Part shown: one piece after another, positions 1 to 64,000 of the stretch
Layout of the letters: each line of letters starts with the position of its first letter
How positions within the stretch are numbered: the stretch's first letter is position 1
Assembly: GCA_938083135.1 (NCBI GenBank)
Contig: CALLKY010000024.1
Span: 1-64,000, forward strand
DNA from: an uncultured Alphaproteobacteria bacterium
Lineage (GTDB): Bacteria > Pseudomonadota > Alphaproteobacteria > Bin95
Length of the DNA: 64,000 bases
Direction: 5' to 3'
Position numbers and translations under genes: made by a program
The notes under the pieces: generated by a model
What the model was told of the DNA's origin: nothing
Seen by the model: the letters and a program-made list of their open reading frames with translations, nothing else
Databases searched by the model: none

Positions 1-115
1 GTGTGCAAATCACCCGCCACGACGCGTTTCCCGGCTTTGATTGCGTCGGCGGCATATTTCGCCGCAAGCAGTCTAGTTTCTGTTCCAGTTTTTCGAGGGG
101 GGAGGGAAACCCGGT
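1..115. other. Left-edge region upstream of TRAP permease genes
   Basis: No gene can be assigned here. The stretch ends in a purine-rich ribosome-binding site (GGGGGGAGGG) just ahead of the TRAP small permease start. TRAP loci usually place the binding-protein gene upstream, so it probably lies before the window. The minus strand is open across this stretch but shows no start codon. Confidence 0.4.
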
Positions 116-634
116 ATGAATGGGTTTTTCCGCATGGTTGACCGAACCAACCAGTTCGTCGGCCTATCCGTATCGCACCTATATTTGATTTGTGCGTCTG
201 TCACGACCTATGAAGTTTTCATGCGCTATTTCTTCAACTCGCCTACACAGTGGGCGTTTGAAGTGGTCATGGTTGTTTGCGGCGTCGCTTGGGTTATGTC
301 CGGCGGTTATATTTCGATGCGCCGCGGCCACATCGCCATTACCGTTTTGTATGATCATGTGAATGCGAAGATCCGCTGGTGGTTGGATCTCTTCATCCTC
401 ATGGTAACAATCGGCGCATTGGCAATATTCATGTATGCGCTTTTTGACCCGATGCATGATGCTGTTGGCGCTCTGGAGCGCAGCGGCACATCATTCAACT
501 CGCCCGAACCGCTGATTTTGAAGACCATGATCTTCGTTGGCGCGACACTCTATTTTGTCCAATCGGTCGTAAATCTACTGAAACACTTGACTGGCCACGG
601 CATCGACAAGTCGAGCGAATTGCCGGGGGACTGA
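116..634 (+). CDS. dctQ: TRAP transporter small permease (DctQ-type)
   Basis: Small membrane subunit of a tripartite ATP-independent periplasmic transporter, which uses the sodium or proton gradient to import carboxylates or similar solutes captured by a periplasmic binding protein. The 172-residue protein has about four hydrophobic segments (near residues 15-35, 45-65, 88-108 and 138-158) and the typical MRYFFNSPTQWAFEV stretch, where DctQ proteins have an aromatic/Asn-rich motif followed by WxxE. A strong GGAGGG ribosome-binding site precedes the ATG. It is followed after 4 bases by the large permease gene, so the two are co-transcribed. The binding protein is not in the window, so the substrate is unknown; the amidase/carbamoylase cluster downstream makes a nitrogenous organic acid possible (inference). 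Confidence 0.9.
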   Translation: MNGFFRMVDRTNQFVGLSVSHLYLICASVTTYEVFMRYFFNSPTQWAFEVVMVVCGVAWVMSGGYISMRRGHIAITVLYDHVNAKIRWWLDLFILMVTIGALAIFMYALFDPMHDAVGALERSGTSFNSPEPLILKTMIFVGATLYFVQSVVNLLKHLTGHGIDKSSELPGD

Positions 635-638
635 TCTG

Positions 639-1988
639 ATGGTTGATATTCAAACTGCAACGATGATCATCGTTGCGTCCATGTTGGCGCTCATGGTGAC
701 GGGCATGCCGCTTGGCATTGTCACGCTTACTGTATCTATCGGTACGGCGCTTGCGTTCTTTGGCCCGCCAGGACTGTTCCTGGTGGCATCCAATGCGACT
801 GGCCTGCTCGAATCCTATCCACTGGTGGCGGTGCCACTTTTCGTCTTCATGGCGAATATTCTGGAGCGCTCTGGCGTTGCGGAGGATTTATTTGACGCTA
901 TGTCGCTGCTTGCCGGGAATCTGCGCGGCGGTGTTGCGGTGCAGACTACGTTGGTTGCGGTCGTTATGGCAGCAATGACAGGCATTATGGGTGGCGAGAT
1001 CGTCATGCTTGGTCTGATCGCGCTGCCACAGATGCTGCGGCTCGGTTACGACAAGAAGCTTGCCATGGGCACGATTTGCGCTGGCGGTTCCTTGGCGACG
1101 CTGATCCCGCCATCGGTCATCATGATCATTTATGGCCTGACAGCGAACATCTCGATTTCAGACCTGTTCCTTGGCGGATTCTTGCCAGGGCTGCTGTTGG
1201 CCAGCCTCTACATCATCTACATTCTGATCCGCTGTAATCTGCAGCCGCATTTGGCACCATTGCCAGAAGGCGGTGTCGTGCTGATGACCGGCCCGGAAAA
1301 ACGGAAGAAGCTGATCGGCCTCATCCTTCCAGCCTTGGTCATCCTCTGGATTTTGGGCAGCATCTACGGTGGCATCGCAACCGTGACAGAAGCAGCGGCG
1401 ATTGGCGTGTTCGGTGCCATGGCAGCGTCTGCCGTTCGTGGCCGGTTCTCCTGGGAAATGCTCCAGGAAGCACTGCGGAAAACGATGATCACTGTCGGCA
1501 CCATCATCTGGTTGGTGCTGGGCGCAGTTAGCTTCGTTGGCATCTACAACATCATCGGCGGTAATGACTTCATGTCTGGCCTGCTCAAAGGCCTCGACTT
1601 ACCGCCGCTTGGCGTGATCTTTGTGATGATGGGCGTGCTCATCATCCTTGGCACGTTCATGGAATGGATCGCCATCGCCTACATCACGGTGCCAATCTTC
1701 GCACCTGTTGTGGCGAGCATGGCACCAGAACTGGGCCTGACAGAGGACGCTGCCAAGATTTGGTTCGGCATCCTGTTCGTCATGAACATCCAGATCTACT
1801 TCCTATCGCCGCCGTTCGGACCCGCCTGTTTCTGGCTTAAGAGTGTGGCGCCGCCTGGCATTACGCTACAGAACATCTTCGCGGCGGTTATCCCCTTCAT
1901 CGGGCTGCAAATTATCGGCCTGGCGCTGGTGATGATCTTCCCGGAAATCGCGGTCTTCTTGCCTGAGCTGATGAACGGCAAGCTATAA
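639..1988 (+). CDS. dctM: TRAP transporter large permease (DctM-type)
   Basis: Transport-channel subunit of the TRAP transporter. The 449 residues are almost wholly hydrophobic, with about 12-13 predicted membrane spans and two repeat halves typical of DctM. Recognisable family signatures are the GMPLGIV segment near the N-terminus, MTGIMGGEIVMLGLIALPQML (residues about 112-132), SLATLIPPSVIMIIYG and, in the second half, GGIATVTEAAAIGVFGA. It ends in the SPPFGPACFWLK motif common to this family. It starts 4 bases after the small permease and is followed by a clear intrinsic terminator, so the dctQM unit ends here. Confidence 0.93.
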   Translation: MVDIQTATMIIVASMLALMVTGMPLGIVTLTVSIGTALAFFGPPGLFLVASNATGLLESYPLVAVPLFVFMANILERSGVAEDLFDAMSLLAGNLRGGVAVQTTLVAVVMAAMTGIMGGEIVMLGLIALPQMLRLGYDKKLAMGTICAGGSLATLIPPSVIMIIYGLTANISISDLFLGGFLPGLLLASLYIIYILIRCNLQPHLAPLPEGGVVLMTGPEKRKKLIGLILPALVILWILGSIYGGIATVTEAAAIGVFGAMAASAVRGRFSWEMLQEALRKTMITVGTIIWLVLGAVSFVGIYNIIGGNDFMSGLLKGLDLPPLGVIFVMMGVLIILGTFMEWIAIAYITVPIFAPVVASMAPELGLTEDAAKIWFGILFVMNIQIYFLSPPFGPACFWLKSVAPPGITLQNIFAAVIPFIGLQIIGLALVMIFPEIAVFLPELMNGKL

Positions 1989-2007
1989 CCTCGATCCCGT
2001 AAATCAG

Positions 2008-2042
2008 CGCCGCCCGTGAGACATCGCGGGCGGCGTTTTTTT
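2008..2042 (+). terminator. Rho-independent terminator of dctQM
   Basis: A 9-bp perfect GC stem (CGCCGCCCG paired with CGGGCGGCG, loop of about 10 bases) is followed directly by seven T residues, 19 bases after the dctM stop codon. This is a textbook intrinsic terminator on the plus strand. Confidence 0.92.
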
Positions 2043-2138
2043 ACATATATTGACATAATTGACCATATTGCACGCCGTATATTCACAAAAAACACGTGTT
2101 ATTTCTGATAGTTATTGACGAATTGACAGAATGTATAA

Positions 2139-2810
2139 ATGCTTGTTGCAGCATTGGCAGACCGGCCCAGCAGCATGGCATCCAACGACAAAGCAGAAAT
2201 CTCGCCCGTCGCCGTTAGCACAACGCTTGAGGATGATTTTGTCTCGCCGCTAACGGCAGTGCGCGGTTCGCTGGAAGTATTGCGCGATACGCCAGACTTG
2301 GCGGGTGCAGACCGGGAGCGCTTTATCGATATCGCCTTGCGCGCGTGCAGTCGGCTTGAGCAGGCTGTCGGTGTGTTGGCGAAAACGGTCTATGCACCGT
2401 GCGATACTAAAACCGCTGAGCCAGACCCCGCGCGCCGCGCCTTTCTTGCCCGTATGGATTTCCTGGATGAACTACAGGTGCTGGACCTGGATTTCAGCGA
2501 TTACCTCTTCGATAATTCCCAGGCCGTGCACAGCTTCTTCGATGCGATTGACGCCGAGATTGAGCGGACAGGCCGGCAGTGGCGCATCGTTGTCAATTTC
2601 CGAAATTGCAAGATTTGGCCAGAAGCCTGGGTCGCCTACGCCCATCGTGGCAAGCGGGTAAATACGCTCTACGCGCTGGCATCCGTCCGCTATGCCGCGA
2701 CGGATGATGATGCGCCACTCCCGGATGCTGCAAAGCGCGACGGCTTTGATAGCGCCCCGTTCCCAAGCCGGGATATGGCGCTGGCGCACATTGTGGAGTT
2801 AGGCGGTTAG
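2139..2810 (+). CDS. Degenerate histidine-kinase-like (DHp) protein with STAS-like C-terminal domain
   Basis: Hypothetical cytoplasmic protein of 223 residues (211 if ATG 2175 is used; neither start has a clear ribosome-binding site). Residues about 29-85 resemble a HisKA dimerisation helix pair: DDFVSPLTAVRGSLEVL lines up with the kinase H-box (HELRTPLTAIRG), but the phosphoacceptor His position is Asp and no ATPase domain follows. The C-terminal 110 residues (FLDELQVLDLDFSDYLF... to VRYAA) have the alternating strand/helix pattern of a STAS-like domain, with a conserved-looking VVNFRNCKIWPEAW core. A role in signalling as a non-phosphorylated partner is inference only. It stands alone, convergent with the downstream gene and overlapping it by 12 bases. 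Confidence 0.6.
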   Translation: MLVAALADRPSSMASNDKAEISPVAVSTTLEDDFVSPLTAVRGSLEVLRDTPDLAGADRERFIDIALRACSRLEQAVGVLAKTVYAPCDTKTAEPDPARRAFLARMDFLDELQVLDLDFSDYLFDNSQAVHSFFDAIDAEIERTGRQWRIVVNFRNCKIWPEAWVAYAHRGKRVNTLYALASVRYAATDDDAPLPDAAKRDGFDSAPFPSRDMALAHIVELGG

Positions 2811-4070
2811 TCCAGCCGCCAGCAGCTTGGTTGCTTCGATGAAGTCTGGGATTTCCATGGCTTCATCGGGGTTATGGCTACCGTGTTCATTGCGGATGAA
2901 CAGCATCGCTGTCGGTACGCCTGCGTCCGCGAAGGCGGCGGAATCATGGCTGGCACCGCTTGGAATATCCATAGCGCGGACATTCATGCCCGCTGCGGCT
3001 TTCCGATACGTCTCCACCAATCCCTGATCCATGAAGCCGGGCGCGGCGCGGGTCATGGCGCCAAGCTCAAATTTGACTCCACGCTTGGCTCCGATCTCAG
3101 CCGCAATAGCCGGGACACGGGCTTCCATCTTCAGCAGAAAAGCAGGGTCCACGCTGCGGAAATCCAAGGAGAATTTAACGTTCCCCGATATTACGGTCAT
3201 CGCATGGCGTTCTGTGTCGGTTTGGAACATGCCGATGGTGCAGGCGAAGTCATCGCCGGAAGCCTCGGCCTTGTCCCATTCTGCATCCATCGCCTGCACG
3301 AACTCCGTCGCGGCGACCACGGCATCCTGACGGACACGACGGGGTGCGCCGCCACAGTGCGCGTATTCGCCGATGCAACGGGCGTTCGGAAAACGCCGAT
3401 TGCCGCGAATGCCTGTGACGACGCCAACAGGAAAGCCTTCCTCGACCAGCACTGGCCCTTGCTCGATATGGGGTTCCAGGAAGGCACCGATGCGCGCCCG
3501 GTCCAGATATGGCGCTGTATCGCGGAGTTTGTCCGGATCACCACCGCACTCTGCCATGTGGTCTGCAAGGCTTCTGCCATTGTCCGCGCGGGTTGCGGTA
3601 TCCAGTGCACCATCGGGCAGCGTGCCCAGTGCTGACCGGCTGCCAATATAGGAGGTCCCGAACCAGCAGGATTCCTCTGCCCGCACGCCCATCACACGGA
3701 TATCATGCTTCGGTTGGTGGCCAAGCTGTTGCAACGCACGGATCGCTGTCAGGCCAGATACCACGCCCGCCGCGCCATCAAAATTGCCACCTTGGGGGAC
3801 TGAATCCAGGTGTGACCCCACCATCCGCACTGGTGCGCTTCTATCCTGGCCGGGAAGTGTCATATAGGTGTTGGCAGCAGGGTCCTGGTCAATCTCCAGC
3901 CCAAGCTCACGGGCAATGTCCGCCATCAAGGCATGGGCAGCCTGCTCGCCTTCGCCATAGCTGGCGCGGGTGACGCCGCGCACGTCTACGCTGCAAGCGC
4001 GGAGCCGGTCAAAGACGTCTGCCGCGAAATCCGTTTGGGCAGCGACAGCGGCGGCGAGTTCTGGCGTCAT
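2799..4070 (-). CDS. M20-family hydantoinase/N-carbamoyl-amidase
   Basis: Metal-dependent amidohydrolase of the M20 peptidase-like group that includes N-carbamoyl-L-amino-acid hydrolase, beta-ureidopropionase and allantoate amidohydrolase; these cleave N-carbamoyl or ureido groups. The 423-residue length fits the family. Visible metal-site motifs are GSHLDSVPQGGNFDGAAGV (His and Asp ligands, residues about 85-103), GVRAEESCWFG (Glu-Glu pair), EPHIEQGPVLVEEG and the C-terminal SGASHDSAAFADAGVPTAMLF with the last His ligand. It is the last gene of a minus-strand run with two amidases whose starts lie just upstream, so it probably hydrolyses a carbamoyl intermediate in the same pathway (inference). 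The exact substrate cannot be read from sequence. Confidence 0.9.
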   Translation of the reverse strand: MTPELAAAVAAQTDFAADVFDRLRACSVDVRGVTRASYGEGEQAAHALMADIARELGLEIDQDPAANTYMTLPGQDRSAPVRMVGSHLDSVPQGGNFDGAAGVVSGLTAIRALQQLGHQPKHDIRVMGVRAEESCWFGTSYIGSRSALGTLPDGALDTATRADNGRSLADHMAECGGDPDKLRDTAPYLDRARIGAFLEPHIEQGPVLVEEGFPVGVVTGIRGNRRFPNARCIGEYAHCGGAPRRVRQDAVVAATEFVQAMDAEWDKAEASGDDFACTIGMFQTDTERHAMTVISGNVKFSLDFRSVDPAFLLKMEARVPAIAAEIGAKRGVKFELGAMTRAAPGFMDQGLVETYRKAAAGMNVRAMDIPSGASHDSAAFADAGVPTAMLFIRNEHGSHNPDEAMEIPDFIEATKLLAAGLTA

Positions 4071-4079
4071 GGTGATGTC

Positions 4080-5354
4080 CTATTGGGTAAGCAGCGGGCG
4101 AAGCCAATCGGCAGCAGCGATGGCACGTGCGTCGCCACCAAGCGGCCCGATAATCTGGATGCCGACCGGCAGGCCAAGCGGCCCCGTCAGCCCTGGCACG
4201 GTGACACAGGGCGTGCCGGTAAAGGTCCAGATGCGGTTAAATTCGGGGGCACCTGTAAAGCCCAATCCTGCAGGGGCTTCGCCAGTGGCGGATGGGGTTA
4301 GCAGCACATCCACATCTGCGAACGCGGTTTTCAGGCCATGACGGCAGCGGGACCGGATTTTCAGGGCTTTGGCATAGGCTTCAGGCGTGCAGGCCGCTCC
4401 CCGCTCCATCACGGCTTGAAGTGCAGGCGACAGCTGATCCCAGCAGGTGGTGCGTTCATGGGCCAGCATCCGCCAAGCCTCATAGGTCATCACTACATCA
4501 TGGGCATCCAGCGCCTCGGCGAAAGGTGGCGGTAATTCCACATCCGTTACGGTCGCGCCTGCGGCTGTGCAGGCAGCAGCTGCAGCTTCAAGTGCTGCTG
4601 CACTGGCATGCTCAACACTGGCCCAGGCTTTCGTGCGGGCGATTCCGAACCGGGGCGGAGAAGCGGCTGGCTTAGTGGCCATTATCGGGCGACCTGCCAT
4701 GGCTTGCACAAAGGCATCTGCGTCCGCTGCCGTATTGGCCATAGCGCCAATTACATCCAAGCTTTCAGCCAGCATTTTCAGTCCACCGCGTGGAACCGCA
4801 CCCCAGCTTGGCTTGTAGCCGACAACGCCACAGAACGATGCAGGACGGATGATCGATCCCGAAGTTTGTGTCCCGATGGCCAGCGGCACATGGCCATCTG
4901 CGACTGCCGCCGCTGAACCGGAAGATGACCCGCCCGGCGTATGGGCGAGGTTATGGGGGTTCCGTGTGACCCCCGGGTGCCGCATGGCGAATTCCGTCGA
5001 TACGGTTTTACCCAGCACGACCATGCCAGCGTCCCGAAGCAGCGCCACACATGCAGCGTCTGCGGCGGGTTGTTTGCCTTCATGAATGGGCGAGCCATAG
5101 CCCGTGGATAAATCACCCGTATCAATGACGTCTTTAACGCCAACTGGGACGCCGTGCAGCGGCCCGCGCGGTGCTTCGGCATCGCGTCTTGCGGCTTCCG
5201 CCAGCGCTTTTTCCGGCTGAACCGTTTTCCAGGCCCGGATATCCCCATCCCGCGCTTCTATCCGGGCAAGGGCAGTTTCGACAGCGGCGACAGCGGTGGT
5301 TTCGCCTTGAGCAATGCTAGCCCCGAGGGCGAGAGCGTCCGTCAGATTGAGCAT
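4080..5354 (-). CDS. Amidase (amidase-signature family), copy 1
   Basis: Amidase-signature hydrolase that converts an amide to an acid and ammonia using a Ser-cisSer-Lys triad. The 424-residue protein shows the Lys in HGVPVGVKDVIDT (about residue 73), the serine-rich TPGGSSSGSAAA loop with the cis-Ser, and the nucleophile in GTQTSGSIIRPA. It ends 9 bases before the carbamoylase and begins 8 bases after copy 2, so the three form one operon. It is clearly paralogous to copy 2 (same architecture and loops), suggesting tandem duplication with substrate divergence. The substrate is unknown; aryl- or alkyl-amides and ureides are all possible. Confidence 0.9.
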   Translation of the reverse strand: MLNLTDALALGASIAQGETTAVAAVETALARIEARDGDIRAWKTVQPEKALAEAARRDAEAPRGPLHGVPVGVKDVIDTGDLSTGYGSPIHEGKQPAADAACVALLRDAGMVVLGKTVSTEFAMRHPGVTRNPHNLAHTPGGSSSGSAAAVADGHVPLAIGTQTSGSIIRPASFCGVVGYKPSWGAVPRGGLKMLAESLDVIGAMANTAADADAFVQAMAGRPIMATKPAASPPRFGIARTKAWASVEHASAAALEAAAAACTAAGATVTDVELPPPFAEALDAHDVVMTYEAWRMLAHERTTCWDQLSPALQAVMERGAACTPEAYAKALKIRSRCRHGLKTAFADVDVLLTPSATGEAPAGLGFTGAPEFNRIWTFTGTPCVTVPGLTGPLGLPVGIQIIGPLGGDARAIAAADWLRPLLTQ

Positions 5355-5362
5355 GGTCGTCC

Positions 5363-6667
5363 TTATTTCTTCGTCAGCGCCGTGTGCAGCCAGGCAGCGT
5401 GGGCAAGCGTTTCTGCGGCGCGACCGGGCGGCCCAATCACCTGCATGCCAATCGGCATCGCAGCCGCACCAGTCATGCCGGGCGCGTTCACAATCGGCGC
5501 GCCAACCATGGTCCAGATCTGGTTGCAGATGGGGGAGCCGGTGTCACTTGGATTTTCAGGCGCGACACCGGGTGCGGCAGGCGTGATGATCGCGCCAATC
5601 TGGCTGAACACCTGCCACATGGCGGCACGGCACACTGCCTGCACGTTGCGCGCCCAATCGTAGCGTTCGCGCGTGGTTTCATACCCCGCAGCGACATAGT
5701 CCTTCAGCGCGCGGCTCACATCCTCACCCCGGAACCGGAGCTCGAAGGCGAGGCTGCGGCAGGCTTCGTAGTTTTGAATAACGCCTTGGGCTTCCAGGGC
5801 CTCGCGGAAGGCGGGCGGTAGGTCGATATCGATCACACTGGCACCGGCTTCGCGGGCTTTGTCAGCGGCGACGCGGCCCGCCTTATGGGCATCACTGCTC
5901 ATCTTGTCCCAGGCGGGTGTGCGGCAGAAAGCAAAGCGGGGCCGGGTGAGTGTATCATCCAGATCAACAGCTTCCACACCTTCGAGCACGGCGGCGAAGG
6001 CTGTGGCGTCCGCAACATTGCGGGCGAATACGCCAACAGTATCCAGGCTTTCGGAGACGCTTTTGACACCAGCCCGCGGGATGCGACCGAATGTGGGTTT
6101 ATAGCCAACGGCACCACAATATGAGGCTGGACGGATCACCGATCCGCCAGTTTGTGTGCCAATGGCGAGGGGTGTCTGGAAATCTGCAACCGCAGCAGCA
6201 GATCCCGATGATGAGCCGCCAGGGGAGTATTTCGGGTTCAAAGGATTGCGGGTTTTACCGGCAGACCGCAGTGCAAATTCCGTTGTTACGGTTTTGCCAA
6301 GCGGGACCATGCCTGCGTCCCGGGCAAGCGCTACGCAAGCGGCGTCTGCCATAGCAGGGCCGGAGGCCTCGTAGATGGAGGATCCCATGCGGGTTGGCAG
6401 CCCAGCGACATCAATGATGTCCTTAACGCCAAACGGTACGCCGTGGAGCGGGCCGCGGGCATCTTCACCATCCCGGGCTTTGGCTTCCTCCAATGCGCGG
6501 GCAAGATCGCCGTCTGCGGCGTCTGTCGCCCAGGCACAAACGGCGTCGTCGCGGTCTTCGCGGCGGGCGGCAAGCGCCTCTACCAGAGCGACGGATGTAA
6601 GCGTGCCCGCTTGTATTGCGCGTGCTGCTTCCAGCGCGCCCAGCCGGGTCGGATCGTCAATGCTCAT
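5363..6667 (-). CDS. Amidase (amidase-signature family), copy 2
   Basis: First gene of the amidase-amidase-carbamoylase operon. The 434-residue enzyme has the full amidase-signature triad: Lys in HGVPFGVKDIIDVAG, cis-Ser in SPGGSSSGSAAAVADF and nucleophilic Ser in GTQTGGSVIRPASYCG. The C-terminal third carries the family's NQIWTMVGAPIVNAPG segment and PIGMQVIGPPG. The gene is separated by about 240 bases from a divergent acetyltransferase gene, so the operon promoter should lie between 6668 and 6909. Its closest neighbour by sequence appears to be copy 1 directly downstream. Confidence 0.9.
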   Translation of the reverse strand: MSIDDPTRLGALEAARAIQAGTLTSVALVEALAARREDRDDAVCAWATDAADGDLARALEEAKARDGEDARGPLHGVPFGVKDIIDVAGLPTRMGSSIYEASGPAMADAACVALARDAGMVPLGKTVTTEFALRSAGKTRNPLNPKYSPGGSSSGSAAAVADFQTPLAIGTQTGGSVIRPASYCGAVGYKPTFGRIPRAGVKSVSESLDTVGVFARNVADATAFAAVLEGVEAVDLDDTLTRPRFAFCRTPAWDKMSSDAHKAGRVAADKAREAGASVIDIDLPPAFREALEAQGVIQNYEACRSLAFELRFRGEDVSRALKDYVAAGYETTRERYDWARNVQAVCRAAMWQVFSQIGAIITPAAPGVAPENPSDTGSPICNQIWTMVGAPIVNAPGMTGAAAMPIGMQVIGPPGRAAETLAHAAWLHTALTKK

Positions 6668-6909
6668 GGTTCAAGATATTCCTTTGATATGCCGCGCCAA
6701 CCCGCACATTACCGCCTATTCCAACGTCTCGCCAGGGTGGTTATTGGAGGGCTCTAAACTCCTATCAAAACCGGCATGATGAATGCTGAAGAATGCAGGC
6801 ACATGTCGGGAGATGGCGCGAACGGAACGAATGGGACATTGTCTAACCCGGACCTGTCTGTGAAAGTGCATGCCTACGATCAAACTCAGCCACTGATCGG
6901 ACTTTCCCC

Positions 6910-7377
6910 GTGAGCTCATTTCATCCCAGACGAGCAAGCTCGACCGATGTTGATCAAGTTCGATCGTTGAGCCGTCTGGCTTATGCTAAATGGGCAGACC
7001 TTGTCGGCCGCGAACCATTGCCGATGACGGCTGATTACGCCGTAGCTGTAAACGAACATCTTATTGATCTATGGGAGGACGACGGTCGACTGATCGCACT
7101 GATCGAGATGATCGCGTGCCTTGATCATCTTCTTATTGAGAACATTGCAGTTCATCCAGATGAGCAAGGGCGGGGTTGCGGGGGAATTCTACTCAAACAC
7201 GCTGAAGACGTTGCATGCGCCCATGGCTATGACGAACTTCGGCTTTTTACGAATGCGGCTTTTGTCTCAAATATCGAATTCTATTTGAGGCGTGGCTATG
7301 AAGAGACAGGACGTGAGACGATGGGGCCAGGTCGTATTGCGGTTCATATGAGCAAACGATTGCCGGCTCACAATTGA
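6910..7377 (+). CDS. GNAT family N-acetyltransferase
   Basis: GCN5-related acetyltransferase of 155 residues, predicted to move an acetyl group from acetyl-CoA to a small-molecule or protein amine. The acetyl-CoA-binding motif A is seen as IAVHPDEQGRGCGGILLKHAE (residues about 78-98), followed by the ELRLFTNAAFVSNIEFYLRRGYEETGR region typical of the family's end. The start is a GTG with little upstream ribosome-binding signal. Codon choice is visibly more AT-rich than in the neighbours, so recent acquisition is possible. It is convergent with, and overlaps by 10 bases, another GNAT gene. Substrate unknown. Confidence 0.85.
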   Translation: MSSFHPRRASSTDVDQVRSLSRLAYAKWADLVGREPLPMTADYAVAVNEHLIDLWEDDGRLIALIEMIACLDHLLIENIAVHPDEQGRGCGGILLKHAEDVACAHGYDELRLFTNAAFVSNIEFYLRRGYEETGRETMGPGRIAVHMSKRLPAHN

Positions 7378-8009
7378 GCCTTACCAGATCGCTCTTCTAT
7401 CGCCTCTGAAACGTTCGTGCCGCTCGTAGCAATTGGTGGCGCGTGGCGGCCGGCCGATAGAGGCAAGACACCGTGTAGGCGCGGATCATCGTCGATTTCG
7501 ATTGTGCGCTTGTATGGTTTGAATCCGGATTTCACATAGAACCGCACGGCGGCTGGGTGATCTAAGCTGCAGGTATGCAGCCAAACCCGGTTGACATTGC
7601 TGGTCCAGGCAAGGCGCATGGCCTCCTGCATCAAAAAGCGGCCTGCACCTGTGCCCGTGGCTTCTTTGATGACGCCGAAGAATGCAATTTCGACCTCACC
7701 GGCTACACGCCGATCAAGTTCCAGCAGACCAATCTCCTGGCCATCGGAGTCCGACAACACGTGGATTTCTGTTGCAGCTAGGGCCGCTGCTAGGTCTGCT
7801 TCTGGCAATATGAGACGGCTGAACCAAAGCCATTCACTACCAATGCGGCGGTAGAGCGCGCGATACCATTCAATGTCTGGTTCGCTGCAGGGGGAGAGGT
7901 GCCACTGGCCAGGCTGCGTAGGCGGGATGTCTGGCGGCGCGTGCATTTGCAGATATGTTACGACCGCAGCGATTTGGCCGGGTGGCACATCTATGCGCTG
8001 ACCTTCCAT
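7368..8009 (-). CDS. GNAT family N-acetyltransferase
   Basis: Acetyltransferase of 213 residues. The GNAT core lies in residues about 75-175: the strand IGLLELD, then EVEIAFFGVIKEATGTGAGRFLMQEAM with the Q/RxxGxG/A-like GTGAGR pyrophosphate loop, and HPAAVRFYVKSGFKPYKR. The C-terminal tail of about 35 residues looks disordered. It is the last gene of a minus-strand operon (SDR, enoyl-CoA hydratase, RidA, TauD stub, GNAT); its ATG follows the stop of the TauD stub directly (TAAATG), which implies translational coupling. The substrate is unknown but may be the amine released by the pathway enzymes (inference). Confidence 0.85.
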   Translation of the reverse strand: MEGQRIDVPPGQIAAVVTYLQMHAPPDIPPTQPGQWHLSPCSEPDIEWYRALYRRIGSEWLWFSRLILPEADLAAALAATEIHVLSDSDGQEIGLLELDRRVAGEVEIAFFGVIKEATGTGAGRFLMQEAMRLAWTSNVNRVWLHTCSLDHPAAVRFYVKSGFKPYKRTIEIDDDPRLHGVLPLSAGRHAPPIATSGTNVSEAIEERSGKAQL

Positions 8010-8411
8010 TTATGCAGCCATTTTCAAGCGGTTGGTCCAGATCAAGACATCACCAGCACGCCATTTGTGACGGTAGATGAATTCTGGTCGCATCGTTCGC
8101 GCACGATCCTGCAGCTGTTGATCGATGAAGGCGATGCTTTGTTGGTCGCCCACGTTCGCAGGTGCTGCAAGCACGCCGCTGATGGTCTCAGGACTTAAAA
8201 TCTGAACGAAAGCTTTCAGTGTTGCTGCGGAATGATCTTGCCGACGCAGGCAGATCAAGTGGCGATGGCGCAACGCCCGGGCGAAGCGACGGCGTTCCCG
8301 CTCCGGCATGGGGGCCGTCAGCGCTGCGTCATAGGCCTCGATGCCAATAACTGCGCCAAGCGGCTTGAGCGAAGCGCCAGTTTCAGTGCGATTTTGGCCG
8401 TTCCAGAGCAT
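8010..8411 (-). pseudogene. Internally deleted TauD/TfdA-type dioxygenase remnant
   Basis: A 133-codon frame between RidA and the GNAT gene. Its first 65 residues (ETGASLKPLGAVIGIEAYD, ALRHRHLICLRRQ) resemble the N-terminus of TauD/TfdA 2OG-Fe(II) dioxygenases, and its end (FIYRHKWRAGDVLIWTNR) resembles the penultimate strand of the same fold. Family members are about 280 residues; the middle, with the HxD iron-binding motif, and the distal His are missing. It starts 5 bases after the RidA stop. The frame remains open, so a small protein could still be made, but it cannot be an active dioxygenase. An alternative, less likely view is a newly evolved small protein. Confidence 0.6.
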
Positions 8412-8416
8412 TCGTT

Positions 8417-8872
8417 TCAGCCCGCGCCCGTGTCGCCAGCTTCTGGCACATAGGCGATGGCATCGATTTCCAGGCTGCAATCGAATGGGGTGCCGCCTGC
8501 CTGCATCCGGGTTCGTGTCGGTAGATATTCGGTTCCGGGGAAGTAGCTGCGGTAAATCTTGTCGAACGCCGCCTGCTCTTTCTGGTCGCGCAACCACACC
8601 ACTACCTTCAGCATGTGATTGAGGGAGGAGCCTGCCTCCTCCAACAGCCATTTCAGATGGTTCATGACGATGACCGTCTCATCCTCAATCGATTTGCGGG
8701 GATATACGGGCAGCGGCGCGCCTTCCTCCCGGGCCTTGCGCAGGCCTTCGCAGAAATCTTCCTGGAAAGGCGGCAGGCCAGAAACATAAACCCTGTCGCC
8801 CTGCCGGATACACAGGCTGAACGGCCCGCCAGTTTCTGGCACCTTAGGGCTGCGGATGATTTCTTTCTTCAT
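8417..8872 (-). CDS. RidA family enamine/imine deaminase-like protein
   Basis: RidA (YjgF/YER057c/UK114) proteins hydrolyse reactive enamines and imines formed by PLP or oxidative enzymes; some subfamilies act in pathway-specific deamination. The 151-residue length is slightly longer than archetypal RidA (about 128). Family features are the VYVSGLPPFQ strand, the central amphipathic helix NHLKWLLEEAGSSLNHMLKVVVWL, and the C-terminal PTRTRMQAG...SLEIDAIAYVP with the conserved substrate-binding Arg. Its ATG overlaps the enoyl-CoA hydratase stop by 4 bases, so the two are translated together. The context with amidases and a carbamoylase suggests a dedicated deaminase of a nitrogen-compound pathway (inference). 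Confidence 0.85.
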   Translation of the reverse strand: MKKEIIRSPKVPETGGPFSLCIRQGDRVYVSGLPPFQEDFCEGLRKAREEGAPLPVYPRKSIEDETVIVMNHLKWLLEEAGSSLNHMLKVVVWLRDQKEQAAFDKIYRSYFPGTEYLPTRTRMQAGGTPFDCSLEIDAIAYVPEAGDTGAG

Positions 8873-9669
8873 GATGCTGCTTTCTGGCGACGGCGCTCGA
8901 GGAGGTGATCGACGACCGGTTGGATCATCCGTTGTGGCTCATCTGTATCGAAGGCTGCGGCGAGGGCGTCGATGCCAGTGCGGGCGGCGTCAACGGGGCT
9001 CATGGATTCCCAGCTCCGCATCAGCACTTTCTGATTGCGGATGGCGTTCGGGCCAGCTTTGACGATAGGCAGCACGAACCGCTCCACAGCGTCTTCAAGC
9101 GCTGCTTTGGGTGCCAATGTTTGGACGAAGCCCCAGCGTTCAGCCGTTTCGGCGTCAATGTTCTCACCAGTGAACATAATCTGCCGCGTCCGCCCCCAGC
9201 CGATCAGGCCGGGAAACAGGCTCGCCTCAACAACAGAAGGTAAGCCGATGGCGACTTCTGGCATGCCGAAAATGGAAACATCACTGGCAACCCGCAGGTC
9301 TGCCGCTGCCGCTAATTCCATGCCAGCGCCGATGCAGAATCCATCGACCTTTGCAATAACAGGGACAGGGCATTGGCGCAGCGCATCGCAGCAGCGGTGG
9401 ACTTGGGTGAGTAGAGCGCGTGCGGTTGATTTTTTCAGTGCCACAAGCTCGAACACATTGGCACCGCCGACGAACGCGCGTCCGCCGGCACCTTCGACGA
9501 TGACGCAGCGGCACTCATCTTCCAGCGACACAGCGTCCATCGCATTGACGAACTGCCGCATCATCTCGCTGCTCATGGCGTTCAGGCGGCGAGGATCATT
9601 GATAATGACCCGTGCTACCCTGCCGCCTTCAGGGCGGTCGGTCCATTCGGTTTTGATCAGATCAGCCAT
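8869..9669 (-). CDS. Enoyl-CoA hydratase/isomerase family protein
   Basis: Crotonase-fold enzyme, 266 residues, normally adding water to a trans-2-enoyl-CoA. The oxyanion-hole segment GRAFVGGANVFEL and the catalytic-loop pair are present: the first Glu in GFCIGAGMELAAAADLR and the second in FGMPEVAIGLPSV, the two positions that act in true hydratases. It sits between an SDR (upstream) and RidA (4-base overlap downstream), giving a hydratase-dehydrogenase pairing reminiscent of beta-oxidation of a side chain. Crotonase members have many reactions, so isomerase or hydrolase activity cannot be excluded. Confidence 0.88.
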   Translation of the reverse strand: MADLIKTEWTDRPEGGRVARVIINDPRRLNAMSSEMMRQFVNAMDAVSLEDECRCVIVEGAGGRAFVGGANVFELVALKKSTARALLTQVHRCCDALRQCPVPVIAKVDGFCIGAGMELAAAADLRVASDVSIFGMPEVAIGLPSVVEASLFPGLIGWGRTRQIMFTGENIDAETAERWGFVQTLAPKAALEDAVERFVLPIVKAGPNAIRNQKVLMRSWESMSPVDAARTGIDALAAAFDTDEPQRMIQPVVDHLLERRRQKAAS

Positions 9670-9716
9670 GGGATTCCTGTGTGTTCAAGTATTCGGGATC
9701 AGACGCGCCAAAGCGA

Positions 9717-10499
9717 TCAAAACAGGGAATAAGCGCCGTCGATCACGAAGGTGTCGCCGGAGTGGTAGCGGCTGGCGTCGCTGGTGAGATAGACAGCGAT
9801 GCCGCCGAAATCTTCCTTCTCACCCCAACGCCCGGCTGGCACGCGCGGTAGCACGGCATCCTGGAACCGGTCCCAGTTCAGGGTGTTGTGTGTCATTGGG
9901 GATTCGATCCAGCCCGGCAGGATAGCGTTGGAGCGGATGCCCTGCTTGCCGTATTCAACAGCCAGCGCACGGGACATAGCGATGACCGCACCCTTGGTGG
10001 CGCCATAATGCTCGCCGCGCGCTTGGCCCATAATGGCTGCAAGTGATGAGGTAACGGCCAGGGACCCGCCGTGGCCACGCGCGACCATGTGTTTGGCGGC
10101 AGCGCGGAGCGTGAAGAACACGCCGTCCAGGTTCACATCCAGCACCCGGCGCCATTCTTCAGTGGACATGCCAGCGAAGCCATCTTTGGTGGCGCGGCGG
10201 TTGGAGGAGACACCGGCATTGGCGAAGCAGGCGTCGACATGGCCAAGGAAGTCCACTGTCTCAGCGAATTTCTCTGCCGTCTCGGCCTCATCAGCGACAT
10301 TGCAGAGGATAGCTTTGGCTGGTCCGCCCTTGGACAGCAGGATTTCTTCAGCAGCGGCGTTCTTGTCAGGGTTCGTACCCCAGATGACAACGCTGGCACC
10401 GGCTTCTGCGCAGGCTTCCGCCATGCCAAGGCCGATACCGCTATTGCCGCCGGTGATCAGGACGGTTTTTTCAGATAGGTCGAAAGGCGCGTAAGGCAT
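9717..10499 (-). CDS. Short-chain dehydrogenase/reductase (SDR)
   Basis: NAD(P)-dependent oxidoreductase of 260 residues. The start at 10499 is chosen because GAAGGACC lies directly upstream; an upstream in-frame ATG at 10544 would overlap the amidase gene. The Rossmann motif TGGNSGIGLG is at about residues 15-24, NAG follows at the usual distance, and the catalytic Ser (VTSSLAAIMG) with HYGATKG (YxxxK) completes the site. The end (SRYHSGDTFVIDGAYSLF) is typical of classical SDRs. It lies 10 bases after an amidase gene in an operon with a crotonase and RidA, so it probably oxidises the hydroxyl product or reduces a keto intermediate (inference). Confidence 0.9.
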   Translation of the reverse strand: MPYAPFDLSEKTVLITGGNSGIGLGMAEACAEAGASVVIWGTNPDKNAAAEEILLSKGGPAKAILCNVADEAETAEKFAETVDFLGHVDACFANAGVSSNRRATKDGFAGMSTEEWRRVLDVNLDGVFFTLRAAAKHMVARGHGGSLAVTSSLAAIMGQARGEHYGATKGAVIAMSRALAVEYGKQGIRSNAILPGWIESPMTHNTLNWDRFQDAVLPRVPAGRWGEKEDFGGIAVYLTSDASRYHSGDTFVIDGAYSLF

Positions 10500-10509
10500 T
10501 GTTGGTCCT

Positions 10510-11913
10510 TCAAGCAGTTTTTGGCGGTTTGCCAAGGCGGTCATAGGGGCGGCCTAGCACGCGCTCGACAGCGAGCAGCAGGCCCATGGCGTAAATGTCG
10601 GATCCAGCGCGGGTCATAATCTGGAGGCCAGCGGGCATGCCAATGTCATCCATACCGGCTGGTATAGTGAAGCCGGCAAGCTTCAGGAAGTTGCCATGCA
10701 TGGTGTTGCGAAGCGCCAGCATGTTCCGGTTCACATAGCGATCACCATCAGCAACTTCCTGGATTGTCGGTGGGGATACGGGCACGGTCGGACCGGCCAA
10801 TGCGTCAATGCCGAACTCATCCATTCGCTGGGTCGCACCTGCCTGCATTTTGGCCAGCGCGCTCATACGGCTGAGATATTCGCCGGCCGTCGCTTGCTCA
10901 ATTGCAGCAAAGCGGGCTTTCACATTGGGGTCCAGCTTGTCACGCCATTCGGGCAGGTCGTTGTTGATGGAGGCCGCAAATTCAATTCCCGCAACGCCGC
11001 CCACTTTGAACAACGCTTCCGCATCGTCAAACTCTGGCAGTGTCACATCTTTCAGGATCGCACCTGCCGCTTCTAATTCCTTGAGCGCGCGTTCGATAAC
11101 GTCGCCAATACCGGCTTCTACGCCGTCGAAGGCCTGGCGGGCGACGCCAAGCCGCAAACCATCAACCCGGCCTGGCCATGCACGGCGGATGAATTCTGGG
11201 TCCCTAGCGGCAGTGCCATCCACGGCCATAAATGCTTCCGCAATCGCCTCAGCGTTCAGGGCGAGGAAACCTGCAGTGTCCAGGCTGGGGGATAGCGGCA
11301 CGATCCCATCAATCGACCAGCGGCCATGGGTGGTTTTAAGGCCGATAGCGCCGGTGAAGCTGGCGGGGACCCGCACGCTGCCGGCTGTGTCCGTCCCAAG
11401 CGCCAATGCGGCCGTTCCGGTCCAAAGGCTAACGCCAGCACCAGAAGAAGACCCGCCAGAAACGCGGTCTGCGTCCGTGCTCCAGGGGTTGATTGGGCTT
11501 GGCCAGTGCGGATTGGTGCCGATCCCGCCAAATGCAAACTCAACGGTGTGGGTTTTGCCAGTAATGACCGCACCCTGCCCGCGCAGGGTCTGCACGACGG
11601 GGCCTTCATCTGGGAAATGGCCGTCGAGCGCCATGGATGTTCCGGCGAACGTGTCATAGCCGTCCACCACGTAAAGATCTTTGGCGGAAATAGGCAGGCC
11701 GCATAATGCGGGAGCGGTGGGGTAGGCCTTGCGCCGGGTATCCGCAGCATCGGCTTCAGCCAGCACTTTTGCCGGGTCTATCCGGCGGTATGCATTGAGT
11801 TCTGCGTTTGCTTCCGCCGCCGCCATTGCCTGTTCCGCAAGCTGACGCGCGCCGCCCGGTCGCCGCAATGCGGCCATCAGATCGGCCCAAGTGGATGCAT
11901 AAATCGGCGTCAT
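10510..11913 (-). CDS. Amidase (amidase-signature family), copy 3
   Basis: Third amidase-signature enzyme of the region, 467 residues. Triad elements are Lys in LPISAKDLYVVDGYD, cis-Ser in VSGGSSSGAGVS and nucleophilic Ser in GTDTAGSVRVPASFTG. It differs from the tandem pair in its loops (GYDTFAGTSMAL, LKTTHGRWS), so it is a separate lineage rather than a recent duplicate. It opens a minus-strand operon that continues with SDR, enoyl-CoA hydratase, RidA, TauD stub and GNAT. The AtzF/allophanate-hydrolase and indole-acetamide hydrolase groups share this fold, but I see nothing that fixes the substrate. Confidence 0.88.
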   Translation of the reverse strand: MTPIYASTWADLMAALRRPGGARQLAEQAMAAAEANAELNAYRRIDPAKVLAEADAADTRRKAYPTAPALCGLPISAKDLYVVDGYDTFAGTSMALDGHFPDEGPVVQTLRGQGAVITGKTHTVEFAFGGIGTNPHWPSPINPWSTDADRVSGGSSSGAGVSLWTGTAALALGTDTAGSVRVPASFTGAIGLKTTHGRWSIDGIVPLSPSLDTAGFLALNAEAIAEAFMAVDGTAARDPEFIRRAWPGRVDGLRLGVARQAFDGVEAGIGDVIERALKELEAAGAILKDVTLPEFDDAEALFKVGGVAGIEFAASINNDLPEWRDKLDPNVKARFAAIEQATAGEYLSRMSALAKMQAGATQRMDEFGIDALAGPTVPVSPPTIQEVADGDRYVNRNMLALRNTMHGNFLKLAGFTIPAGMDDIGMPAGLQIMTRAGSDIYAMGLLLAVERVLGRPYDRLGKPPKTA

Positions 11914-12063
11914 GGCGGGGTTCCGTTAATCATTTGTTCACCAGCCAGCATAACCGCGAGACGCGGCGAAGCGAAAGGGGCTTAAACGCAAATGGGAACC
12001 CTGTTCATTCGATTGGCGTAGTCCTATGTATAAGCATCAAAGATAGGGAGCGATTCCGCCGCC

Positions 12064-12834
12064 ATGGCGCAGCCTGAAGACAATCAGACCAGGAAGCCTA
12101 AGTCCGCAAAGCCAAAGGCACGGGGCTTGAGCAGACGACTCATGATTTGGCGAGCGCTGTTTAATGCGCGGATGCGGAATTATCTGCTGACCGGCATTCT
12201 GGTGACAGCGCCGATCACCATAACCGTATGGCTATCCTGGCAAATTCTACAGTTCTTTGACCGGACCGTACGCCGGATGATGCCGCCGGACTTGTATCCG
12301 GATATCTCAATACCAGGGCTTGGCCTGCTGGTGGTGTTCCTAGGGTTGATCCTGGTGGGCGCGTTGACGGCGGGGCTGGTCGGTCGATTCTTTGTGCGCA
12401 CCAGTGAGCGCATCCTGAATAACATGCCTATTGTCCGTAGCGTTTACGGTGCGATCAAGCAGATCCTAGAAACAGTGTTGCAGAATAAGGCGACGGCGTT
12501 CCGTCAGGTCGTGTTGATTGAGTATCCGCGTCCGGGAATTTGGGCGCTTGGGTTTGTCAGCGGACCGACCAAGGGCGAAGTGCGCCGCAGGCTGGATCGC
12601 GAACTCGTCAATGTGTTCTTGCCAACAACCCCAAACCCGACCTCCGGATTCCTGTTATTCGTGCCGAAAGCGGATGTGCAGGTCATGAACATGACGATTG
12701 AAGAAGGCATCAAGCTGGTTGTTTCCGGCGGTATCGTGACACCAGAAGACGTGGGCGACCGCCAGGGCAAGCTGGCAATAGATGCGCCGGATGATGATGA
12801 TAGTGAGGCTGATCAGCAGCGCAAAGGTCAGTAA
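12064..12834 (+). CDS. DUF502 family membrane protein
   Basis: Conserved inner-membrane protein of 256 residues with no established biochemical function. A basic cytoplasmic start (to about residue 40) is followed by two membrane spans (ILVTAPITITVWLSWQILQFF and LGLLVVFLGLILVGALTAGLVG), the conserved ERILNNMPIVRSVYGAIKQ segment, and a soluble C-terminal domain with the family's PNPTSGFLLFVP motif. The tail is acidic (DDDDSEADQQ). It stands alone on the plus strand and converges with glutaminase, overlapping it by 7 bases. Confidence 0.9.
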   Translation: MAQPEDNQTRKPKSAKPKARGLSRRLMIWRALFNARMRNYLLTGILVTAPITITVWLSWQILQFFDRTVRRMMPPDLYPDISIPGLGLLVVFLGLILVGALTAGLVGRFFVRTSERILNNMPIVRSVYGAIKQILETVLQNKATAFRQVVLIEYPRPGIWALGFVSGPTKGEVRRRLDRELVNVFLPTTPNPTSGFLLFVPKADVQVMNMTIEEGIKLVVSGGIVTPEDVGDRQGKLAIDAPDDDDSEADQQRKGQ

Positions 12835-13760
12835 ATCGACCGGCCAATCGTATTCGTGAAGGCTTCCAGCATTTTGACACCGGCATAGGAATTCCCGTTG
12901 GCGTCGAGCGCCGGAGACCATACAGCGACGGTCATCTCACCGGGCACAACGCCAATAATCCCACCACCAACGCCACTCTTCGCCGGAATGCCAACATGGA
13001 ATGCGAAGCTGCCGACGGCGTCATAAAGGCCGCAAGTGGCCATTAATGCATTGATGCGGCGTGTTTTACGCTCGGTTGCGATGCGCTTGCCTGTGCGAAC
13101 ATCAACGCCACGATTGGAGAGAAATAGGCCTGCGCGCGCCAGATCCCGGCACGACATGGCGATGCTGCATTGGTGAAAATAGGCGTCCAGGACATCGTCA
13201 ACAGGGGATTCTAGATTGCCGTTGGCTTTGAGAAAATTTGCTATTGCAGCGTTCCAATGGCCATGGTCTCGCTCAGACGCGGCGACCTCCAGGTCAAACT
13301 GAATACTGTCATTACCTGAAAGTGCGCGGAATTGCTCAAGGATAGCCTGCTTGGGGTCATCATTATCGGTGACGATACAGTCGGTCGTAACATGCGCCCC
13401 GGCGTTGATAAACGGATTGCGGGGCACACCTTTTTCGTATTCTAGCTGAACGAGGGAGTTGAACGGGTTGCCGGAAGGCTCTCGTCCGACACGCTTCCAA
13501 AGCGCACGGTCGCGCAGCTTCATCGCCATAAGCAGCGTGAAAAGCTTGGAGACGCTTTGGATTGAAAATGGCTCCTCCGCGTCGCCCGCAAAGGCTTCCC
13601 GTCCATCGACGCAGGAAACCGCGATGGCCAGCTTTTCCGCCGGGACCCTGGCAAGAGCCGGAATATATGCGGCGACCTTGCCGGGGCCCATATGTTTCAG
13701 GCCGCGCTCCAGTACAGAATCGAGCACAGCTTGGAGGTCGATGTCTAATGTTTCCGCCAT
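12828..13760 (-). CDS. glsA: Glutaminase
   Basis: Glutaminase A of the serine-dependent beta-lactamase-like fold; hydrolyses L-glutamine to glutamate and ammonia. The start at 13760 (MAETLD) gives 310 residues, the usual length; the longer frame from 13814 would run through the terminator of the upstream cold-shock gene. Key features are the SxxK motif in FSIQSVSKLFTL, PFNSLVQLEYEKGVPRNPFINAGA, the Tyr-containing ASERDHGHWN region and KSGVGGGIIGVVPGEM with the catalytic-site Val/Gly loop. As a source of ammonia it may feed nitrogen metabolism or acid resistance. It is a single-gene unit. Confidence 0.95.
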   Translation of the reverse strand: MAETLDIDLQAVLDSVLERGLKHMGPGKVAAYIPALARVPAEKLAIAVSCVDGREAFAGDAEEPFSIQSVSKLFTLLMAMKLRDRALWKRVGREPSGNPFNSLVQLEYEKGVPRNPFINAGAHVTTDCIVTDNDDPKQAILEQFRALSGNDSIQFDLEVAASERDHGHWNAAIANFLKANGNLESPVDDVLDAYFHQCSIAMSCRDLARAGLFLSNRGVDVRTGKRIATERKTRRINALMATCGLYDAVGSFAFHVGIPAKSGVGGGIIGVVPGEMTVAVWSPALDANGNSYAGVKMLEAFTNTIGRSIY

Positions 13761-13794
13761 TGGGCCAGCGCTCCTGGGAAAAGTATCGCACATG

Positions 13795-13834
13795 AAAAAC
13801 GCCCCGGCCTGCACGATCGCATGGCCGGGGCGTT
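13795..13834 (-). terminator. Rho-independent terminator of the cold-shock-domain gene
   Basis: On the minus strand a 12-bp perfect stem (AACGCCCCGGCC / GGCCGGGGCGTT, 13-base loop) lies 28 bases past the cold-shock gene stop and is followed by TTTTT. It overlaps the extended glutaminase frame and supports the later glutaminase start. Confidence 0.9.
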
Positions 13835-13861
13835 GATCAGACTAGGCTGTAGCGCGCTGCG

Positions 13862-14758
13862 TTATAGAAGGCGCATCCGTGCCGCCATGGGGCCACGCGG
13901 GCCAGGGCGGACATCAATTTCGACAGGCTGGTCCGGCTGTAGGTCACTGATGCCAGCATTTTCCATGGCGCGACCGGGCACGTAAATATCTGGGCCGCCA
14001 TCATCTGGCAGGGCGAAGCCAAAGCCGCGCTCATAGTTGAAGAATTTCATCCGGGCGACTTTGGTTTCAAGCGGCGCTCGATCATCACGATTGCCGCCGC
14101 CACCGCCAGCATAGACGCCACGGTCACCGCCGCCGTAGCCGCCGCGATCCTGTTCGTATCCGGCGCCACCGCCGCCGTAGCCACCGCGATCTTGGCCACC
14201 GCCGCCGCCGCCATATCCGCCGCGATCACCGCCGCCATATCCACCGCGGTCCTGGCCGTAGCCGCCGCCACCGCCGCCGTAGCCGCCACGATCACCGCCG
14301 CCGCCATATCCACCGCGATCACCACCGCCACCGTAACCGCCACGGTCCTGGCCGTATCCGCCACCGCCGCCGCCGTAGCCGCCGCGGTCCTGGCCGTAAC
14401 CACCGCCACCACCGCCGCCGTAACCACCGCCGCCACCGTAGCCGCCGCGATCATCGCCATATCCGCCGCCGCCATAAGGGCGCTGCGGGCGTGGAGCCTG
14501 TGCGACTTCTTCGCCAAGTTCCACGATTTCCTTTACGGTGCCGACCTGCAAACCGCGTCGGCCCGCCACCAAATCACATTTCAATTTTGATTCCGGCGGG
14601 ATTGAGTCCCGCCCGACAGCCTGCAGTGAGGTGACGTGGATAAATGCGTCATCTCCGCTTGGTGTCGTTACAAAGCCGTAGCCTTTGACACTGTTGAACC
14701 ATTTTACCGTGACATCGACATCTGTCTCTGTCGGTTGTTGATCATCCTGAAAAGCCAT
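13862..14758 (-). CDS. Twin cold-shock-domain protein with RGG/GGY linker
   Basis: Predicted RNA/ssDNA-binding protein of 298 residues. Residues about 15-80 are a cold-shock domain ([15 protein letters not shown] with RNP1-like KGYGFV and RNP2-like DAFIHV). Residues about 95-229 are a low-complexity linker built from [16 protein letters not shown] and QDRGGYG units. Residues about 232-298 form a second, more divergent domain ([23 protein letters not shown]). Two-domain CSPs are common in alphaproteobacteria, but their linkers are normally short; this one looks like the RGG/GGY tails of eukaryotic RNP proteins. RNA-chaperone and condensate-forming roles are inference. The gene has a strong terminator and a long (over 400 base) upstream region, as expected for csp genes with regulated leaders. 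Confidence 0.88.
14075..14476 (-). repeat. Low-complexity glycine-codon repeat encoding the RGG/GGY linker
   Basis: About 400 bases of imperfect tandem repeats of roughly 15-30 bases (GGC/GGT-rich on the minus strand, CCGCCGCCA-rich on the plus strand) coding for [13 protein letters not shown] units. The repeat number is probably prone to slippage, so length may vary between strains. Confidence 0.85.
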
Positions 14759-15192
14759 AGCGCACTCATTCCCCGGGTCGGATCATCTTGCCCGCCCCCT
14801 ACACATACCGATGCGGGGAGGGACCACATCCAATATTCGCCTGTTCAGCCATTGGAACAGTGCAGCTCCAACGGCGCGAACAAAACTCGCTGCTTGTATG
14901 TGCTTTTTTACTGGCCTTGCTCTGAAAGACAATGCGTCTTCAGGTCTGCGCCGACGATGCTTAAGCGGATCGCCTGTTATTATACCGCACGCTTTCCTAG
15001 AAGCTGCGCGGGCACGCGTACTAAAGCCCTCAAAAAATCCACAGCGAATTTCCCTCCTTTAAGGTAGGGTTTATTGCACCAAAATCAAGTGAATTCGCGT
15101 TTGTTCTCATATCTTCATGCATTGCCCAAGATATAGGCAAAGCTGAAACCAAACACTTACTATGATCTAAGTTAAGGCAAATTATAGTTTAA
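14759..15192. other. Non-coding region upstream of the cold-shock gene
   Basis: About 430 bases without a convincing gene on either strand. It holds the promoter and presumably a long 5' leader of the minus-strand cold-shock gene (GGAATGAG lies close to its ATG), and the downstream end of the GST gene. The stretch 15060-15190 is AT-rich compared with its surroundings. Small frames here have no ribosome-binding site or coding look. Confidence 0.5.
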
Positions 15193-15216
15193 GGCCCTGA
15201 CCCTAGGGTCAGGGCC
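15193..15216 (-). terminator. 24-base perfect palindrome after the GST stop codon
   Basis: A perfect 12+12 base palindrome centred on CTAG directly abuts the GST stop codon (TAG at 15217-15219, minus strand). On the minus strand it is followed by a T/A-rich run (TTAAACTATAATTT), so it probably works as an intrinsic terminator; the near-zero loop also allows a cruciform or protein-binding site. The sequence GGGTC/GACCC recurs near 26375. Confidence 0.6.
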
Positions 15217-15840
15217 CTAAGGTAGTGGCGGCAGAAGTGTTGCTTGAAATGCTGGCCGCGCCGCTTCCGCCTCAAACCAAGCCGTGAGATTTGGCCGCCC
15301 GGTGCGCCACTTATCTTCCGGGAAGCGGTAATCCGCGTAATCCATGGCGATAACGAGCCCGATGGCGGAAACATCGCGTGGGCCTGTAAATGGCAAATTT
15401 GCCTCCAGCCAGTCATAAACCCGGGCTTGGCGACCCGTTTCATAGCTGAGAAAGCTGGGGCTGCGTTCGTTGACGGGGCGGCGAAGCTCGCGGGCGCGCC
15501 ATGCCAGGGATTCAAGCAGGCTTTCGGATAGTGACCACAGCCTGGATGCAGCCCAGCGCGCTGGGCCAATATCATGGTGGAGACGGGGGGCACCGCCCAA
15601 GCGATCAAGATATTCACAGATCACCGTCGAATCTACGAGCATCAGCCCGTCCGGGCCCGTGAGCGTTGGTACTTTGCCAAGTGCACTGACATCCAATACT
15701 TCATTTTCAGGCGTTCGCACGCGGGTGTTGAAGTCCTCCACCTGGTCTGTCAGGCCGCATTCATGCACGACCATCCTGACTTTGCGGGCGAACGGGGAGG
15801 TGGGTGTCATGTAGTGGCAATAGGGTTTTGCTGTGGTCAT
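15217..15840 (-). CDS. Glutathione S-transferase family protein
   Basis: Glutathione transferase-like protein, 207 residues from the start chosen at 15840 (MTTAKPY; the longer frame begins with residues unlike the fold). The N-terminal thioredoxin-like domain reads HYMTPTSPFARKVRM, with cis-Pro in GKVPTL and DSTVICEYL where GSTs have the Glu/Asp-Ser that holds the gamma-glutamyl group. The all-helical C-terminal domain covers about residues 85-200. The likely role is conjugation or glutathione-dependent reduction of electrophiles; substrate unknown. Single gene, ending at the perfect palindrome. Confidence 0.88.
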   Translation of the reverse strand: MTTAKPYCHYMTPTSPFARKVRMVVHECGLTDQVEDFNTRVRTPENEVLDVSALGKVPTLTGPDGLMLVDSTVICEYLDRLGGAPRLHHDIGPARWAASRLWSLSESLLESLAWRARELRRPVNERSPSFLSYETGRQARVYDWLEANLPFTGPRDVSAIGLVIAMDYADYRFPEDKWRTGRPNLTAWFEAEAARPAFQATLLPPLP

Positions 15841-15923
15841 TGAATCAATCCAAGCCGTTGCGTAGCATGGCGACAACTATCGCCTGATCGGGCGAGCGAT
15901 GCAAAATTTAGGAGACTCCAGCG

Positions 15924-17123
15924 ATGGACATGGCCTTTTCCGCCGAAGACGAAGCATTCCGAGGCAAAGTACGCGCATTCCTGAGTGAGGCGCTGCCAAA
16001 GGATGTTTCAGACAAAGTCATCAACGGGCGCCACATCCCGCGTGAAGACATCATGGCCTGGCATCATGCATTACATAAGCAGGGCTGGATCACGCCAAAT
16101 TGGCCGGAGCAATGGGGCGGCCCTGGTTGGACGGCCAACCAGAAATACATTTTTGACGAAGAAAGTTCCCTGGCCGGCGCACCACGTCCGATTTTGTTCG
16201 GCATTACAATGTGCGGCCCCGTGCTGATGCGCTACGGCACAGAAGAGCAGAAAAACTACTATCTGCCAAAGATTGCGTCTGGTGAGATCATTTTCTGCCA
16301 GGGCTATTCGGAACCGGGGTCTGGGTCAGACCTTGCCAGCTTGAATATGAAGGCGGTGCGGGATGGCGATGATTTTGTCCTGAACGGCCAGAAAACCTGG
16401 ACGACATCAGCCCATATGGCCGATTGGATTTTCTGCCTGGTGCGCACGTCTAGTGCGGGCAAGCGGCAGGAAGGTATCACGTTCATTCTGCTGGATATGG
16501 CGACCAAGGGTGTGTCGGTGAAGCCGCTGATTACGCTGGACGGCACCCATGAGGTCAACGAAGTGTTCTTCGATGACGTTCGGGTTCCAGCAGCAAACGT
16601 CATTGGTGAGGTCGACCAAGGTTGGACGGTTGCGAAATACCTGCTTGGCCATGAACGCATGGGCGGCGGTGCACTTGGCGGGGTTAAAAAGCTCCTGAGC
16701 CAGTTGAAAGACATCGCACGGGAAGAGGACGATGGATTCGGCAATGCGCTTTGGGATGACGAGACATTCCGCCGCAAAGTCTCCCAAACCGAAATCGAAC
16801 TGATGACCTTGGAAGTGCAGATGATGCGCTTGTTGTCTGCGGTTTCGGCCGATCGGGAGATGGGCTTCGAGGCGTCCATGATTAAGATTCGCCGGTCTGA
16901 GATTTTGCAGCGGCTGACAGAGTTGAAAATGGAAGCCGTGGGGTATTATTCCTCGCCTTATATCAAGGCGGCCTTGACGGAGCGGTGGAACGAGGAGCCG
17001 ATTGGCGCTGAATACGCCAATTCCCAGACGCCGCAGTATCTTAACAACCGCAAGCATTCGATCTTCGCCGGATCAAATGAGATTCAGCACAATATTATTG
17101 CAAAACGCATGCTTGGACTATAA
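15924..17123 (+). CDS. Acyl-CoA dehydrogenase family protein
   Basis: FAD-dependent enzyme of 399 residues that makes an alpha-beta double bond in an acyl-CoA. A good AGGAGA site precedes the ATG. The order is the usual N-terminal helical domain (to about 120), beta domain with the FAD-binding CQGYSEPGSGSDLA and TWTTSAHMADWIF motifs, and C-terminal helical domain ending in FAGSNEIQHNIIAKRMLGL. It closely resembles the genes at 20775 and 21976, which lie on the far side of a TRAP transporter operon. In heteromeric acyl-CoA dehydrogenases of sterol and cyclic-acid pathways, this long type pairs with a shorter partner such as the one at 23269. Substrate unknown. Confidence 0.92.
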   Translation: MDMAFSAEDEAFRGKVRAFLSEALPKDVSDKVINGRHIPREDIMAWHHALHKQGWITPNWPEQWGGPGWTANQKYIFDEESSLAGAPRPILFGITMCGPVLMRYGTEEQKNYYLPKIASGEIIFCQGYSEPGSGSDLASLNMKAVRDGDDFVLNGQKTWTTSAHMADWIFCLVRTSSAGKRQEGITFILLDMATKGVSVKPLITLDGTHEVNEVFFDDVRVPAANVIGEVDQGWTVAKYLLGHERMGGGALGGVKKLLSQLKDIAREEDDGFGNALWDDETFRRKVSQTEIELMTLEVQMMRLLSAVSADREMGFEASMIKIRRSEILQRLTELKMEAVGYYSSPYIKAALTERWNEEPIGAEYANSQTPQYLNNRKHSIFAGSNEIQHNIIAKRMLGL

Positions 17124-17275
17124 CGAACGATCCCGGGTGTGGCGATCCGCAGCGGTAAAGTATCGAGTCTTCTGGCTTGTGTATCGATCGCTGTCCGTCT
17201 AGCATCCAGGCGCTCGCGGGGTTAGACCGTGCCGCGCGCCATCTTCGTGATGGAAATACTGCGGTTTGAAGAGCA

Positions 17276-17298
17276 AGACCGCTTACTAAAGGCGGTCT
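17276..17298 (+). promoter_or_regulatory. Leader hairpin upstream of dctP
   Basis: AGACCGC pairs with GCGGTCT (7 bp, 9-base loop) just ahead of the ACAGGGAG ribosome-binding site of dctP. It could stabilise the mRNA end or gate translation; this is inference from position only. No riboswitch family is recognisable. Confidence 0.4.
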
Positions 17299-17315
17299 AA
17301 ACAGGGAGAAACTAT

Positions 17316-18371
17316 ATGAAATTAGGTACGCTTCTGCGGACCGTCGCGGCTGCCGCGATTGGTATCGCTATTACGGCCCCAGCGTTTGTTTCTGACGCTG
17401 AAGCCCGCACACGCTGGAAAGTGCACAGCGCTTTCGGCTCCAAGATTTTCGTTATCGGGCCTGGCATCTACAACGTCTCTAAGGCTGTTGAGAAAATGTC
17501 CGAAGGCGACTTCATCATGAAGCCTTTCGAGCCAGGCGCACTTGTGCCAGGCACGAAGTACTTTGATGCTGTCTCCACCGGCTCCATCGACGCTGCTTGG
17601 GGCACGCCTGGCTACGACACGCACAAGAACTTCGCTTATGCTTTCTATAGCGCTGTTCCGTTCGGTCCTCGTGGCGGCGAATATCTCGCATGGATGCGTC
17701 ATGGCGGTGGTCAAGAGATCGCTGAAGAGATGTATGCACGTGACAACATCAAATATTACCTCTGCAACCTGATTGCTCCTGAGTCATCTGGCTGGTTCCG
17801 CAAGGAAATCAAGTCCACTGCTGACCTCAAAGGCCTGAAGATGCGCTTCTTCGGTCTTGGCGCAAAGGTTATGGAAAAGTTTGGCGTTTCCACTCAGCTC
17901 CTCGCTGGCGGTGACATCTATCCGGCTCTAGAACTCGGCACGATCGACGCGACCGAATTCTCCATGCCTGCGATTGATAAAGATCTGGGCTTCTACCAGA
18001 TCGCTAAGCACAACTACTTCCCAGGTTGGCATCAGCAGTCCACGCTCGGCTCACTGATCGCGAACATGGACAAGGTTAAGGCTCTGCCAGAAGGTCAGCA
18101 GGAAATGCTTGAGCAGGCTTGCCAGGCTCAGGTTATGCGCTCCTTCGCAGAATCTGAAGGCTTCCAGCATCAGGCTATGGCTTTCCATCAGACGAAGGGT
18201 GTTACCATCCATCGTTGGAGCCAGGACATTCTGGACGAGCTCGAAGCCAAGTGGCAGGAAGTTATCGCAGCTGAAATCGCTGATAGCGAAGATGCCAAGA
18301 AGATCTGGGCGAGCTATTCCGAATTCCGCGAAGGCTATGCGATTTGGAAAGACCACGGCTACCTGAAGTAG
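17316..18371 (+). CDS. dctP: TRAP transporter substrate-binding protein (DctP-type)
   Basis: Periplasmic binding protein that captures the solute for the TRAP permeases encoded next. The 351-residue precursor starts with a Sec signal peptide (about residues 1-31, cleavage near DAEA-RTRWK). The family's core motif is seen as DLKGLKMRFFGLGAKVMEKFG (about residues 170-190) with the conserved Arg that binds a carboxylate, then ALELGTIDATEF. Codon use is strongly biased (GCT, GGT, TCC, CTC), unlike its neighbours, which points to high expression. A strong hairpin follows the stop. Flanking acyl-CoA dehydrogenase genes suggest an organic acid later activated to a CoA ester (inference). Confidence 0.93.
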   Translation: MKLGTLLRTVAAAAIGIAITAPAFVSDAEARTRWKVHSAFGSKIFVIGPGIYNVSKAVEKMSEGDFIMKPFEPGALVPGTKYFDAVSTGSIDAAWGTPGYDTHKNFAYAFYSAVPFGPRGGEYLAWMRHGGGQEIAEEMYARDNIKYYLCNLIAPESSGWFRKEIKSTADLKGLKMRFFGLGAKVMEKFGVSTQLLAGGDIYPALELGTIDATEFSMPAIDKDLGFYQIAKHNYFPGWHQQSTLGSLIANMDKVKALPEGQQEMLEQACQAQVMRSFAESEGFQHQAMAFHQTKGVTIHRWSQDILDELEAKWQEVIAAEIADSEDAKKIWASYSEFREGYAIWKDHGYLK

Positions 18372-18402
18372 GGCTTGCTGTAGTTACGACGATCTGAGAC
18401 AG

Positions 18403-18437
18403 CGACGTCGGCTGTTCCTTCGGGACGGTCGGCGTCG
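18403..18437 (+). promoter_or_regulatory. UUCG-capped hairpin between dctP and dctQ
   Basis: A stem of about 15 pairs (including a few G-T pairs and one bulged T) closes on a C(TTCG)G tetraloop, 31 bases after the dctP stop, followed by TTTCTCTT. The position in the dctP-dctQ gap fits either partial termination or a 3' stabiliser that gives more binding protein than permease. Confidence 0.75.
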
Positions 18438-18539
18438 TTTCTCTTACTGACTGACGGGATGGCTTAATCCCGCGCGCAAAACGACCACGGAAAACGTGGC
18501 GATATAACAACAAGATGCTGCAGAGAGGCTGACGTCATA

Positions 18540-19205
18540 ATGCGCAAACTCTTAGAAATAGCGGATGTCTGCGAATGGATCCCGCAAAAAGCTGGTAAGC
18601 TTGGCGCGTGGCTCATCGTGCCGCTGATCATTGTGATCATGTATGACATTACGACCCGGAAGCTGCAGTTTATTCAGCAAGCCGTTTTGAACTCTCCTCT
18701 ATATGAATATATTTCGCCCACCAAATTGCAGGAGTGGGAGTGGCATCTCCACACCGCGTTATTCCTGCTGGCCCTGGGCTATGCTTACGTCAACAACGCT
18801 CACGTTCGGGTCGATTTGATCCGCGAAAAGTGCAAAGACCGGACCCAGGCTTGGATCGAGTTCTTTGGCATTATCCTGGCACTGTTCCCCTATTGCATCG
18901 TGATCGGCATCATTTCGATGCGCTTCATTGAGCTTGCATACACGTCGAACGAAATTTCACAGTCCATGACGGGCCTGAGCCAGCGCTGGATTATCAAGTC
19001 CTTCCTGCTCATCGGTCTTTTCCTGGCGCTTCTGGCCGGTATTTCGACGTTGCTGCGTCATATCGTGTATTTGTTCGGTCCAGCGCATCTTAGAGATGAC
19101 GTGCCGATGAATATGTTGACCTCAGCAGAATCGGCGCATTTACCGCGTATTGAAGACGAAGACTTGAACCGCGAAGACGATGATCCCATCGTCACGTCGT
19201 CCTGA
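18540..19205 (+). CDS. dctQ: TRAP transporter small permease (DctQ-type)
   Basis: Small membrane subunit of the TRAP transporter, 221 residues. About four hydrophobic helices are visible (GAWLIVPLIIVIMYDITTR; LHTALFLLALGYAYV; FFGIILALFPYCIVIGII; SFLLIGLFLALLAGISTLL). The WEWHLHTALFLLALGYAYVNNAHVRVDLI segment matches the conserved DctQ core. It is longer than the first DctQ, with an acidic, probably cytoplasmic C-terminal tail of about 35 residues (DEDLNREDDDP). It lies 168 bases after dctP and 19 bases before dctM. Confidence 0.9.
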   Translation: MRKLLEIADVCEWIPQKAGKLGAWLIVPLIIVIMYDITTRKLQFIQQAVLNSPLYEYISPTKLQEWEWHLHTALFLLALGYAYVNNAHVRVDLIREKCKDRTQAWIEFFGIILALFPYCIVIGIISMRFIELAYTSNEISQSMTGLSQRWIIKSFLLIGLFLALLAGISTLLRHIVYLFGPAHLRDDVPMNMLTSAESAHLPRIEDEDLNREDDDPIVTSS

Positions 19206-19224
19206 GCGGAAGGAATAGATAGCT

Positions 19225-20586
19225 ATGTATTTCGAGGATTTCCTTCCGGTCATTATGTTCGCCATGCTTGCATGCGGACTGTTCACAGGTTTCCCGGTTG
19301 CCTTCGTCGTTGGCGGTACGGGCATCGCCTTCGGTTTCATCGGCATGTATTTCGACGTGTTCTCGATGATCGAATTCTTCAACGTTCCAGAACGCATTTG
19401 GGGCGGGGCTGCTGAAAACCCTGTTCTGGTCGCGGTTCCCTGTTTCATCTTTATGGGAACAATGCTTGAGAAATCAGGCGTCGCGGAAGATCTGCTGAAA
19501 ATTCTGGAACTGCTGCTGAAGCGTGTTCCAGGCGGCTTGGCGCTGGCTGTCACGGCCATGGGCACGATCATGGCGGCGACCACGGGCATTATCGGTGCAT
19601 CCGTTGTCATGATGTCCCTGATGGCACTGCCCGCCATGTTGCGGGCCGGGTACCAGAAAGAACTGGCCACCGGCACCATCGCAGCGTCGGCGACATTGGG
19701 CATTCTCATTCCACCAAGCATTATGCTCGTCATCATGGCGGATCTGCTGGCGATCTCAGTCGGCAATCTGTTCATCGGCGCGATCTTGCCGGGCCTATTG
19801 CTGTCCTCCCTTTACTTCATCTACATCATCGTGATTTCGGCGTTGAAGCCACATATCGCGCCGCCAATTGCGGACGACAAAATGGTCGACAGCAAGACGC
19901 TGATGTTGATGGTGCTTAAAGGCTTTGTGCCGCCGGTTATCCTGATCGTCATGGTGCTGGGCTCAATCTTCGGCGGCATTGCGACGCCGACGGAAGCAGC
20001 TGGCGTTGGTGCATTCGGCTCTCTGATGCTCGCGGTGTTCAACGGTCGTTTGAGCATTAGCACCCTCAGGGATGTGGCTGAGCGCACCGCGCTGACCACG
20101 GGCATGATCTTCTTCATCTTCCTGGGTGCGACCACGTTCTCTTACGTGTTCCGGTCCCTGGGCGGCGAACATCTGATCATTGCTGGCGTTGAATATATGG
20201 ATCTGCACTCCTGGAGCCTGCTGGTCCTGCTAATGTTCACGATCTTTATCCTGGGCTTCTTCTTCGACTTCCTGGAGATCACGCTGATCATCCTGCCGGT
20301 GTTCGCGCCGATCGTGGAGTTGCTGGACTTCGGCGTCCACGTCGAAGGCCGCGACATCATCTATTGGTTCGCAATTCTGGTGGCGGTGAACCTGCAGACG
20401 TCGTTCCTTACCCCGCCCTTTGGATTTGCGCTCTTCTACTTGAAGGGCGTGGCACCAAAAATAGTGAAGATGCAGCACATCTACAAAGGCATCATACCGT
20501 TCGTGATGCTGCAGTTGATCGGCCTTGGGTCCGTCATGGCATTCCCTGGTCTGGCGCTCTATCTGCCGAGCGTGCTGCTCAGCTAA
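19225..20586 (+). CDS. dctM: TRAP transporter large permease (DctM-type)
   Basis: Channel subunit, 453 residues with about 12-13 membrane spans. GGAAGGAATAG precedes the ATG. Family motifs are FPVAFVVGGTGIAFG near the start, ATTGIIGASVVMMSLMALPAML, LGILIPPSIMLVIM, GGIATPTEAAGVGAFG and the terminal TSFLTPPFGFALFYLKG. It is paralogous to the large permease at 639-1988 but clearly diverged, so the two transporters probably take up different solutes. A 14-bp terminator stem follows about 100 bases downstream. Confidence 0.93.
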   Translation: MYFEDFLPVIMFAMLACGLFTGFPVAFVVGGTGIAFGFIGMYFDVFSMIEFFNVPERIWGGAAENPVLVAVPCFIFMGTMLEKSGVAEDLLKILELLLKRVPGGLALAVTAMGTIMAATTGIIGASVVMMSLMALPAMLRAGYQKELATGTIAASATLGILIPPSIMLVIMADLLAISVGNLFIGAILPGLLLSSLYFIYIIVISALKPHIAPPIADDKMVDSKTLMLMVLKGFVPPVILIVMVLGSIFGGIATPTEAAGVGAFGSLMLAVFNGRLSISTLRDVAERTALTTGMIFFIFLGATTFSYVFRSLGGEHLIIAGVEYMDLHSWSLLVLLMFTIFILGFFFDFLEITLIILPVFAPIVELLDFGVHVEGRDIIYWFAILVAVNLQTSFLTPPFGFALFYLKGVAPKIVKMQHIYKGIIPFVMLQLIGLGSVMAFPGLALYLPSVLLS

Positions 20587-20685
20587 ATCCACCAAGTGCA
20601 GTGGTAACGCTGCGTGGGTCAGAGGTCACACAAGGTCTCTCAAGTCCTGCCTGACCGCCCTCAGACTCGTTGGGGAAGTGGTCTC

Positions 20686-20727
20686 AACGCCCGCCGTTCT
20701 CACTGAACGGCGGGCGTTCGCATTTTC
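20686..20727 (+). terminator. Terminator-like hairpin after the TRAP operon
   Basis: A perfect 14-bp stem (AACGCCCGCCGTTC / GAACGGCGGGCGTT, 5-base loop) lies 100 bases past the dctM stop and is followed by CGCATTTT. The T-tract is short, so termination may be partial, letting some transcripts enter the acyl-CoA dehydrogenase genes. Confidence 0.75.
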
Positions 20728-20774
20728 TGGCGGCGGTGGTTATCCTGCTTTCCTGAATCTGAGGAGCGACTTTC

Positions 20775-21974
20775 ATGGATATGACGTTCACGCCAGCAGA
20801 ACAGGCCTTCCGCCGCGAAGTCCAGGCGTTCGTTGCGGAAAACCTGCCTGCCCCGATCGCCCGCAAGGTGGCTGATGGTGTTGAAATGACCCGGGACGAC
20901 ATGTCGACCTGGATGCAGATCCTGGCCAAGCAAGGCTGGCTCGCGACCAATTGGGAACAGAAGGATGGCGGTCCCGGTTGGAGCACCGCGCAAAAACATA
21001 TCTTCGAAGAAGAATGTGCTGCTGCAGGCGCGCCGGACATCATTCCTTTCGGGACGCGCATGGTCGGCCCCGTGCTATTGGCGTTCGGCACGCCTGAGCA
21101 GAAGGCGAAATACCTGCCTGGCATTGTCTCTGGTGAAATGCTCTGGTGCCAGGGTTATTCGGAGCCTGGGGCTGGGTCTGACCTGGCGCAATTACAGCTC
21201 TCAGCGAAGCTTGATGGCGATGAGTACGTCGTCAACGGCACGAAGATCTGGACGACCCAAGCGCATATGGCTGACATGATTTTCGTCCTTGCCCGCACCG
21301 ATAATTCAGGCCGCAAGCAAGATGGCGTTACCTGTTTGTTGATTGATATGAAAGCGCCGGGCGTCACCGTCCGTCCGATTATCACCATTGATGGCCGGCA
21401 CCGTTTCAATCAGGAATTCTTCGATGACGTGCGCGTCCCTGTGGCGGACCGCGTTGGCGAAGCTGGGGATGGCTGGCGGATTGCGAAATATCTTCTCGGC
21501 CATGAGCGCTCCAATGCTGCGGGCGTTGCGGGTGCGGTGCGCATGCTGAAGAAGCTCCGCGCCATCGCCAAGGCGGAGCGCGCCGAAGGTGAAACGCTGA
21601 TGCAGGACCAAGATTTCCGCCGGACCCTCGCGGACGTTGAAACGCGGCTTGAAGTGCTGCGGATGACAGCGATGCGCAACCTGGCCCGCGCATCCGCCGA
21701 TAAGCCCGTTGGGGCGGAGGCCTCGGTCGTGAAGCTTGGCATGGCCGAAATTCGCAAAGACATTTCGGAACTCAGCATGCAAGCGGGGGCGTATTACGCG
21801 AACCCATTTGATCCAAAGGCGATCCGGGAAGGCTGGGGCAACCAGCAACCCATCGGTGCGGATTACATTTTCAAGTTGGCACCGGATTACTTTGAAATGC
21901 GGGCGCGCTCTATTGCGGGCGGTTCCAACGAAATCCAAAAGAACATTATCGCTAAGCGCACTCTGGGGCTCTGA
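20775..21974 (+). CDS. Acyl-CoA dehydrogenase family protein
   Basis: 399-residue flavoenzyme, first of three consecutive acyl-CoA dehydrogenase genes. A GAGGAG site precedes the ATG. The start MDMTFTPAEQAFRREVQAFV is nearly the same as in the gene at 15924. FAD and substrate motifs include CQGYSEPGAGSDLAQLQ, IWTTQAHMADMIFVLART and the C-terminal GGSNEIQKNIIAKRTLGL. Its stop is separated by a single base from the next start, so the two 399-type subunits are translated together. The pair is paralogous, and one may be the non-catalytic partner in a mixed tetramer (inference). Confidence 0.92.
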   Translation: MDMTFTPAEQAFRREVQAFVAENLPAPIARKVADGVEMTRDDMSTWMQILAKQGWLATNWEQKDGGPGWSTAQKHIFEEECAAAGAPDIIPFGTRMVGPVLLAFGTPEQKAKYLPGIVSGEMLWCQGYSEPGAGSDLAQLQLSAKLDGDEYVVNGTKIWTTQAHMADMIFVLARTDNSGRKQDGVTCLLIDMKAPGVTVRPIITIDGRHRFNQEFFDDVRVPVADRVGEAGDGWRIAKYLLGHERSNAAGVAGAVRMLKKLRAIAKAERAEGETLMQDQDFRRTLADVETRLEVLRMTAMRNLARASADKPVGAEASVVKLGMAEIRKDISELSMQAGAYYANPFDPKAIREGWGNQQPIGADYIFKLAPDYFEMRARSIAGGSNEIQKNIIAKRTLGL

Positions 21975-21975
21975 C

Positions 21976-23172
21976 ATGCATATGAATTTTTCCGCCGATG
22001 AACTGGCGTTCGAGCAAAAGGTCGCGGCTTTCGTATCTGAAAACCTGCCGGCCGATATCAAGGACAAAGTCGATCGCGGCATTGAGCTGACGCGCGAGGA
22101 GGTCCGCCGCTGGATGGAAATCCTGGGGCAGAAAGGCTGGGCAGCGACCAATTGGGACAAGAAAGATGGCGGCCCTGGCTTCACCATCGCTGAGAAGTTC
22201 TTGGCCGAAGACGCGATCTTTATGAATGGTGCGCCAAAGATGGTGCATTTCGGCACCCGCATGGTTGGCCCGGTATTGCTGGCTTTCGGCACAGACGCGC
22301 AGAAAGCCAAATATGTTCCCAAAATTTTGACCAGCGAAGAAGTCTGGTGCCAGGGCTATTCAGAACCCCAGGCCGGGTCTGACCTTGCCCAACTGCAATG
22401 TTCCGCCGAATTGGATGGTGACGAATATGTGGTGAATGGCACCAAAATCTGGACGACATCCGCCCATTGCGCAGACCGCATGTTCGCCCTTGTTCGGACT
22501 TCCAAGGAGGCCCGCAAGCAAGAAGGCATCACTTGCCTGCTGATTGACCTGAAAGCTCCTGGCGTTGAGATCCGTCCGATCATTACGCTCGATGGGAAGC
22601 ATGTCTTTAACCAGGAATTCTTTGACAATGTACGCGTGCCGGTTTCGGACCGCATTGGCGAAGAAGGCGACGGCTGGAAGATCGCGAAGTTCTTGCTTGG
22701 GCATGAACGCTCCAACGCCACATATGTCTCTATGAACAAGCGCAATCTGCGTAAGCTCAAGGAAATCATGGCGGACCAGCGGGCTGACGGTGAACGCCTT
22801 GCCGATGATCCCGGATTCGTTCGCAAGCTGGCGGACCTGGAACAGGACATGCTCGCGACGACGACTATGGCGATGCGGCAACTCGCGGCGGCTTCGGCCG
22901 ACAAGCCGGTAGGTGCGGAAGCATCCATCATGAAACTCCGCGTGATGGACGCTTATAAGCAATGCCATGAGCTGATGATGGAGGCTGGCGCCTACTACGC
23001 GCAGCCCTTCGAACGCGGCCATATCCGCGGTGAAGCGAATACAGAATGGGTGGGGCCAGATTACCTCTACCGCATGTCGCCAGATTATTTTGAAAGCCGT
23101 GCAATGAGCATCGCCGGGGGCAGCCACGAGATTCAAAAAGACATCCTGGCAAAGCGTGCGCTCGGTCTCTAA
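21976..23172 (+). CDS. Acyl-CoA dehydrogenase family protein
   Basis: 398-residue flavoenzyme. The start at 21976 (MHMNFSADELAF) is chosen by alignment with its two paralogues; the much longer open frame from 21736 only reads through the previous gene. Motifs include CQGYSEPQAGSDLAQLQ, IWTTSAHCADRMFALVRT and the C-terminal GGSHEIQKDILAKRALGL. It overlaps nothing but sits one base after the previous stop, and is followed after 96 bases by a shorter acyl-CoA dehydrogenase. The arrangement long-long-short resembles gene sets for heteromeric side-chain dehydrogenases. Substrate unknown. Confidence 0.92.
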   Translation: MHMNFSADELAFEQKVAAFVSENLPADIKDKVDRGIELTREEVRRWMEILGQKGWAATNWDKKDGGPGFTIAEKFLAEDAIFMNGAPKMVHFGTRMVGPVLLAFGTDAQKAKYVPKILTSEEVWCQGYSEPQAGSDLAQLQCSAELDGDEYVVNGTKIWTTSAHCADRMFALVRTSKEARKQEGITCLLIDLKAPGVEIRPIITLDGKHVFNQEFFDNVRVPVSDRIGEEGDGWKIAKFLLGHERSNATYVSMNKRNLRKLKEIMADQRADGERLADDPGFVRKLADLEQDMLATTTMAMRQLAAASADKPVGAEASIMKLRVMDAYKQCHELMMEAGAYYAQPFERGHIRGEANTEWVGPDYLYRMSPDYFESRAMSIAGGSHEIQKDILAKRALGL

Positions 23173-23268
23173 CCCATGCTTGCGTCCTGGGCTGTGGGCG
23201 CTTAGCCTTTCACATGAAATACAGGCGTTTCAGAAGAGCGCTGACGACCTCTAGGGAGCTATTCGAAG

Positions 23269-24402
23269 ATGGATTTTGAACTTTCCGAAGACCAAGTGCT
23301 GCTGCAGGAAAGCGTGACCCGCTTCGTGGCTGACAATTATTCTTTCGAACAGCGCCGGAAGCTGGTTGATACCGACCAGGGCTATTCTGATAAGCAATGG
23401 TCGCAGTTTGCGGAATTGGGCTGGCTCGGCATGCCGTTCGCTGAAGATGTCGGCGGTTATGGCGGCACGCCGGTTGAAACCATGGTCGTGCTAGAGGAAT
23501 TCGGTAAAGGCCTCGTGGCAGAACCCTATATCTCCACAATCGTCCTTGGCGGTGGTGCGCTTGTCCATGGCGGCACAGCGGCGCAGCAGCAGGAACTGAT
23601 CCCTCAGGTCGCGGAAGGCAATTTGAAACTGGCGCTTGGTTTTGCAGAACGCCAGTCCCGTTACAATTTGGCGGATGTCCAGACCAAGGCTGAGAAATCT
23701 GGTGTTGATTATGTGCTGTCCGGTATGAAGAGCGTTGTTTTTGGTGCGCCGACGGCCAACAAATTCATCGTGTCTGCGCGCACCGGCGGCGCCGCGCGGG
23801 ACGAAGGCGGCATATCGCTGTTCTTGGTGGATGCAGATGCGTCTGGCGTGTCCGTGCGCGGCTACCCAACGGTAGACGGCATGCGCGCTGGTGAAGTCAC
23901 GCTGGATGGCGTCAAAGTCGGTGCGGACGCGCTGATGGGGGCGGAGGGCGAAGGCTTCGGCGCGCTCGAAACAACCATTGACTACGCCATTGCAGCGACG
24001 GCGGCAGAAGCGGTCGGTGCCATGAGCGCACTGAACGACATGACGCTTGAATACATCAAGACCCGCGAACAATTCGGCCAGCCTATCGGCAAGTTCCAGG
24101 TGCTCCAGCACCGCATGGTGGACATGTTCATCGCCCATGAAGAAGCCAAATCTATGGCAATGATGGCGGCGATGCGTATTGATGATGAGGACCCGAACGA
24201 GCGGCGTAAGGCTGCGTCTGCGACCAAAGTCCAGATCGCAAAGTCCGCCCGCTTTGTCGGCCAACAGGCTATTCAGCTGCATGGTGGCATTGGCATGACG
24301 GATGAATATGCCGCCGGCCACTACTTCAAGCGCCTCACCATGATCGACCGCAGCTATGGCGATGGTGATTATCATCTGGCGCGGTTTGGCGCGGTAAGCT
24401 AA
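23269..24402 (+). CDS. Acyl-CoA dehydrogenase family protein (short type)
   Basis: 377-residue flavoenzyme with AGGGAG before the ATG. It belongs to a different branch from the 399-residue paralogues: the middle domain reads ALGFAERQSRYNLADVQTKAEKSG rather than the CQGYSEPG form, and the end has QLHGGIGMTDEYAAGHYFKRLTMIDRSYGD, with a Glu in the position where many family members carry the catalytic base. Two-gene heteromeric enzymes usually join one such short subunit to one long subunit, so a complex with the product at 21976 or 20775 is plausible (inference). Confidence 0.9.
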   Translation: MDFELSEDQVLLQESVTRFVADNYSFEQRRKLVDTDQGYSDKQWSQFAELGWLGMPFAEDVGGYGGTPVETMVVLEEFGKGLVAEPYISTIVLGGGALVHGGTAAQQQELIPQVAEGNLKLALGFAERQSRYNLADVQTKAEKSGVDYVLSGMKSVVFGAPTANKFIVSARTGGAARDEGGISLFLVDADASGVSVRGYPTVDGMRAGEVTLDGVKVGADALMGAEGEGFGALETTIDYAIAATAAEAVGAMSALNDMTLEYIKTREQFGQPIGKFQVLQHRMVDMFIAHEEAKSMAMMAAMRIDDEDPNERRKAASATKVQIAKSARFVGQQAIQLHGGIGMTDEYAAGHYFKRLTMIDRSYGDGDYHLARFGAVS

Positions 24403-24440
24403 ACCGTGGATAGGTTTTACGGGCGGGGAGATATTTCGGC

Positions 24441-25286
24441 ATGATGAAGAGCATCGTCGTCGCGTTGGACGGCTCGTCCTCCAGCGTAAATGCGCGCAAG
24501 ACAGCGATTGAAGTCGCCAAGCGGACTGGCGCTAGCCTGGTCGGTATCGGCGTGTTGGATGTACCGTGGATTACGGAACCCCGGGCTACGCCTATCGGCG
24601 CGGGCTCTTACCAAACGCATCGGAATGACAAGCTGATCGAAGAAGGCCGGGAGAAAATCCGGGATCGGATTGATGCTTTCCGCACTGAATGTGCCGCTGC
24701 AGAGCTAGAGTGCTCGGCCGTCGGCACAGAAGGCGACCCAGTTGTGCAACTGGATTCTGAGGCCGACCGCCATGACCTTATCGTCATAGGTCGCGAAACC
24801 AATTTCCATGGCGGCGAAAACCATGAAATTGGCGGGACAGTTGAAAAGCTGCTGCATGATAATCCGCGCCCGCTGATCGTGGCCCCTGAAACAGATTATT
24901 CCAACGCGAATGATGATGTTGTTGTGGTGGCATTCGATGGGGATGTTACGTCCTCCCGCGCCATGCACATGTTCCTGCTTTTGGGGCTCGCCAAAGGCCG
25001 CGAAGTGCATGTGGTGTCTGTGGACCCGGACGCCGCCAAAGCCAACGCCCTGGCCGAACGCGGGGCCGCTCTGTTCCGTAGCCACGGTTATGCGGCCCTC
25101 TCTAACGGTGTCGCATCCCGGGGCAAAGTGTCAGACAGCGTCCTTGGTGCGATCAGCACCTGCAACGCTGGCCGCCTCGTCATGGGGGCTTACGGCCACG
25201 AAGGCGGCATCCGCCGCATGTTCGTTGGCTCAACAACCAAGCGCCTGCTGACAGCCAGCCCCGTCCCAGTCTTCGTGCATCATTAG
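24441..25286 (+). CDS. Universal stress protein, tandem UspA domains
   Basis: 281-residue cytoplasmic protein with two UspA domains. Domain 1 (about 1-150) opens MMKSIVVALDGSSSSVNARKTA, and has IVIGRETNFHG and a degenerate ATP-loop; domain 2 (about 160-281) opens VVVVAFDGDVTSSRAM and ends in LVMGAYGHEGGIRRMFVGSTTKRLL, the G-2x-G-9x-G(S/T) nucleotide-binding motif. ATP binding is therefore more likely in domain 2. It follows the acyl-CoA dehydrogenase genes by 38 bases and may be co-expressed. Its role in stress or starvation survival is by family analogy. Confidence 0.9.
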   Translation: MMKSIVVALDGSSSSVNARKTAIEVAKRTGASLVGIGVLDVPWITEPRATPIGAGSYQTHRNDKLIEEGREKIRDRIDAFRTECAAAELECSAVGTEGDPVVQLDSEADRHDLIVIGRETNFHGGENHEIGGTVEKLLHDNPRPLIVAPETDYSNANDDVVVVAFDGDVTSSRAMHMFLLLGLAKGREVHVVSVDPDAAKANALAERGAALFRSHGYAALSNGVASRGKVSDSVLGAISTCNAGRLVMGAYGHEGGIRRMFVGSTTKRLLTASPVPVFVHH

Positions 25287-25295
25287 AACATCCAC

Positions 25296-25318
25296 ATTTG
25301 ATCCGATTCAGATCAAAT
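25296..25318. repeat. Inverted repeat downstream of the usp gene
   Basis: ATTTGATC and GATCAAAT (8 bp) flank CGATTCA, 10 bases after the usp stop. A related core (CTGATTCAGATT) lies in the large hairpin at 62726-62773. Possibly a terminator or a short dispersed palindrome. Confidence 0.5.
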
Positions 25319-25345
25319 CTGGAGAAATGCGCGCTATCAGTGTCT

Positions 25346-25386
25346 TAAAGCGTTGGGCGGCACCCTATCGGGTGCACAACGCTTTA
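25346..25386. repeat. Two-tier hairpin in the usp-tauE gap
   Basis: TAAAGCGTTG pairs with CAACGCTTTA (10 bp); inside it, GCACCC pairs with GGGTGC around a TATC tetraloop, with an asymmetric internal bulge (GGCG against A). No long T-tract follows. The structure is symmetric enough to act on either strand; a terminator or mobile palindromic element are both possible. Confidence 0.6.
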
Positions 25387-25528
25387 GGCCCTCGATTCTG
25401 GCTGTCGCCTGAAATACAACGTCCACGGCTCAAGACCTTCATCCGAAACCGGGTTGCTTGTCGACCGCAAGCTTAACGATGCGCTTGGTCTGTTATCATT
25501 GGTGGCTTGGCCATTTAGGGGTATCCGG

Positions 25529-26344
25529 ATGGAATTTGATCTAATGGCGATCCTGCCGCTGGCGGTGATACTGGCAGGCACGGGCTGCATTGCAGGCGTT
25601 CTGGCAGGCCTGCTTGGCGTCGGCGGCGGCATCATTGTGGTGCCTGTACTTTTCACGATGTTGGGATTTATCGATATCGATATGGCCGTCCGCATGCATT
25701 TGGCGGTTGGTACGTCTCTGGCCAGTATCGTGTTGACGTCATTTGTCTCTGCACGGGCCCATCATAAACGCAGTGCGGTCGATGTGGCCTTGCTGAAATC
25801 CTGGGGTGTGTGGATTTTCGCAGGATCGATCGCGGGCGTCTTGATCGCAAATGCGATTAGCGGCGGCGCGCTGACGACTGTGTTCGGTGTGGTTGCGTTA
25901 GCCGTCGCCCTCTATATGGCGCTAACGCCGCCGGACTTCCGCTTACGTGACCGATTGCCATCCGGGATCGCGGGCTGGGCGAGCGGATTCAGCATTGGCG
26001 GGCTGTCGGCGATGATGGGGATCGGCGGCGGTACGCTGTGTGTGCCCTATTTCAACGCATTTGGCTTCCCAGTGCACCGCGCCGTCGGCACGGCAGCCGC
26101 CATCGGACTGATAATCGCGACGCCCGCTGCCATCGGCTTCATTGTGACTGGCTGGGGCATTCCAGCTTTGCCCCAGGCAAGTCTTGGGCATGTCAACTTG
26201 CTTGGCCTTGCCCTAATCGCACCCTTTACCACACTGTTTGCGCCATTCGGCGTAAAGCTGGCACATTTGCTTTCGCCCAAATTGCTGAAGCGCGCGTTCG
26301 CATTCTTTTTATTCGTGACGGCAATAAAGATGCTTGTTCTCTGA
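25529..26344 (+). CDS. TauE/SafE family anion permease
   Basis: Membrane protein of the TauE/SafE (sulfite/organosulfonate exporter) family, 271 residues from the ATG at 25529, which has AGGGG at good distance; the longer frame from 25454 adds a non-membrane extension. About eight hydrophobic helices are arranged as two inverted halves, each with the family glycine motif: VLAGLLGVGGGIIVVPVL and LSAMMGIGGGTLCVPYF. Members export sulfite, sulfoacetate or other small anions, or take up others. No sulfonate-degrading genes are adjacent, so the substrate is open. Confidence 0.88.
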   Translation: MEFDLMAILPLAVILAGTGCIAGVLAGLLGVGGGIIVVPVLFTMLGFIDIDMAVRMHLAVGTSLASIVLTSFVSARAHHKRSAVDVALLKSWGVWIFAGSIAGVLIANAISGGALTTVFGVVALAVALYMALTPPDFRLRDRLPSGIAGWASGFSIGGLSAMMGIGGGTLCVPYFNAFGFPVHRAVGTAAAIGLIIATPAAIGFIVTGWGIPALPQASLGHVNLLGLALIAPFTTLFAPFGVKLAHLLSPKLLKRAFAFFLFVTAIKMLVL

Positions 26345-26385
26345 GCGCCATAGCGCACAGATTCTCGTGCGTTCGGGTCCTGACC

Positions 26386-27384
26386 CTAAAACATACTCTT
26401 CAGCACCCGGTCCGGTGGTGCGTGGCCGTCGGAGAAGGCTTGGATGCTGGCGATGACTTTTTCGCCCATGGCGATGCGCGCTTCGACGGTGGCGGACGCG
26501 ATGTGTGGGGTGAGGACGACGTTTTCCATCTTCAGCAGCTTCGGCGTCACGACGGGTTCATGCTCGTAAACATCCAATCCTGCACCGCCTATTCGGCCTG
26601 AAGTGAGGGCGCGGACCATGGCGGCCTCGTCAATCACATCGCCGCGGCTGGTGTTGATGATCACCGCGCCCTGCTTGACCATGTTAAGACGTGGCGCGTT
26701 CAGCAGGTGATATGTGCCGGGCGTGCGCGGGCAGTTGACGGAGATCACATCCATCCGCGCGACCATCTGGTTTAATGAATCCCAGTATGTGGCCTCCAGT
26801 TCTTGTTCAATCTCACCGTGGGCACGGCGGCGGTTGTGATAGTGGATCGTCATGCCGAACGCGCGGGCCCGTCTGGCCAGCGCAGCGCCAATCCGCCCCA
26901 TGCCGACAATGCCCAGCCGTTTGCCGCGCAAGCTGGCACCCATCAGGCCGGTCGGGCGCCACCCGTCCCAATTATTCGCGCGCACCAAGCGCTGGCCTTC
27001 GCCAATGCGGCGGATTACGGCCAGGATCAGCGCCATCGCCATGTCGGCTGTGTCTTCTGTTAGCACACCTGGTGTGTTGGTGACGGTTAGCCCCTTGGCG
27101 TGGGCGGCCTCCAGATCAATATGGTCGACGCCCGCACCGTAATTGGCGATCAGCTTCATGTTTGGCCCAGCGGCGCGGATGACCTCTGCGTCGATCCGGT
27201 CTGTTACGGTGCAGGCCAGCACGTCAGCCTCTGCCATGGCAGCCTTCAGCGCATCTTTAGTGAGCGCGTCGTCTATATCGTTCAAGTCCGCGTCAAACAG
27301 CTCCATCATCCGGGTTTCGATGGAGTCGGGCAGCCTGCGCGTAACAACGACTTTGGGGCGGGATTTGGGGGTGGGCTGGGGCAT
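26386..27384 (-). CDS. D-2-hydroxyacid dehydrogenase (glyoxylate/hydroxypyruvate reductase type)
   Basis: 332-residue NAD(P)-dependent enzyme that reduces 2-oxoacids such as glyoxylate or hydroxypyruvate. The coenzyme motif is GIVGMGRIGAALARRA (about residues 158-173) and the HRRAHG region; catalytic residues are the Arg in NTSRGDVID, Glu in GLDVYEHEP and His in LTPHIASAT. It is divergent from a serine-glyoxylate aminotransferase gene 140 bases away, whose product, hydroxypyruvate, would be a natural substrate. That makes hydroxypyruvate reductase the best guess (inference from context plus family). Confidence 0.9.
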   Translation of the reverse strand: MPQPTPKSRPKVVVTRRLPDSIETRMMELFDADLNDIDDALTKDALKAAMAEADVLACTVTDRIDAEVIRAAGPNMKLIANYGAGVDHIDLEAAHAKGLTVTNTPGVLTEDTADMAMALILAVIRRIGEGQRLVRANNWDGWRPTGLMGASLRGKRLGIVGMGRIGAALARRARAFGMTIHYHNRRRAHGEIEQELEATYWDSLNQMVARMDVISVNCPRTPGTYHLLNAPRLNMVKQGAVIINTSRGDVIDEAAMVRALTSGRIGGAGLDVYEHEPVVTPKLLKMENVVLTPHIASATVEARIAMGEKVIASIQAFSDGHAPPDRVLKSMF

Positions 27385-27523
27385 GGAGGGTGCAGCGTCC
27401 TTAGCGGGTCAGGGGCACATTATAGGCCGGTCTTCCACTTGCTGAAACAGGCCCTCGCGTTCAGAAGCGACTTCGTGCATCAATACGGCTTCTAAATTCG
27501 TAATTGCCTGGAGCGCCCAGCCC

Positions 27524-28696
27524 ATGACCGTCCGTCGCGGCCGCCACTTCCTTCAGATCCCTGGTCCCTCGAACTCCCCAGACCAGATCCTCCATGCCAT
27601 TGGCCAGCCGACGCTCGATCATCGCGGCCCAGATTTTGCCCTGCTTGGCAAAGAGGTGCTGGGGGGCATGCGCAAGATCTTCCAGACGGAACATCCTGTG
27701 GTGATCTATCCGTCCTCAGGCACGGGGGCTTGGGAAGCCGCGCTGGTCAACCTGTTCAATCCTGGCGACACGTTGCTTATGGTAGAAACCGGCCAGTTCG
27801 CATCGCTCTGGAAAGAGCTGGCAGAGCGGCTTGGCTACAAGACAGAGTTCATTGAAGGCGATTGGCGCCGGGGTGTGCAGGCCGAGCAGGTTGAAGCGCG
27901 ACTGAAGGCCGATAAGGCCGGTGCAATCCGTGCGGTCTGCATGGTCCACAACGAGACCTCCACTGGTGCCACCAGCCATGTGGAGCAAGTGCGGAAAGCC
28001 ATGGATGCGGCGGGCCATGAAGCGCTGTTCCTAGTCGACACGATTTCCGGCCTCGCTTCCATGGATTATCGGCATGATGCATGGGGTGTGGATGTTTCAA
28101 TCTCCGGTTCCCAGAAAGGCCTGATGGTGCCGCCGGGCCTAAGCTTCAACGCCCTTAGCCCGCGCGCGCTGGAAGCCTACAAGAGCGCTATGGTTCCGCG
28201 ATCCTATTGGGATTGGGGGCCGATGCTGTCTATGAACGAAAGCGGCTATTTCCCCTATACGCCATCCACCAACCTGCTGTTCGGGCTGAAAGAAGCGATC
28301 GATATGCTGTTGGAGGAAGGGCTGGATAACGTGTTCGCCCGCCATTTCCGCCTTGGTGAAGCGACCCGACACGCGGCGCAGGCCTGGGGCCTGGACGTGC
28401 AGTGCGAGAACCCGGACGAACGCTCCAACGTGCTGACGGCCATTCGCCTGCCGGACGGTCATGATGCGGATGCGCTGCGCGCCGTCATCCTGAAGCAATT
28501 TGATGTGTCCCTGGGCAATGGCTTGGGCAAGATCAAAGGCAAGGTTTTCCGCATTGGCCATCTTGGTGATTTCAATGAGCCTATGCTGCTGGGAACCCTG
28601 GGTGCTGTTGAAGCTGGCCTGAAGCTTGCGGGCGTGCCGCACCAGGCTGGCGGCGTTGATGCCGCCATGCGCTATCTGGCTGATACATCGAAGTAG
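27524..28696 (+). CDS. Serine-glyoxylate aminotransferase-type class V aminotransferase
   Basis: PLP enzyme of 390 residues. By similarity to SgaA it transfers the amino group from serine to glyoxylate, giving hydroxypyruvate and glycine, although alanine- or other-glyoxylate specificity is possible. Features: the N-terminal QIPGPSNSPDQILHAIG typical of this group, the PLP-contact SSGTGAWEAAL, LVDTISGLASMDYRHDAWGVD, and the Schiff-base Lys in ISGSQKGLMVPPGLSF (about residue 195). It is divergent from the hydroxyacid dehydrogenase; together they could run part of a glyoxylate/serine-cycle or photorespiration-like salvage route. Confidence 0.9.
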   Translation: MTVRRGRHFLQIPGPSNSPDQILHAIGQPTLDHRGPDFALLGKEVLGGMRKIFQTEHPVVIYPSSGTGAWEAALVNLFNPGDTLLMVETGQFASLWKELAERLGYKTEFIEGDWRRGVQAEQVEARLKADKAGAIRAVCMVHNETSTGATSHVEQVRKAMDAAGHEALFLVDTISGLASMDYRHDAWGVDVSISGSQKGLMVPPGLSFNALSPRALEAYKSAMVPRSYWDWGPMLSMNESGYFPYTPSTNLLFGLKEAIDMLLEEGLDNVFARHFRLGEATRHAAQAWGLDVQCENPDERSNVLTAIRLPDGHDADALRAVILKQFDVSLGNGLGKIKGKVFRIGHLGDFNEPMLLGTLGAVEAGLKLAGVPHQAGGVDAAMRYLADTSK

Positions 28697-28753
28697 CTTG
28701 CAGAGATCGAGGCGAGGCGGCACTCTCCCAAACATCCCGTTTGGAGAGCGCCG

Positions 28754-30844
28754 ATGCCTGATACGACCCCCGCGAACATCGAAATCCGCCACAGCACCTG
28801 CCCGCATGACTGCCCATCGTCCTGCGCGCTGGAAGTAGAGCGGCTGGATGCGAATACGATTGGCCGGGTGCGTGGCGCATCGGCGAACACGTATACGGAT
28901 GGCGTGATCTGCGCGAAGGTCGCGCGCTATGCCGAACGCGCTCACCACCCGGATCGCCTGATGCATCCATTGATGCGGACGGGGCCGAAGGGGTCCAAAG
29001 AATTTAAGCGGGTCAGCTGGGATGAAGCGCTTGACGTGATTGCTAAGCGCTTCCTGGAGATTGAAAAGACCAGCGGGCCGGAAGCGATTTGGCCGTATTT
29101 CTATGCTGGCACCATGGGCATGGTCATGCGGGACGGTATCAACCGCCTCCGCCACGTAAAAGGGTATTCCGGCCAGCATTCCACCGTATGCACGACCCTG
29201 GCTTTCACCGGTTTTATCGCTGGCACTGGGGCGCTTAGGGGCGCGGACCCACGGGAGATGGCGGAGAGTGATCTGGTGGTGATCTGGGGCACGAACCCGG
29301 TCAACACCCAGGTCAATGTCATGACCCACGCGATCAAGGCCCGGAAGAACCGGGGCGGTAAGATCGCTGTGGTGGATGTGTATGAAACGGGTGCCGCCAA
29401 GCAAGCGGATATCTTCGTGCGCGTGAATCCGGGCACGGATGCAGCCCTCGCCTGCGCCGTCATGCACATCCTGTTCCGGGATGGCCATGCGGACTGGGAT
29501 TATCTGAACCAATACACTGATGCGCCGGAAGAACTTGAAGCGCACCTGAAAACCCGTGACCCCGAATGGGCCAGCAAAATCTGTGGCACGCCGGTTAAGG
29601 ATATTGAGGCCTTCGCGGAAGCCATTGGTGAGACGGAACGCACGTTCTTCCGCTTGGGCTACGGCTTTACGCGCCAGCGCAATGGTGCCGTTGCAATGCA
29701 TGCCGCCAGTTGCATTCCCGCCGTCACGGGAGCCTGGAAGCACAAGGGCGGCGGTGCGTTCCACAATAACGGTGCGATTTATGGCTGGAATAAAACCATC
29801 ATCGAAGGCCAGGATGCGCGGGACCCCAATGTGCGCTTGCTCGACCAGGCTCGCATTGGTGAGGTGCTGACAGGTGGTGCAGATGCGCTGAAGGGCGGGG
29901 GGCCAATCAAGGGGATATTCATCCAGAACACTAACCCGATGATGATCGCGCCCGATCACACTAAGGTCCGCCAAGGTTTTGAGCGGGATGATCTGTTCAC
30001 CGTTGTGCATGAGCAATTCATGACCGAAACCGCCCAAATGGCCGATATCGTGCTGCCCGCGACCATGTTCACAGAACATGATGATTTCTATCAGGGCGGC
30101 GGGCATCAGCACATCATGCACGGCCTCAAAGTGGTGGAGCCGCCGGGCGAATGCCGCTCGAACCATGAAGTGATTTGCGCGCTGGCGGAACGGTTGGGCA
30201 CCGAACACCAAGGCTTTACCATGAGTCCGCGTGAGTTGATTGACGCTACGCTCAAAGCCTCCAACCGCCCTGGCCTGGATAAGCTGGAGGAGGAGAACTG
30301 GTTCGACATTCAGCCGCCGTTTGAGCAGGCGCATTATATCGGCGGGTTTGCCCATAGTGACGGCAAATTCCACTTTAAGGCCGATTGGTCTGAGCCGGCA
30401 CCTAAGGGCTTTGGCGGCTATCAACCGGCCGATATGCCGACATTGCCGGACCATTGGGCCGTCATCGATGCCGCGACGGAGGCAAAACCGTTCCGCATGG
30501 CGACAAGCCCGGCGCGGAGCTTCCTGAACTCCACCTTCACCGAAACCAAATCCTCCCAACAACGCGAAGGTCGCCCGACCGTGCAGATGCGGGCGGAGGA
30601 TGCGGAGAAGCTTGGGTTGAGCGACGGCCAGCGCGTGAGGATCGGCAATGATTTGGGCGAAACCATCCTGCATCTGGCCATTAGCGATACGACCAATGCG
30701 GGCGTGGTCATCGTGGAATCGATCTGGCCGAACGCCGCGTTTGAAACCGGGATTGGCATCAATGTGCTGACATCGGCAGAACCCGGCAGCCCCGTTGGCG
30801 GCTCCGTCTATCACGACACGGCTGTGTGGATTAAGGCGGCATAG
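28754..30844 (+). CDS. Molybdopterin oxidoreductase with [4Fe-4S] site
   Basis: 696-residue member of the DMSO-reductase/formate dehydrogenase superfamily, using a bis-MGD molybdenum cofactor. The N-terminal cluster ligands are CPHDCPSSC (about residues 15-23) and the Cys in DGVICAKVARYAERAHHPDRL. The cofactor regions follow in order: KRVSWDEALDVIAKRF, GYSGQHSTVCTT (a Cys is available as metal ligand), VVIWGTNPVNTQ, and a C-terminal molydopterin dinucleotide domain (VQMRAEDAEKLGLSDGQRV). No signal peptide is seen, so it is probably cytoplasmic. No separate electron-transfer subunit is adjacent; the epoxide hydrolase gene follows after 3 bases. Reaction unknown. Confidence 0.9.
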   Translation: MPDTTPANIEIRHSTCPHDCPSSCALEVERLDANTIGRVRGASANTYTDGVICAKVARYAERAHHPDRLMHPLMRTGPKGSKEFKRVSWDEALDVIAKRFLEIEKTSGPEAIWPYFYAGTMGMVMRDGINRLRHVKGYSGQHSTVCTTLAFTGFIAGTGALRGADPREMAESDLVVIWGTNPVNTQVNVMTHAIKARKNRGGKIAVVDVYETGAAKQADIFVRVNPGTDAALACAVMHILFRDGHADWDYLNQYTDAPEELEAHLKTRDPEWASKICGTPVKDIEAFAEAIGETERTFFRLGYGFTRQRNGAVAMHAASCIPAVTGAWKHKGGGAFHNNGAIYGWNKTIIEGQDARDPNVRLLDQARIGEVLTGGADALKGGGPIKGIFIQNTNPMMIAPDHTKVRQGFERDDLFTVVHEQFMTETAQMADIVLPATMFTEHDDFYQGGGHQHIMHGLKVVEPPGECRSNHEVICALAERLGTEHQGFTMSPRELIDATLKASNRPGLDKLEEENWFDIQPPFEQAHYIGGFAHSDGKFHFKADWSEPAPKGFGGYQPADMPTLPDHWAVIDAATEAKPFRMATSPARSFLNSTFTETKSSQQREGRPTVQMRAEDAEKLGLSDGQRVRIGNDLGETILHLAISDTTNAGVVIVESIWPNAAFETGIGINVLTSAEPGSPVGGSVYHDTAVWIKAA

Positions 30845-30847
30845 GCC

Positions 30848-31993
30848 ATGACAAAACCAACGCCGTTCCAAATCCACGCGACCGATAGCCAGCTGGAATA
30901 CCTGAAAGCCCGGCTGGAAAACGCCCGCTGGCCGGAGCAAGAAACGGTCAGCGATTGGTCCCAAGGCACGCCCTTGGCCTATATGCAGGAGATATCAGCC
31001 TATTGGGCGCGGGAGTATGATTGGCGCACCCGGGAAGCCAAGCTGAACACGCTAGACCAGTTCCGGGCGGAGGCTGATGGCTTTGGCCTGCATTTCGTCC
31101 ATATGCGCTCCCCGCACCCCCAGGCCAAACCGCTTTTGTTGAGCCATGGCTGGCCGGGGTCGATTGTGGAGCTCGCGAAGGCGATCCCCATGCTGCTGGA
31201 CCCGCCGGCCTATGGCGGTGATGCGGCGGATGCGTTTCATGTGGTGGCACCCTCCCTGCCGGGTTTCGGGTTTTCCGATAAACCAACGGAAACAGGCTAC
31301 GGCGTCCAGAAGATCGCGGCCCTGTTTGACCGGCTGATGCGCGACCTTGGCTATGATCGCTATTTCGCCCAGGGCGGCGATTGGGGGTCTATGATCACGA
31401 CGATGATAGGCGCGCAGAACTTGGGTGCCTGTCAGGCGATCCACGTGAACATGCCGATTGGCCGCCCAACGGCGGAGGAGACGGCAAACCCCACTGCCGA
31501 GGACAAAGCCGGGATCGCCGCCCTCAAAGCCTATAATGATTGGGATATGGGCTATTCCAAGCAGCAGAGCACCCGGCCGCAAAGTGTGGGATACGGGCTG
31601 GTAGATTCCCCCGTTGGCCAGGCTGCATGGATCATAGAGAAGTTTTGGCGTTGGACCGATTGCAACGGCCACCCCGAAAATGCCCTCAGCCGGGATGAGA
31701 TGCTGGATAACATCATGCTTTACTGGCTGCCGGAAACTGCGGCGTCCTCCGCCCGGCTGTACTGGGAAAGCTTCGGCAAACCCATCCTGAAGGAAACCGG
31801 CCCCGCCACCCTACCCGCAGGCTGCAGCCTCTTCCCCAAAGAAATCTTCCGCCCACCCCGCCCCTGGGCTGAGCGCACCTACACCAACATCATCCACTGG
31901 AATGAGCTAGATAAGGGCGGCCATTTTGCTGCGTTTGAGCAGCCGAGGACGTTTGTGGATGAGGTGCGGGCGTGCTTTAGACTGGTGCGGTGA
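30848..31993 (+). CDS. Epoxide hydrolase (EPHN-type alpha/beta hydrolase)
   Basis: 381-residue enzyme that opens epoxides to diols. The N-terminal EPHN region spans about residues 1-110 (FQIHATDSQLEYLKARLENA with the typical WPEQE). The alpha/beta core shows the HGWPGS oxyanion motif, nucleophilic Asp in AQGGDWGSMI (about residue 178), and the catalytic His in KGGHFAAFEQP near the end. Closest characterised relatives are microsomal-type epoxide hydrolases and juvenile-hormone hydrolase. It is co-transcribed with the molybdopterin oxidoreductase (3-base gap). Confidence 0.92.
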   Translation: MTKPTPFQIHATDSQLEYLKARLENARWPEQETVSDWSQGTPLAYMQEISAYWAREYDWRTREAKLNTLDQFRAEADGFGLHFVHMRSPHPQAKPLLLSHGWPGSIVELAKAIPMLLDPPAYGGDAADAFHVVAPSLPGFGFSDKPTETGYGVQKIAALFDRLMRDLGYDRYFAQGGDWGSMITTMIGAQNLGACQAIHVNMPIGRPTAEETANPTAEDKAGIAALKAYNDWDMGYSKQQSTRPQSVGYGLVDSPVGQAAWIIEKFWRWTDCNGHPENALSRDEMLDNIMLYWLPETAASSARLYWESFGKPILKETGPATLPAGCSLFPKEIFRPPRPWAERTYTNIIHWNELDKGGHFAAFEQPRTFVDEVRACFRLVR

Positions 31994-32290
31994 ATTGGCG
32001 GAAAGGCTTAACGGACCCCCCATTCAACATTGACCTAAGAACTTTAAATGCGACCTATCAGACGGTCCCCTCGCCCCCCAACGGGGGGAGAGGGATCAGG
32101 GTGAGGGGGGCGCTAGCCCCATATCCGAACGCCCCGACAAGCAACAGAATCCGTTCTGCCCTCACGCCATCATACCATCCTGATAAAGCCCCCCTCACCC
32201 TGTCCCTCTCCCCCCGTTGGGGGGCGAGGAGAATGCGTGGTGGCGGTTTCAATTCAATCCGCAACCCATTCCCGGCAGCAGGCGACCGAC
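31994..32290. other. Intergenic region with inverted REP-like repeats
   Basis: About 300 bases between the convergent ends of the epoxide hydrolase and LRR genes. It has no credible gene. Most of it is taken by two REP-like arms and the roughly 76-base spacer between them. Confidence 0.8.
32070..32228. repeat. Inverted pair of REP-like palindromes
   Basis: Arms at 32070-32111 and 32188-32228 are reverse complements over about 41 bases with a single one-base indel. Each arm contains its own palindrome (CCCCCCAACGGGGGG) followed by AGAGGG and a CAGGGTGAGGGGGG tail. G/C-rich palindromes of this CTCTCCCC...GGGTGAGGG form are widespread in intergenic regions of Proteobacteria. The two-arm layout is like a BIME or small non-autonomous element. 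Confidence 0.8.
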
Positions 32291-33696
32291 CTACAGTTTC
32301 CTGCGCCGCCAGTCCTTTGGGCGGTCCATAACGCTGTCAACATGATCAACCGGACTCCAATCGCTCACGGCGGTTCCGATGAGGGAAAGCGTGTGCAATT
32401 GCGCGAGCCCGGCGAGCGGTTCGATGTCGCTCACGGCGGTTCTGTTGAGGTCAAGCGCCTGCAATTGCGCGAGCCCGGCCAGGGGTTCGATGTCGCTCAC
32501 GGCGGTTTCGCCTAGGTCAAGCGTGTGCAATTGCGCGAGCCCGGCCAGGGGTTCGATATCGCTCACGGCGGTTCCGGTGAGGTCAAGTCTCTGTAATTTT
32601 GTGAGATTGGCCAGTGGCGTTAGAGGTTTTATCGTTGTGTAATCTGCAAGAAGCTCGCGCAAATTTGGGAATGCGGCGAGCAATGTGGGATCCGGGATTT
32701 CCTGCTTGCTAGTAAATTGGCCAGAAATATCGAGGCTCCGGACGCGTTTTGCCGCCTCTGCCGGTGTTGCTTTGCCGGCGAGAATATTCGCCCGCGCCTC
32801 TGCTTCTGCCGCCTTGCGGATTTCGTGAGCCAGCTCGGGGTCGTCGTCTTCATTCTTATCGATGCGGTCTGCGGTTTCCCTTAGCACATCGGGCAATTCA
32901 TTCAGGCCAGTTTCAATAACATCTTCTAACCGCTCTTCTATGCGCTTCCAAAGATGCCAAGATGGTTCAAGGATATCCTTGCCGCGTTCTAGGCCGCGCG
33001 CCAGATGCCGGAGTTTACCGGAGATACCACCGATCGCGGTTGATAAAGCACGGGCCTTTTCAGTGAGGACGCGCGGCAAGCCTGAAACCGCGGCGGCGGC
33101 ACGTGCGAGGGTTGCGCTGGACCAAAGCGTGCGCTCCAGGGCGTTGGCTCGGGCGGACTCTGGATTGCGGGCCTCCGTTAGCTCTGTTGCAGAGAGCTCA
33201 CTGGCTTCTGCCACCGTTCGGGCACGGGCGCTTGCTGCCTCTGCTGCGTCAGTATCTTCTGGCGCTAAGTCTGTCGCAAAGCTCGGTGCTGGTTCGGCTT
33301 CGCCCAAGGCGCGTAAGACTGATCGGTGCGCAGTAACGACTTCACCGATAAGGTCGCGGAAGGCGGTATCCCAACCTTCATTGCGTTGCATTTGGGGGGA
33401 GCGTCCGGGTCTTCCGGCGGGTCATCAGAGAACGCGAATGGGAGGTACTTTGAGCGGACTTCCGGCAGGAACTCGCTCGCGGCCTCAAGCGGTGTCTTGG
33501 CTTCGCGCCAAAGCCCTTGGGGCAAGTGCTTTAGGCCGCGCAACATCTCTTTCAGCGCATTATCAACGGGTGGCTCTAGTCGGGTATTGGAGCCTTCGAC
33601 ACGATCCAGTAATGCCGACGCCATGTTTGCGACGGTCTCAAGGTCTTGGGCTACGTCGCGTGGTGCCTCATCGAAATTGTCAAAGTCATCGACCAT
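32291..33696 (-). pseudogene. Leucine-rich-repeat protein gene with probable frameshift
   Basis: Two overlapping frames appear to be one gene. The first (33696 down to about 33400) encodes about 100 residues beginning MVDDFDNFDEAPRD. The second (ATG 33391 to 32291, 366 residues) holds long helical segments, then leucine-rich repeats (residues about 240-345) with 22-residue units ending in LTKLQRLDLTGTAVSDIEP. The frames meet at a C6 run on the minus strand (33400-33410); one added C would fuse them into about 469 residues. The tail of the first frame beyond that point looks non-coding. No signal peptide is seen. It may be a bacterial protein-interaction scaffold; function unknown. If the frames are intact as read, two overlapping proteins are the alternative. 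Confidence 0.65.
32363..32626 (-). repeat. Four 66-base tandem repeats coding leucine-rich repeats
   Basis: GCTCACGGCGGTT recurs at 32363, 32429, 32495 and 32561, an exact 66-base period. Each unit codes a 22-residue LRR (L-A-G-L-A-Q-L-x-x-L-x-L-x-x-T-A-V-S-D-I-E-P). The near identity at DNA level of the inner copies indicates recent duplication. Confidence 0.9.
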
Positions 33697-33752
33697 CTCT
33701 CAAACATAAGCGCGGTTGTATGCGCCGCCAAGCGAATTGCGCCGCCTCTGCC

Positions 33753-34511
33753 TCAAGCCGCCGTCCACCCGCCATCCGCCAGCAATGTGTGCCCCGTGAT
33801 GAAGCTGGCCTCATCCGAAAGCAGGTAGAGGATGGGGCTGGCGATTTCTGGGGCTTCGCCGAAGCGGCCTAGGGCGTGGCGGTCTTTGGAGCGGGCGCGG
33901 GCGGCTTGTTCGTCTGGGGCGAGGCTCATGCTGCGGCGGAGCATGGGGGTGTCGATGGCACCGGGGGCGACGGCATTCACGCGGACATTGACGGGGGCGA
34001 GTTCTAAGGCCGCCGCTTTCGCCAGGGAGACAATCGCACCCTTGCTCGCGATATAGGAAGCGTTCGTGACACCGCCGCCGAACGCAAGCTGGCTTGCCAG
34101 AAATACGACGGACCCGCCATTGCCTGCCTCAAACGCTGGCAATGCGGCCTTCAGCCAGGTCCAGGAGCCGCGCACGTTCACGCGGAATACCTCGTCCCAA
34201 TCTTCTGCTGACACACCTTGGATGGTCTGCCCGCTTTTAGAAATCCCCGCTGCCGTGACGACACCTTTCAGCGCCGATCCCATGCCTTGCGCGATCTCCA
34301 CGCCCTTGGCTGCCAGGTCTGCATCGGCAACGTCGCCGCTCAACACCTCCAGCGCTGCATCCTTGAATGTCTCTTTGAGGGCGGCCAGCGCATCGGCATC
34401 CCGGTCCACGGCGAGCACAGCCGCACCCTCCGCCAATGCGCGTTCAATGGTCGCCCGGCCAATGCCAGAGGCACCGCCGGTGACGATGAGAGTGCTGTTC
34501 TGAAAGCGCAT
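33753..34511 (-). CDS. Short-chain dehydrogenase/reductase (SDR)
   Basis: 252-residue NAD(P)-dependent oxidoreductase of the classical SDR type. The coenzyme loop is TGGASGIGRAT (about residues 11-21); an acidic residue after the second strand (VDRDADAL) suggests NAD rather than NADP preference. Catalytic Ser is in VVFLASQLAFGG and YxxxK in ASYIASKGAIVSLAKA. The end reads FITGHTLLADGGWTAA, as in many family members. It is the last gene of a minus-strand group after the glycosyltransferase-like gene, 31 bases apart. Substrate unknown. Confidence 0.9.
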   Translation of the reverse strand: MRFQNSTLIVTGGASGIGRATIERALAEGAAVLAVDRDADALAALKETFKDAALEVLSGDVADADLAAKGVEIAQGMGSALKGVVTAAGISKSGQTIQGVSAEDWDEVFRVNVRGSWTWLKAALPAFEAGNGGSVVFLASQLAFGGGVTNASYIASKGAIVSLAKAAALELAPVNVRVNAVAPGAIDTPMLRRSMSLAPDEQAARARSKDRHALGRFGEAPEIASPILYLLSDEASFITGHTLLADGGWTAA

Positions 34512-34542
34512 GGGTTGGCTCCGCTAGGGTAATGGTTACGTG

Positions 34543-35649
34543 TTAGCCGCTGGCGGCCTTGCCCTTAATGGCCTCACCAATTTTGGCGGCCATCTGGGTT
34601 TGCCCGGCGCGGAGATGGAGGGCCGCGATCCTTAGTGCATTATCGAGCCATTGTGGCGTTGCATCTGCAGCGGCAAGTGCTGCCTTGGCGTCTGCCGCGA
34701 TGGCGGTGGCGATGGGGTCCTCGACGCCTGCGAAGGCGTTCGCTAATTCCGCCGCAGGAATATTTGCGATCTCCGGCGCGTGGTGGGTGGCCGCGTGATT
34801 GTAGATCAGCCCGGCGGATGGTCTGTCACCCGTAGCGAAGCGCCTGAACGCCTCTGCTAGCAGGTCCTGCAGGGTGGTGAATTTGTAGGCGTTGCGGTGA
34901 TCAATAATCACCGGCTCCATCAACCGTCGATGCTCCCCCATGCCCCGGAAATTCCAGCCTTCGGACAATTGCGCATAGGTCACGTCAAAGCGGTTGTTCA
35001 CGGGGCTGAAAAGCTGCGCCAATGCGAGCTGGTCCCGGCGGAGCAGCGTGCGGCGTTCATCAAGTGCGGAGACATGGGCGATATAGGGGCATTCGGTCGC
35101 CGCCGCTGCTAGATCAGGCGTATCGGCGATGCGGAAATGCTTGTCGGACAAATCCCGCCACGCTTCAAACAATTGCTGCGTCTTGGCCCCGCGCTTGAAC
35201 AGCACCAGCCCGCCATTGAACATCGGCTGGCCATAGATACCACGGGAAATGCTGCTGTCCGGGTGACATTCGACCATGGCGATATCAACGTGATCCAGGA
35301 AGCCGAAAATCCGCTGGATCGCGTCTGACTTGATGCGCGTGTCGGTGTCAATTTGCAGGCAGCGTTCGAAGGGGGCGTTGGTGAGGACGCGCAGGCGGTC
35401 AATTTTGGCGCCGGCGGACACATCCTCATAATCCGTGCAGGTCTCGATGATCTCCACATGGTCGAACACGTTGAGGCGGTTCAGTGGGCAATCGGCTTGA
35501 TCGGTATAGAGCCAGACTGGCAATCCGGGTGCCATCTGCTTCATGGTTATGGCGGAAAGTGCTGCTTCTTCAACGAAGCGCGCGTCCTTCGTCGCCACAT
35601 ATACGACGCCGCGCTCACCGCCTTGTGGGCGGGGGGCTGGATCAGTCAC
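34543..35649 (-). CDS. Glycosyltransferase-like (GT-A fold) protein
   Basis: Predicted nucleotide-sugar-dependent transferase, 368 residues from the GTG at 35649. That start overlaps the stop of the upstream 2OG-oxygenase gene (GTGACTGA), which suggests translational coupling; an ATG at 35697 would lengthen the overlap. The N-terminal half has the GT-A look: GVVYVATKDARFVEEAALSAITMKQ, and a DxD-type metal motif in LQIDTDTRIKSD (about residue 100), then PMFNGGLVLFKRG. The C-terminal 100 residues are Ala-rich helices, possibly TPR-like. The partner oxygenase suggests joint modification of one substrate (inference). Acceptor and donor unknown. Confidence 0.75.
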   Translation of the reverse strand: MTDPAPRPQGGERGVVYVATKDARFVEEAALSAITMKQMAPGLPVWLYTDQADCPLNRLNVFDHVEIIETCTDYEDVSAGAKIDRLRVLTNAPFERCLQIDTDTRIKSDAIQRIFGFLDHVDIAMVECHPDSSISRGIYGQPMFNGGLVLFKRGAKTQQLFEAWRDLSDKHFRIADTPDLAAAATECPYIAHVSALDERRTLLRRDQLALAQLFSPVNNRFDVTYAQLSEGWNFRGMGEHRRLMEPVIIDHRNAYKFTTLQDLLAEAFRRFATGDRPSAGLIYNHAATHHAPEIANIPAAELANAFAGVEDPIATAIAADAKAALAAADATPQWLDNALRIAALHLRAGQTQMAAKIGEAIKGKAASG

Positions 35650-36250
35650 GGGAGATATGGGCGTTGAAAACGACGACGGTCCGCTCATGCTCGTCATAAA
35701 ACGGATGGGTGTAGTGCTTCAGATATGACGGGAAAAGTACAAGGTCGCCCGGCTCCGGCACGACCCGGCAATAGGTGTTGCTGTCACCTTTCAGAAACGT
35801 CATTTCCTTCAGGTCGAGCGGTGTTAGGAAGTCAATGCAGCCCTGTGGTTCAGGCCGTGGCGGGGCAACGGCGTAGTAGACGCCGCTCAGCGTAGAGCCC
35901 GCATGAACGTGCGGTGTTTGATAATCATTGGCGTGGGTCAAGGCCGCCCAGCTTATGATTTGGATGTGGGAGGGCAAATCCTTCCGGCCCGTCACCTGGC
36001 GGATATAGTCAATCACCGCCTTGCCCACCATCTGCCGCGCTTCTGCGACGCCGGGCAGCGTGTCGTTATCGAAGAAGTCACCCTTGGTATAGAACCCGCC
36101 CTGATGGGCACGGTGGGCATCGTCAGATGTGTTGTCTGCGGACATCTTACGGATGGTGTCGGCCAGCTTCCTATTCATCTCCGGCGTGCCTGCATTTTTG
36201 CGCAGGAAGATCGGCGTCGCGAAGGCTTGCAGTAGTGTATCGCCGGGCAT
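35642..36250 (-). CDS. TIGR02466-type 2OG-Fe(II) oxygenase
   Basis: 202-residue putative 2-oxoglutarate/iron oxygenase, from the ATG at 36250 (AGGATTTT upstream; the longer frame from 36379 crosses the divergent promoter). It matches the small prolyl-hydroxylase-like family by its N-terminus (LLQAFATPIFLRK) and double-stranded beta-helix motifs: TPHVHAGSTLSGVYYAVAPP with the first metal His pair, and GDLVLFPSYLKHYTHPFYDEHERTVVVFNAHI with the distal His and the Arg that binds 2OG. Family members are often found beside TPR or glycosyltransferase genes. Here it is coupled to a GT-like gene and divergent from a TIGR03032-type gene. Substrate unknown. Confidence 0.8.
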   Translation of the reverse strand: MPGDTLLQAFATPIFLRKNAGTPEMNRKLADTIRKMSADNTSDDAHRAHQGGFYTKGDFFDNDTLPGVAEARQMVGKAVIDYIRQVTGRKDLPSHIQIISWAALTHANDYQTPHVHAGSTLSGVYYAVAPPRPEPQGCIDFLTPLDLKEMTFLKGDSNTYCRVVPEPGDLVLFPSYLKHYTHPFYDEHERTVVVFNAHISRD

Positions 36251-36355
36251 GGCGGAAAATCCTATGAAACTGTAGCGGTTTACACGGACATCGTACAAAA
36301 ACTCCGCTAGTATCGCCAGCAAAACCGCGTCATAGCCAAATTTCCGAAAGTTTCC

Positions 36356-37455
36356 GTGATGAATGATACCCCTGATCAATCTGCCGCGCCCGAAGCCGAC
36401 AAGGGCGCTGATGCGCCAAGGCTGGAGCTTTCGGCCTCTCGCGGGTTTGAAACCTGGCTCGCTGGTGCTGTGGTCAGCCTCGCATTCACCACCTATCAGG
36501 CGGGTAAATTGTTCCTTCTGGGTGTGCAGCCTTCGGGGCGTCTTTCGGTCTTTGAGCGCACGTTTGAGCGCTGCATGGGCCTACATGCGGACCGGAATAC
36601 ACTCTGGATGTCGTCCATTTTCCAGATGTGGCGGTTTGAAAACGCGCTCGAAGCCGGGCAAATGCAGGACAGCTATGACGCCGTTTACCTGCCGCAAGTC
36701 GCGTACACCACGGGCGATTTGGATATCCATGACGTTATGGTCGGCAAGGATGGCAAGCCGATCTTCTGTGCGACACTGTTCAACTGTCTTGGCACGCTTA
36801 GTGAAACCCACAGCTTCCAGCCGATTTGGCGCCCACCCTTCATTTCCAAGCTGGCGGCGGAGGATCGCTGCACCTGAACGGCCTTGCAGGCAAGGATGGT
36901 GAGCCCGCATATGTCACTATGGTCAGTCGGTCTGACGCGGTTGATGGTTGGCGGGACCGGCGGACCGATGGCGGCCTTGTTATGGATGTCGCGTCTGGCG
37001 AAGTTGTTGCGAACGGTCTTTCCATGCCGCACTCGCCCCGCCTCGTGGGGGATCGGCTTTACATGCTGAATTCAGGCACGGGCCAGTTCGGCTATGTCGA
37101 TATCAATACTGGCAAGTTTGAAGAAATCACCTTCTGCCCCGGCTTTGCCCGTGGGCTTTCGATCCAGGGCAAATATGCGCTGATTGGCCTGTCCATGCCG
37201 CGTGATAACAAAACGTTCTCTGGCCTGCCGCTGGATCAGGCGATGAAGGACCGGGACGTTGAGCCCCGATGCGGCCTGTTAGTGATAGACCTGGATTCAG
37301 GCGACGCCATTCACTGGGTGCGCCTCGAAGGCATCGTCTCTGAGATTTACGATGTGGCCATGGTGACTGGCGTGCGGCGGCCAATGGCGATCGGCACACG
37401 GACCGATGATATCCGCCGCATGATCTCCCTCGCACCAAGTGAGTTTGACGCGTAA
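36356..37455 (+). pseudogene. TIGR03032-type protein gene with frameshift
   Basis: The two frames 36356-36877 and 36826-37455 read as one protein of about 365 residues. The first ends PPFISKLAAEDRCT-stop and the second continues LNGLAGKDGEPAYVTMVSRS; inserting one C at about 36871 (TGCACC to TGCCACC) restores RCHLNGLAGKDG. The sequence resembles the TIGR03032/DUF4915 family, cytoplasmic repeat proteins probably forming a beta-propeller (recurrent VYLPQVAYTTGDLDIHDV, DRLYMLNSGTGQFGYVD strands). Start is GTG 36356 or ATG 36359. It diverges from the oxygenase/glycosyltransferase pair across about 105 bases. Whether the shift is real decay or a sequencing error is not decidable here. Confidence 0.75.
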
Positions 37456-37550
37456 GCGGCCAACTGGCGCGCTGCTTGCAAGGACCTATGCAGGAAGGCC
37501 GTGCGATTGGGCGCGGTTGACGACTGCAAAGGTTTCGACAGAGCGCGCAT

Positions 37551-38450
37551 ATGGCGATCAACGCACTCACATCATTGGGAAATACCGAGCGTTCGGGCGA
37601 TAGTACCCGTGCGGACGTGCGGCAAGCTTTGGCCCAGGCAAGTCGCGCCACAGGGGTCGATTTTGCCTATCTGGTGGCGGAAGCGTCTGTTGAAAGCAGC
37701 CTGAATCCGAACGCCAAAGCCAAAACAAGTTCGGCTGCGGGTCTCTTCCAATTCATTGAATCCACCTGGGAAGGCATGGTCGAGCGCCATGGCGCTAAGG
37801 TTGGCCTTGGCAAAGAAGCGGCTGCGTTGGCCAAAGGTGATGTAACCGCAAGCGAACGCCGTCGGATCATGGACCTCCGGTTTGATCCAAAGATTGCGGC
37901 CCGGATGGGGGCGGAATTCGCGGCTGAAAACAGGGATCACCTGCAAGCCAAGCTTGGCCGGGAGCCTGAAGACGCTGATCTGTATCTGGCCCATTTCTTA
38001 GGCCCAGGCGGCGCTTCCAAATTCCTGCAACGCCATGAATCATCACCCGATGCTGCAGCGGCAGACGCATTCCCCGCCGCCGCACGGGCAAATAAGAACA
38101 TCTTCTATCAGGGCGACCGTGCGCGGAGTTATGACGAAATCCGTGAGCGCTTCAGCGCTAAACTTGCCGCCAGGGCCGATGACCTGGACGATGCGCCCGG
38201 GTCCTTCCCAGTTCCAGGCGTCCTCATTCCTGGTCCCTCGATCCGCGTCGTTTCTTCGGCACCATCACGGCCTGCAATTATGCCGAAGCCTGCGGAGAGA
38301 ACTGGCGCTGAAGGCCCGCCGCAAAGCCATGGTGACCCTTGGCTTTCGACATTGATCACGGCGCAGCTATCCCGGAACAGCAGCTTGATGCGTGTTGGCG
38401 ATTCCAGCCAAGCAAATAGCACGGAGACTTTCCGGTCCCTGATGGGATAA
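37551..38450 (+). CDS. Lytic transglycosylase (SLT-domain) protein
   Basis: 299-residue protein whose residues about 22-135 form a lysozyme-like SLT domain. The catalytic Glu is seen in VAEASVESSLNPNAKAKTSSAAGLFQFIESTW (about residue 48), with the usual GLFQF and later YLAHFLGPGGASKFL. The C-terminal half is Pro/Ala-rich and probably unstructured. No clear signal peptide is visible, so export may be by another route, for example with flagellar or secretion machinery; no such genes are adjacent. It would cleave the glycan strands of peptidoglycan to 1,6-anhydro products. Confidence 0.85.
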   Translation: MAINALTSLGNTERSGDSTRADVRQALAQASRATGVDFAYLVAEASVESSLNPNAKAKTSSAAGLFQFIESTWEGMVERHGAKVGLGKEAAALAKGDVTASERRRIMDLRFDPKIAARMGAEFAAENRDHLQAKLGREPEDADLYLAHFLGPGGASKFLQRHESSPDAAAADAFPAAARANKNIFYQGDRARSYDEIRERFSAKLAARADDLDDAPGSFPVPGVLIPGPSIRVVSSAPSRPAIMPKPAERTGAEGPPQSHGDPWLSTLITAQLSRNSSLMRVGDSSQANSTETFRSLMG

Positions 38451-38477
38451 CGGGCGACGACCCACGTTCGCGGATCG

Positions 38478-39230
38478 CTATTTTGCCGTCCACCCCCCAT
38501 CAACGATGATGCTGGTGCCCGTCGTCATTGCGGATACCGGTGCGCATAGATAGACGCAGGCCCCGGCGATTTGATCTTCCGTCGCTAGTTTGCCCATGGG
38601 GATTGATCCCAAAACGAAGGACCGAAATTCTGGGTTTTCCAGGAATGGCCCGGCAAGCGGTGTGGCAACGAAAGTGGGTGCCACCGTATTCACGCGAATG
38701 CCGTGTTCCGCCAAGTCAACCGCCATGGCTTTGGTCATGCCTTCCAGGCCAAATTTGCTCATGCAATAGGCGCTACGCAGCGGGCCGCCAACATGACCCA
38801 TCTGCGATGACATGTTGACGATGGAGCCTGGAACTTTCAGGGCCACAAACTTCTTTGCCGCCGCCTGCGCCACTGTAAATGCGGCGCGGAGGTTCAGATC
38901 CACAATCCGATCGAAGCTTTCGTCGTCTACATCAAGCGCGTGCTGCGGATTGTTCCACCCGGCATTGTTGATCACGCCGTGGAGCGCCGTTAATCCGCCG
39001 ATGAAGGTGCGGACAGCGGCACGGTCCGTCACGTCCAAGGGTGCAATTTGGCAAGATTGGCCTGCAGCTTCGACCTCAGCCTTGAGCGTTTCAAGTTCTG
39101 AAAGCGTGCGGGATACGGCGACGATATCTGCCCCGCTCTCCGCCAACATCAAGGCGGCAGACCGGCCAAGGCCGCGCCCAGCGCCAGTTACCAAAATGGT
39201 CTGGCCTGTAAGATCAAACGGCGCAGTCAT
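38478..39230 (-). CDS. Short-chain dehydrogenase/reductase (SDR)
   Basis: 250-residue NAD(P)-dependent oxidoreductase. Motifs: TGAGRGLGRS (about residues 16-25), NNAGW, catalytic Ser in IVNMSSQMGHVGG and YxxxK in SAYCMSKFGLEGMTKA. The end MTTGTSIIVDGGWTAK is typical. Its ATG overlaps the stop of the RraA-type gene by 4 bases, so the two are translationally coupled; the likely setting is a hydroxy-/keto-acid pathway with an aldolase-like RraA protein (inference). Confidence 0.9.
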   Translation of the reverse strand: MTAPFDLTGQTILVTGAGRGLGRSAALMLAESGADIVAVSRTLSELETLKAEVEAAGQSCQIAPLDVTDRAAVRTFIGGLTALHGVINNAGWNNPQHALDVDDESFDRIVDLNLRAAFTVAQAAAKKFVALKVPGSIVNMSSQMGHVGGPLRSAYCMSKFGLEGMTKAMAVDLAEHGIRVNTVAPTFVATPLAGPFLENPEFRSFVLGSIPMGKLATEDQIAGACVYLCAPVSAMTTGTSIIVDGGWTAK

Positions 39231-39910
39231 GGATTTTCGGCTCCGAACATTTTTAGAAGTTGTGCTTTATCACCAGCCTTTGCGGCATTCAGGATTTTCT
39301 CTTCCTTCGCCTGGATGCCCCGCGCTGCGTCGGGCGTGGCGGCTGCCAATTCATGGGGAATGCGCGCGGCCCCGTTACAATCCATGTGGATCAGGTCGCC
39401 AGGCTTGATCAGTAACCCGGCGATGGTCACAGCCTGGCCGTAATCCACCCAATGCAGGCGGCCATGGCTGGGTTTTACGCAGGTTGCCAGGAACTGAAAG
39501 TTCGCAGGCATTCCGGCGATATCGCGGATGGCACCGTCCGTCAGGACACCAAGGCAGCCCAGTGTCTGGTGGGCGTGGGCCATGACTTCCCCCCAAGAGG
39601 CGGCGGGGCCACGAGCACCGTCAACATCCTGGGAAACTACGATCTTGGGTCCATCCGCGGCTGCGACCGCCGCGTAATAGGCCCCGCGCCGGGCGTTCAG
39701 CACGTCTGCAGACTCTGTTGGCGGGCTGGTCGCAACCATCGCTGTCACGGCATAGCCAACCATTGGGGCCATGTCGGGGAAGGCGCACATCAACGGCTCT
39801 TTGGTATAGCCGTAGTCGCAGAAGCCATCGTCGAGCACTTCAAGCGCATTGCAGATTGTTGGCGTATCGAAGCTGGCGAGTTCATCCAGCAGGCTTTGAG
39901 GATGGTGCAT
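39227..39910 (-). CDS. RraA family protein (HMG/CHA aldolase-like)
   Basis: 227-residue member of the RraA-like superfamily, which covers the ribonuclease-E regulator RraA and the class II 4-hydroxy-4-methyl-2-oxoglutarate aldolases. Visible features: LASFDTPTICNALEVLDDG at the N-terminus, GPKIVVSQDVDG, ASWGEVMAHAHQTLGCLGVLTDGAIRDI with the conserved loop and Arg/Asp used for metal-pyruvate binding in aldolases, and KPGDLIHMDCNGAARIP. Being longer than RraA (about 160 residues) and coupled to an SDR, it is more probably metabolic than a regulator. It lies 4 bases after the DUF2244 gene. Confidence 0.85.
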   Translation of the reverse strand: MHHPQSLLDELASFDTPTICNALEVLDDGFCDYGYTKEPLMCAFPDMAPMVGYAVTAMVATSPPTESADVLNARRGAYYAAVAAADGPKIVVSQDVDGARGPAASWGEVMAHAHQTLGCLGVLTDGAIRDIAGMPANFQFLATCVKPSHGRLHWVDYGQAVTIAGLLIKPGDLIHMDCNGAARIPHELAAATPDAARGIQAKEEKILNAAKAGDKAQLLKMFGAENP

Positions 39911-39913
39911 TGT

Positions 39914-40417
39914 TTATCGCTCCAAATTTGGGGTGCGGGCGTCTGCCAGGGCGCTTTTCAGCGCTTCTGCGAAAGATGCGCGTTCATCGTCTGTCAGGAA
40001 CCGGCCAATGCCGATGCTTCGCCCGTGGGATCGCAGCCGCACTTCGGGAGTGGGCGCCTTCAGCGCTTCAGATGACGGTACGGCGGTGATTTGCATCCAG
40101 TTCGGCTGCATGCGCCATTCCTGCACGCGGCCATTGGGATGGACGCGGCGAACCAAAATTTCGTTCTCAAATAGCTGAACATGCTCGAACAGCCGTCCCG
40201 CGCGATAGTTCATGCGGAAGGCCAGGTAGAATAGCAGCACGTCCAGGCCGAAAAATCCCAAGATCGGCCATGCGCCTGCTGCGGCAAACACCAACCCCAG
40301 CGTGAAGCTAACCGCTGCGACAGAGGCCAGCAGTATCCAGAAACCCTGCACAGGCAAGCTGCGATGGGGATATAGCGTCGCCTCGAAGAGCGGCTTATCG
40401 TTGGAAGCTGATCTCAT
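39914..40417 (-). CDS. DUF2244 family membrane protein
   Basis: 167-residue conserved membrane protein of unknown function, common in alphaproteobacteria. It begins LFEATLYPHRSLP, has two adjacent membrane spans (FWILLASVAAVSFTLGLVFAAAG and PILGFFGLDVLLFYLAFRMNYRAG) and a soluble C-terminal domain with ENEILVRRV and WRMQPNWMQI. It heads a minus-strand group with RraA and the SDR, and is divergent from endonuclease III, 29 bases apart; in many relatives DUF2244 lies near nth as well. Confidence 0.88.
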   Translation of the reverse strand: MRSASNDKPLFEATLYPHRSLPVQGFWILLASVAAVSFTLGLVFAAAGAWPILGFFGLDVLLFYLAFRMNYRAGRLFEHVQLFENEILVRRVHPNGRVQEWRMQPNWMQITAVPSSEALKAPTPEVRLRSHGRSIGIGRFLTDDERASFAEALKSALADARTPNLER

Positions 40418-40446
40418 GCCCGTTCTTCTAACCCGGAATTCGCCCC

Positions 40447-41097
40447 ATGCCGAGACCTATGCCGAAAGCCGATGTCGCGGCGTTTTATGACCGGCTGCGC
40501 ACGATTGACCCAGAGCCCAAGGGGGAACTGGATTATGTCAATCCGTACACGCTTCTGGTGGCGGTGGCTTTGTCTGCACAATCAACCGATGTCGGCGTGA
40601 ACAAAGCAACCAAGGACCTGTTCACGACGGTCGATCACCCAGCAAAAATGCTGGCGCTGGGGGAGGATGGCCTGAAGCAGCACATCAAAACCATCGGGCT
40701 TTATAATACCAAGGCCAAGAACGTCATCGCGCTCAGCCAAATGCTGATGGATGAGCATGATGGTGAGGTACCAGACGATCAAGCGGCGCTGGAACGCTTA
40801 CCGGGCGTTGGTCGCAAGACCGCCAATGTCGTCCGCAACATCGCCTTTGGCGCGCCGACAATGGCGGTGGACACGCATATTTTCAGGATCGGCAATCGCA
40901 CGGGACTGGCACCGGGCAAAACCGTTCTGGCTGTCGAAAAAGGCCTGCTGAAGCGCACGCCGATGGAATTCATGCCCCACGCCCATCACTGGCTCATCCT
41001 GCACGGCCGCTATATCTGCAAAGCGCGAAAGCCCGAATGCTGGCGCTGTCCGGTGGCGGACCTATGCCGCCACACGGACAAGGTTGTGGAGCCTTAG
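40447..41097 (+). CDS. nth: Endonuclease III
   Basis: Base-excision-repair DNA glycosylase/AP lyase of 216 residues acting on oxidised pyrimidines. All key elements are present: helix-hairpin-helix LERLPGVGRKTANVVRNIAFG with catalytic Lys (VGRKTA), catalytic Asp in MAVDTHIFRIGNRTGL, and the C-terminal [4Fe-4S] ligands in CKARKPECWRCPVADLC (C-x6-C-x2-C-x5-C). The N-terminal NPYTLLVAVALSAQSTDVGVN is diagnostic. It converges with a hypothetical gene, overlapping it by 4 bases. Confidence 0.97.
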   Translation: MPRPMPKADVAAFYDRLRTIDPEPKGELDYVNPYTLLVAVALSAQSTDVGVNKATKDLFTTVDHPAKMLALGEDGLKQHIKTIGLYNTKAKNVIALSQMLMDEHDGEVPDDQAALERLPGVGRKTANVVRNIAFGAPTMAVDTHIFRIGNRTGLAPGKTVLAVEKGLLKRTPMEFMPHAHHWLILHGRYICKARKPECWRCPVADLCRHTDKVVEP

Positions 41098-41672
41098 CGC
41101 TTTTCCGTCCAGCTTTCGCAGAAGGCCAAGGCGGATGTGCTGAACGGGCGGCCGTCCCGTTCCCGCGCCCAGGAATTACCGGATGCCTGCATGCCATCCA
41201 TGACCAGCCGCGTGCCCATCGTTGGGATAAGCACTGTGTTGACGCCGTAAGGCCGCTCACCAGGACCCGTGCCGGGTTGGGTGTGGATCATCAGTGGGTC
41301 GCCAAGGTCGTGCCAGGTGAGGGAGATATTCCCGGTTTCAGAGATCACATGCTCACTGTAGAACCGGTCGGGATCACCTTCTTTTTCAAACACTGCATCC
41401 TCAACTGGGATCGACGTATCAGCCAGTTCAGGGTTCAGCACGCCTTGAATGGTGTTCTGTAACCAGCGTGTCATGGCGATATTATCGGACCAGATGCGCC
41501 ATTGGCCTTCTGTCAGCGCGCTTTGCAGAAACAGAACATGGCCCGGCCCCGCTGGTGAGAGCACATTGCGCCAGAAGCTGGCGATTGTCGTTTCCGGCCC
41601 GCCATCAGTTTCTGAAAGGCGGATGAACGGGTTTTCGCCGCAGCATAAAACGCGATTTGGATCAGCGGACAT
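41094..41672 (-). CDS. Hypothetical protein
   Basis: 192-residue protein I do not recognise. It appears soluble, with no signal peptide or membrane span. The sequence reads as a compact beta-rich domain: VLFLQSALTEGQWRIWSDNIAMTRWLQ, then SEHVISETGNISLTWHDLGDP and GVNTVLIPTMGTRLVMDGMQASG. The C-terminal ERDGRPFSTSALAFCESW could be the end of a sheet. Good frame length, an ordinary start and codon use like its neighbours make it a real gene. Confidence 0.7.
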   Translation of the reverse strand: MSADPNRVLCCGENPFIRLSETDGGPETTIASFWRNVLSPAGPGHVLFLQSALTEGQWRIWSDNIAMTRWLQNTIQGVLNPELADTSIPVEDAVFEKEGDPDRFYSEHVISETGNISLTWHDLGDPLMIHTQPGTGPGERPYGVNTVLIPTMGTRLVMDGMQASGNSWARERDGRPFSTSALAFCESWTEKR

Positions 41673-41735
41673 TGGCTCTGGTCTCCTGTAAGTGCGGCCC
41701 GCACCAGATTGGCCGTGGCGCGGGCCGGTTTGACG

Positions 41736-42347
41736 TTACGCAGCGGCGCTGGGGCGGGCTTTCATGCGCTCGTACCATGCCGTGATGTTCTTGTTGTCCT
41801 CGTTCAGCTTCTGGCCAACCATCTGGCCGAAGTCGACGAAGCAGAACAGCAGGATGTCAGCCATGGAGATGCTATCGCCGCCAACAAACGCGCGACCCTC
41901 CATCTCACCATTCAGCCAGGTCAACTTATCCTGGGCGGCAGCTTTCAGCCCGTCTGAAGCTTGGGGAATGCAGCGGATACGGTCCTGGAACATCTTCAAG
42001 CCTTCGCCGAAGCGGAAGCCGCCAGCCAGTGGCTCGCAGATGTTCAGATCAACGCGCCGGGTCCACATGCGGGTATTGGCTTTTTCTTCAGCCGTCGTCC
42101 CAACTAATGCTGGTTCCGGATGCTTGTCTTCAATGTATTCACAGATCGCGGTGATTTCGGCCAGAACCGCGCCATTATCCAGTTCAAGCGCCGGGCTTTG
42201 GCCAGATGGGTTCTTCGCTAGGAATTCTGGCTGGCGATTAACGCCTGACCGGATGTCGATTTCCTCCGTTGGAATTTCGACACCTTTCTCAGCTAAGAAC
42301 ATACGGACGACGCGAGGGTTTGGACCGACAGATGAGTAGAGTTTCAT
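41736..42347 (-). CDS. Glutathione S-transferase family protein
   Basis: 203-residue GST-like protein from the ATG at 42347; the longer open frame upstream (to 42647) has no family similarity and lies over the divergent gene. The thioredoxin-fold half reads MKLYSSVGPNPRVVRMFLAEKGV, with cis-Pro and KNPSGQSPALELDNGAVLAEITAICEYIED. The helical half has RRVDLNICEPLAGGF and SISMADILLFCFVDF, the capping-box region of the fold. Probably a beta/theta-like class; substrate unknown. Confidence 0.9.
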   Translation of the reverse strand: MKLYSSVGPNPRVVRMFLAEKGVEIPTEEIDIRSGVNRQPEFLAKNPSGQSPALELDNGAVLAEITAICEYIEDKHPEPALVGTTAEEKANTRMWTRRVDLNICEPLAGGFRFGEGLKMFQDRIRCIPQASDGLKAAAQDKLTWLNGEMEGRAFVGGDSISMADILLFCFVDFGQMVGQKLNEDNKNITAWYERMKARPSAAA

Positions 42348-42455
42348 GGCGCTAAGGCCTCCGGTTGAGATGAATGTTTGCAGCAGGGACTGTACATGGG
42401 CGGCGGCAAGTGGTGAATAGGGCTTTGTACCGCCCAATAGTCCGCGTGGGGTTCT

Positions 42456-42728
42456 ATGCAGTTCCATCAAATTGTCGCTCTCGCCGTCATGCTCTCGCTG
42501 GGCTTCTTGATTGACACAACGGTCAAGCTGTTCCGGTATCGCCGCCGCGCAAAGATTGCGCAGGAACCTTGGCGCATGCGGGATATTCAAATTCTGAGGA
42601 AACCCGAAGCGTTTGAGGCGGAGGAGGTGCGATTGGCCCGCCGTCATTGGGTTTCATGCGCGTTGATGCTGGGATTGATCCTGCTGTTCCTTGCCGTCCG
42701 GCCCGCCGTTATCCCTGTCGCTGGATAG
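42456..42728 (+). CDS. Small two-span membrane protein
   Basis: 90-residue hypothetical membrane protein. Hydrophobic helices lie at about residues 5-25 (IVALAVMLSLGFLIDTTVKLF) and 66-86 (VSCALMLGLILLFLAVRPAVI), joined by a basic loop (RYRRRAKIAQEPWRMRD). It starts about 108 bases from the divergent GST gene and ends 60 bases before the molybdenum hydroxylase genes. I recognise no family. Confidence 0.6.
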   Translation: MQFHQIVALAVMLSLGFLIDTTVKLFRYRRRAKIAQEPWRMRDIQILRKPEAFEAEEVRLARRHWVSCALMLGLILLFLAVRPAVIPVAG

Positions 42729-42788
42729 GCCTGCTTTCGCAACTGAACATCCCGCATTAGGCTTGCCCGAGAACAGGGAGCCTTGCCG

Positions 42789-43265
42789 ATGTCTGAAACC
42801 TTTTCGCTCACCGTGAATGGCAAAGCGGAGACTGTATCTGCATTGCCGGATACGCCGCTGATCTATGTGTTGCGCAACCAGCTTGGCCTAAAGGGCGTGC
42901 GCTATGGCTGCGGGCTGGAGCAATGCGGATGCTGCACAGTATTGGTTGATGGGGCCCCAGCATTCGCGTGCTCCCAGGCTGTTGAAACCACGGCTGGCGC
43001 ATCGGTTGAAACGATTGAAGGCCTTGGAACGGCAGACGCGCCGCATCCCCTACAGCAAGCGTTTATGGATTTGCAGGCTGGGCAGTGCGGCTATTGCCTG
43101 GCCGGGATTTTGATGGCGGCGAAAGCGCTTCTTGCAGCGAACGCAGACCCAAGCCGCCAGGATATCGTGACAGCGCTCGACGGACATTTATGCCGCTGCG
43201 GTGCCCATACCCGGATCATCGCCGCCATCCAACAGGCTGCGAAAGTGATGGGAGGGTCGGCATGA
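42789..43265 (+). CDS. [2Fe-2S] subunit of molybdenum hydroxylase (IorA-type)
   Basis: Electron-transfer subunit, 158 residues from ATG 42789 (TTG 42783 is the upstream alternative). The plant-ferredoxin-type cluster ligands are in GVRYGCGLEQCGCCTVLVDG (residues about 39-58), and the second, helical cluster is bound by CGYCLAG and LCRCGAH (residues about 100-142). This matches small subunits of isoquinoline 1-oxidoreductase and nicotinate/aldehyde-type enzymes. Its stop overlaps the start of the large subunit (ATGA), so expression is coupled. No separate FAD subunit is nearby. Confidence 0.92.
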   Translation: MSETFSLTVNGKAETVSALPDTPLIYVLRNQLGLKGVRYGCGLEQCGCCTVLVDGAPAFACSQAVETTAGASVETIEGLGTADAPHPLQQAFMDLQAGQCGYCLAGILMAAKALLAANADPSRQDIVTALDGHLCRCGAHTRIIAAIQQAAKVMGGSA

Positions 43266-45373
43266 GCAAGCTCACCGGCAGCCTTATCGCCAATCCAAGC
43301 ATGGACCGTTGGATCAGCTTTCTTGATGACAAAACGACCCGTGTCGCTAGCGGCAAGGTGGAAATCGGCCAGGGCGTCGTCACGGCACTACACCAGATCG
43401 CGGCGGAGGAACTGAACCTGCCGCTCGACCGGGTAACCTTGGTTTCCGGCGATACCGATATCGGCCCGGATGAGATGTACACGACGTCCAGCCTCTCCAT
43501 TTCTATGTCCGGCGGGTCAATCCGGTTGGTCGCGGCGGAGGCGGTGGCACTGCTCAAAGAACGGGCAGCTCTACGCCTGAACTGCGCGCCAGATGATCTA
43601 TCTGTTGTCGATGGTGCCTTCAAACAGAACGGCGCTGATACTGGCCTAGATTATTGGAGTGTTGCTGGGGAAATCGATTGGTCCCGCGCGGCGACCGCCA
43701 GCGCTGAACCCAAGGCCGCGAGCGCATACACAATCGTTGGTCAAAGCACGCCGCGGCTTGACCTGCCGGCCAAGGTTTCTGGTGCTGCCTTTGTCCATGA
43801 TGCAGCACCCGATAACGTTACCCACGCGCGCATCTTGCGGCAGCCCGGTGCTGAAGCTTCACTCGTGAGCTTGGATGAAGCTGCGATCATCCGGGCGGCC
43901 AAGGCGGAGATTTCGGTCTACCGTGAGAAAAACTTTGTGGCGTTCCTTGGCCAAGATGAATCAGCCGTCGAGCGTGCTGCCGCAGCCGCTCCCTTGCATG
44001 CTGAATGGCAGAACGCGCTGAACATTCCCGCCGCTGCTGCTGAGGCCGCATGGTTGCCGGATCAGCCCGCCGTCGAACGGGTGCTGGGGGATGTTGATGC
44101 GCCGGACGTAGATGGTGCGCGCATTTCATTAACAATCTCCCGGCCCTACGTGGCGCACGCGTCGCTGGGGCCGTCCTGTGCGCTCGCCCGGATGGATGCG
44201 GATGGGCAGTTGAAAATCTGGTCCCACGGCCAGGGTATGCATAATCTCCGCAAGAATATCGGCGCGGCGCTAGATATAGATATCGAAAATATCTGGGCGA
44301 AGCATCTGCATGGGCCTGGGTGTTATGGCCACAATGGTGCTGATGATGCAGCACTCGACGCGGCCATCCTTGCCCATGCGCATCCTGGCCAAACCATCCG
44401 TGTGCAATGGCGGCGGGAAGAAGAATTCGGCTATGAGCCGCTTGGCCCAGCCATGCTGGTCAAGGCGGAAGCCGTGGTGAATGACGCGGGCAATCCTGTG
44501 CAATGGACGGCGGATGTATGGAGCCCCGTGCATGTGCAACGCCCTGGAAATCCCGCAGTGGTCATGCTTGGCGGACAGGCTTTATTGCCACCGCCACCAT
44601 GGGAGCCACCCGTTGATCCGGGTGAGGAGCGCGGCGGTGGCGGCACCCGGAATGCGTTCCCGCTGTATACAACTGGCCCACAACGGGTTCGGCACCATTT
44701 GACGGAACGGGCGCCCATTCGCACGTCAGCGCTGCGTGGCCTTGGGGCTTTGCCGAACGTTGTTGCGATCGAAGGCCTGATGGATGAACTGGCCGCCCGC
44801 GCCAATGTTGACCCACTGGCATACCGGCTGAACCTGCTAAACGACCCGCGGGCCCGTGCCGTGGTCGCGCGCACCGGTGTGATTGCTGGATGGGACAAGC
44901 GCGGCCCTGGCGGCGACGGCGAAGGCCTTGGATTTGCGTTCGCACGCTACAAAAATACAGCAGCCTATTGCGCGGTCATTGTTGCCCTGACGGTTGAAGA
45001 AGACGTCACGCTGAATGGCATCTGGACTGTCAGTGATGCGGGCTTGGTTATCAATCCATCAGGCGCGCGGAACCAGCTCGAAGGGGGTTGCGTCCAGGGT
45101 GCCAGTTGGGCGCTGAAAGAGCAGGCCAAGTTCGAAGGTGAAGGCATGACCACACTGGATTGGGATAGCTATCCAATTCTCCGCTTCAGCGAAGTGCCGG
45201 AAATCACGGCTGAATTGATGGACCTGCCAGATGAGCCCACCCTTGGGGTTGGCGAATGTTCCGTCGGGCCAACCGCCGCCGCGATCGCCAATGGCATCAC
45301 CCATGCGCTGGGCACGCGCGTGCACGACATGCCCTTCACGCGGGACCGGGTGATGGCGGCTTTGTTGCGTTAG
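43262..45373 (+). CDS. Molybdopterin-binding subunit of molybdenum hydroxylase (IorB-type)
   Basis: 703-residue catalytic subunit (start at 43262 by ATGA overlap with the small subunit). It has the tandem aldehyde-oxidase/xanthine-dehydrogenase molybdopterin domains of IorB-like enzymes: GKVEIGQGVVTALHQIAAEEL (cofactor), SVAGEIDWS, GHNGADDAALDAAILA, and the C-terminal GVGECSVGPTAAAIANGI with the catalytic Glu of the family. Such enzymes hydroxylate N-heterocycles or oxidise aldehydes, with water as oxygen donor. No signal peptide is seen. The electron acceptor (a cytochrome subunit in several relatives) is not encoded here. Substrate unknown. Confidence 0.9.
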   Translation: MSKLTGSLIANPSMDRWISFLDDKTTRVASGKVEIGQGVVTALHQIAAEELNLPLDRVTLVSGDTDIGPDEMYTTSSLSISMSGGSIRLVAAEAVALLKERAALRLNCAPDDLSVVDGAFKQNGADTGLDYWSVAGEIDWSRAATASAEPKAASAYTIVGQSTPRLDLPAKVSGAAFVHDAAPDNVTHARILRQPGAEASLVSLDEAAIIRAAKAEISVYREKNFVAFLGQDESAVERAAAAAPLHAEWQNALNIPAAAAEAAWLPDQPAVERVLGDVDAPDVDGARISLTISRPYVAHASLGPSCALARMDADGQLKIWSHGQGMHNLRKNIGAALDIDIENIWAKHLHGPGCYGHNGADDAALDAAILAHAHPGQTIRVQWRREEEFGYEPLGPAMLVKAEAVVNDAGNPVQWTADVWSPVHVQRPGNPAVVMLGGQALLPPPPWEPPVDPGEERGGGGTRNAFPLYTTGPQRVRHHLTERAPIRTSALRGLGALPNVVAIEGLMDELAARANVDPLAYRLNLLNDPRARAVVARTGVIAGWDKRGPGGDGEGLGFAFARYKNTAAYCAVIVALTVEEDVTLNGIWTVSDAGLVINPSGARNQLEGGCVQGASWALKEQAKFEGEGMTTLDWDSYPILRFSEVPEITAELMDLPDEPTLGVGECSVGPTAAAIANGITHALGTRVHDMPFTRDRVMAALLR

Positions 45374-45386
45374 AGTAAGTTCGGAT

Positions 45387-45421
45387 CAGATTGGGTCAAG
45401 GCCACGAAATGACCCAATCTG
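45387..45421. terminator. Bidirectional terminator between convergent operons
   Basis: A perfect 12-bp stem (CAGATTGGGTCA / TGACCCAATCTG) with an 11-base loop lies in the 61-base gap between the plus-strand hydroxylase gene and the minus-strand phnE. Three further pairs can form beyond a mismatch. No strong T-tract on either side, but the position fits a shared terminator. Confidence 0.7.
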
Positions 45422-45434
45422 TTCCAAATAGGCG

Positions 45435-46247
45435 CTAAATGATCGCGTGGCGAATACGGGCGGAAATCCATTCGCTGACAATCACTGTTGCCAGAATGAC
45501 CAGCAGGATCATTGAAACCTGCGTCCAAGCCAGTGTGTTGATCGAGCCGTTCAATTGCAGCCCAATTCCGCCTGCGCCAACAAGCCCGAGAATGGTCGAT
45601 TCCCGAATGTTGATGTCCCAGCGGAATACGCCGACGCCGGCGAATGTGGGCAGCACCTGAGGCACGATGCCGAAAAGAATTTGCTGGGCACGGCTGGCAC
45701 CTGTGGCTTCAATCGCCTCGACCTGGCTGTGGTCAATTTCTTCAATCGATTCATACAAAAGCTTGGCGCAGAAACCGATGGAGCGGAGGCCGATGGCGAT
45801 GGTGCCCGCGAGCACGCCGGGGCCAAAGATGAAGACCAGCATCAGCGCCCAGATCAACGAATTCACGGACCTGGACGATACAATCACGAACAGCGCCACT
45901 GCCCGCACAACCGGGTGCGGCGTGGTGTTGCGCGCTGCTGCAAACGCCACTGGTACGGCGATAATCAGCGCAATCACCGTGCCAATGGTCGCGATGTTAA
46001 TCGTGTCCCAAATCGGTATCCAAAGCTTCTCCATATAGGAGAACTTGGGCGGGACCATGCGCGCACCAATATCCAACGCCTGGGTGCCGGCATCCTGCAC
46101 GAAGAACCAGATGGTCTTGTCGGAAATTGGGATCCAGGCATAAACAACGATGGCGACGCCAATGAGCCAGCCAAGCCAGATCGCCAATTCGCGCCGGGTC
46201 GTGCGACGGCGCCATACGGGGCCGTCCGGGGTTTCAATCATGGGCAT
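45435..46247 (-). CDS. phnE: Phosphonate-type ABC transporter permease (second copy)
   Basis: 270-residue inner-membrane permease with about five or six spans and a cytoplasmic EAA-type loop (EAIEATGASRAQQILFGIVPQVLP). It resembles PhnE, the permease of phosphonate/phosphite importers. Sequence features include SRSVNSLIWALMLVFIFGPGVLAGTIAI and the C-terminal NIRESTILGLVGAGGIGLQL. It begins directly after the stop of the other permease (TAAATG), so the two are coupled and likely form a heterodimer. Ends about 14 bases from the terminator. Confidence 0.9.
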   Translation of the reverse strand: MPMIETPDGPVWRRRTTRRELAIWLGWLIGVAIVVYAWIPISDKTIWFFVQDAGTQALDIGARMVPPKFSYMEKLWIPIWDTINIATIGTVIALIIAVPVAFAAARNTTPHPVVRAVALFVIVSSRSVNSLIWALMLVFIFGPGVLAGTIAIGLRSIGFCAKLLYESIEEIDHSQVEAIEATGASRAQQILFGIVPQVLPTFAGVGVFRWDINIRESTILGLVGAGGIGLQLNGSINTLAWTQVSMILLVILATVIVSEWISARIRHAII

Positions 46248-47084
46248 TTACTGGACCCACTTCCTGAGATAGCCGGATGTGTATTCCAGCACGAGCACGA
46301 TGCCGATGATGATCAGCAAGATCGCCGCTGCGGTATCGAATTCATACCGGTCGAAGGCCGTATTCAGTGTGGCACCGATGCCACCGCCACCAACAATGCC
46401 GATCACGGCTGATTCCCGGAAATTGATGTCGAGACGATAGACGGCGAGGCCGATCATGCGCGGCATGACCTGGGGCTGGATGGCATAATTGATCCACTGG
46501 AACCAATTGGCGCCGGTGGCCTTTACGGCCTCCGCCTGGCTGGCGTTCATATTCTCAATATCCTCGGCGAGCAGCTTGCCATAGAAGCCGATCGTGCCGA
46601 TGGACAAAGCGATGAACCCAGCGAAAGGGCCAAAGCCAAAAAGCTTGACCGCGAAGATCGCCAGAATAATTTCAGGGAATGTGCGGGATCCTGCAATGAT
46701 AGCCCGGCAAGACATATAGACCCAGCGCGGGGCGAGATTGCGCGCAGCACCAAGGCCGACGGGGATAGAAATTGCAATACCGGCGACCGTTGCGATAACG
46801 GCCATCCAGATGCTTTCCTTAATGCCATCCCACACAACGTTCTGATTGTCCGCGAAGTTTGGTGGGAAGAAGGCGTCCAGGAAGCGCTGGCCGCGCGGAA
46901 TGCCTTCCGACATGCGCTCCCAGTTCACATCCATCGTGCCTATGGCCGTCGCGAAATATACTGCCGCACCCACAACGATAGCCCAGCGGACGGTGGCATT
47001 CTGAATGAACGGGGGCCGCTTCCAGGTCGTTTTGTAGGGGGCGGCAGTCTCTACGGGTGGGTCTTCTGTTGTAGGCGTCGTCAC
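46248..47084 (-). CDS. phnE: Phosphonate-type ABC transporter permease (first copy)
   Basis: 278-residue permease, clearly paralogous to the next gene. A basic N-terminal stretch ([12 protein letters not shown]) leads to the first span ([15 protein letters not shown]). The EAA loop is [25 protein letters not shown], and the C-terminal half has the family's [20 protein letters not shown]. Its start overlaps the phnC stop by 4 bases (47081-47084). Twin PhnE permeases occur in many phosphonate and phosphite transport operons. Confidence 0.9.
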
Positions 47085-47914
47085 GGCGTTGCCGCGCTGA
47101 TCAGCGCCTCTTCGGCCTTGATGAATTCTGGGTCTTCTTCTTCCTCGTCCTCGACCTTGCCAATGGTTTCGGACCAGTCTTCTTCGCCATAGATCCGGGT
47201 CAGGACCTCAGGCGTCAGGTTGTCTGGCGGGCCGTCATATACGATCGCACCAAGCTCCAGGCCAACAATGCGCTCGCAGAACATCTGTGCCAGCAGCACG
47301 TCATGGATATTGATGATGGCGGCAAGGCCGCGTTCCTCGCACAGCTCTTTGATGAGCCGCATAATCTGGCGAGAGGTCTTGGGATCAAGGCTGGCTGTTG
47401 GCTCGTCAACCAACATCAGGTCCGGGTTCTGCACAAGCGCGCGGCAAATCCCGACACGCTGGCGCTGGCCACCGGATAGTTCATCAGCCCTCTTATCTGC
47501 CATATGCATAAGGCCGACACGATCCAGCAGGCGGTACGCCTCGCGTACGTCTTCAGGCGGGAATTTGCGGAACCAGCTTCGCCAGAAACCTACGTAACCC
47601 AAGCGCCCTGACAGCACATTTTCCATGACGGTCAGGCGTTCTACCAGTGCATATTCTTGGAAGATCATGCCCATGCGGCGGCGTGCTTTACGCAAGCCAA
47701 AGCGGGATAGCTTGGTCAGGTTCATGTCCCGCAGGAAGACGTCGCCTTCCGTCGGCTCAACCAACCGATTGACGCAGCGGATCAACGTCGACTTGCCGGC
47801 ACCCGACGGCCCAATCAGCGCCATTACCTGGCCTTCCGGCACTTCCAGGTCGACACCTTGCAGCGCCAGATCGCCGGTCTTGTACCGCTTCTTCAGGCCT
47901 TGGATACGCAGCAT
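47081..47914 (-). CDS. phnC: Phosphonate-type ABC transporter ATP-binding protein
   Basis: 277-residue ATPase that drives the importer. Walker A is [17 protein letters not shown] (about residues 36-52), the Q-loop [14 protein letters not shown], signature [17 protein letters not shown], Walker [13 protein letters not shown] and the switch His in NIHDVLL. An acidic C-terminal tail ([10 protein letters not shown]) is unusual for PhnC. It lies between the binding-protein gene (about 95 bases upstream, with a hairpin between) and the permease genes (4-base overlap). Confidence 0.93.
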
Positions 47915-47953
47915 TGGCGGATACCTTACGTCAAAATGTCATCGCCGTATGAA

Positions 47954-47986
47954 GCGGGGCGGCGAGGTTTCCCCCAGCCGCCCCGC
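47954..47986 (-). promoter_or_regulatory. GC-rich hairpin between phnD and phnC
   Basis: On the minus strand GCGGGGCGGC pairs perfectly with GCCGCCCCGC (10 bp, 13-base loop) about 24 bases past the phnD stop. No T-tract follows. It sits in the same relative place as the hairpin after dctP at 18403, and may protect the binding-protein mRNA or reduce read-through. Confidence 0.7.
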
Positions 47987-48009
47987 GTAACGTAGTCTCT
48001 ACGGCTGCC

Positions 48010-48978
48010 TTACTTGCAGTCGTAGTTAACGCCATTGGCGCTATCGATTTTCCGGATCACATCCCAATGGGTCGCGTGACGGATATCGACGAAGCGATCA
48101 GCGCGCTTGAACTCTTTCTTGAAGTTCTCGTCCCACTGATAGGTCCAGAACGCGTTCTTAACCTTGGCGACAACTTCCGGGTGCAGGTTATGGGCGTGAC
48201 CATAGCCGGTCGTTGGGAAGGTCTGGGATTTGTAGACCGTGCGGACCTTGCTTTGATCGATGACGCCGCGACGCGCCATGCGGAACAATACGGAGTTGGC
48301 GATCGCTGCGATTTCATAATCGCCATTAATCACGCCAAGGATCGAGTTGTCGTGCTTGCCGGAGAAGACGGGCTTGAAGTCCGTTTCTGCAACCAGACCA
48401 AATTCGCCCTTCAGGATGGCGCTTGGCGCTTTGAAGCCAGAGTTAGACGTTGGCGACGTGAACGCCATCGTCCGGCCTTTGATGTCTGCAGGGGACTGGA
48501 TTGGGCTATCGGCAGCGACGATGATTTCCATCTCATAGCCGAAGGAGCCGTCGTCATAGGCCATCATGCCGAAGGGCACGAAGCCGGCGCAGCTAACAGC
48601 AATTGGGTTGGAGCCGGTGTTGAAACCTGCAACATGCAAGCGACCGGACCGCATGGCTTCAAGCTGCGCAGCGTTGCTCTGCACTGGGAAGAACACGACC
48701 TTCTTGCCGGTTACTTTGGACATATGCGCCACAAAGCCATCCCAGATGCTTGCGTATACAGCAGGATCTTCAACGGGGGTGTAGGCGAAGATGAGTGTGC
48801 TTGGGTCAACCCAATCTTTTTCATCCAGTGGCAAATCCGCGGTCAGATCAAGGTTCCGGTCGCAATAGGCCGCGTCGAGCGTGCCGCGATGGCAGTCGTC
48901 AGCGGCGAATGCGCTGCTTCCCATCATGGAAAACGCGACTGCGGCAGTGCTGACCGCAAATTTCTTCAACAAATTCAT
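48010..48978 (-). CDS. phnD: Phosphonate-type ABC transporter substrate-binding protein
   Basis: 322-residue periplasmic binding protein, start chosen at 48978 (MNLLKKF, AGGGAGGG-like site upstream). A Sec signal peptide ends near SSAFA-ADD (about residues 1-25). The PhnD signature is present: NAAQLEAMRSGRLHVAGFNTGSNP, the SNSGFKAPSAIL loop and FSGKHDNSILGVINGDYEIAA, whose main-chain and Ser/Thr groups bind the phosph(on)ate in characterised members. The ligand may be a phosphonate, phosphite or hypophosphite. No C-P lyase or phosphite dehydrogenase gene is in view. Confidence 0.92.
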   Translation of the reverse strand: MNLLKKFAVSTAAVAFSMMGSSAFAADDCHRGTLDAAYCDRNLDLTADLPLDEKDWVDPSTLIFAYTPVEDPAVYASIWDGFVAHMSKVTGKKVVFFPVQSNAAQLEAMRSGRLHVAGFNTGSNPIAVSCAGFVPFGMMAYDDGSFGYEMEIIVAADSPIQSPADIKGRTMAFTSPTSNSGFKAPSAILKGEFGLVAETDFKPVFSGKHDNSILGVINGDYEIAAIANSVLFRMARRGVIDQSKVRTVYKSQTFPTTGYGHAHNLHPEVVAKVKNAFWTYQWDENFKKEFKRADRFVDIRHATHWDVIRKIDSANGVNYDCK

Positions 48979-49086
48979 AATTTTACCCTCCCTCGGCATG
49001 GCATGGATTCGCCATCGCCTTTTTGTATTTAGGCGACCCTATGCGAATACGTTGGCGGCGGCAATTCTGGCTGTGGAGTTTTGCTG

Positions 49087-50094
49087 TTAAGCGCGGCTGA
49101 CGCGGCCTTCCAGCGGGTATCCAGGATCATTGTAGCCGGGTGTTGAAGGGTGTCCGGAGGGGACGAGGGCATCGACGAAAGCTTCATCTTCCGCCGTAAA
49201 TTTGTAGGTAGGTGCGCCGAAATAATCGCGCATTTGCTCCGGCGTTCGGGGGCCAGCAACAACGCCGGTGATGAGAGCGTTATTCAGTACCCAGGCCGTT
49301 GCGAATTGCCCAGCGGTGACGCCACCGGCTTCTGCGCGCGCTTTGACTTTCTGGGCGATCACTAAAGATTCTTCCCGCCATTCCGTTTCCATCATCCGCT
49401 TGTCTTGCCGGGCAGCACGGGTGCCCGCTTCGGGCTTTGATCCTGGCGCGTATTTGCCGGTTAACAATCCGCGCGCGATAGGGCTGTAGGGGAACACGCC
49501 CAGGCCAAAATGATTGCAAGCGGGTAGATGCTCCGTCTCCGGCATGCGGTTCACGAGATTATAGTATGGCTGGCTGATGACGGGCCTGTCGGCACCCAGG
49601 TCATCTGCAATCCGACAGAGCTCCGCCACCCGCCACGAGCGGTAGTTGGAGACGCCAAAATATCGAATTTTGCCTTGCCGCTGCAGGTCAACCAGCGCCC
49701 GCGCGGTTTCTTCCAGCGGGACTGAATGGTCTTCCTTATGCAGGTAGTAGATGTCGATATAATCCGTGCCGAGCCGCTTCAAGCTCCGCTCACAGGCATC
49801 CATCACCCATTTGCGCGATGTGCCGCCGCCATTCGGCCCATCGCCAATGGGGTTCGCCAGCTTCGTCGCCAATACCCAGTAATCCCGCCGCCCCCGGACT
49901 GCCCGCCCAACAACTTCTTCCGACTTCCCGCCATTATAGGCATCTGCGGTATCAACAAAATTCACGCCCTGGTCTGCCGCCTCATCCAGCATCGCGCAGG
50001 ATGTAGCGGCATCCGTCGGCCCACCAAACATCATGGCACCGATACATATCGGCGAAACACGAAGGCCGGAGCGGCCAAGGCGGCGGTGCTGCAT
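49087..50094 (-). CDS. Aldo/keto reductase
   Basis: 335-residue NADPH-dependent TIM-barrel oxidoreductase. The tetrad is readable: Asp and Tyr in VDTADAYNGGKSEEVVG, Lys in WVLATKLANP, and His in DIYYLHKEDHSVPLEETARAL. The loop GVSNYRSWRVAEL and SPIARGLLTGKYAPG are typical of the voltage-channel-beta/YajO branch. Single gene between phnD and the first FG-GAP gene; substrate unknown. Confidence 0.92.
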   Translation of the reverse strand: MQHRRLGRSGLRVSPICIGAMMFGGPTDAATSCAMLDEAADQGVNFVDTADAYNGGKSEEVVGRAVRGRRDYWVLATKLANPIGDGPNGGGTSRKWVMDACERSLKRLGTDYIDIYYLHKEDHSVPLEETARALVDLQRQGKIRYFGVSNYRSWRVAELCRIADDLGADRPVISQPYYNLVNRMPETEHLPACNHFGLGVFPYSPIARGLLTGKYAPGSKPEAGTRAARQDKRMMETEWREESLVIAQKVKARAEAGGVTAGQFATAWVLNNALITGVVAGPRTPEQMRDYFGAPTYKFTAEDEAFVDALVPSGHPSTPGYNDPGYPLEGRVSRA

Positions 50095-50153
50095 GGGGGC
50101 TATCCTATGTGAAAACTTTGATCAGCGAGGATAGCCAATGCGAATGCAGGACT

Positions 50154-52517
50154 CTAGCTCAGGATGAAATCGTCTGAGTCCAATGTGGTCGCGTCAACGC
50201 CGAGTAGGATGGCGCGGTCGCCCGTGGCAAAGTCGATCACGGCCTTGCCGTTGATAGTGCTAATGCGGGCCGAGAGCGCAGCGAAATCAGCGAAGCCATA
50301 GTCCGACACATCGATCTGGTCAGTGTCCGTGGTGAATCCACCCACCAAATCCAAGCCACCGCCATTGGCGAAGATGAACGTATCGACGCCACTGCCGCCC
50401 ACCAGCCGGTCAAGGCCAGCCCCACCGCTAAGCGTATCATTGCCGCCGCCGCCGATGAGAATGTCATCGCCGCCATTGCCAATCAGCACATCGTTGCCGT
50501 TGCCGCCGCGCATTGTGTCACTGGCGTTGCCGCCGATCATGGTTTCTGCGCCGCCGCGTCCATACCATGAGGTCGCGTTATCAACGCCGGTCACGGTCTG
50601 GCTGGCCCGCAGAGCGAGCCGCTCAATTCCTTGCACCACGTCTGCGGCCGTTAAGTCCGCTGTGCTGTTGTCAACGAATACCAGAACGTCTTTCAGTCCT
50701 TCGCCACCAAGCAGCCTGTCACCCGCGCCGACTTCAGACCCATAAACCATCAGGCGGTCATTGCCGGCACCGCCATCCAATAGGTCGGCACCGCTGCCGC
50801 CCCGGCCATATGCCAGCAGATCATCGCCATCTTCACCATAGAGGAAGTCATCGCCTGCTGAGCCGATCAGCGTGTCATCGCCGTTGCCGCCAAAGGCCCG
50901 ATCATTGCCGGTGCTCATGGAGAGAATATCGTCCCCAGCACCACCTTTGGCGACATCATCGCCGCCATGGGCGCGCACCATATCGTTCCCGGCGCCTGCC
51001 AGTACTTGCTCGCCATTGCGCGTTCCAACCAGGGAATCATTGGTGATCGTACCAACAATTTTGGTTTCTGAAACGCTATGACCGAAGATGATCTGCGCAG
51101 CGCCCGTATCGCTATCGACCTCTGTATCGCCGATCACGATATCCATCAGGCCGTCACCGTTCAGGTCGCCAGCGGCAGCCATTTTGCCGGTGCCTGATCT
51201 ATCACTATTGCTGATGAACTCCTGGCCATCTGCAGCCGTAATGAAACGGAAATCAACGACCTTGGCGAACGGGTCCGATTTACCGAACAAGATGCCCGCA
51301 TGGGCTTGGCGGCTGCCAAACACCATGTCGTCGATACCATCACCATTAAAGTCGCCGACGCTATCAGCCTCGCTGGAATTGGAGTTGGTGCCTGCCCTGT
51401 CTAAGCCGATAACTTGGAAGCCGTCTGATCCATCGAGTGTGGAGACATCAAAATCCGCATCGAACCCGGTGGACTTCCCGAAGATAATGTAAGCCGCACC
51501 TGCGTTATGGCCGGCTGTGTCATTGGTGCGCGCTGTAACCAGCAGATCATTGATGCCATCGCCGTTGAAATCACCTTCTGTGCTGATCTCCGTGCCCATC
51601 TGGTCACCATCTGCGGTGCCGGCGATGGAGAAGCCGTCTTCGCCGTCTAGGTCGTCATAGTCCAGCCGTGCATCGAAGCCGTCTGCTCGACCGAAGATGA
51701 CATGGGCCGCACCTGTACCGCCGGCGGATGAGGCGATGGCACCGATGACGACATCTGAAATGCCGTCGCCGTTAATATCACCGCCGCCGCCAACGCCGCC
51801 GCCGACCCGGTCAAATTCGACCTTGCCGTTTATTTGAAAACCGTTTGAACCATCCAGATCGCCAAGGGAAACTGCAGCGCTCGGCACGGTTTCAGATCCG
51901 AACACGACATAGGCGCTGCCAGAGCTATTGCCCGCAGGCGATGCGTTCATTGCGCCAATGACAATATCACTGATGCCATCCCCGTTCACGTCACCTGCAT
52001 GGCTTGTATTGAACCCAGTGAATGAATTGGATGTGCCTTCGAACCGGATACCAGTTGAGCTGTTTAACGATAGAACGGCGAGGTCACTTGGAAAATCGCC
52101 TAGTTTCCCAAGGACGAGATACACCGCGCCGAAATCTTCGCCAGAGTGGTCTGCCCGTGCGGCGCCGATAAAGAAGTCATCAATGCCATCGCCGTTAAAA
52201 TCGCCAGCAGTGGCGGCATCTTGGCCCATAAAGTCACCAGCGGTGCCGCCGGCCATGCGGAAGCCATCAGCACCATCAAGATCTGTCACATTGATTGACG
52301 CAGAGAATCCGTCGGCTTTGCCGAAGATGATCGCGACTTCGCCCCTAACCGTCCCGCCTGGGTCAGCTGTTCGCGCGCCGACAATAATATCATCGAAACC
52401 GTCGCTGTTCACATCGCCAGCAACCCGTGCGCTAGACCCTAGTCCGTCGCCAATATTGCGACCTTCAATAACAAATCCATCTGTACCATCCAAAAAATCA
52501 ATAATATTTGTCGCCAA
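50154..52517 (-). CDS. FG-GAP/RTX repeat protein, copy 1
   Basis: 787-residue predicted secreted or surface protein. Start is TTG 52517, 7-8 bases after GGAGGCGG, which aligns exactly with the ATG of the paralogue at 56990. The N-terminal 430 residues contain about seven FG-GAP units (DVNSDGFDDIIVGA; DFNGDGIDDFFIGA), each with a DxDxDG calcium loop, expected to fold as an integrin-like beta-propeller. Residues about 490-740 hold RTX nonapeptides (GGNGDDTLIG; GGDDILIGGGGNDTL). The end TLDSDDFILS with no signal peptide fits type I secretion. No secretion genes are adjacent. Probable adhesin or matrix protein; function not proven. Confidence 0.85.
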   Translation of the reverse strand: MATNIIDFLDGTDGFVIEGRNIGDGLGSSARVAGDVNSDGFDDIIVGARTADPGGTVRGEVAIIFGKADGFSASINVTDLDGADGFRMAGGTAGDFMGQDAATAGDFNGDGIDDFFIGAARADHSGEDFGAVYLVLGKLGDFPSDLAVLSLNSSTGIRFEGTSNSFTGFNTSHAGDVNGDGISDIVIGAMNASPAGNSSGSAYVVFGSETVPSAAVSLGDLDGSNGFQINGKVEFDRVGGGVGGGGDINGDGISDVVIGAIASSAGGTGAAHVIFGRADGFDARLDYDDLDGEDGFSIAGTADGDQMGTEISTEGDFNGDGINDLLVTARTNDTAGHNAGAAYIIFGKSTGFDADFDVSTLDGSDGFQVIGLDRAGTNSNSSEADSVGDFNGDGIDDMVFGSRQAHAGILFGKSDPFAKVVDFRFITAADGQEFISNSDRSGTGKMAAAGDLNGDGLMDIVIGDTEVDSDTGAAQIIFGHSVSETKIVGTITNDSLVGTRNGEQVLAGAGNDMVRAHGGDDVAKGGAGDDILSMSTGNDRAFGGNGDDTLIGSAGDDFLYGEDGDDLLAYGRGGSGADLLDGGAGNDRLMVYGSEVGAGDRLLGGEGLKDVLVFVDNSTADLTAADVVQGIERLALRASQTVTGVDNATSWYGRGGAETMIGGNASDTMRGGNGNDVLIGNGGDDILIGGGGNDTLSGGAGLDRLVGGSGVDTFIFANGGGLDLVGGFTTDTDQIDVSDYGFADFAALSARISTINGKAVIDFATGDRAILLGVDATTLDSDDFILS

Positions 52518-52652
52518 TATCCGCCTCCAAAAGTCGTAATGCGTCGCAGGATCGCGCGCTGGAGGCATGGTCGCGAGGTTGTATATAAAGCTTAGTTAAA
52601 ATTAATAAGATTCTACGGGGGTTTTGTTAATCATCTGATTTAACGATGTATT

Positions 52653-53684
52653 CTAAGGGTCTTTCTTAGCATGCGCGTAATTTCGGTCGTAGAACCAGGC
52701 CATGTATTCGGCATAGCTGGTTGTGCCGTATTTGGGCGGGTTGTCCGCGTCCGTGCATGTCGGGATGCATTCCATGGGGTGGTCCAGGGTGCAATCGAAG
52801 AAGAAGGGGGCAGCGTAGCGGTCTGCATTCGGGGTGCGGTTGATGACGCGGTGAGGGGTCGCCAGGAAGCGTTCATTAGTCCAGCGCTTCATCATTTCGC
52901 CGGAGTTCACGACGAAGCTGCCATCGATCACGGGCGGTTCAATCCATTGGCCAGATTGGGACAGCACTGCAAGGCCCGGCAGGCCGGATTGCGGCAGGAG
53001 CGTTATAAAGCTTGAATCCGTATGGGGTGCTATGCCGAACTGCCCAGGCCCCGGTTCATGGGGCGGATAGTGGGAGCAGCGGAGGACATATTGCGGCTCG
53101 CTAAACGCTTCATCGAACCAATCTCGGGCCAGATCAAGGGCAGCTGCATAGAGCGGCAACAGGCTTTTCCCTAGCCCCTCCAACGCGTCCATGTAAGCAA
53201 CCATCGTCGCCCGGAAGTCTGGCAGGGCTTGGGGATCAGGCCATTGGTTCGCAGGGCGGAAGCGCTTGCCCGCAACCACATCCGGGTGGTCTGTCGCCAG
53301 GTCTCGCTTCATGAAAAAGGCTTCGACCAGGTTCGGCTGCGGCTTCACGCCCGCGACAGGCGTTGCTTTGGTGATGGAGCCTTTGACCGGCATGTAGCCA
53401 ACATTATCCTTATTGGCCTTGAGCGCCATTTTCGCATCCAAACCCTGGGCGTGGAACTTAGCCGTTTGTGCAAACACGCCGTCGATCAGCGCTTGCTCAA
53501 CCTGATGGCCCGTCAGCACATAGAAGCCAACATTTTGCTGGGCATGTTGCAGTTCTGCTGCCGTCGCCGCGAGCGCACCGGGCTTTCCTGCCAGATAATC
53601 CGCGATATCAATGACGGGCACGGCGTCATCTGGACTGGACGCGACCGATGGCGCTTCGGCTAAGCTGTTCACAGTGTCGGGCAT
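52653..53684 (-). CDS. Isopenicillin-N-synthase-like 2OG-Fe(II) oxygenase
   Basis: 343-residue dioxygenase from ATG 53684, with GGGAGGAAACC upstream and a 14-base gap from the TauD-type gene stop. The N-terminal DIOX_N region includes VPVIDIADYLAG and LQHAQQNVGFYVLTGHQV. Iron ligands are His-x-Asp in IAPHTDSSFITLL and the distal His in ATPHRVINR. The 2OG-binding RxS motif reads DRYAAPFF, that is Arg-Tyr-Ala instead of the usual Ser. Substrate unknown; paired with another 2OG oxygenase and flanked by RTX genes. Confidence 0.88.
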   Translation of the reverse strand: MPDTVNSLAEAPSVASSPDDAVPVIDIADYLAGKPGALAATAAELQHAQQNVGFYVLTGHQVEQALIDGVFAQTAKFHAQGLDAKMALKANKDNVGYMPVKGSITKATPVAGVKPQPNLVEAFFMKRDLATDHPDVVAGKRFRPANQWPDPQALPDFRATMVAYMDALEGLGKSLLPLYAAALDLARDWFDEAFSEPQYVLRCSHYPPHEPGPGQFGIAPHTDSSFITLLPQSGLPGLAVLSQSGQWIEPPVIDGSFVVNSGEMMKRWTNERFLATPHRVINRTPNADRYAAPFFFDCTLDHPMECIPTCTDADNPPKYGTTSYAEYMAWFYDRNYAHAKKDP

Positions 53685-53698
53685 GGTTTCCTCCCTGA

Positions 53699-54553
53699 TC
53701 AGATGGGCGCAGTTCCGCGCAAACATGTGCGATGCAAGACGCGTGGATGCATGGTCGCGTCAAAATTTGGGTCGGCCCGATGCAGTAAGCATCGATTGTC
53801 CCACATCAGCATGTCGCCTTCACACCATTGGTGACGATGGGTGAATTCGTGGTTTGTTGCAAAGGCTTCCAGCGCTTCAATCCGCGCCCGGCCCGCAATC
53901 ATCTCCATGCCTTCCAAGTGCGAGGCATGCATGCCGACGAACAGGCTTTTTATGCCAGAATCCGGGTGAATGCGGACCAAGGGCCAAGCATTTTGGGGCG
54001 CATCGCGCTTCTCTTCCTCCGACATAAGCCGCCCGACATTCTCACGGCTGAGTTTCCAGCTATGAACGACCTTAACGCCATCCAGCGCCTGCTTCTCCGC
54101 ATCCGGCAGGGCTGCATATGCGGCCTGCATATTGGCGAATACGGTATCGCCGCCATTGGGCGGAAGCGTCTTGGCATGCAAGATTGTGGCAAGTGATGGC
54201 TGTGGGCGGAAGGATTTATCTGTGTGCCAAAGCGTGGAGGCGACCTTGCCTGTCGGCTTTCCGTCCGGCCCTAGATTGCTGACAATATGCACATAGGGCT
54301 CGTCAGCCGCACCACGATTGCGGAGCGTGTGTTGTTCCAACGCGCCAAACTGCAGGCTGAACGCAATTTGCTCCTGCTTCGTCAGCGATTGATCGCGGAA
54401 CACCAGCAAATGCCGCGCAACAAATGCAGAATAGATTGCATCCCGCGTGGCGTCATCCAATGGATTACGAAGATCAAGGCCCGTGACCTCAGCGCCAAGT
54501 GGGCTATCGAACGGCGTGATAGCGAAAGTGGGGGAGGCGGCTGTATCGGGCAA
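53699..54553 (-). CDS. TauD/TfdA-family 2OG-Fe(II) dioxygenase
   Basis: 284-residue dioxygenase. The fold is complete: LGAEVTGLDLRNPLDD, AFVARHLLVFRDQSLTKQEQIAF, the iron-binding His-x-Asp in STLWHTDKSFRPQPS (about residue 115), HQWCEGDMLMWDNRCLLHRAD with the distal His, and the Arg-bearing RVLHRTCLRGTAPI for 2OG. It resembles 2,4-D/alkyl-sulfate dioxygenases. It is upstream of the isopenicillin-N-synthase-like gene in the same orientation, suggesting two sequential oxidations. Compare with the truncated relative at 8010. Confidence 0.92.
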   Translation of the reverse strand: MPDTAASPTFAITPFDSPLGAEVTGLDLRNPLDDATRDAIYSAFVARHLLVFRDQSLTKQEQIAFSLQFGALEQHTLRNRGAADEPYVHIVSNLGPDGKPTGKVASTLWHTDKSFRPQPSLATILHAKTLPPNGGDTVFANMQAAYAALPDAEKQALDGVKVVHSWKLSRENVGRLMSEEEKRDAPQNAWPLVRIHPDSGIKSLFVGMHASHLEGMEMIAGRARIEALEAFATNHEFTHRHQWCEGDMLMWDNRCLLHRADPNFDATMHPRVLHRTCLRGTAPI

Positions 54554-54632
54554 TGCGGCGGCTCCTGCTGCTTAGCCTCATTGTCCCGATACAATCCGCA
54601 TGTGGCAAGGGTGTTAGCCGATGCCGACAGTC

Positions 54633-56990
54633 CTATGACAGGATGAAGTCTGAAGCATCAAGGTCACCGGCATTCACACCAGTCAAAACAACCCTGTCCC
54701 CAAAAGCCAAATCGATGATGGCCTTGCCGTTTACTGTATCGATCCGGGGGGCGATATTTGCGGCGAAGCTGCTGAAACCGAAGTCTGAGACATCCAGCTT
54801 GTCTGTGCCGTCAAGATAGTCAAACACGACATCAATCCCGCCACCGCGGATGAAGACAAAGGTATCCGCATCTGCCCCGCCAATGAGGCGGTCTCGGCCC
54901 GCACCACCCGTTAGCGTATCTGTGCCCGCTTGGCCGAACAGCGTATCGTTGCCGCCACCACCTGAAACAATGTCAGCACCATCACTTGCCTTTACGATGT
55001 CGGCACCAGCTCCCAAGTTGAAAGTCTCTCCGCCACCACGGCCATACTAGGTGAACCCAGCATCGGTACCCGTGGCGGTTTGCCCAGAGAAAAGCACGGC
55101 GCGTTCAACGCCCGCCAGCGTATCCAATGTGGAGAGGTCAACGGCGCTTGTGCCCACAAGGACCAACGTGTCCCGCGCGCCTTCACCGCCGGACAACCTG
55201 TCGCCTGCGCCCGCTTCGCTGCTAAGCAGGTACAGGATGTCATTTCCCGCGCCGCCATCGACAAAGTCCGCGCCAGCACCTGCTGCAATCCGGTCATTGC
55301 CGCCGCCGCCGAACAAGCGGTCATCGCCTTCACCGCCGTTCATGCGGTCAGCGCCCAAGCCGCCATCGCCATAATCATTACCTGCACCGAGCGAAATGAG
55401 GTCTGCGCCGCTGCCGCCATTCGCAACGTCATTGCCGCCATGAGCCTTCAAAACATCATTCCCAAGGTCAAGAATATATGTCTGCCCATCGCCATTACCG
55501 GCGATTGCATCATCGCCAGTGGTGCCGGTTTCGGCGGTACCGCTATCGTCGAAACCGAAGGCAACGCCCGCCTGATTGGCGCCGCCACGCCCAATGGCGA
55601 CATCATCCAGTCCGTCGCCATTGACGTCTCCGGCGCGATTAATGCCTGCAGCGCCGCTTATTCCTGTAACGCCAGAAACAATAAACCCATCTGCATCCGC
55701 CAGGTCTTGAAGCGCAAATGTTGCCCCGAAACCAGCGGTCTTGCCGTAAAGCACAAAGGCTTGGCTATCGCCTCTGGCTGATATCACAAGGTCGTCTAGG
55801 CCATCACCGTTGACATCGCCTGCGAGACCAATATCGCGGCCAGCCGTGCCGGATGACGAAGGTCCTTGGATCGTGAAGCCGTCAGCACCATCAAGCGCAT
55901 CCAGTTCAATGTCAGCGCTGAAGCCCGCCGCTTTGCCGAATACGACGTAAAGTTCACCGCTGTTTGAACCATTGGCATCGCCGTTATAGGCACCGATGAC
56001 GATGTCGCTGAAGCCGTCGCCATTTAGGTCGCCAGCAGAACTAACGGCGCGGCCCGCGCGGTCGCCGCTATCGATGCCGTGGAGTGCGAAACCGTCAGCG
56101 CCATCTAGGTTGGCGAGGTCAATCGTCGACGCAAATCCATCCGCTTTGCCAAATAGAACGAAGGCATCGCCCGCTGAATCATCGCCGTTCGGATCACCAC
56201 GATGTGCGCCAACAATGATGTCTGCGAACCCATCGCCGTTAACGTCGCCAGCGCCAGATACAGCCTCGCCTGCAGCGTCCCCAGCCACAACGCCTGCGAG
56301 GCTGAACCCGTCAGCGCCGTCTAAGCTGTCTAAGGTAAAATCAGCAGCAAACCCGGACGCCTTGCCAAACACGACATAGGCTTCACCTGCATTACTGCGA
56401 CCAAGCGGGTCCGCGGATTGCGCACCGACGATCACATCACTGAATCCATCGCCGTTGATATCACCAGCGCCACTCACAGACTTGCCGGTATAGGAGGAAC
56501 CTGCAACGCCATCCATTCTGAATCCGTCCGCGCCATCAAGGGCAGACAAATCAAAGTTCGTCGTAAATCCAGCTGCTTTGCCGAAGATGACATAAGCTGA
56601 ACCGCTGCCTGTTCCATTAAAGTCCGCTTGAAGTTCGCCGATGATCACATCATCGAAACCGTCGCCATTTACATCGCCCGCCGCGCTGGCGCCGTAACCA
56701 AGAGCATCGCCGCCATCAAACCCAGGCGCGCGGAAGCCGTTTGCCCCATCGAGCGAAGCAATCGATGGCGTGGATGTTTCAATATCTGCAGCGCCAAACA
56801 CGACAAAGCCCTCGCCGACAGTCGTGCCGCCGGGGTTGCTAAGTGAGGCACCAAACAAGATATCCGCAATACCATCCCCATTCACATCGCCCGCAGCTGT
56901 CGCTGCCGTCCCAAAAGCGTCGCCGCTCGTCGGCCCCGCAATTTGAAATCCAACGGCTCCATTGAGGCTGTTGAATGCAATAGTTGTCAT
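54633..56990 (-). pseudogene. FG-GAP/RTX repeat protein, copy 2, with in-frame amber codon
   Basis: Paralogue of the gene at 50154: same order of FG-GAP units (56990 to about 55500) and RTX nonapeptides, and the same C-terminal DASDFILS. Starting at ATG 56990 (MTTIAFNSLNGAVG) the frame stops at TAG 55047-55049 after 647 residues, then continues in the same frame for 138 codons. At that spot this copy reads GFT-stop-YGRGG while copy 1 reads ATSWYGRGG, so TAG replaces the Trp TGG. With the codon read through it is 785 residues, matching copy 1 (787). The stop would remove the last RTX block and secretion signal. Whether it is decay, readthrough or an error is open. Confidence 0.8.
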
Positions 56991-57051
56991 AAGCTTGATC
57001 CATGCGATGTGAGAATGGACCCAAAGCTATGGCACTAGTATTTATGGTTGA

Positions 57052-57990
57052 TTAATTCAGCAGCCCCACCGCCAATGTCACCGTGATGATGCTCAACCCG
57101 GTGGATAGTACGATGGCGGCGCTGGCGCGGCGGGTGTAGGCCTCGTAGCGGCTGGCGAGGAGGAAGGGGTTGATGGCGCAGGGCAGTGCGGCCATCAGGG
57201 TGACGGCAGCGAGCGTTAGGCCTGTCAGGCCAAGCACCGGCCCTGCAATCGCCCATGCGATCAGTGGGTTAAGGGCAAGCTTGAGGGTGCTGATCGTTGC
57301 CGCTTCCGCCAAGTCGCCACCGATGCGGAACTGCGCCAGGGATACACCCAGGCCGAACAGCGCCGTTGGGGCGGCCGCCGCAGCGCCAAGGTTTACGAAG
57401 TTCTCTGCGATGGGGTGTAAGTGCAAGCCACCGGCACCGAACCCGAGGCCGCACGCCATCGCCAGAATAACGGGCGTCCGCACGAGCCCCAGTGCGGTTT
57501 CCCGCGCAATCCCAGCGACGGATGCGCTTTTGTGCAGACGAAGTTCAATCAGCAAGGTTGTGACGCTGTAATATAGGATTGCTGACATAGCGATGATGGC
57601 CGTTGCGATGGCGAGGCCGGCCGCACCGAAAAACAGTTCGGACAGTGGAATGCCCATCATGACGCTATTGCTGTATCCGGCAGTCATCCCAGCCAGCGGC
57701 GGTTCGGCACCTTTGCCCTTAAAGAGCGCCCCATTCGCCGCCATCGCCAAGAGATAGATGATGGCGGAGGCGCCGAAATAGGCGATCAATACGCTTGGAT
57801 CAAATGCCGCCGCTTCACCGCCCGCCAGCTTTGCGCCGGCGCGGAACAACAGCATCGGCACCGCAAACCAGAACACATAATTCACAACACCCTTAGCCCG
57901 TTCAGCATCAAACAGCGGCGTTTTGCCAAGGATGTAGCCGCCCGCGACAAAGCCAAATACGGGCAGGGCGACGATTAGGGTTTGAAACAT
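57052..57990 (-). CDS. AEC family transporter (auxin efflux carrier-like)
   Basis: 312-residue membrane carrier from ATG 57990 (the frame reaches 58050 but adds a basic, non-family stretch). About ten spans in two halves, beginning MFQTLIVALPVFGFVAGGYILGK. The middle NSVMMGIPLSELFFGAAGLAIATAII, with conserved polar Asn in the GYSNSVMMGIPL motif, and the end TLAAVTLMAALPCAINPFLLASRY are typical. Members export organic acids or malonate-like anions. It diverges from an IclR regulator, which probably controls it. Confidence 0.88.
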   Translation of the reverse strand: MFQTLIVALPVFGFVAGGYILGKTPLFDAERAKGVVNYVFWFAVPMLLFRAGAKLAGGEAAAFDPSVLIAYFGASAIIYLLAMAANGALFKGKGAEPPLAGMTAGYSNSVMMGIPLSELFFGAAGLAIATAIIAMSAILYYSVTTLLIELRLHKSASVAGIARETALGLVRTPVILAMACGLGFGAGGLHLHPIAENFVNLGAAAAAPTALFGLGVSLAQFRIGGDLAEAATISTLKLALNPLIAWAIAGPVLGLTGLTLAAVTLMAALPCAINPFLLASRYEAYTRRASAAIVLSTGLSIITVTLAVGLLN

Positions 57991-58138
57991 CAGGGCGCAT
58001 ATCCAAGCTAGCGGCTGGCGGACCTTGCCATGAACCCGCAGCCGGGTCACCGTTCAATAGTGCTGCAATATGAGGAAGGTCGGGGTTGTGACTGTCCTGA
58101 ACCGGAAGAACACCTGACCTGATTAAGCGCCTGGATGA

Positions 58139-58157
58139 AATTCCGTATAATGGAATT
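58139..58157. promoter_or_regulatory. Candidate operator in the AEC-IclR intergenic region
   Basis: AATTCC and GGAATT are separated by 7 bases. IclR-type regulators often bind such A/T-flanked TTCC...GGAA palindromes. It lies 67 bases before the regulator start, in the 234-base divergent promoter region. Confidence 0.4.
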
Positions 58158-58194
58158 ACATATCGCAATGCGGGACAGCCCATTCTATACTGCT

Positions 58195-58210
58195 TGCAAT
58201 AACAATTGCA
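58195..58210. promoter_or_regulatory. Candidate palindromic site at the iclR ribosome-binding region
   Basis: TGCAA and TTGCA flank a 6-base spacer, 14 bases before the chosen iclR ATG. Its position would suit autoregulation; evidence is the symmetry only. Confidence 0.25.
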
Positions 58211-58224
58211 TGCCGGGGGGCGCA

Positions 58225-59019
58225 ATGGCTGTGCCAAAATCAGAACGGTCAGGACAGGTGCAATCGCTGGTGCGCGCGCTCAACCTGCTGAAAGTCGTCG
58301 CACGGGCTGATGATGGCTTGACGCTGACGGAAGCCGCCAAGCGCGCCAGCCTGCCTGTATCCTCCGCCCATCGTCTGCTCTCAACATTGCAGCAAGAACG
58401 CTTTGTCCGTTTTGATCATGAACGGACCCGCTGGTTTGTCGGCGTTGAAGCCTTCGCGGCGGGTGCCGGGTTCTTGCGGAGCCGTGACCTCGTCACGGTC
58501 GCCCGGCCTTATATGCGGCATTTGATGGAAGAAAGCGGTGAGACCGTGTCGTTAGCGGTCGAGGATGGCGGCCAAGTGATTTATCTGGCGCAGATCGAAT
58601 GCCGCCAGCTTATGCGCGCCCTCGCCAGCCCCGGCCAGCGCGCACCGTTGCATTCATCGGCTGTCGGCAAGGCGATCCTGGCCTATGCGCCCGATGAGCG
58701 CCGGGACAGTGTCATTGGTGCCATGAAGCTGGAGCGATTTACGGAACGAACATTGACGACGGAGCAAGGCTTTCGTCATGCGCTTACAGAAGCACATAAG
58801 CGCCAGTTCGCTTTGGATGACGAAGAATACGCCATTGGCCTTCGCTGCGTGGCGGCACCGATTTTCAACGAAGCCCACGAAGCCATCGCCGCGATTTCCC
58901 TCTCCGGCCCGAAGGCGCGCGTCACCGACGGACGCATGAAAGCGTTGGCTGGGTTGGCGCAAGCGGCTGCGGGCAAGATCACGCGGGAATTCGGCGGATC
59001 AGCGCCAAGCCGTGCCTAG
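58225..59019 (+). CDS. IclR family transcriptional regulator
   Basis: 264-residue regulator from ATG 58225 (GGGGGGC upstream). Residues about 7-70 form the winged HTH (QSLVRALNLLKVVARADDGLTLTEAAKRASLPVSSAHRLLSTLQQE). The C-terminal effector domain shows the family's EESGETVSLAVEDGGQVIYLAQIE, PLHSSAVGKAILAY and FALDDEEYAIGLRCVAAPIF. Such proteins sense organic acids and control adjacent transport or catabolic genes. It is divergent from the AEC carrier, the probable target. Confidence 0.93.
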   Translation: MAVPKSERSGQVQSLVRALNLLKVVARADDGLTLTEAAKRASLPVSSAHRLLSTLQQERFVRFDHERTRWFVGVEAFAAGAGFLRSRDLVTVARPYMRHLMEESGETVSLAVEDGGQVIYLAQIECRQLMRALASPGQRAPLHSSAVGKAILAYAPDERRDSVIGAMKLERFTERTLTTEQGFRHALTEAHKRQFALDDEEYAIGLRCVAAPIFNEAHEAIAAISLSGPKARVTDGRMKALAGLAQAAAGKITREFGGSAPSRA

Positions 59020-59660
59020 CTCTCGGGCACGCGGCTGAATTCGCCTGTGTCTGGGTCACGCCAGATTAATTCACCAGCAATGATGGAGAAGAGCGCGCCA
59101 TCCATGCGGACGCGGCCTTCAGCAATGGCTTCGGATACAAACGGGAATGTCATCAGATTATTGATTGAGCATTCGACGGCTTTGCGTTCCAGCGCGTTCT
59201 GCAGATCTTCGTCGCTAGCGTCTGGATTGGCTGCCAGCAGCGCATCCCGCGTCTCATTCAGCAGGGCGACCCAGGGGCCGATATAGCGGCCAATCGGTTT
59301 CGCATCCCGTGCTGCCAATGCCGCTGCCACGCCACCGCAACTGCTGTGGCCCATCACGACCAAGTTTGAAATGCCAAGCACAGTGATTGCAAACTCAAGC
59401 GCTGCAGACGTGCCGTGGTAGCCGGTGGCTTCGCCATAGGGCGGCACAAGGGCTGCCACATTCCGCACGACAAATAACTCGCCAGGTCCGGCCGAAAATA
59501 TGGTGGATGGATCAACGCGGCTATCGGCGCAGCCAATGATCATGGTCTTCGGGGATTGGCCTTCGGCCAGCATGTGATAGCGCTCAACCTCCCGCGCGTA
59601 ACGGTTAGCGCGGAACCGGTGATACCCAGTCAGCAGGTCGTCCGGCATATTGGTCGTCAT
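59016..59660 (-). CDS. Beta-class carbonic anhydrase
   Basis: 214-residue zinc enzyme interconverting carbon dioxide and bicarbonate (ATG 59660; 59690 and 59648 are alternatives). Zinc and catalytic residues are visible: Cys and the Asp-Arg dyad in IIGCADSRVDPSTIF, and His and Cys in VVMGHSSCGGVAAAL. ELFVVRNVAALVPPY and RVRMDGALFSIIAGEL are typical of the family. It converges with iclR, overlapping it by 4 bases. Confidence 0.95.
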   Translation of the reverse strand: MTTNMPDDLLTGYHRFRANRYAREVERYHMLAEGQSPKTMIIGCADSRVDPSTIFSAGPGELFVVRNVAALVPPYGEATGYHGTSAALEFAITVLGISNLVVMGHSSCGGVAAALAARDAKPIGRYIGPWVALLNETRDALLAANPDASDEDLQNALERKAVECSINNLMTFPFVSEAIAEGRVRMDGALFSIIAGELIWRDPDTGEFSRVPES

Positions 59661-59744
59661 ATCGATGTCCCCCGGAGCTCGTGTGTCCATCTGAGCGCTC
59701 CGGATGGAGATATGGGCTTGGGCAGGGTCTCTCGCAAGAGGCTA

Positions 59745-59786
59745 AAATGAGGAATGGCCGTGCGCGGGCAGGCGCACGGCCGTTCG
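59745..59786 (-). terminator. Terminator-like hairpin after the 20-residue-repeat gene
   Basis: Minus-strand stem of about 13 pairs (core GGCCGTGCGC / GCGCACGGCC, 6-base loop) followed by CCTCATTTT. It lies about 50 bases past the stop of the 59837 gene, and upstream of the carbonic anhydrase gene. Confidence 0.7.
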
Positions 59787-59836
59787 GCAGTCGGGAGGCG
59801 TGGCGGCCCCCGTTGCTGCTGTCCTGTTCGGGCCGG

Positions 59837-60565
59837 TTAGCTCCCGGCGCCGTGGCGCTCGCACCCAGCTCCAGCGCAGGAGAAGCTGGCGCCTGTCGGG
59901 AAGCTGGCGAAGCGGTCTGTGTCATTGAACGGTTCAGGCAAGGCGGCTTGGTCTTGCAGTGTTTGGCGGTTTGGAAGCGCCGTGCCGCCTGTTACATCTG
60001 AGACAATGACGTCGAGGGCTTTCACGCCACTTAATTCAATCTGCAGGCCGCCGGGGGCAGCGATCCCGCTATTGCTTTCAACGGTCACCACTGAAAGCGG
60101 TGCAGCGTCGCCAATGGCGCGGTCAAAGGTGTTGAGACTACCGAATACTGGTGCTGCGAACGGGTCACGCTCGCCACCGGTGATGCGGCCACGGTCATCG
60201 GTGAATGCAATGCCAGATGGCGTGCGGCGAATGGCGGATGTCACGCCTGTGGTCCGGTCGATGACGAGAACCCCGGAGGGCGTGTTGCGAACGACGGTCG
60301 CGAGCCGGCGGCTGTTGTCATAAATCAGCGTGCCAGATGGCGTGCGGCGTGTTGCCCCCGCGAACCGGCCACGATTGTCTGTGAACACCTGATTGCCGTT
60401 GACGTTCCGGCCCACATTGATGGGGGACCCTGCCGCGTTAAAGAATATCCGTTTGACGCTTTGCGCCTCTGCAGACGCTGTCGCCAAAGCAAGGCCGCAG
60501 AGCGCCATAGCGACGAGCATTGCCTGTCGTGCTGAGGTGCTGAATGTTTTTCCTGCCAGCATCAT
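59837..60565 (-). CDS. Secreted protein with about 20-residue tandem repeats
   Basis: Hypothetical exported protein, 242 residues from M9 at 60565 (start at 60589, 60565 or 60562 is possible). A Sec signal peptide (AMLVAMALCGLALATASAEAQS) is predicted to be cut near AEAQ-S. It is followed by four to five repeats of about 20 residues (RRTPSGTLIYDNSRRLATVV; RNTPSGVLVIDRTTGVTSAI; RRTPSGIAFTDDRGRITGG), each apparently one beta-hairpin. The rest (about 130-242) is Ala/Gly/Ser-rich with a Cys pair near the end. No family recognised; a periplasmic or surface beta-solenoid or propeller is a guess. Confidence 0.65.
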   Translation of the reverse strand: MMLAGKTFSTSARQAMLVAMALCGLALATASAEAQSVKRIFFNAAGSPINVGRNVNGNQVFTDNRGRFAGATRRTPSGTLIYDNSRRLATVVRNTPSGVLVIDRTTGVTSAIRRTPSGIAFTDDRGRITGGERDPFAAPVFGSLNTFDRAIGDAAPLSVVTVESNSGIAAPGGLQIELSGVKALDVIVSDVTGGTALPNRQTLQDQAALPEPFNDTDRFASFPTGASFSCAGAGCERHGAGS

Positions 60566-60702
60566 GTCTGCTCCTGTATTCTTGATCACGCCGTTGCGTT
60601 AGTCCCTGCACGCTATCATCGCACAGATGCTATAAGGAACGCCGCCAAAGGGATTAATCCTTGTGCGTATCCTGGAACACAAGCTGGCGATTGAATGCAT
60701 CC

Positions 60703-61155
60703 GTGACAGAAAATACCTCCACGACAGAACGGCCTGGCGTTCCGCTGGCGCGGGGTGCAGCGCGCTTGCTTGCTTCCATGGACTTGGCACCCTTGCTGGA
60801 GTTCACGCTAAAAACGGGTCGACGGGTTGATGTGTTTGGTATTGGCTCCAGTGGCGAACTTGTCGTGGTGGAAGTGAAAAGCAGCCGCCAGGACTATCTG
60901 TCGGACCGGAAATGGCAGGACTATCTGGACTATTGCGACCAGTTCTACTTCGCAGTGCCAGAAGGTTTTCCCCTGGAGTTATTGCCGGATGATTGCGGGC
61001 TGATGTGCGTCGATACTTATGGCGGGGCTGTCCTTCGCCCGGCACCTCTGGCCCCGGTGAAACCAGCCCGGCGGAAGGCCGTTACAGCGCGTTATGCCCG
61101 GGCGGCCGCGTTACGGCTTCGGCGGCTGGAAGACCCTGAGGCCAGCATTGGCTGA
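60703..61155 (+). CDS. mmcB: MmcB family DNA repair protein
   Basis: 150-residue protein resembling MmcB, described in Caulobacter as needed for survival of mitomycin C and other DNA damage, and thought to be nuclease-like. Start is uncertain: GTG 60703 gives the usual length, TTG 60661 the longest. The core reads ARLLASMDLAPLLEFTLKTGRRVDVFGIGSSGELVVVEVKSSRQDYLSDRKWQDYLDYCDQFYFAVPEGF, with the D...(E)VKSS strand expected of a PD-(D/E)xK nuclease fold. I found no convincing LexA box in front of it. Confidence 0.85.
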   Translation: MTENTSTTERPGVPLARGAARLLASMDLAPLLEFTLKTGRRVDVFGIGSSGELVVVEVKSSRQDYLSDRKWQDYLDYCDQFYFAVPEGFPLELLPDDCGLMCVDTYGGAVLRPAPLAPVKPARRKAVTARYARAAALRLRRLEDPEASIG

Positions 61156-61163
61156 GCTACGGT

Positions 61164-62669
61164 ATGACGCGGTTTTCAGCCGCGCCCGCCGCCGTTACAG
61201 TGCTCGCCAACGATAGATCCTCATTAGAAGCGAGACAGATTGTGTTCATTAACGGCCAGTGGCGCGAAGCCGCCTCCAACACGCATTTCACGTCCAGCAA
61301 TCCAGCCACCGGCGAAGCGATCGATCAGATCCCAGCTGGGGGGGCTGAAGACGCCGTTGCCGCGATCGATGCGGCCCACGCTGCCTTTCCAGCCTGGTCT
61401 GGCCGCAGTGCCTATGAGCGCTCTGCCATCCTCTACAAAGCCTACACGTTGATGGTCGAACGGAAGGACGAGTTGGCGAAGCTGATGACGACGGAGCAGG
61501 GCAAACCTCTCCGCGCTGCTGCCAATGAAACCCAATACGCCGCAGACTTTCTTCTGTGGTACGCAGAAGAAGCCAAGCGCGTTTATGGCGAGACCATTCC
61601 ATCCGCACGTGGCGACCAGCGTTTCATTATTTTCAAGGCACCAGTCGGCGTTGTGGCTGCTGTGACACCTTGGAACTACCCTATCTCCATGCTGACCCGG
61701 AAACTCGCTCCAGCGTTGGCGGCAGGCTGCACGGTGGTGCTGAAACCAGCGGAAGCGACGCCACTTTGCGCTATCGCCGTGTTTAAAATTCTGCAAGAAG
61801 CGGGCGTTCCTGATGGCGTCATCAACCTTGTGACGGCAGAAGATCCCAAGCCCATCGGTGAGGTCTTCACCACCGACGAACGCGTCCGCAAAATCACCTT
61901 CACGGGCTCCACTGCCGTTGGCAAAATGCTGGCGGGCAAGGCTGGCGAGAACATGAAACGCATCAGCCTGGAGCTTGGCGGCCATGCACCATTCATCGTT
62001 TATGATGATGCGGACCCAACCCACGCCGCGAAGGGGGCCAGTCTCGTTAAGTTCCTAAACACCGGACAGGCCTGCATTAGCCCGAACCGGATGTTCGTGC
62101 ATGAATCTGGTGTGGATGCGTTCATCGGCGAACTCACCAGCCGCGTTGAGCGTCTGCGTGCAGGCAATGGCCTGGAGCAGGGCGTTGGCATTGGCCCGCT
62201 GGTTAATGAAGCTGCGGTCGCCAAGGTCGAGCGACAGGTCGAAGACGCCAAAGCCAAGGGGGCGCGCGTTATGTGCGGTGGTCATCGCTTGATGGACAAC
62301 GGCCTGGACAAGGGCAATTTCTACGCCGCGACCGTTCTGGCAGACGTAACGCCAGACATGCTGATCTACCGGGAAGAAACCTTTGGCCCTGTGGCCGCTG
62401 TTGTGCCGTTCAAGGATGGCGACGACGTGCTGGCCATGGCAAATGACACCACTTACGGCCTCGCCGCCTATGTCTATACAAACAATATGGCGAAGGCGAT
62501 GCGGACAGTCGAAGGCCTGGATTTCGCAATCATCGGCGTGAATGACATCAACCCAACGTCAGCCGCTGCACCCTTCGGCGGCATGAAATCCAGTGGCCTT
62601 GGCCGTGAAGGCGGTCATGAAGGCATTGAGGAATACCTGGAAAGCAAAACCGCCGGGTTCTCGATCTAG
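61164..62669 (+). CDS. NAD(P)-dependent succinate-semialdehyde-type aldehyde dehydrogenase
   Basis: 501-residue aldehyde dehydrogenase, closest by eye to GabD (succinate/glutarate semialdehyde). Motifs: TPWNYPISMLTRKLAPALAAGCTVVLKP, coenzyme loop FTGSTAVGKML, catalytic Glu in ISLELGGHAPFIV and nucleophilic Cys in FLNTGQACISPNRMFV, ending GLGREGGHEGIEEYLESK as in GabD. The first 25 residues extend beyond usual SSADHs, so a later start (GTG near 61243) is possible. It follows mmcB by 8 bases but is functionally unrelated. Confidence 0.9.
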   Translation: MTRFSAAPAAVTVLANDRSSLEARQIVFINGQWREAASNTHFTSSNPATGEAIDQIPAGGAEDAVAAIDAAHAAFPAWSGRSAYERSAILYKAYTLMVERKDELAKLMTTEQGKPLRAAANETQYAADFLLWYAEEAKRVYGETIPSARGDQRFIIFKAPVGVVAAVTPWNYPISMLTRKLAPALAAGCTVVLKPAEATPLCAIAVFKILQEAGVPDGVINLVTAEDPKPIGEVFTTDERVRKITFTGSTAVGKMLAGKAGENMKRISLELGGHAPFIVYDDADPTHAAKGASLVKFLNTGQACISPNRMFVHESGVDAFIGELTSRVERLRAGNGLEQGVGIGPLVNEAAVAKVERQVEDAKAKGARVMCGGHRLMDNGLDKGNFYAATVLADVTPDMLIYREETFGPVAAVVPFKDGDDVLAMANDTTYGLAAYVYTNNMAKAMRTVEGLDFAIIGVNDINPTSAAAPFGGMKSSGLGREGGHEGIEEYLESKTAGFSI

Positions 62670-62725
62670 GCTAGAGCGTCGTGCGGCGCTTGCGACGCAG
62701 CCCGGCGCTCTATCACATTGATTGC

Positions 62726-62773
62726 GGGCAATTTATCCCGACTAATCTGATTCAGATTGGTCGGGAATTGCCC
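62726..62773. repeat. Long imperfect hairpin between aldehyde dehydrogenase and membrane-protein genes
   Basis: GGGCAATT pairs with AATTGCCC (8 bp), then after a 3-base bulge CCCGAC-T-AATCTG pairs with CAGATT-G-GTCGGG (13 bp, one G-T pair) around an ATT loop. No T-tract follows. The apex CTGATTCAGATT resembles the inverted repeat at 25296-25318, suggesting a related element or a common terminator type. Confidence 0.7.
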
Positions 62774-62822
62774 TAGTCTGAACCGGGACATATCGGGGTC
62801 AGGGCAGGGCATGGGAGCCGCT

Positions 62823-63257
62823 ATGGATATCTCTCCAGAGCTGTTAAAAATTGCGATGCAGGCCCAGGTCTCGCTGATTGTCATCAGTGCTGTCGCGATG
62901 GCCATTGGCATCGCGACAGCACAGAAAACGCCTAGAATACCAAGGAACATCTACATCCTGTGGCTCTGCCTGGCCTGTATTCTGATTCTGCCGACGTTCT
63001 TTATCCTGAAGCCTTTGGTCTTTCCCGGTTTAGATCTTTCTGACCCGAACCCGGGTGAGGCCGCGCTTTTGGAAATGGTGCGGTTGATGGGCTTTGCCTT
63101 CGTGCCAACGGCGATTTTGATGGGGCGTTACACCGTTTACCGCAACCGTGATGCCGGAAATGCCGACCGTACCGCCTATTTGGCGGCGATCCCGGTCTTT
63201 GGCTCAATCTGGATACTGCGGCTTCTAGTCAAGCCGACGGACAGGCTTTCTGGTTAG
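62823..63257 (+). CDS. Small membrane protein of unknown function
   Basis: 144-residue protein from ATG 62823 (62811 and 62757 are alternatives). About three or four hydrophobic segments: VSLIVISAVAMAIGIATA, IYILWLCLACILILPTFFIL, MVRLMGFAFVPTAILMG and AAIPVFGSIWILRLLV. No family recognised. Converges with the YmdB-type gene, overlapping it by 4 bases. Confidence 0.65.
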   Translation: MDISPELLKIAMQAQVSLIVISAVAMAIGIATAQKTPRIPRNIYILWLCLACILILPTFFILKPLVFPGLDLSDPNPGEAALLEMVRLMGFAFVPTAILMGRYTVYRNRDAGNADRTAYLAAIPVFGSIWILRLLVKPTDRLSG

Positions 63258-64000
63258 CTAGGCTCCACGCCAAAGCCGGAGCGGATGGGCTTCGTGCTAA
63301 TGGCGAGGCCGGTCTTCGGGTCCGTCTCCACAAAAATTCCAGCGATGGAGCCTTCGCCTTCGGCGGGCGACATGCGTTCGCCAGGGCGTTTCGTGCGGAA
63401 GCGCAGGATGGAGCCTTCCTTCTGCATGCCAATGACGGAATCATAATCCCCGCACATGCCTGCATCTGTCAGATATGCCGTACCGCCGCGCATGATATGG
63501 CCGTCTGCCGTCGGCACATGGCTGTGGGTGCCAACCACCAGGGACGCCCGGCCATCTAGGTGATGGCCCATCGCGCGTTTTTCGCTGGTCGCCTCGCCAT
63601 GCATATCCACCAGGATTGCCTGGACGGATGTACCGAGCTTGGCAGCATCCATCACGCCTTCCATGGCTGAAAATGGGCAATCCAATGGATCCATGAACAG
63701 CCGCAGCATGCAGTTGGCGACCAGGGCCTTACCGGCGCGCTTGGTCTCAACAATCGCCCAGCCACGACCGGGGGCGCCCTCGGGGAAATTGATTGGGCGG
63801 ACAAGGCGTGGGTCATCGCCAATATGGGTCAGAATTTCGCGATTATCCCATACGTGATTGCCTGTGGTGATAGCATCGACGCCAACCTCATATAGCTCTT
63901 TGCAGATTTTTGACGTGAGGCCGAAGCCATGGGCCGCGTTCTCCGCATTGACGACCAGCAGGTCGAGATCAAGCGATTCGCGCAGGCCAGGAGCGGCGGC
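63254..64000 (-). CDS. YmdB-family metallophosphoesterase (5' end outside window)
   Basis: C-terminal 248 residues of a TIGR00282/YmdB-type phosphoesterase; the frame is open to the right edge, where the N-terminus is missing. Metal-site motifs are seen in order: NAENAAHGFGLT, TTGNHVWDNREIL, VDMHGEATSEKRAMG and VVGTHSHVPTADGHI. PRLVRPINFPEGAPGRGW is typical. Bacillus YmdB hydrolyses cyclic nucleotides and affects biofilm and gene expression, but the role in alphaproteobacteria is less clear. Confidence 0.93.
   Translation of the reverse strand, partial: AAAPGLRESLDLDLLVVNAENAAHGFGLTSKICKELYEVGVDAITTGNHVWDNREILTHIGDDPRLVRPINFPEGAPGRGWAIVETKRAGKALVANCMLRLFMDPLDCPFSAMEGVMDAAKLGTSVQAILVDMHGEATSEKRAMGHHLDGRASLVVGTHSHVPTADGHIMRGGTAYLTDAGMCGDYDSVIGMQKEGSILRFRTKRPGERMSPAEGEGSIAGIFVETDPKTGLAISTKPIRSGFGVEPS

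Follow-up and report, generated by a model that had tools for sequence, protein, structure and literature searches.

A long RGG/GGY-rich linker between two cold-shock domains of an alphaproteobacterial protein

The csp locus and the architecture of its product

The window analysed here, a 64,000-nt stretch from the genome of an uncultured alphaproteobacterium, contains an intact 298-aa ORF with an ATG start that encodes a protein with two cold-shock domains (CSDs; Table 1). Pfam family PF00313 matches it twice with a total of 73.6 bits (gathering cut-off 27), and in a genome-wide profile search each CSD alone lies above the cut-off (41.1 and 38.5 bits), while elsewhere in the 4.15-Mb genome the family is found in two ordinary single-CSD genes. 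An AlphaFold model, for which 19 aligned proteins from the window and the loci served as input, gives both CSDs with confidence (pLDDT about 96, mostly 95-98) and residues 88-222 between them as disordered (about 39). The top Foldseek matches of the model are CspA, CspB/CspE and Y-box CSDs, several of them nucleic-acid complexes. ORF, Pfam and AlphaFold model together confirm the first-pass annotation of two CSDs with a GGY/RGG stretch between them, and place both domains in one ORF, as in proteins of the CspC/CspD type; the linker length proposed there, about 135 residues, is close to that of the 129-aa core, the distance between the domain edges being 155 aa. Assignments to NCBIfam equivalogs were rejected for CspE (best score 83.6 bits, cut-off 120), CspD (TIGR02381; 60.2 bits, cut-off 115.4) and CspA (whole-protein score under the cut-off). 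Long Ala/Thr/Val-rich ORFs overlap the linker in other frames (14047-14517 on the minus and 14192-14590 on the plus strand); they were rejected as genes, since the GGN/GAY/TAY codon pattern gives rise to them incidentally.

Table 1. Features of the csp locus, in positions of the window.
Feature	Position	Strand	Evidence
Two-CSD protein gene	13862..14758	-	ORF; Pfam CSD twice; AlphaFold model
CSD1, residues 17-74	14537..14710 (14534-14710 in the genome-wide profile search)	-	VKWFN, KGYGF and DAFIH all kept; PF00313
RGG/GGY low-complexity linker core, residues 94-222	14093..14479	-	63% Gly; nine DRGGY; pLDDT about 39
CSD2, residues 236-295	13874..14053 (13874-14050 in the genome-wide profile search)	-	MKFFN, RGFGF, DIYVP; PF00313
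Probable intrinsic terminator of the csp gene	13793..13834	-	GCCCCGGCC stem, then UUUUU
Perfect 14-bp GC-rich hairpin over the GST stop codon	15189..15220	-	Terminator-like in consensus scan; z -5.1

The 80-nt stretch at the hairpin 3' of the csp gene folds with -38.4 kcal/mol (z -3.9), although this hairpin is absent from the list of the consensus terminator scan. The hairpin over the GST stop codon is probably the terminator of this upstream gene, and the two hairpins taken together suggest that csp probably forms a separate transcription unit. The order acyl-CoA dehydrogenase, GST, csp (recorded for 15217-17123 of the window) is kept in 4/4 genus members examined, GST and csp sharing one strand. 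No counterpart of the glutaminase downstream of the window gene turned up in those flanks of the relatives that were examined. No RNA family of Rfam was detected in 13500-15300, and an upstream alignment of four genus members revealed nothing conserved beyond the coding start; we therefore claim no cspA-like 5'-UTR switch.

Nucleic-acid contact residues of the two domains

The residues of both CSDs at the positions which we take to be the nucleic-acid contacts of B. subtilis CspB, whose numbering is used here, were compared over 173 two-CSD relatives. In CSD1, K7, W8, K13, F17 and H29 are near invariant, with F30 as the exception, and the window CSD1 likewise keeps all contact residues except F30, with Y at position F15. 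The window CSD2 retains K7, F9, F15 and F17 and is changed at four positions (W8 to F, K13 to R, F27 to Y and H29 to P). The first of these changes is present in 69 of the 173 proteins; the proline occurs in 6/173 and is common to the genus. The RNP1/RNP2 aromatic platform for nucleic acids that is expected of PF00313 was present in this comparison. The second domain is as divergent as had been noted, yet still a good CSD, and the substitutions at W8 and H29 possibly point to an altered binding mode without implying a loss of binding.

Linker length and type across Alphaproteobacteria

The three nearest relatives, all MAGs of the same genus (VMCJ01000005.1, JAURGE010000003.1 and CALAHN010000050.1), carry an RGG/GGY linker, shorter than that of the window wherever it can be measured (81 aa in G002); in G001 (C63/C90) and G004 (C50/C69) the contigs end inside the linker repeat. 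No orthologue was found in a fourth, less complete genome of the genus (G003). In G013, which belongs to another genus of the family, the linker is of the DRGGF type and 90 aa long, and yet another genus of this family encodes a triple-CSD protein with short, Gly-poor linkers (L019, 1407-2292, +; L136, 943-1834, +).

In a class-wide draw, CSD1 relatives were present in 295/385 genomes. In all, 187 distinct two-CSD ORFs of Alphaproteobacteria were collected from some 100 retrieved regions, 80 named loci and the loci of the search. In this sample, which is biased to proteins with a window-like CSD1, linker length ranges from 11 to 155 aa (median 36, 95th percentile 81), the window protein having the longest. 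The proposal of a disordered RGG/GGY linker joining two CSDs is therefore supported, with a length of 155 aa against a class median of 36 aa. The class-wide search for CSD pairs with Gly-rich linkers that the first-pass annotation had suggested returned 41 such proteins among the 187, a linker being counted as Gly-rich with at least 30% Gly and at least 40 aa. Its reservation that the linker might be the normal state of close relatives holds at the genus level, given the genus relatives and the 41/187 Gly-rich cases: the window linker is exceptional in length, not in kind, and since similar, shorter linkers recur across Alphaproteobacteria, the protein is an extreme member of a series rather than a one-off.

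The repeat units of Gly-rich linkers vary by lineage (DRGGY/F, DRFGGG, SYGGG). Carriers include Azospirillum, Tistlia consotensis and Rhizomicrobium, which, like further alphaproteobacterial carriers, share the architecture of the window protein, but their linkers are 39-90 aa long and built of other units, among them GGGDRFGGGDRF, and position H29 of their CSD2 is usually H or S, where the window has P. About 23 changes of the Gly-rich state are needed on a tree of the CSDs only, compared with a mean of 35 after shuffling, and no fewer than 6 are imposed by strongly supported branches. Given the fact that this tree rests on 130 columns and is poorly resolved, we limit the claim to a Gly-rich state that is recurrent but clustered. 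In a phylum-wide sample, among the matches listed, all that span both CSDs fall in the same class and the others are single-CSD matches, which agrees with PMC4551563, where it is stated that no other groups had been found to have a CSD duplication.

Composition of the linker

The linker core comprises 81 G, 17 Y, 10 R and 11 D among its 129 residues, lacks Lys, and contains nine RGG, so that repeated RGG motifs and aromatics coincide with the predicted disorder. The motif CGNGGNGGNTWYGGNGG occurs in nine copies in the genome, all inside the csp gene. Over the 41 Gly-rich linkers, Lys makes up 1% of Lys plus Arg, versus 64% in CSD1 and 45% in CSD2 of the same proteins, and aromatics account for 9% of the residues. 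Their net charge is -0.4 +/- 1.7; they stay near neutral because Arg and acidic residues increase jointly (rho 0.87). The remaining linkers of the set are likewise Lys-poor (6% Lys among basic residues), and Lys avoidance therefore differs between the linker classes by degree only. These data support the view that the window linker, in its content of Arg, aromatics and Gly, is composed like tracts that are linked to RNA binding and condensation.

In its DRGGY/RGG units with Gly spacers the tract resembles the RGG tracts of the FUS/TAF15 type, from which it differs in being net neutral; the likeness to TAF15 we take as a lead only. The sole match of the linker among PDB sequences was a FUS RGG fragment (7cyl_B) with a non-significant E of 0.6, and we therefore speak of a likeness of composition and claim no homology to RGG proteins.

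Age of the repeat and selection on the peptide

The linker DNA contains 15 repeated segments, 15/15 of them at offsets divisible by three, whereas codon-shuffled linkers contain 1.1 on average and 6 at most. Between in-frame segments, mismatches fall on 18/293 first, 28/290 second and 108/290 third codon positions, a count that is free of any choice by peptide. When the nine DRGGYGGG units are compared in 36 pairs, they differ at 125 nucleotides, every one of them at a third position and together amounting to about 43% of these positions, a result that is partly built in, as the units were picked by peptide and the pairs are non-independent. The linker is genuine coding sequence. In-frame offsets and third-position divergence indicate a repeat that was born by in-frame duplication and has since aged while its amino acids were held, and such a distribution over codon positions speaks for selection on the protein sequence of the linker.

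The earlier suggestion that linker length is tuned by repeat slippage can be kept in part. Units diverged at about 43% of their third positions speak against fresh slippage in the window copy. In many cases units resemble one another more closely within a species than across species. This is clearest in G002, where they are near-identical (0.979 within the species versus 0.823 in comparison with the window), and the window shows it least; near-identical units and differing lengths in G002 and other relatives indicate that block duplication does alter the length between species.

Proposed function and alternative explanations

CSDs bind single-stranded RNA transiently and act as RNA chaperones. 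The reading that we favour, with moderate confidence, is that the window protein is a double-CSD RNA chaperone of the CspC/CspD type whose disordered linker adds weak, multivalent contacts with RNA and with itself. It is supported by the architecture, the predicted disorder, the maintained repeat peptide and a composition that recurs in relatives. The two OB-fold CSDs would bind single-stranded RNA weakly and transiently, and the near-neutral Arg/Tyr/Gly linker would tether them such that they could contact distinct sites of a single RNA or link two RNA molecules; Arg and Tyr of the linker might make weak contacts with RNA and with other linkers. In the cold or during starvation, avidity would be raised and the protein could concentrate with RNA in RNP assemblies. 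We infer RNA binding and chaperoning from knowledge of the family, and the multivalent RNA and self-contacts from composition; droplet formation by the protein is plausible by analogy. Several points weigh against this reading. Most two-CSD relatives work with short linkers, so the core function does not depend on a long one, and since an Asp beside each Arg neutralises the linker, simple attraction to RNA should be weaker than in cationic FUS-type RGG tracts. Moreover, since tandem duplication by itself copies composition, the rise of Arg and aromatics with length cannot count as an independent sign of selection on stickers.

Among the closest described systems are CspC and CspD of Caulobacter crescentus, which belong to the same class and to the RNA-binding cold-shock family, and which have two CSDs per polypeptide and a role in stationary phase (PMC4551563, PMC4830024). 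The passages on these proteins mention no Gly-rich linker, the comparison being one by description and not by alignment, and the stationary-phase induction and SpdR control that they report are features of the Caulobacter proteins. The plant protein AtGRP2 likewise combines a CSD with a disordered Gly/Arg-rich region and phase-separates in vitro in an Arg-dependent manner (PMC13261584); it differs in having a single CSD and, at its C terminus, a glycine-rich region with CCHC zinc finger(s), while the window protein has no zinc finger and carries its tract between two CSDs. Deletion of the glycine-rich domain hardly affects the phase behaviour of AtGRP2, for which zinc knuckles and Arg matter more (PMC13261584), a reason for caution, as glycine-rich tracts need not always drive condensation.

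Alternatively, the linker might be only a flexible entropic tether that drifts in length as a Gly-rich seed is duplicated, with Arg, Tyr and Asp as passengers that serve solubility and protease tolerance. We regard this as possible but on the whole doubtful. Length is indeed continuous from 11 to 155 aa on otherwise similar CSDs, the type of unit depends on the lineage, and the frequent likeness of units within species is what lineage-specific duplication predicts. However, with codon positions 1 and 2 conserved between units and position 3 widely diverged, residues have been kept after duplication, and the preference for Arg over Lys and the aromatics recur with unrelated unit types.

That the linker is a functionless by-product of the instability of GC-rich triplets seems improbable. 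Its DNA is repetitive, with 74% GC, and linker length shows a weak correlation with the GC content of the flanks (rho 0.30, 187 loci), but the longest linker, that of the window, lies at a modest flank GC of 0.55, under the 25th percentile of the sample (0.59), and G002 has such a linker at 0.48; the in-frame offsets, the mostly third-position substitutions and the selection on the protein that they suggest also speak against it. Least credible of all is that the linker length is an assembly product by collapse or false expansion, since, although contigs of G001 and G004 stop within the repeat, so that short-read assembly is unreliable at the linker, and TRF finds a period of about 100 bp, the frame is open across all units with many distinct third-position changes, intact orthologues with a like linker exist in G002 and G013, and collapse shortens linkers and does not create them. 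As the short-read assemblies of two relatives break exactly in the repeat (L007, L013, L006, L016), counts of such Gly-rich linkers from draft genomes are probably too low.

A wider version of the favoured chaperone reading is more speculative, and we put it forward as unlikely enough to be held very tentatively: Alphaproteobacteria may repeatedly have evolved, from a two-CSD chaperone, a eukaryote-like Arg/aromatic/Gly linker that makes it a scaffold of RNA condensates responding to temperature or starvation, the threshold for condensation being set by the length of the linker and the window protein being the most extreme case in the sample. To our knowledge, RGG/GGY tracts are regarded as a eukaryotic feature. 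The open-licence literature searched yielded no account of a bacterial cold-shock protein with a Gly-rich linker, nor of double-CSD proteins from bacteria with RGG/GGY linkers, and two-CSD proteins with Gly-rich linkers apparently represent a widespread, undescribed variant in Alphaproteobacteria. Linkers of 11-155 residues on a constant two-domain chassis would offer a natural bacterial series for the effects of length and Arg/aromatic content on RNA affinity and condensation, and a simple model of how such tracts originate through duplication and are subsequently maintained by selection. The protein is also a candidate member of the bacterial condensate proteins linked to cold, a list that is growing and includes IF2 with its N-terminal disordered region (preprint, PMC11838494).

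As to the genomic setting of the set, two-CSD genes of Azospirillum are located on the large plasmids NZ_CP029833.1, NC_016587.1 and NZ_CP054617.1, and some other plasmid records of this genus contain a match with no listed gene beneath it.
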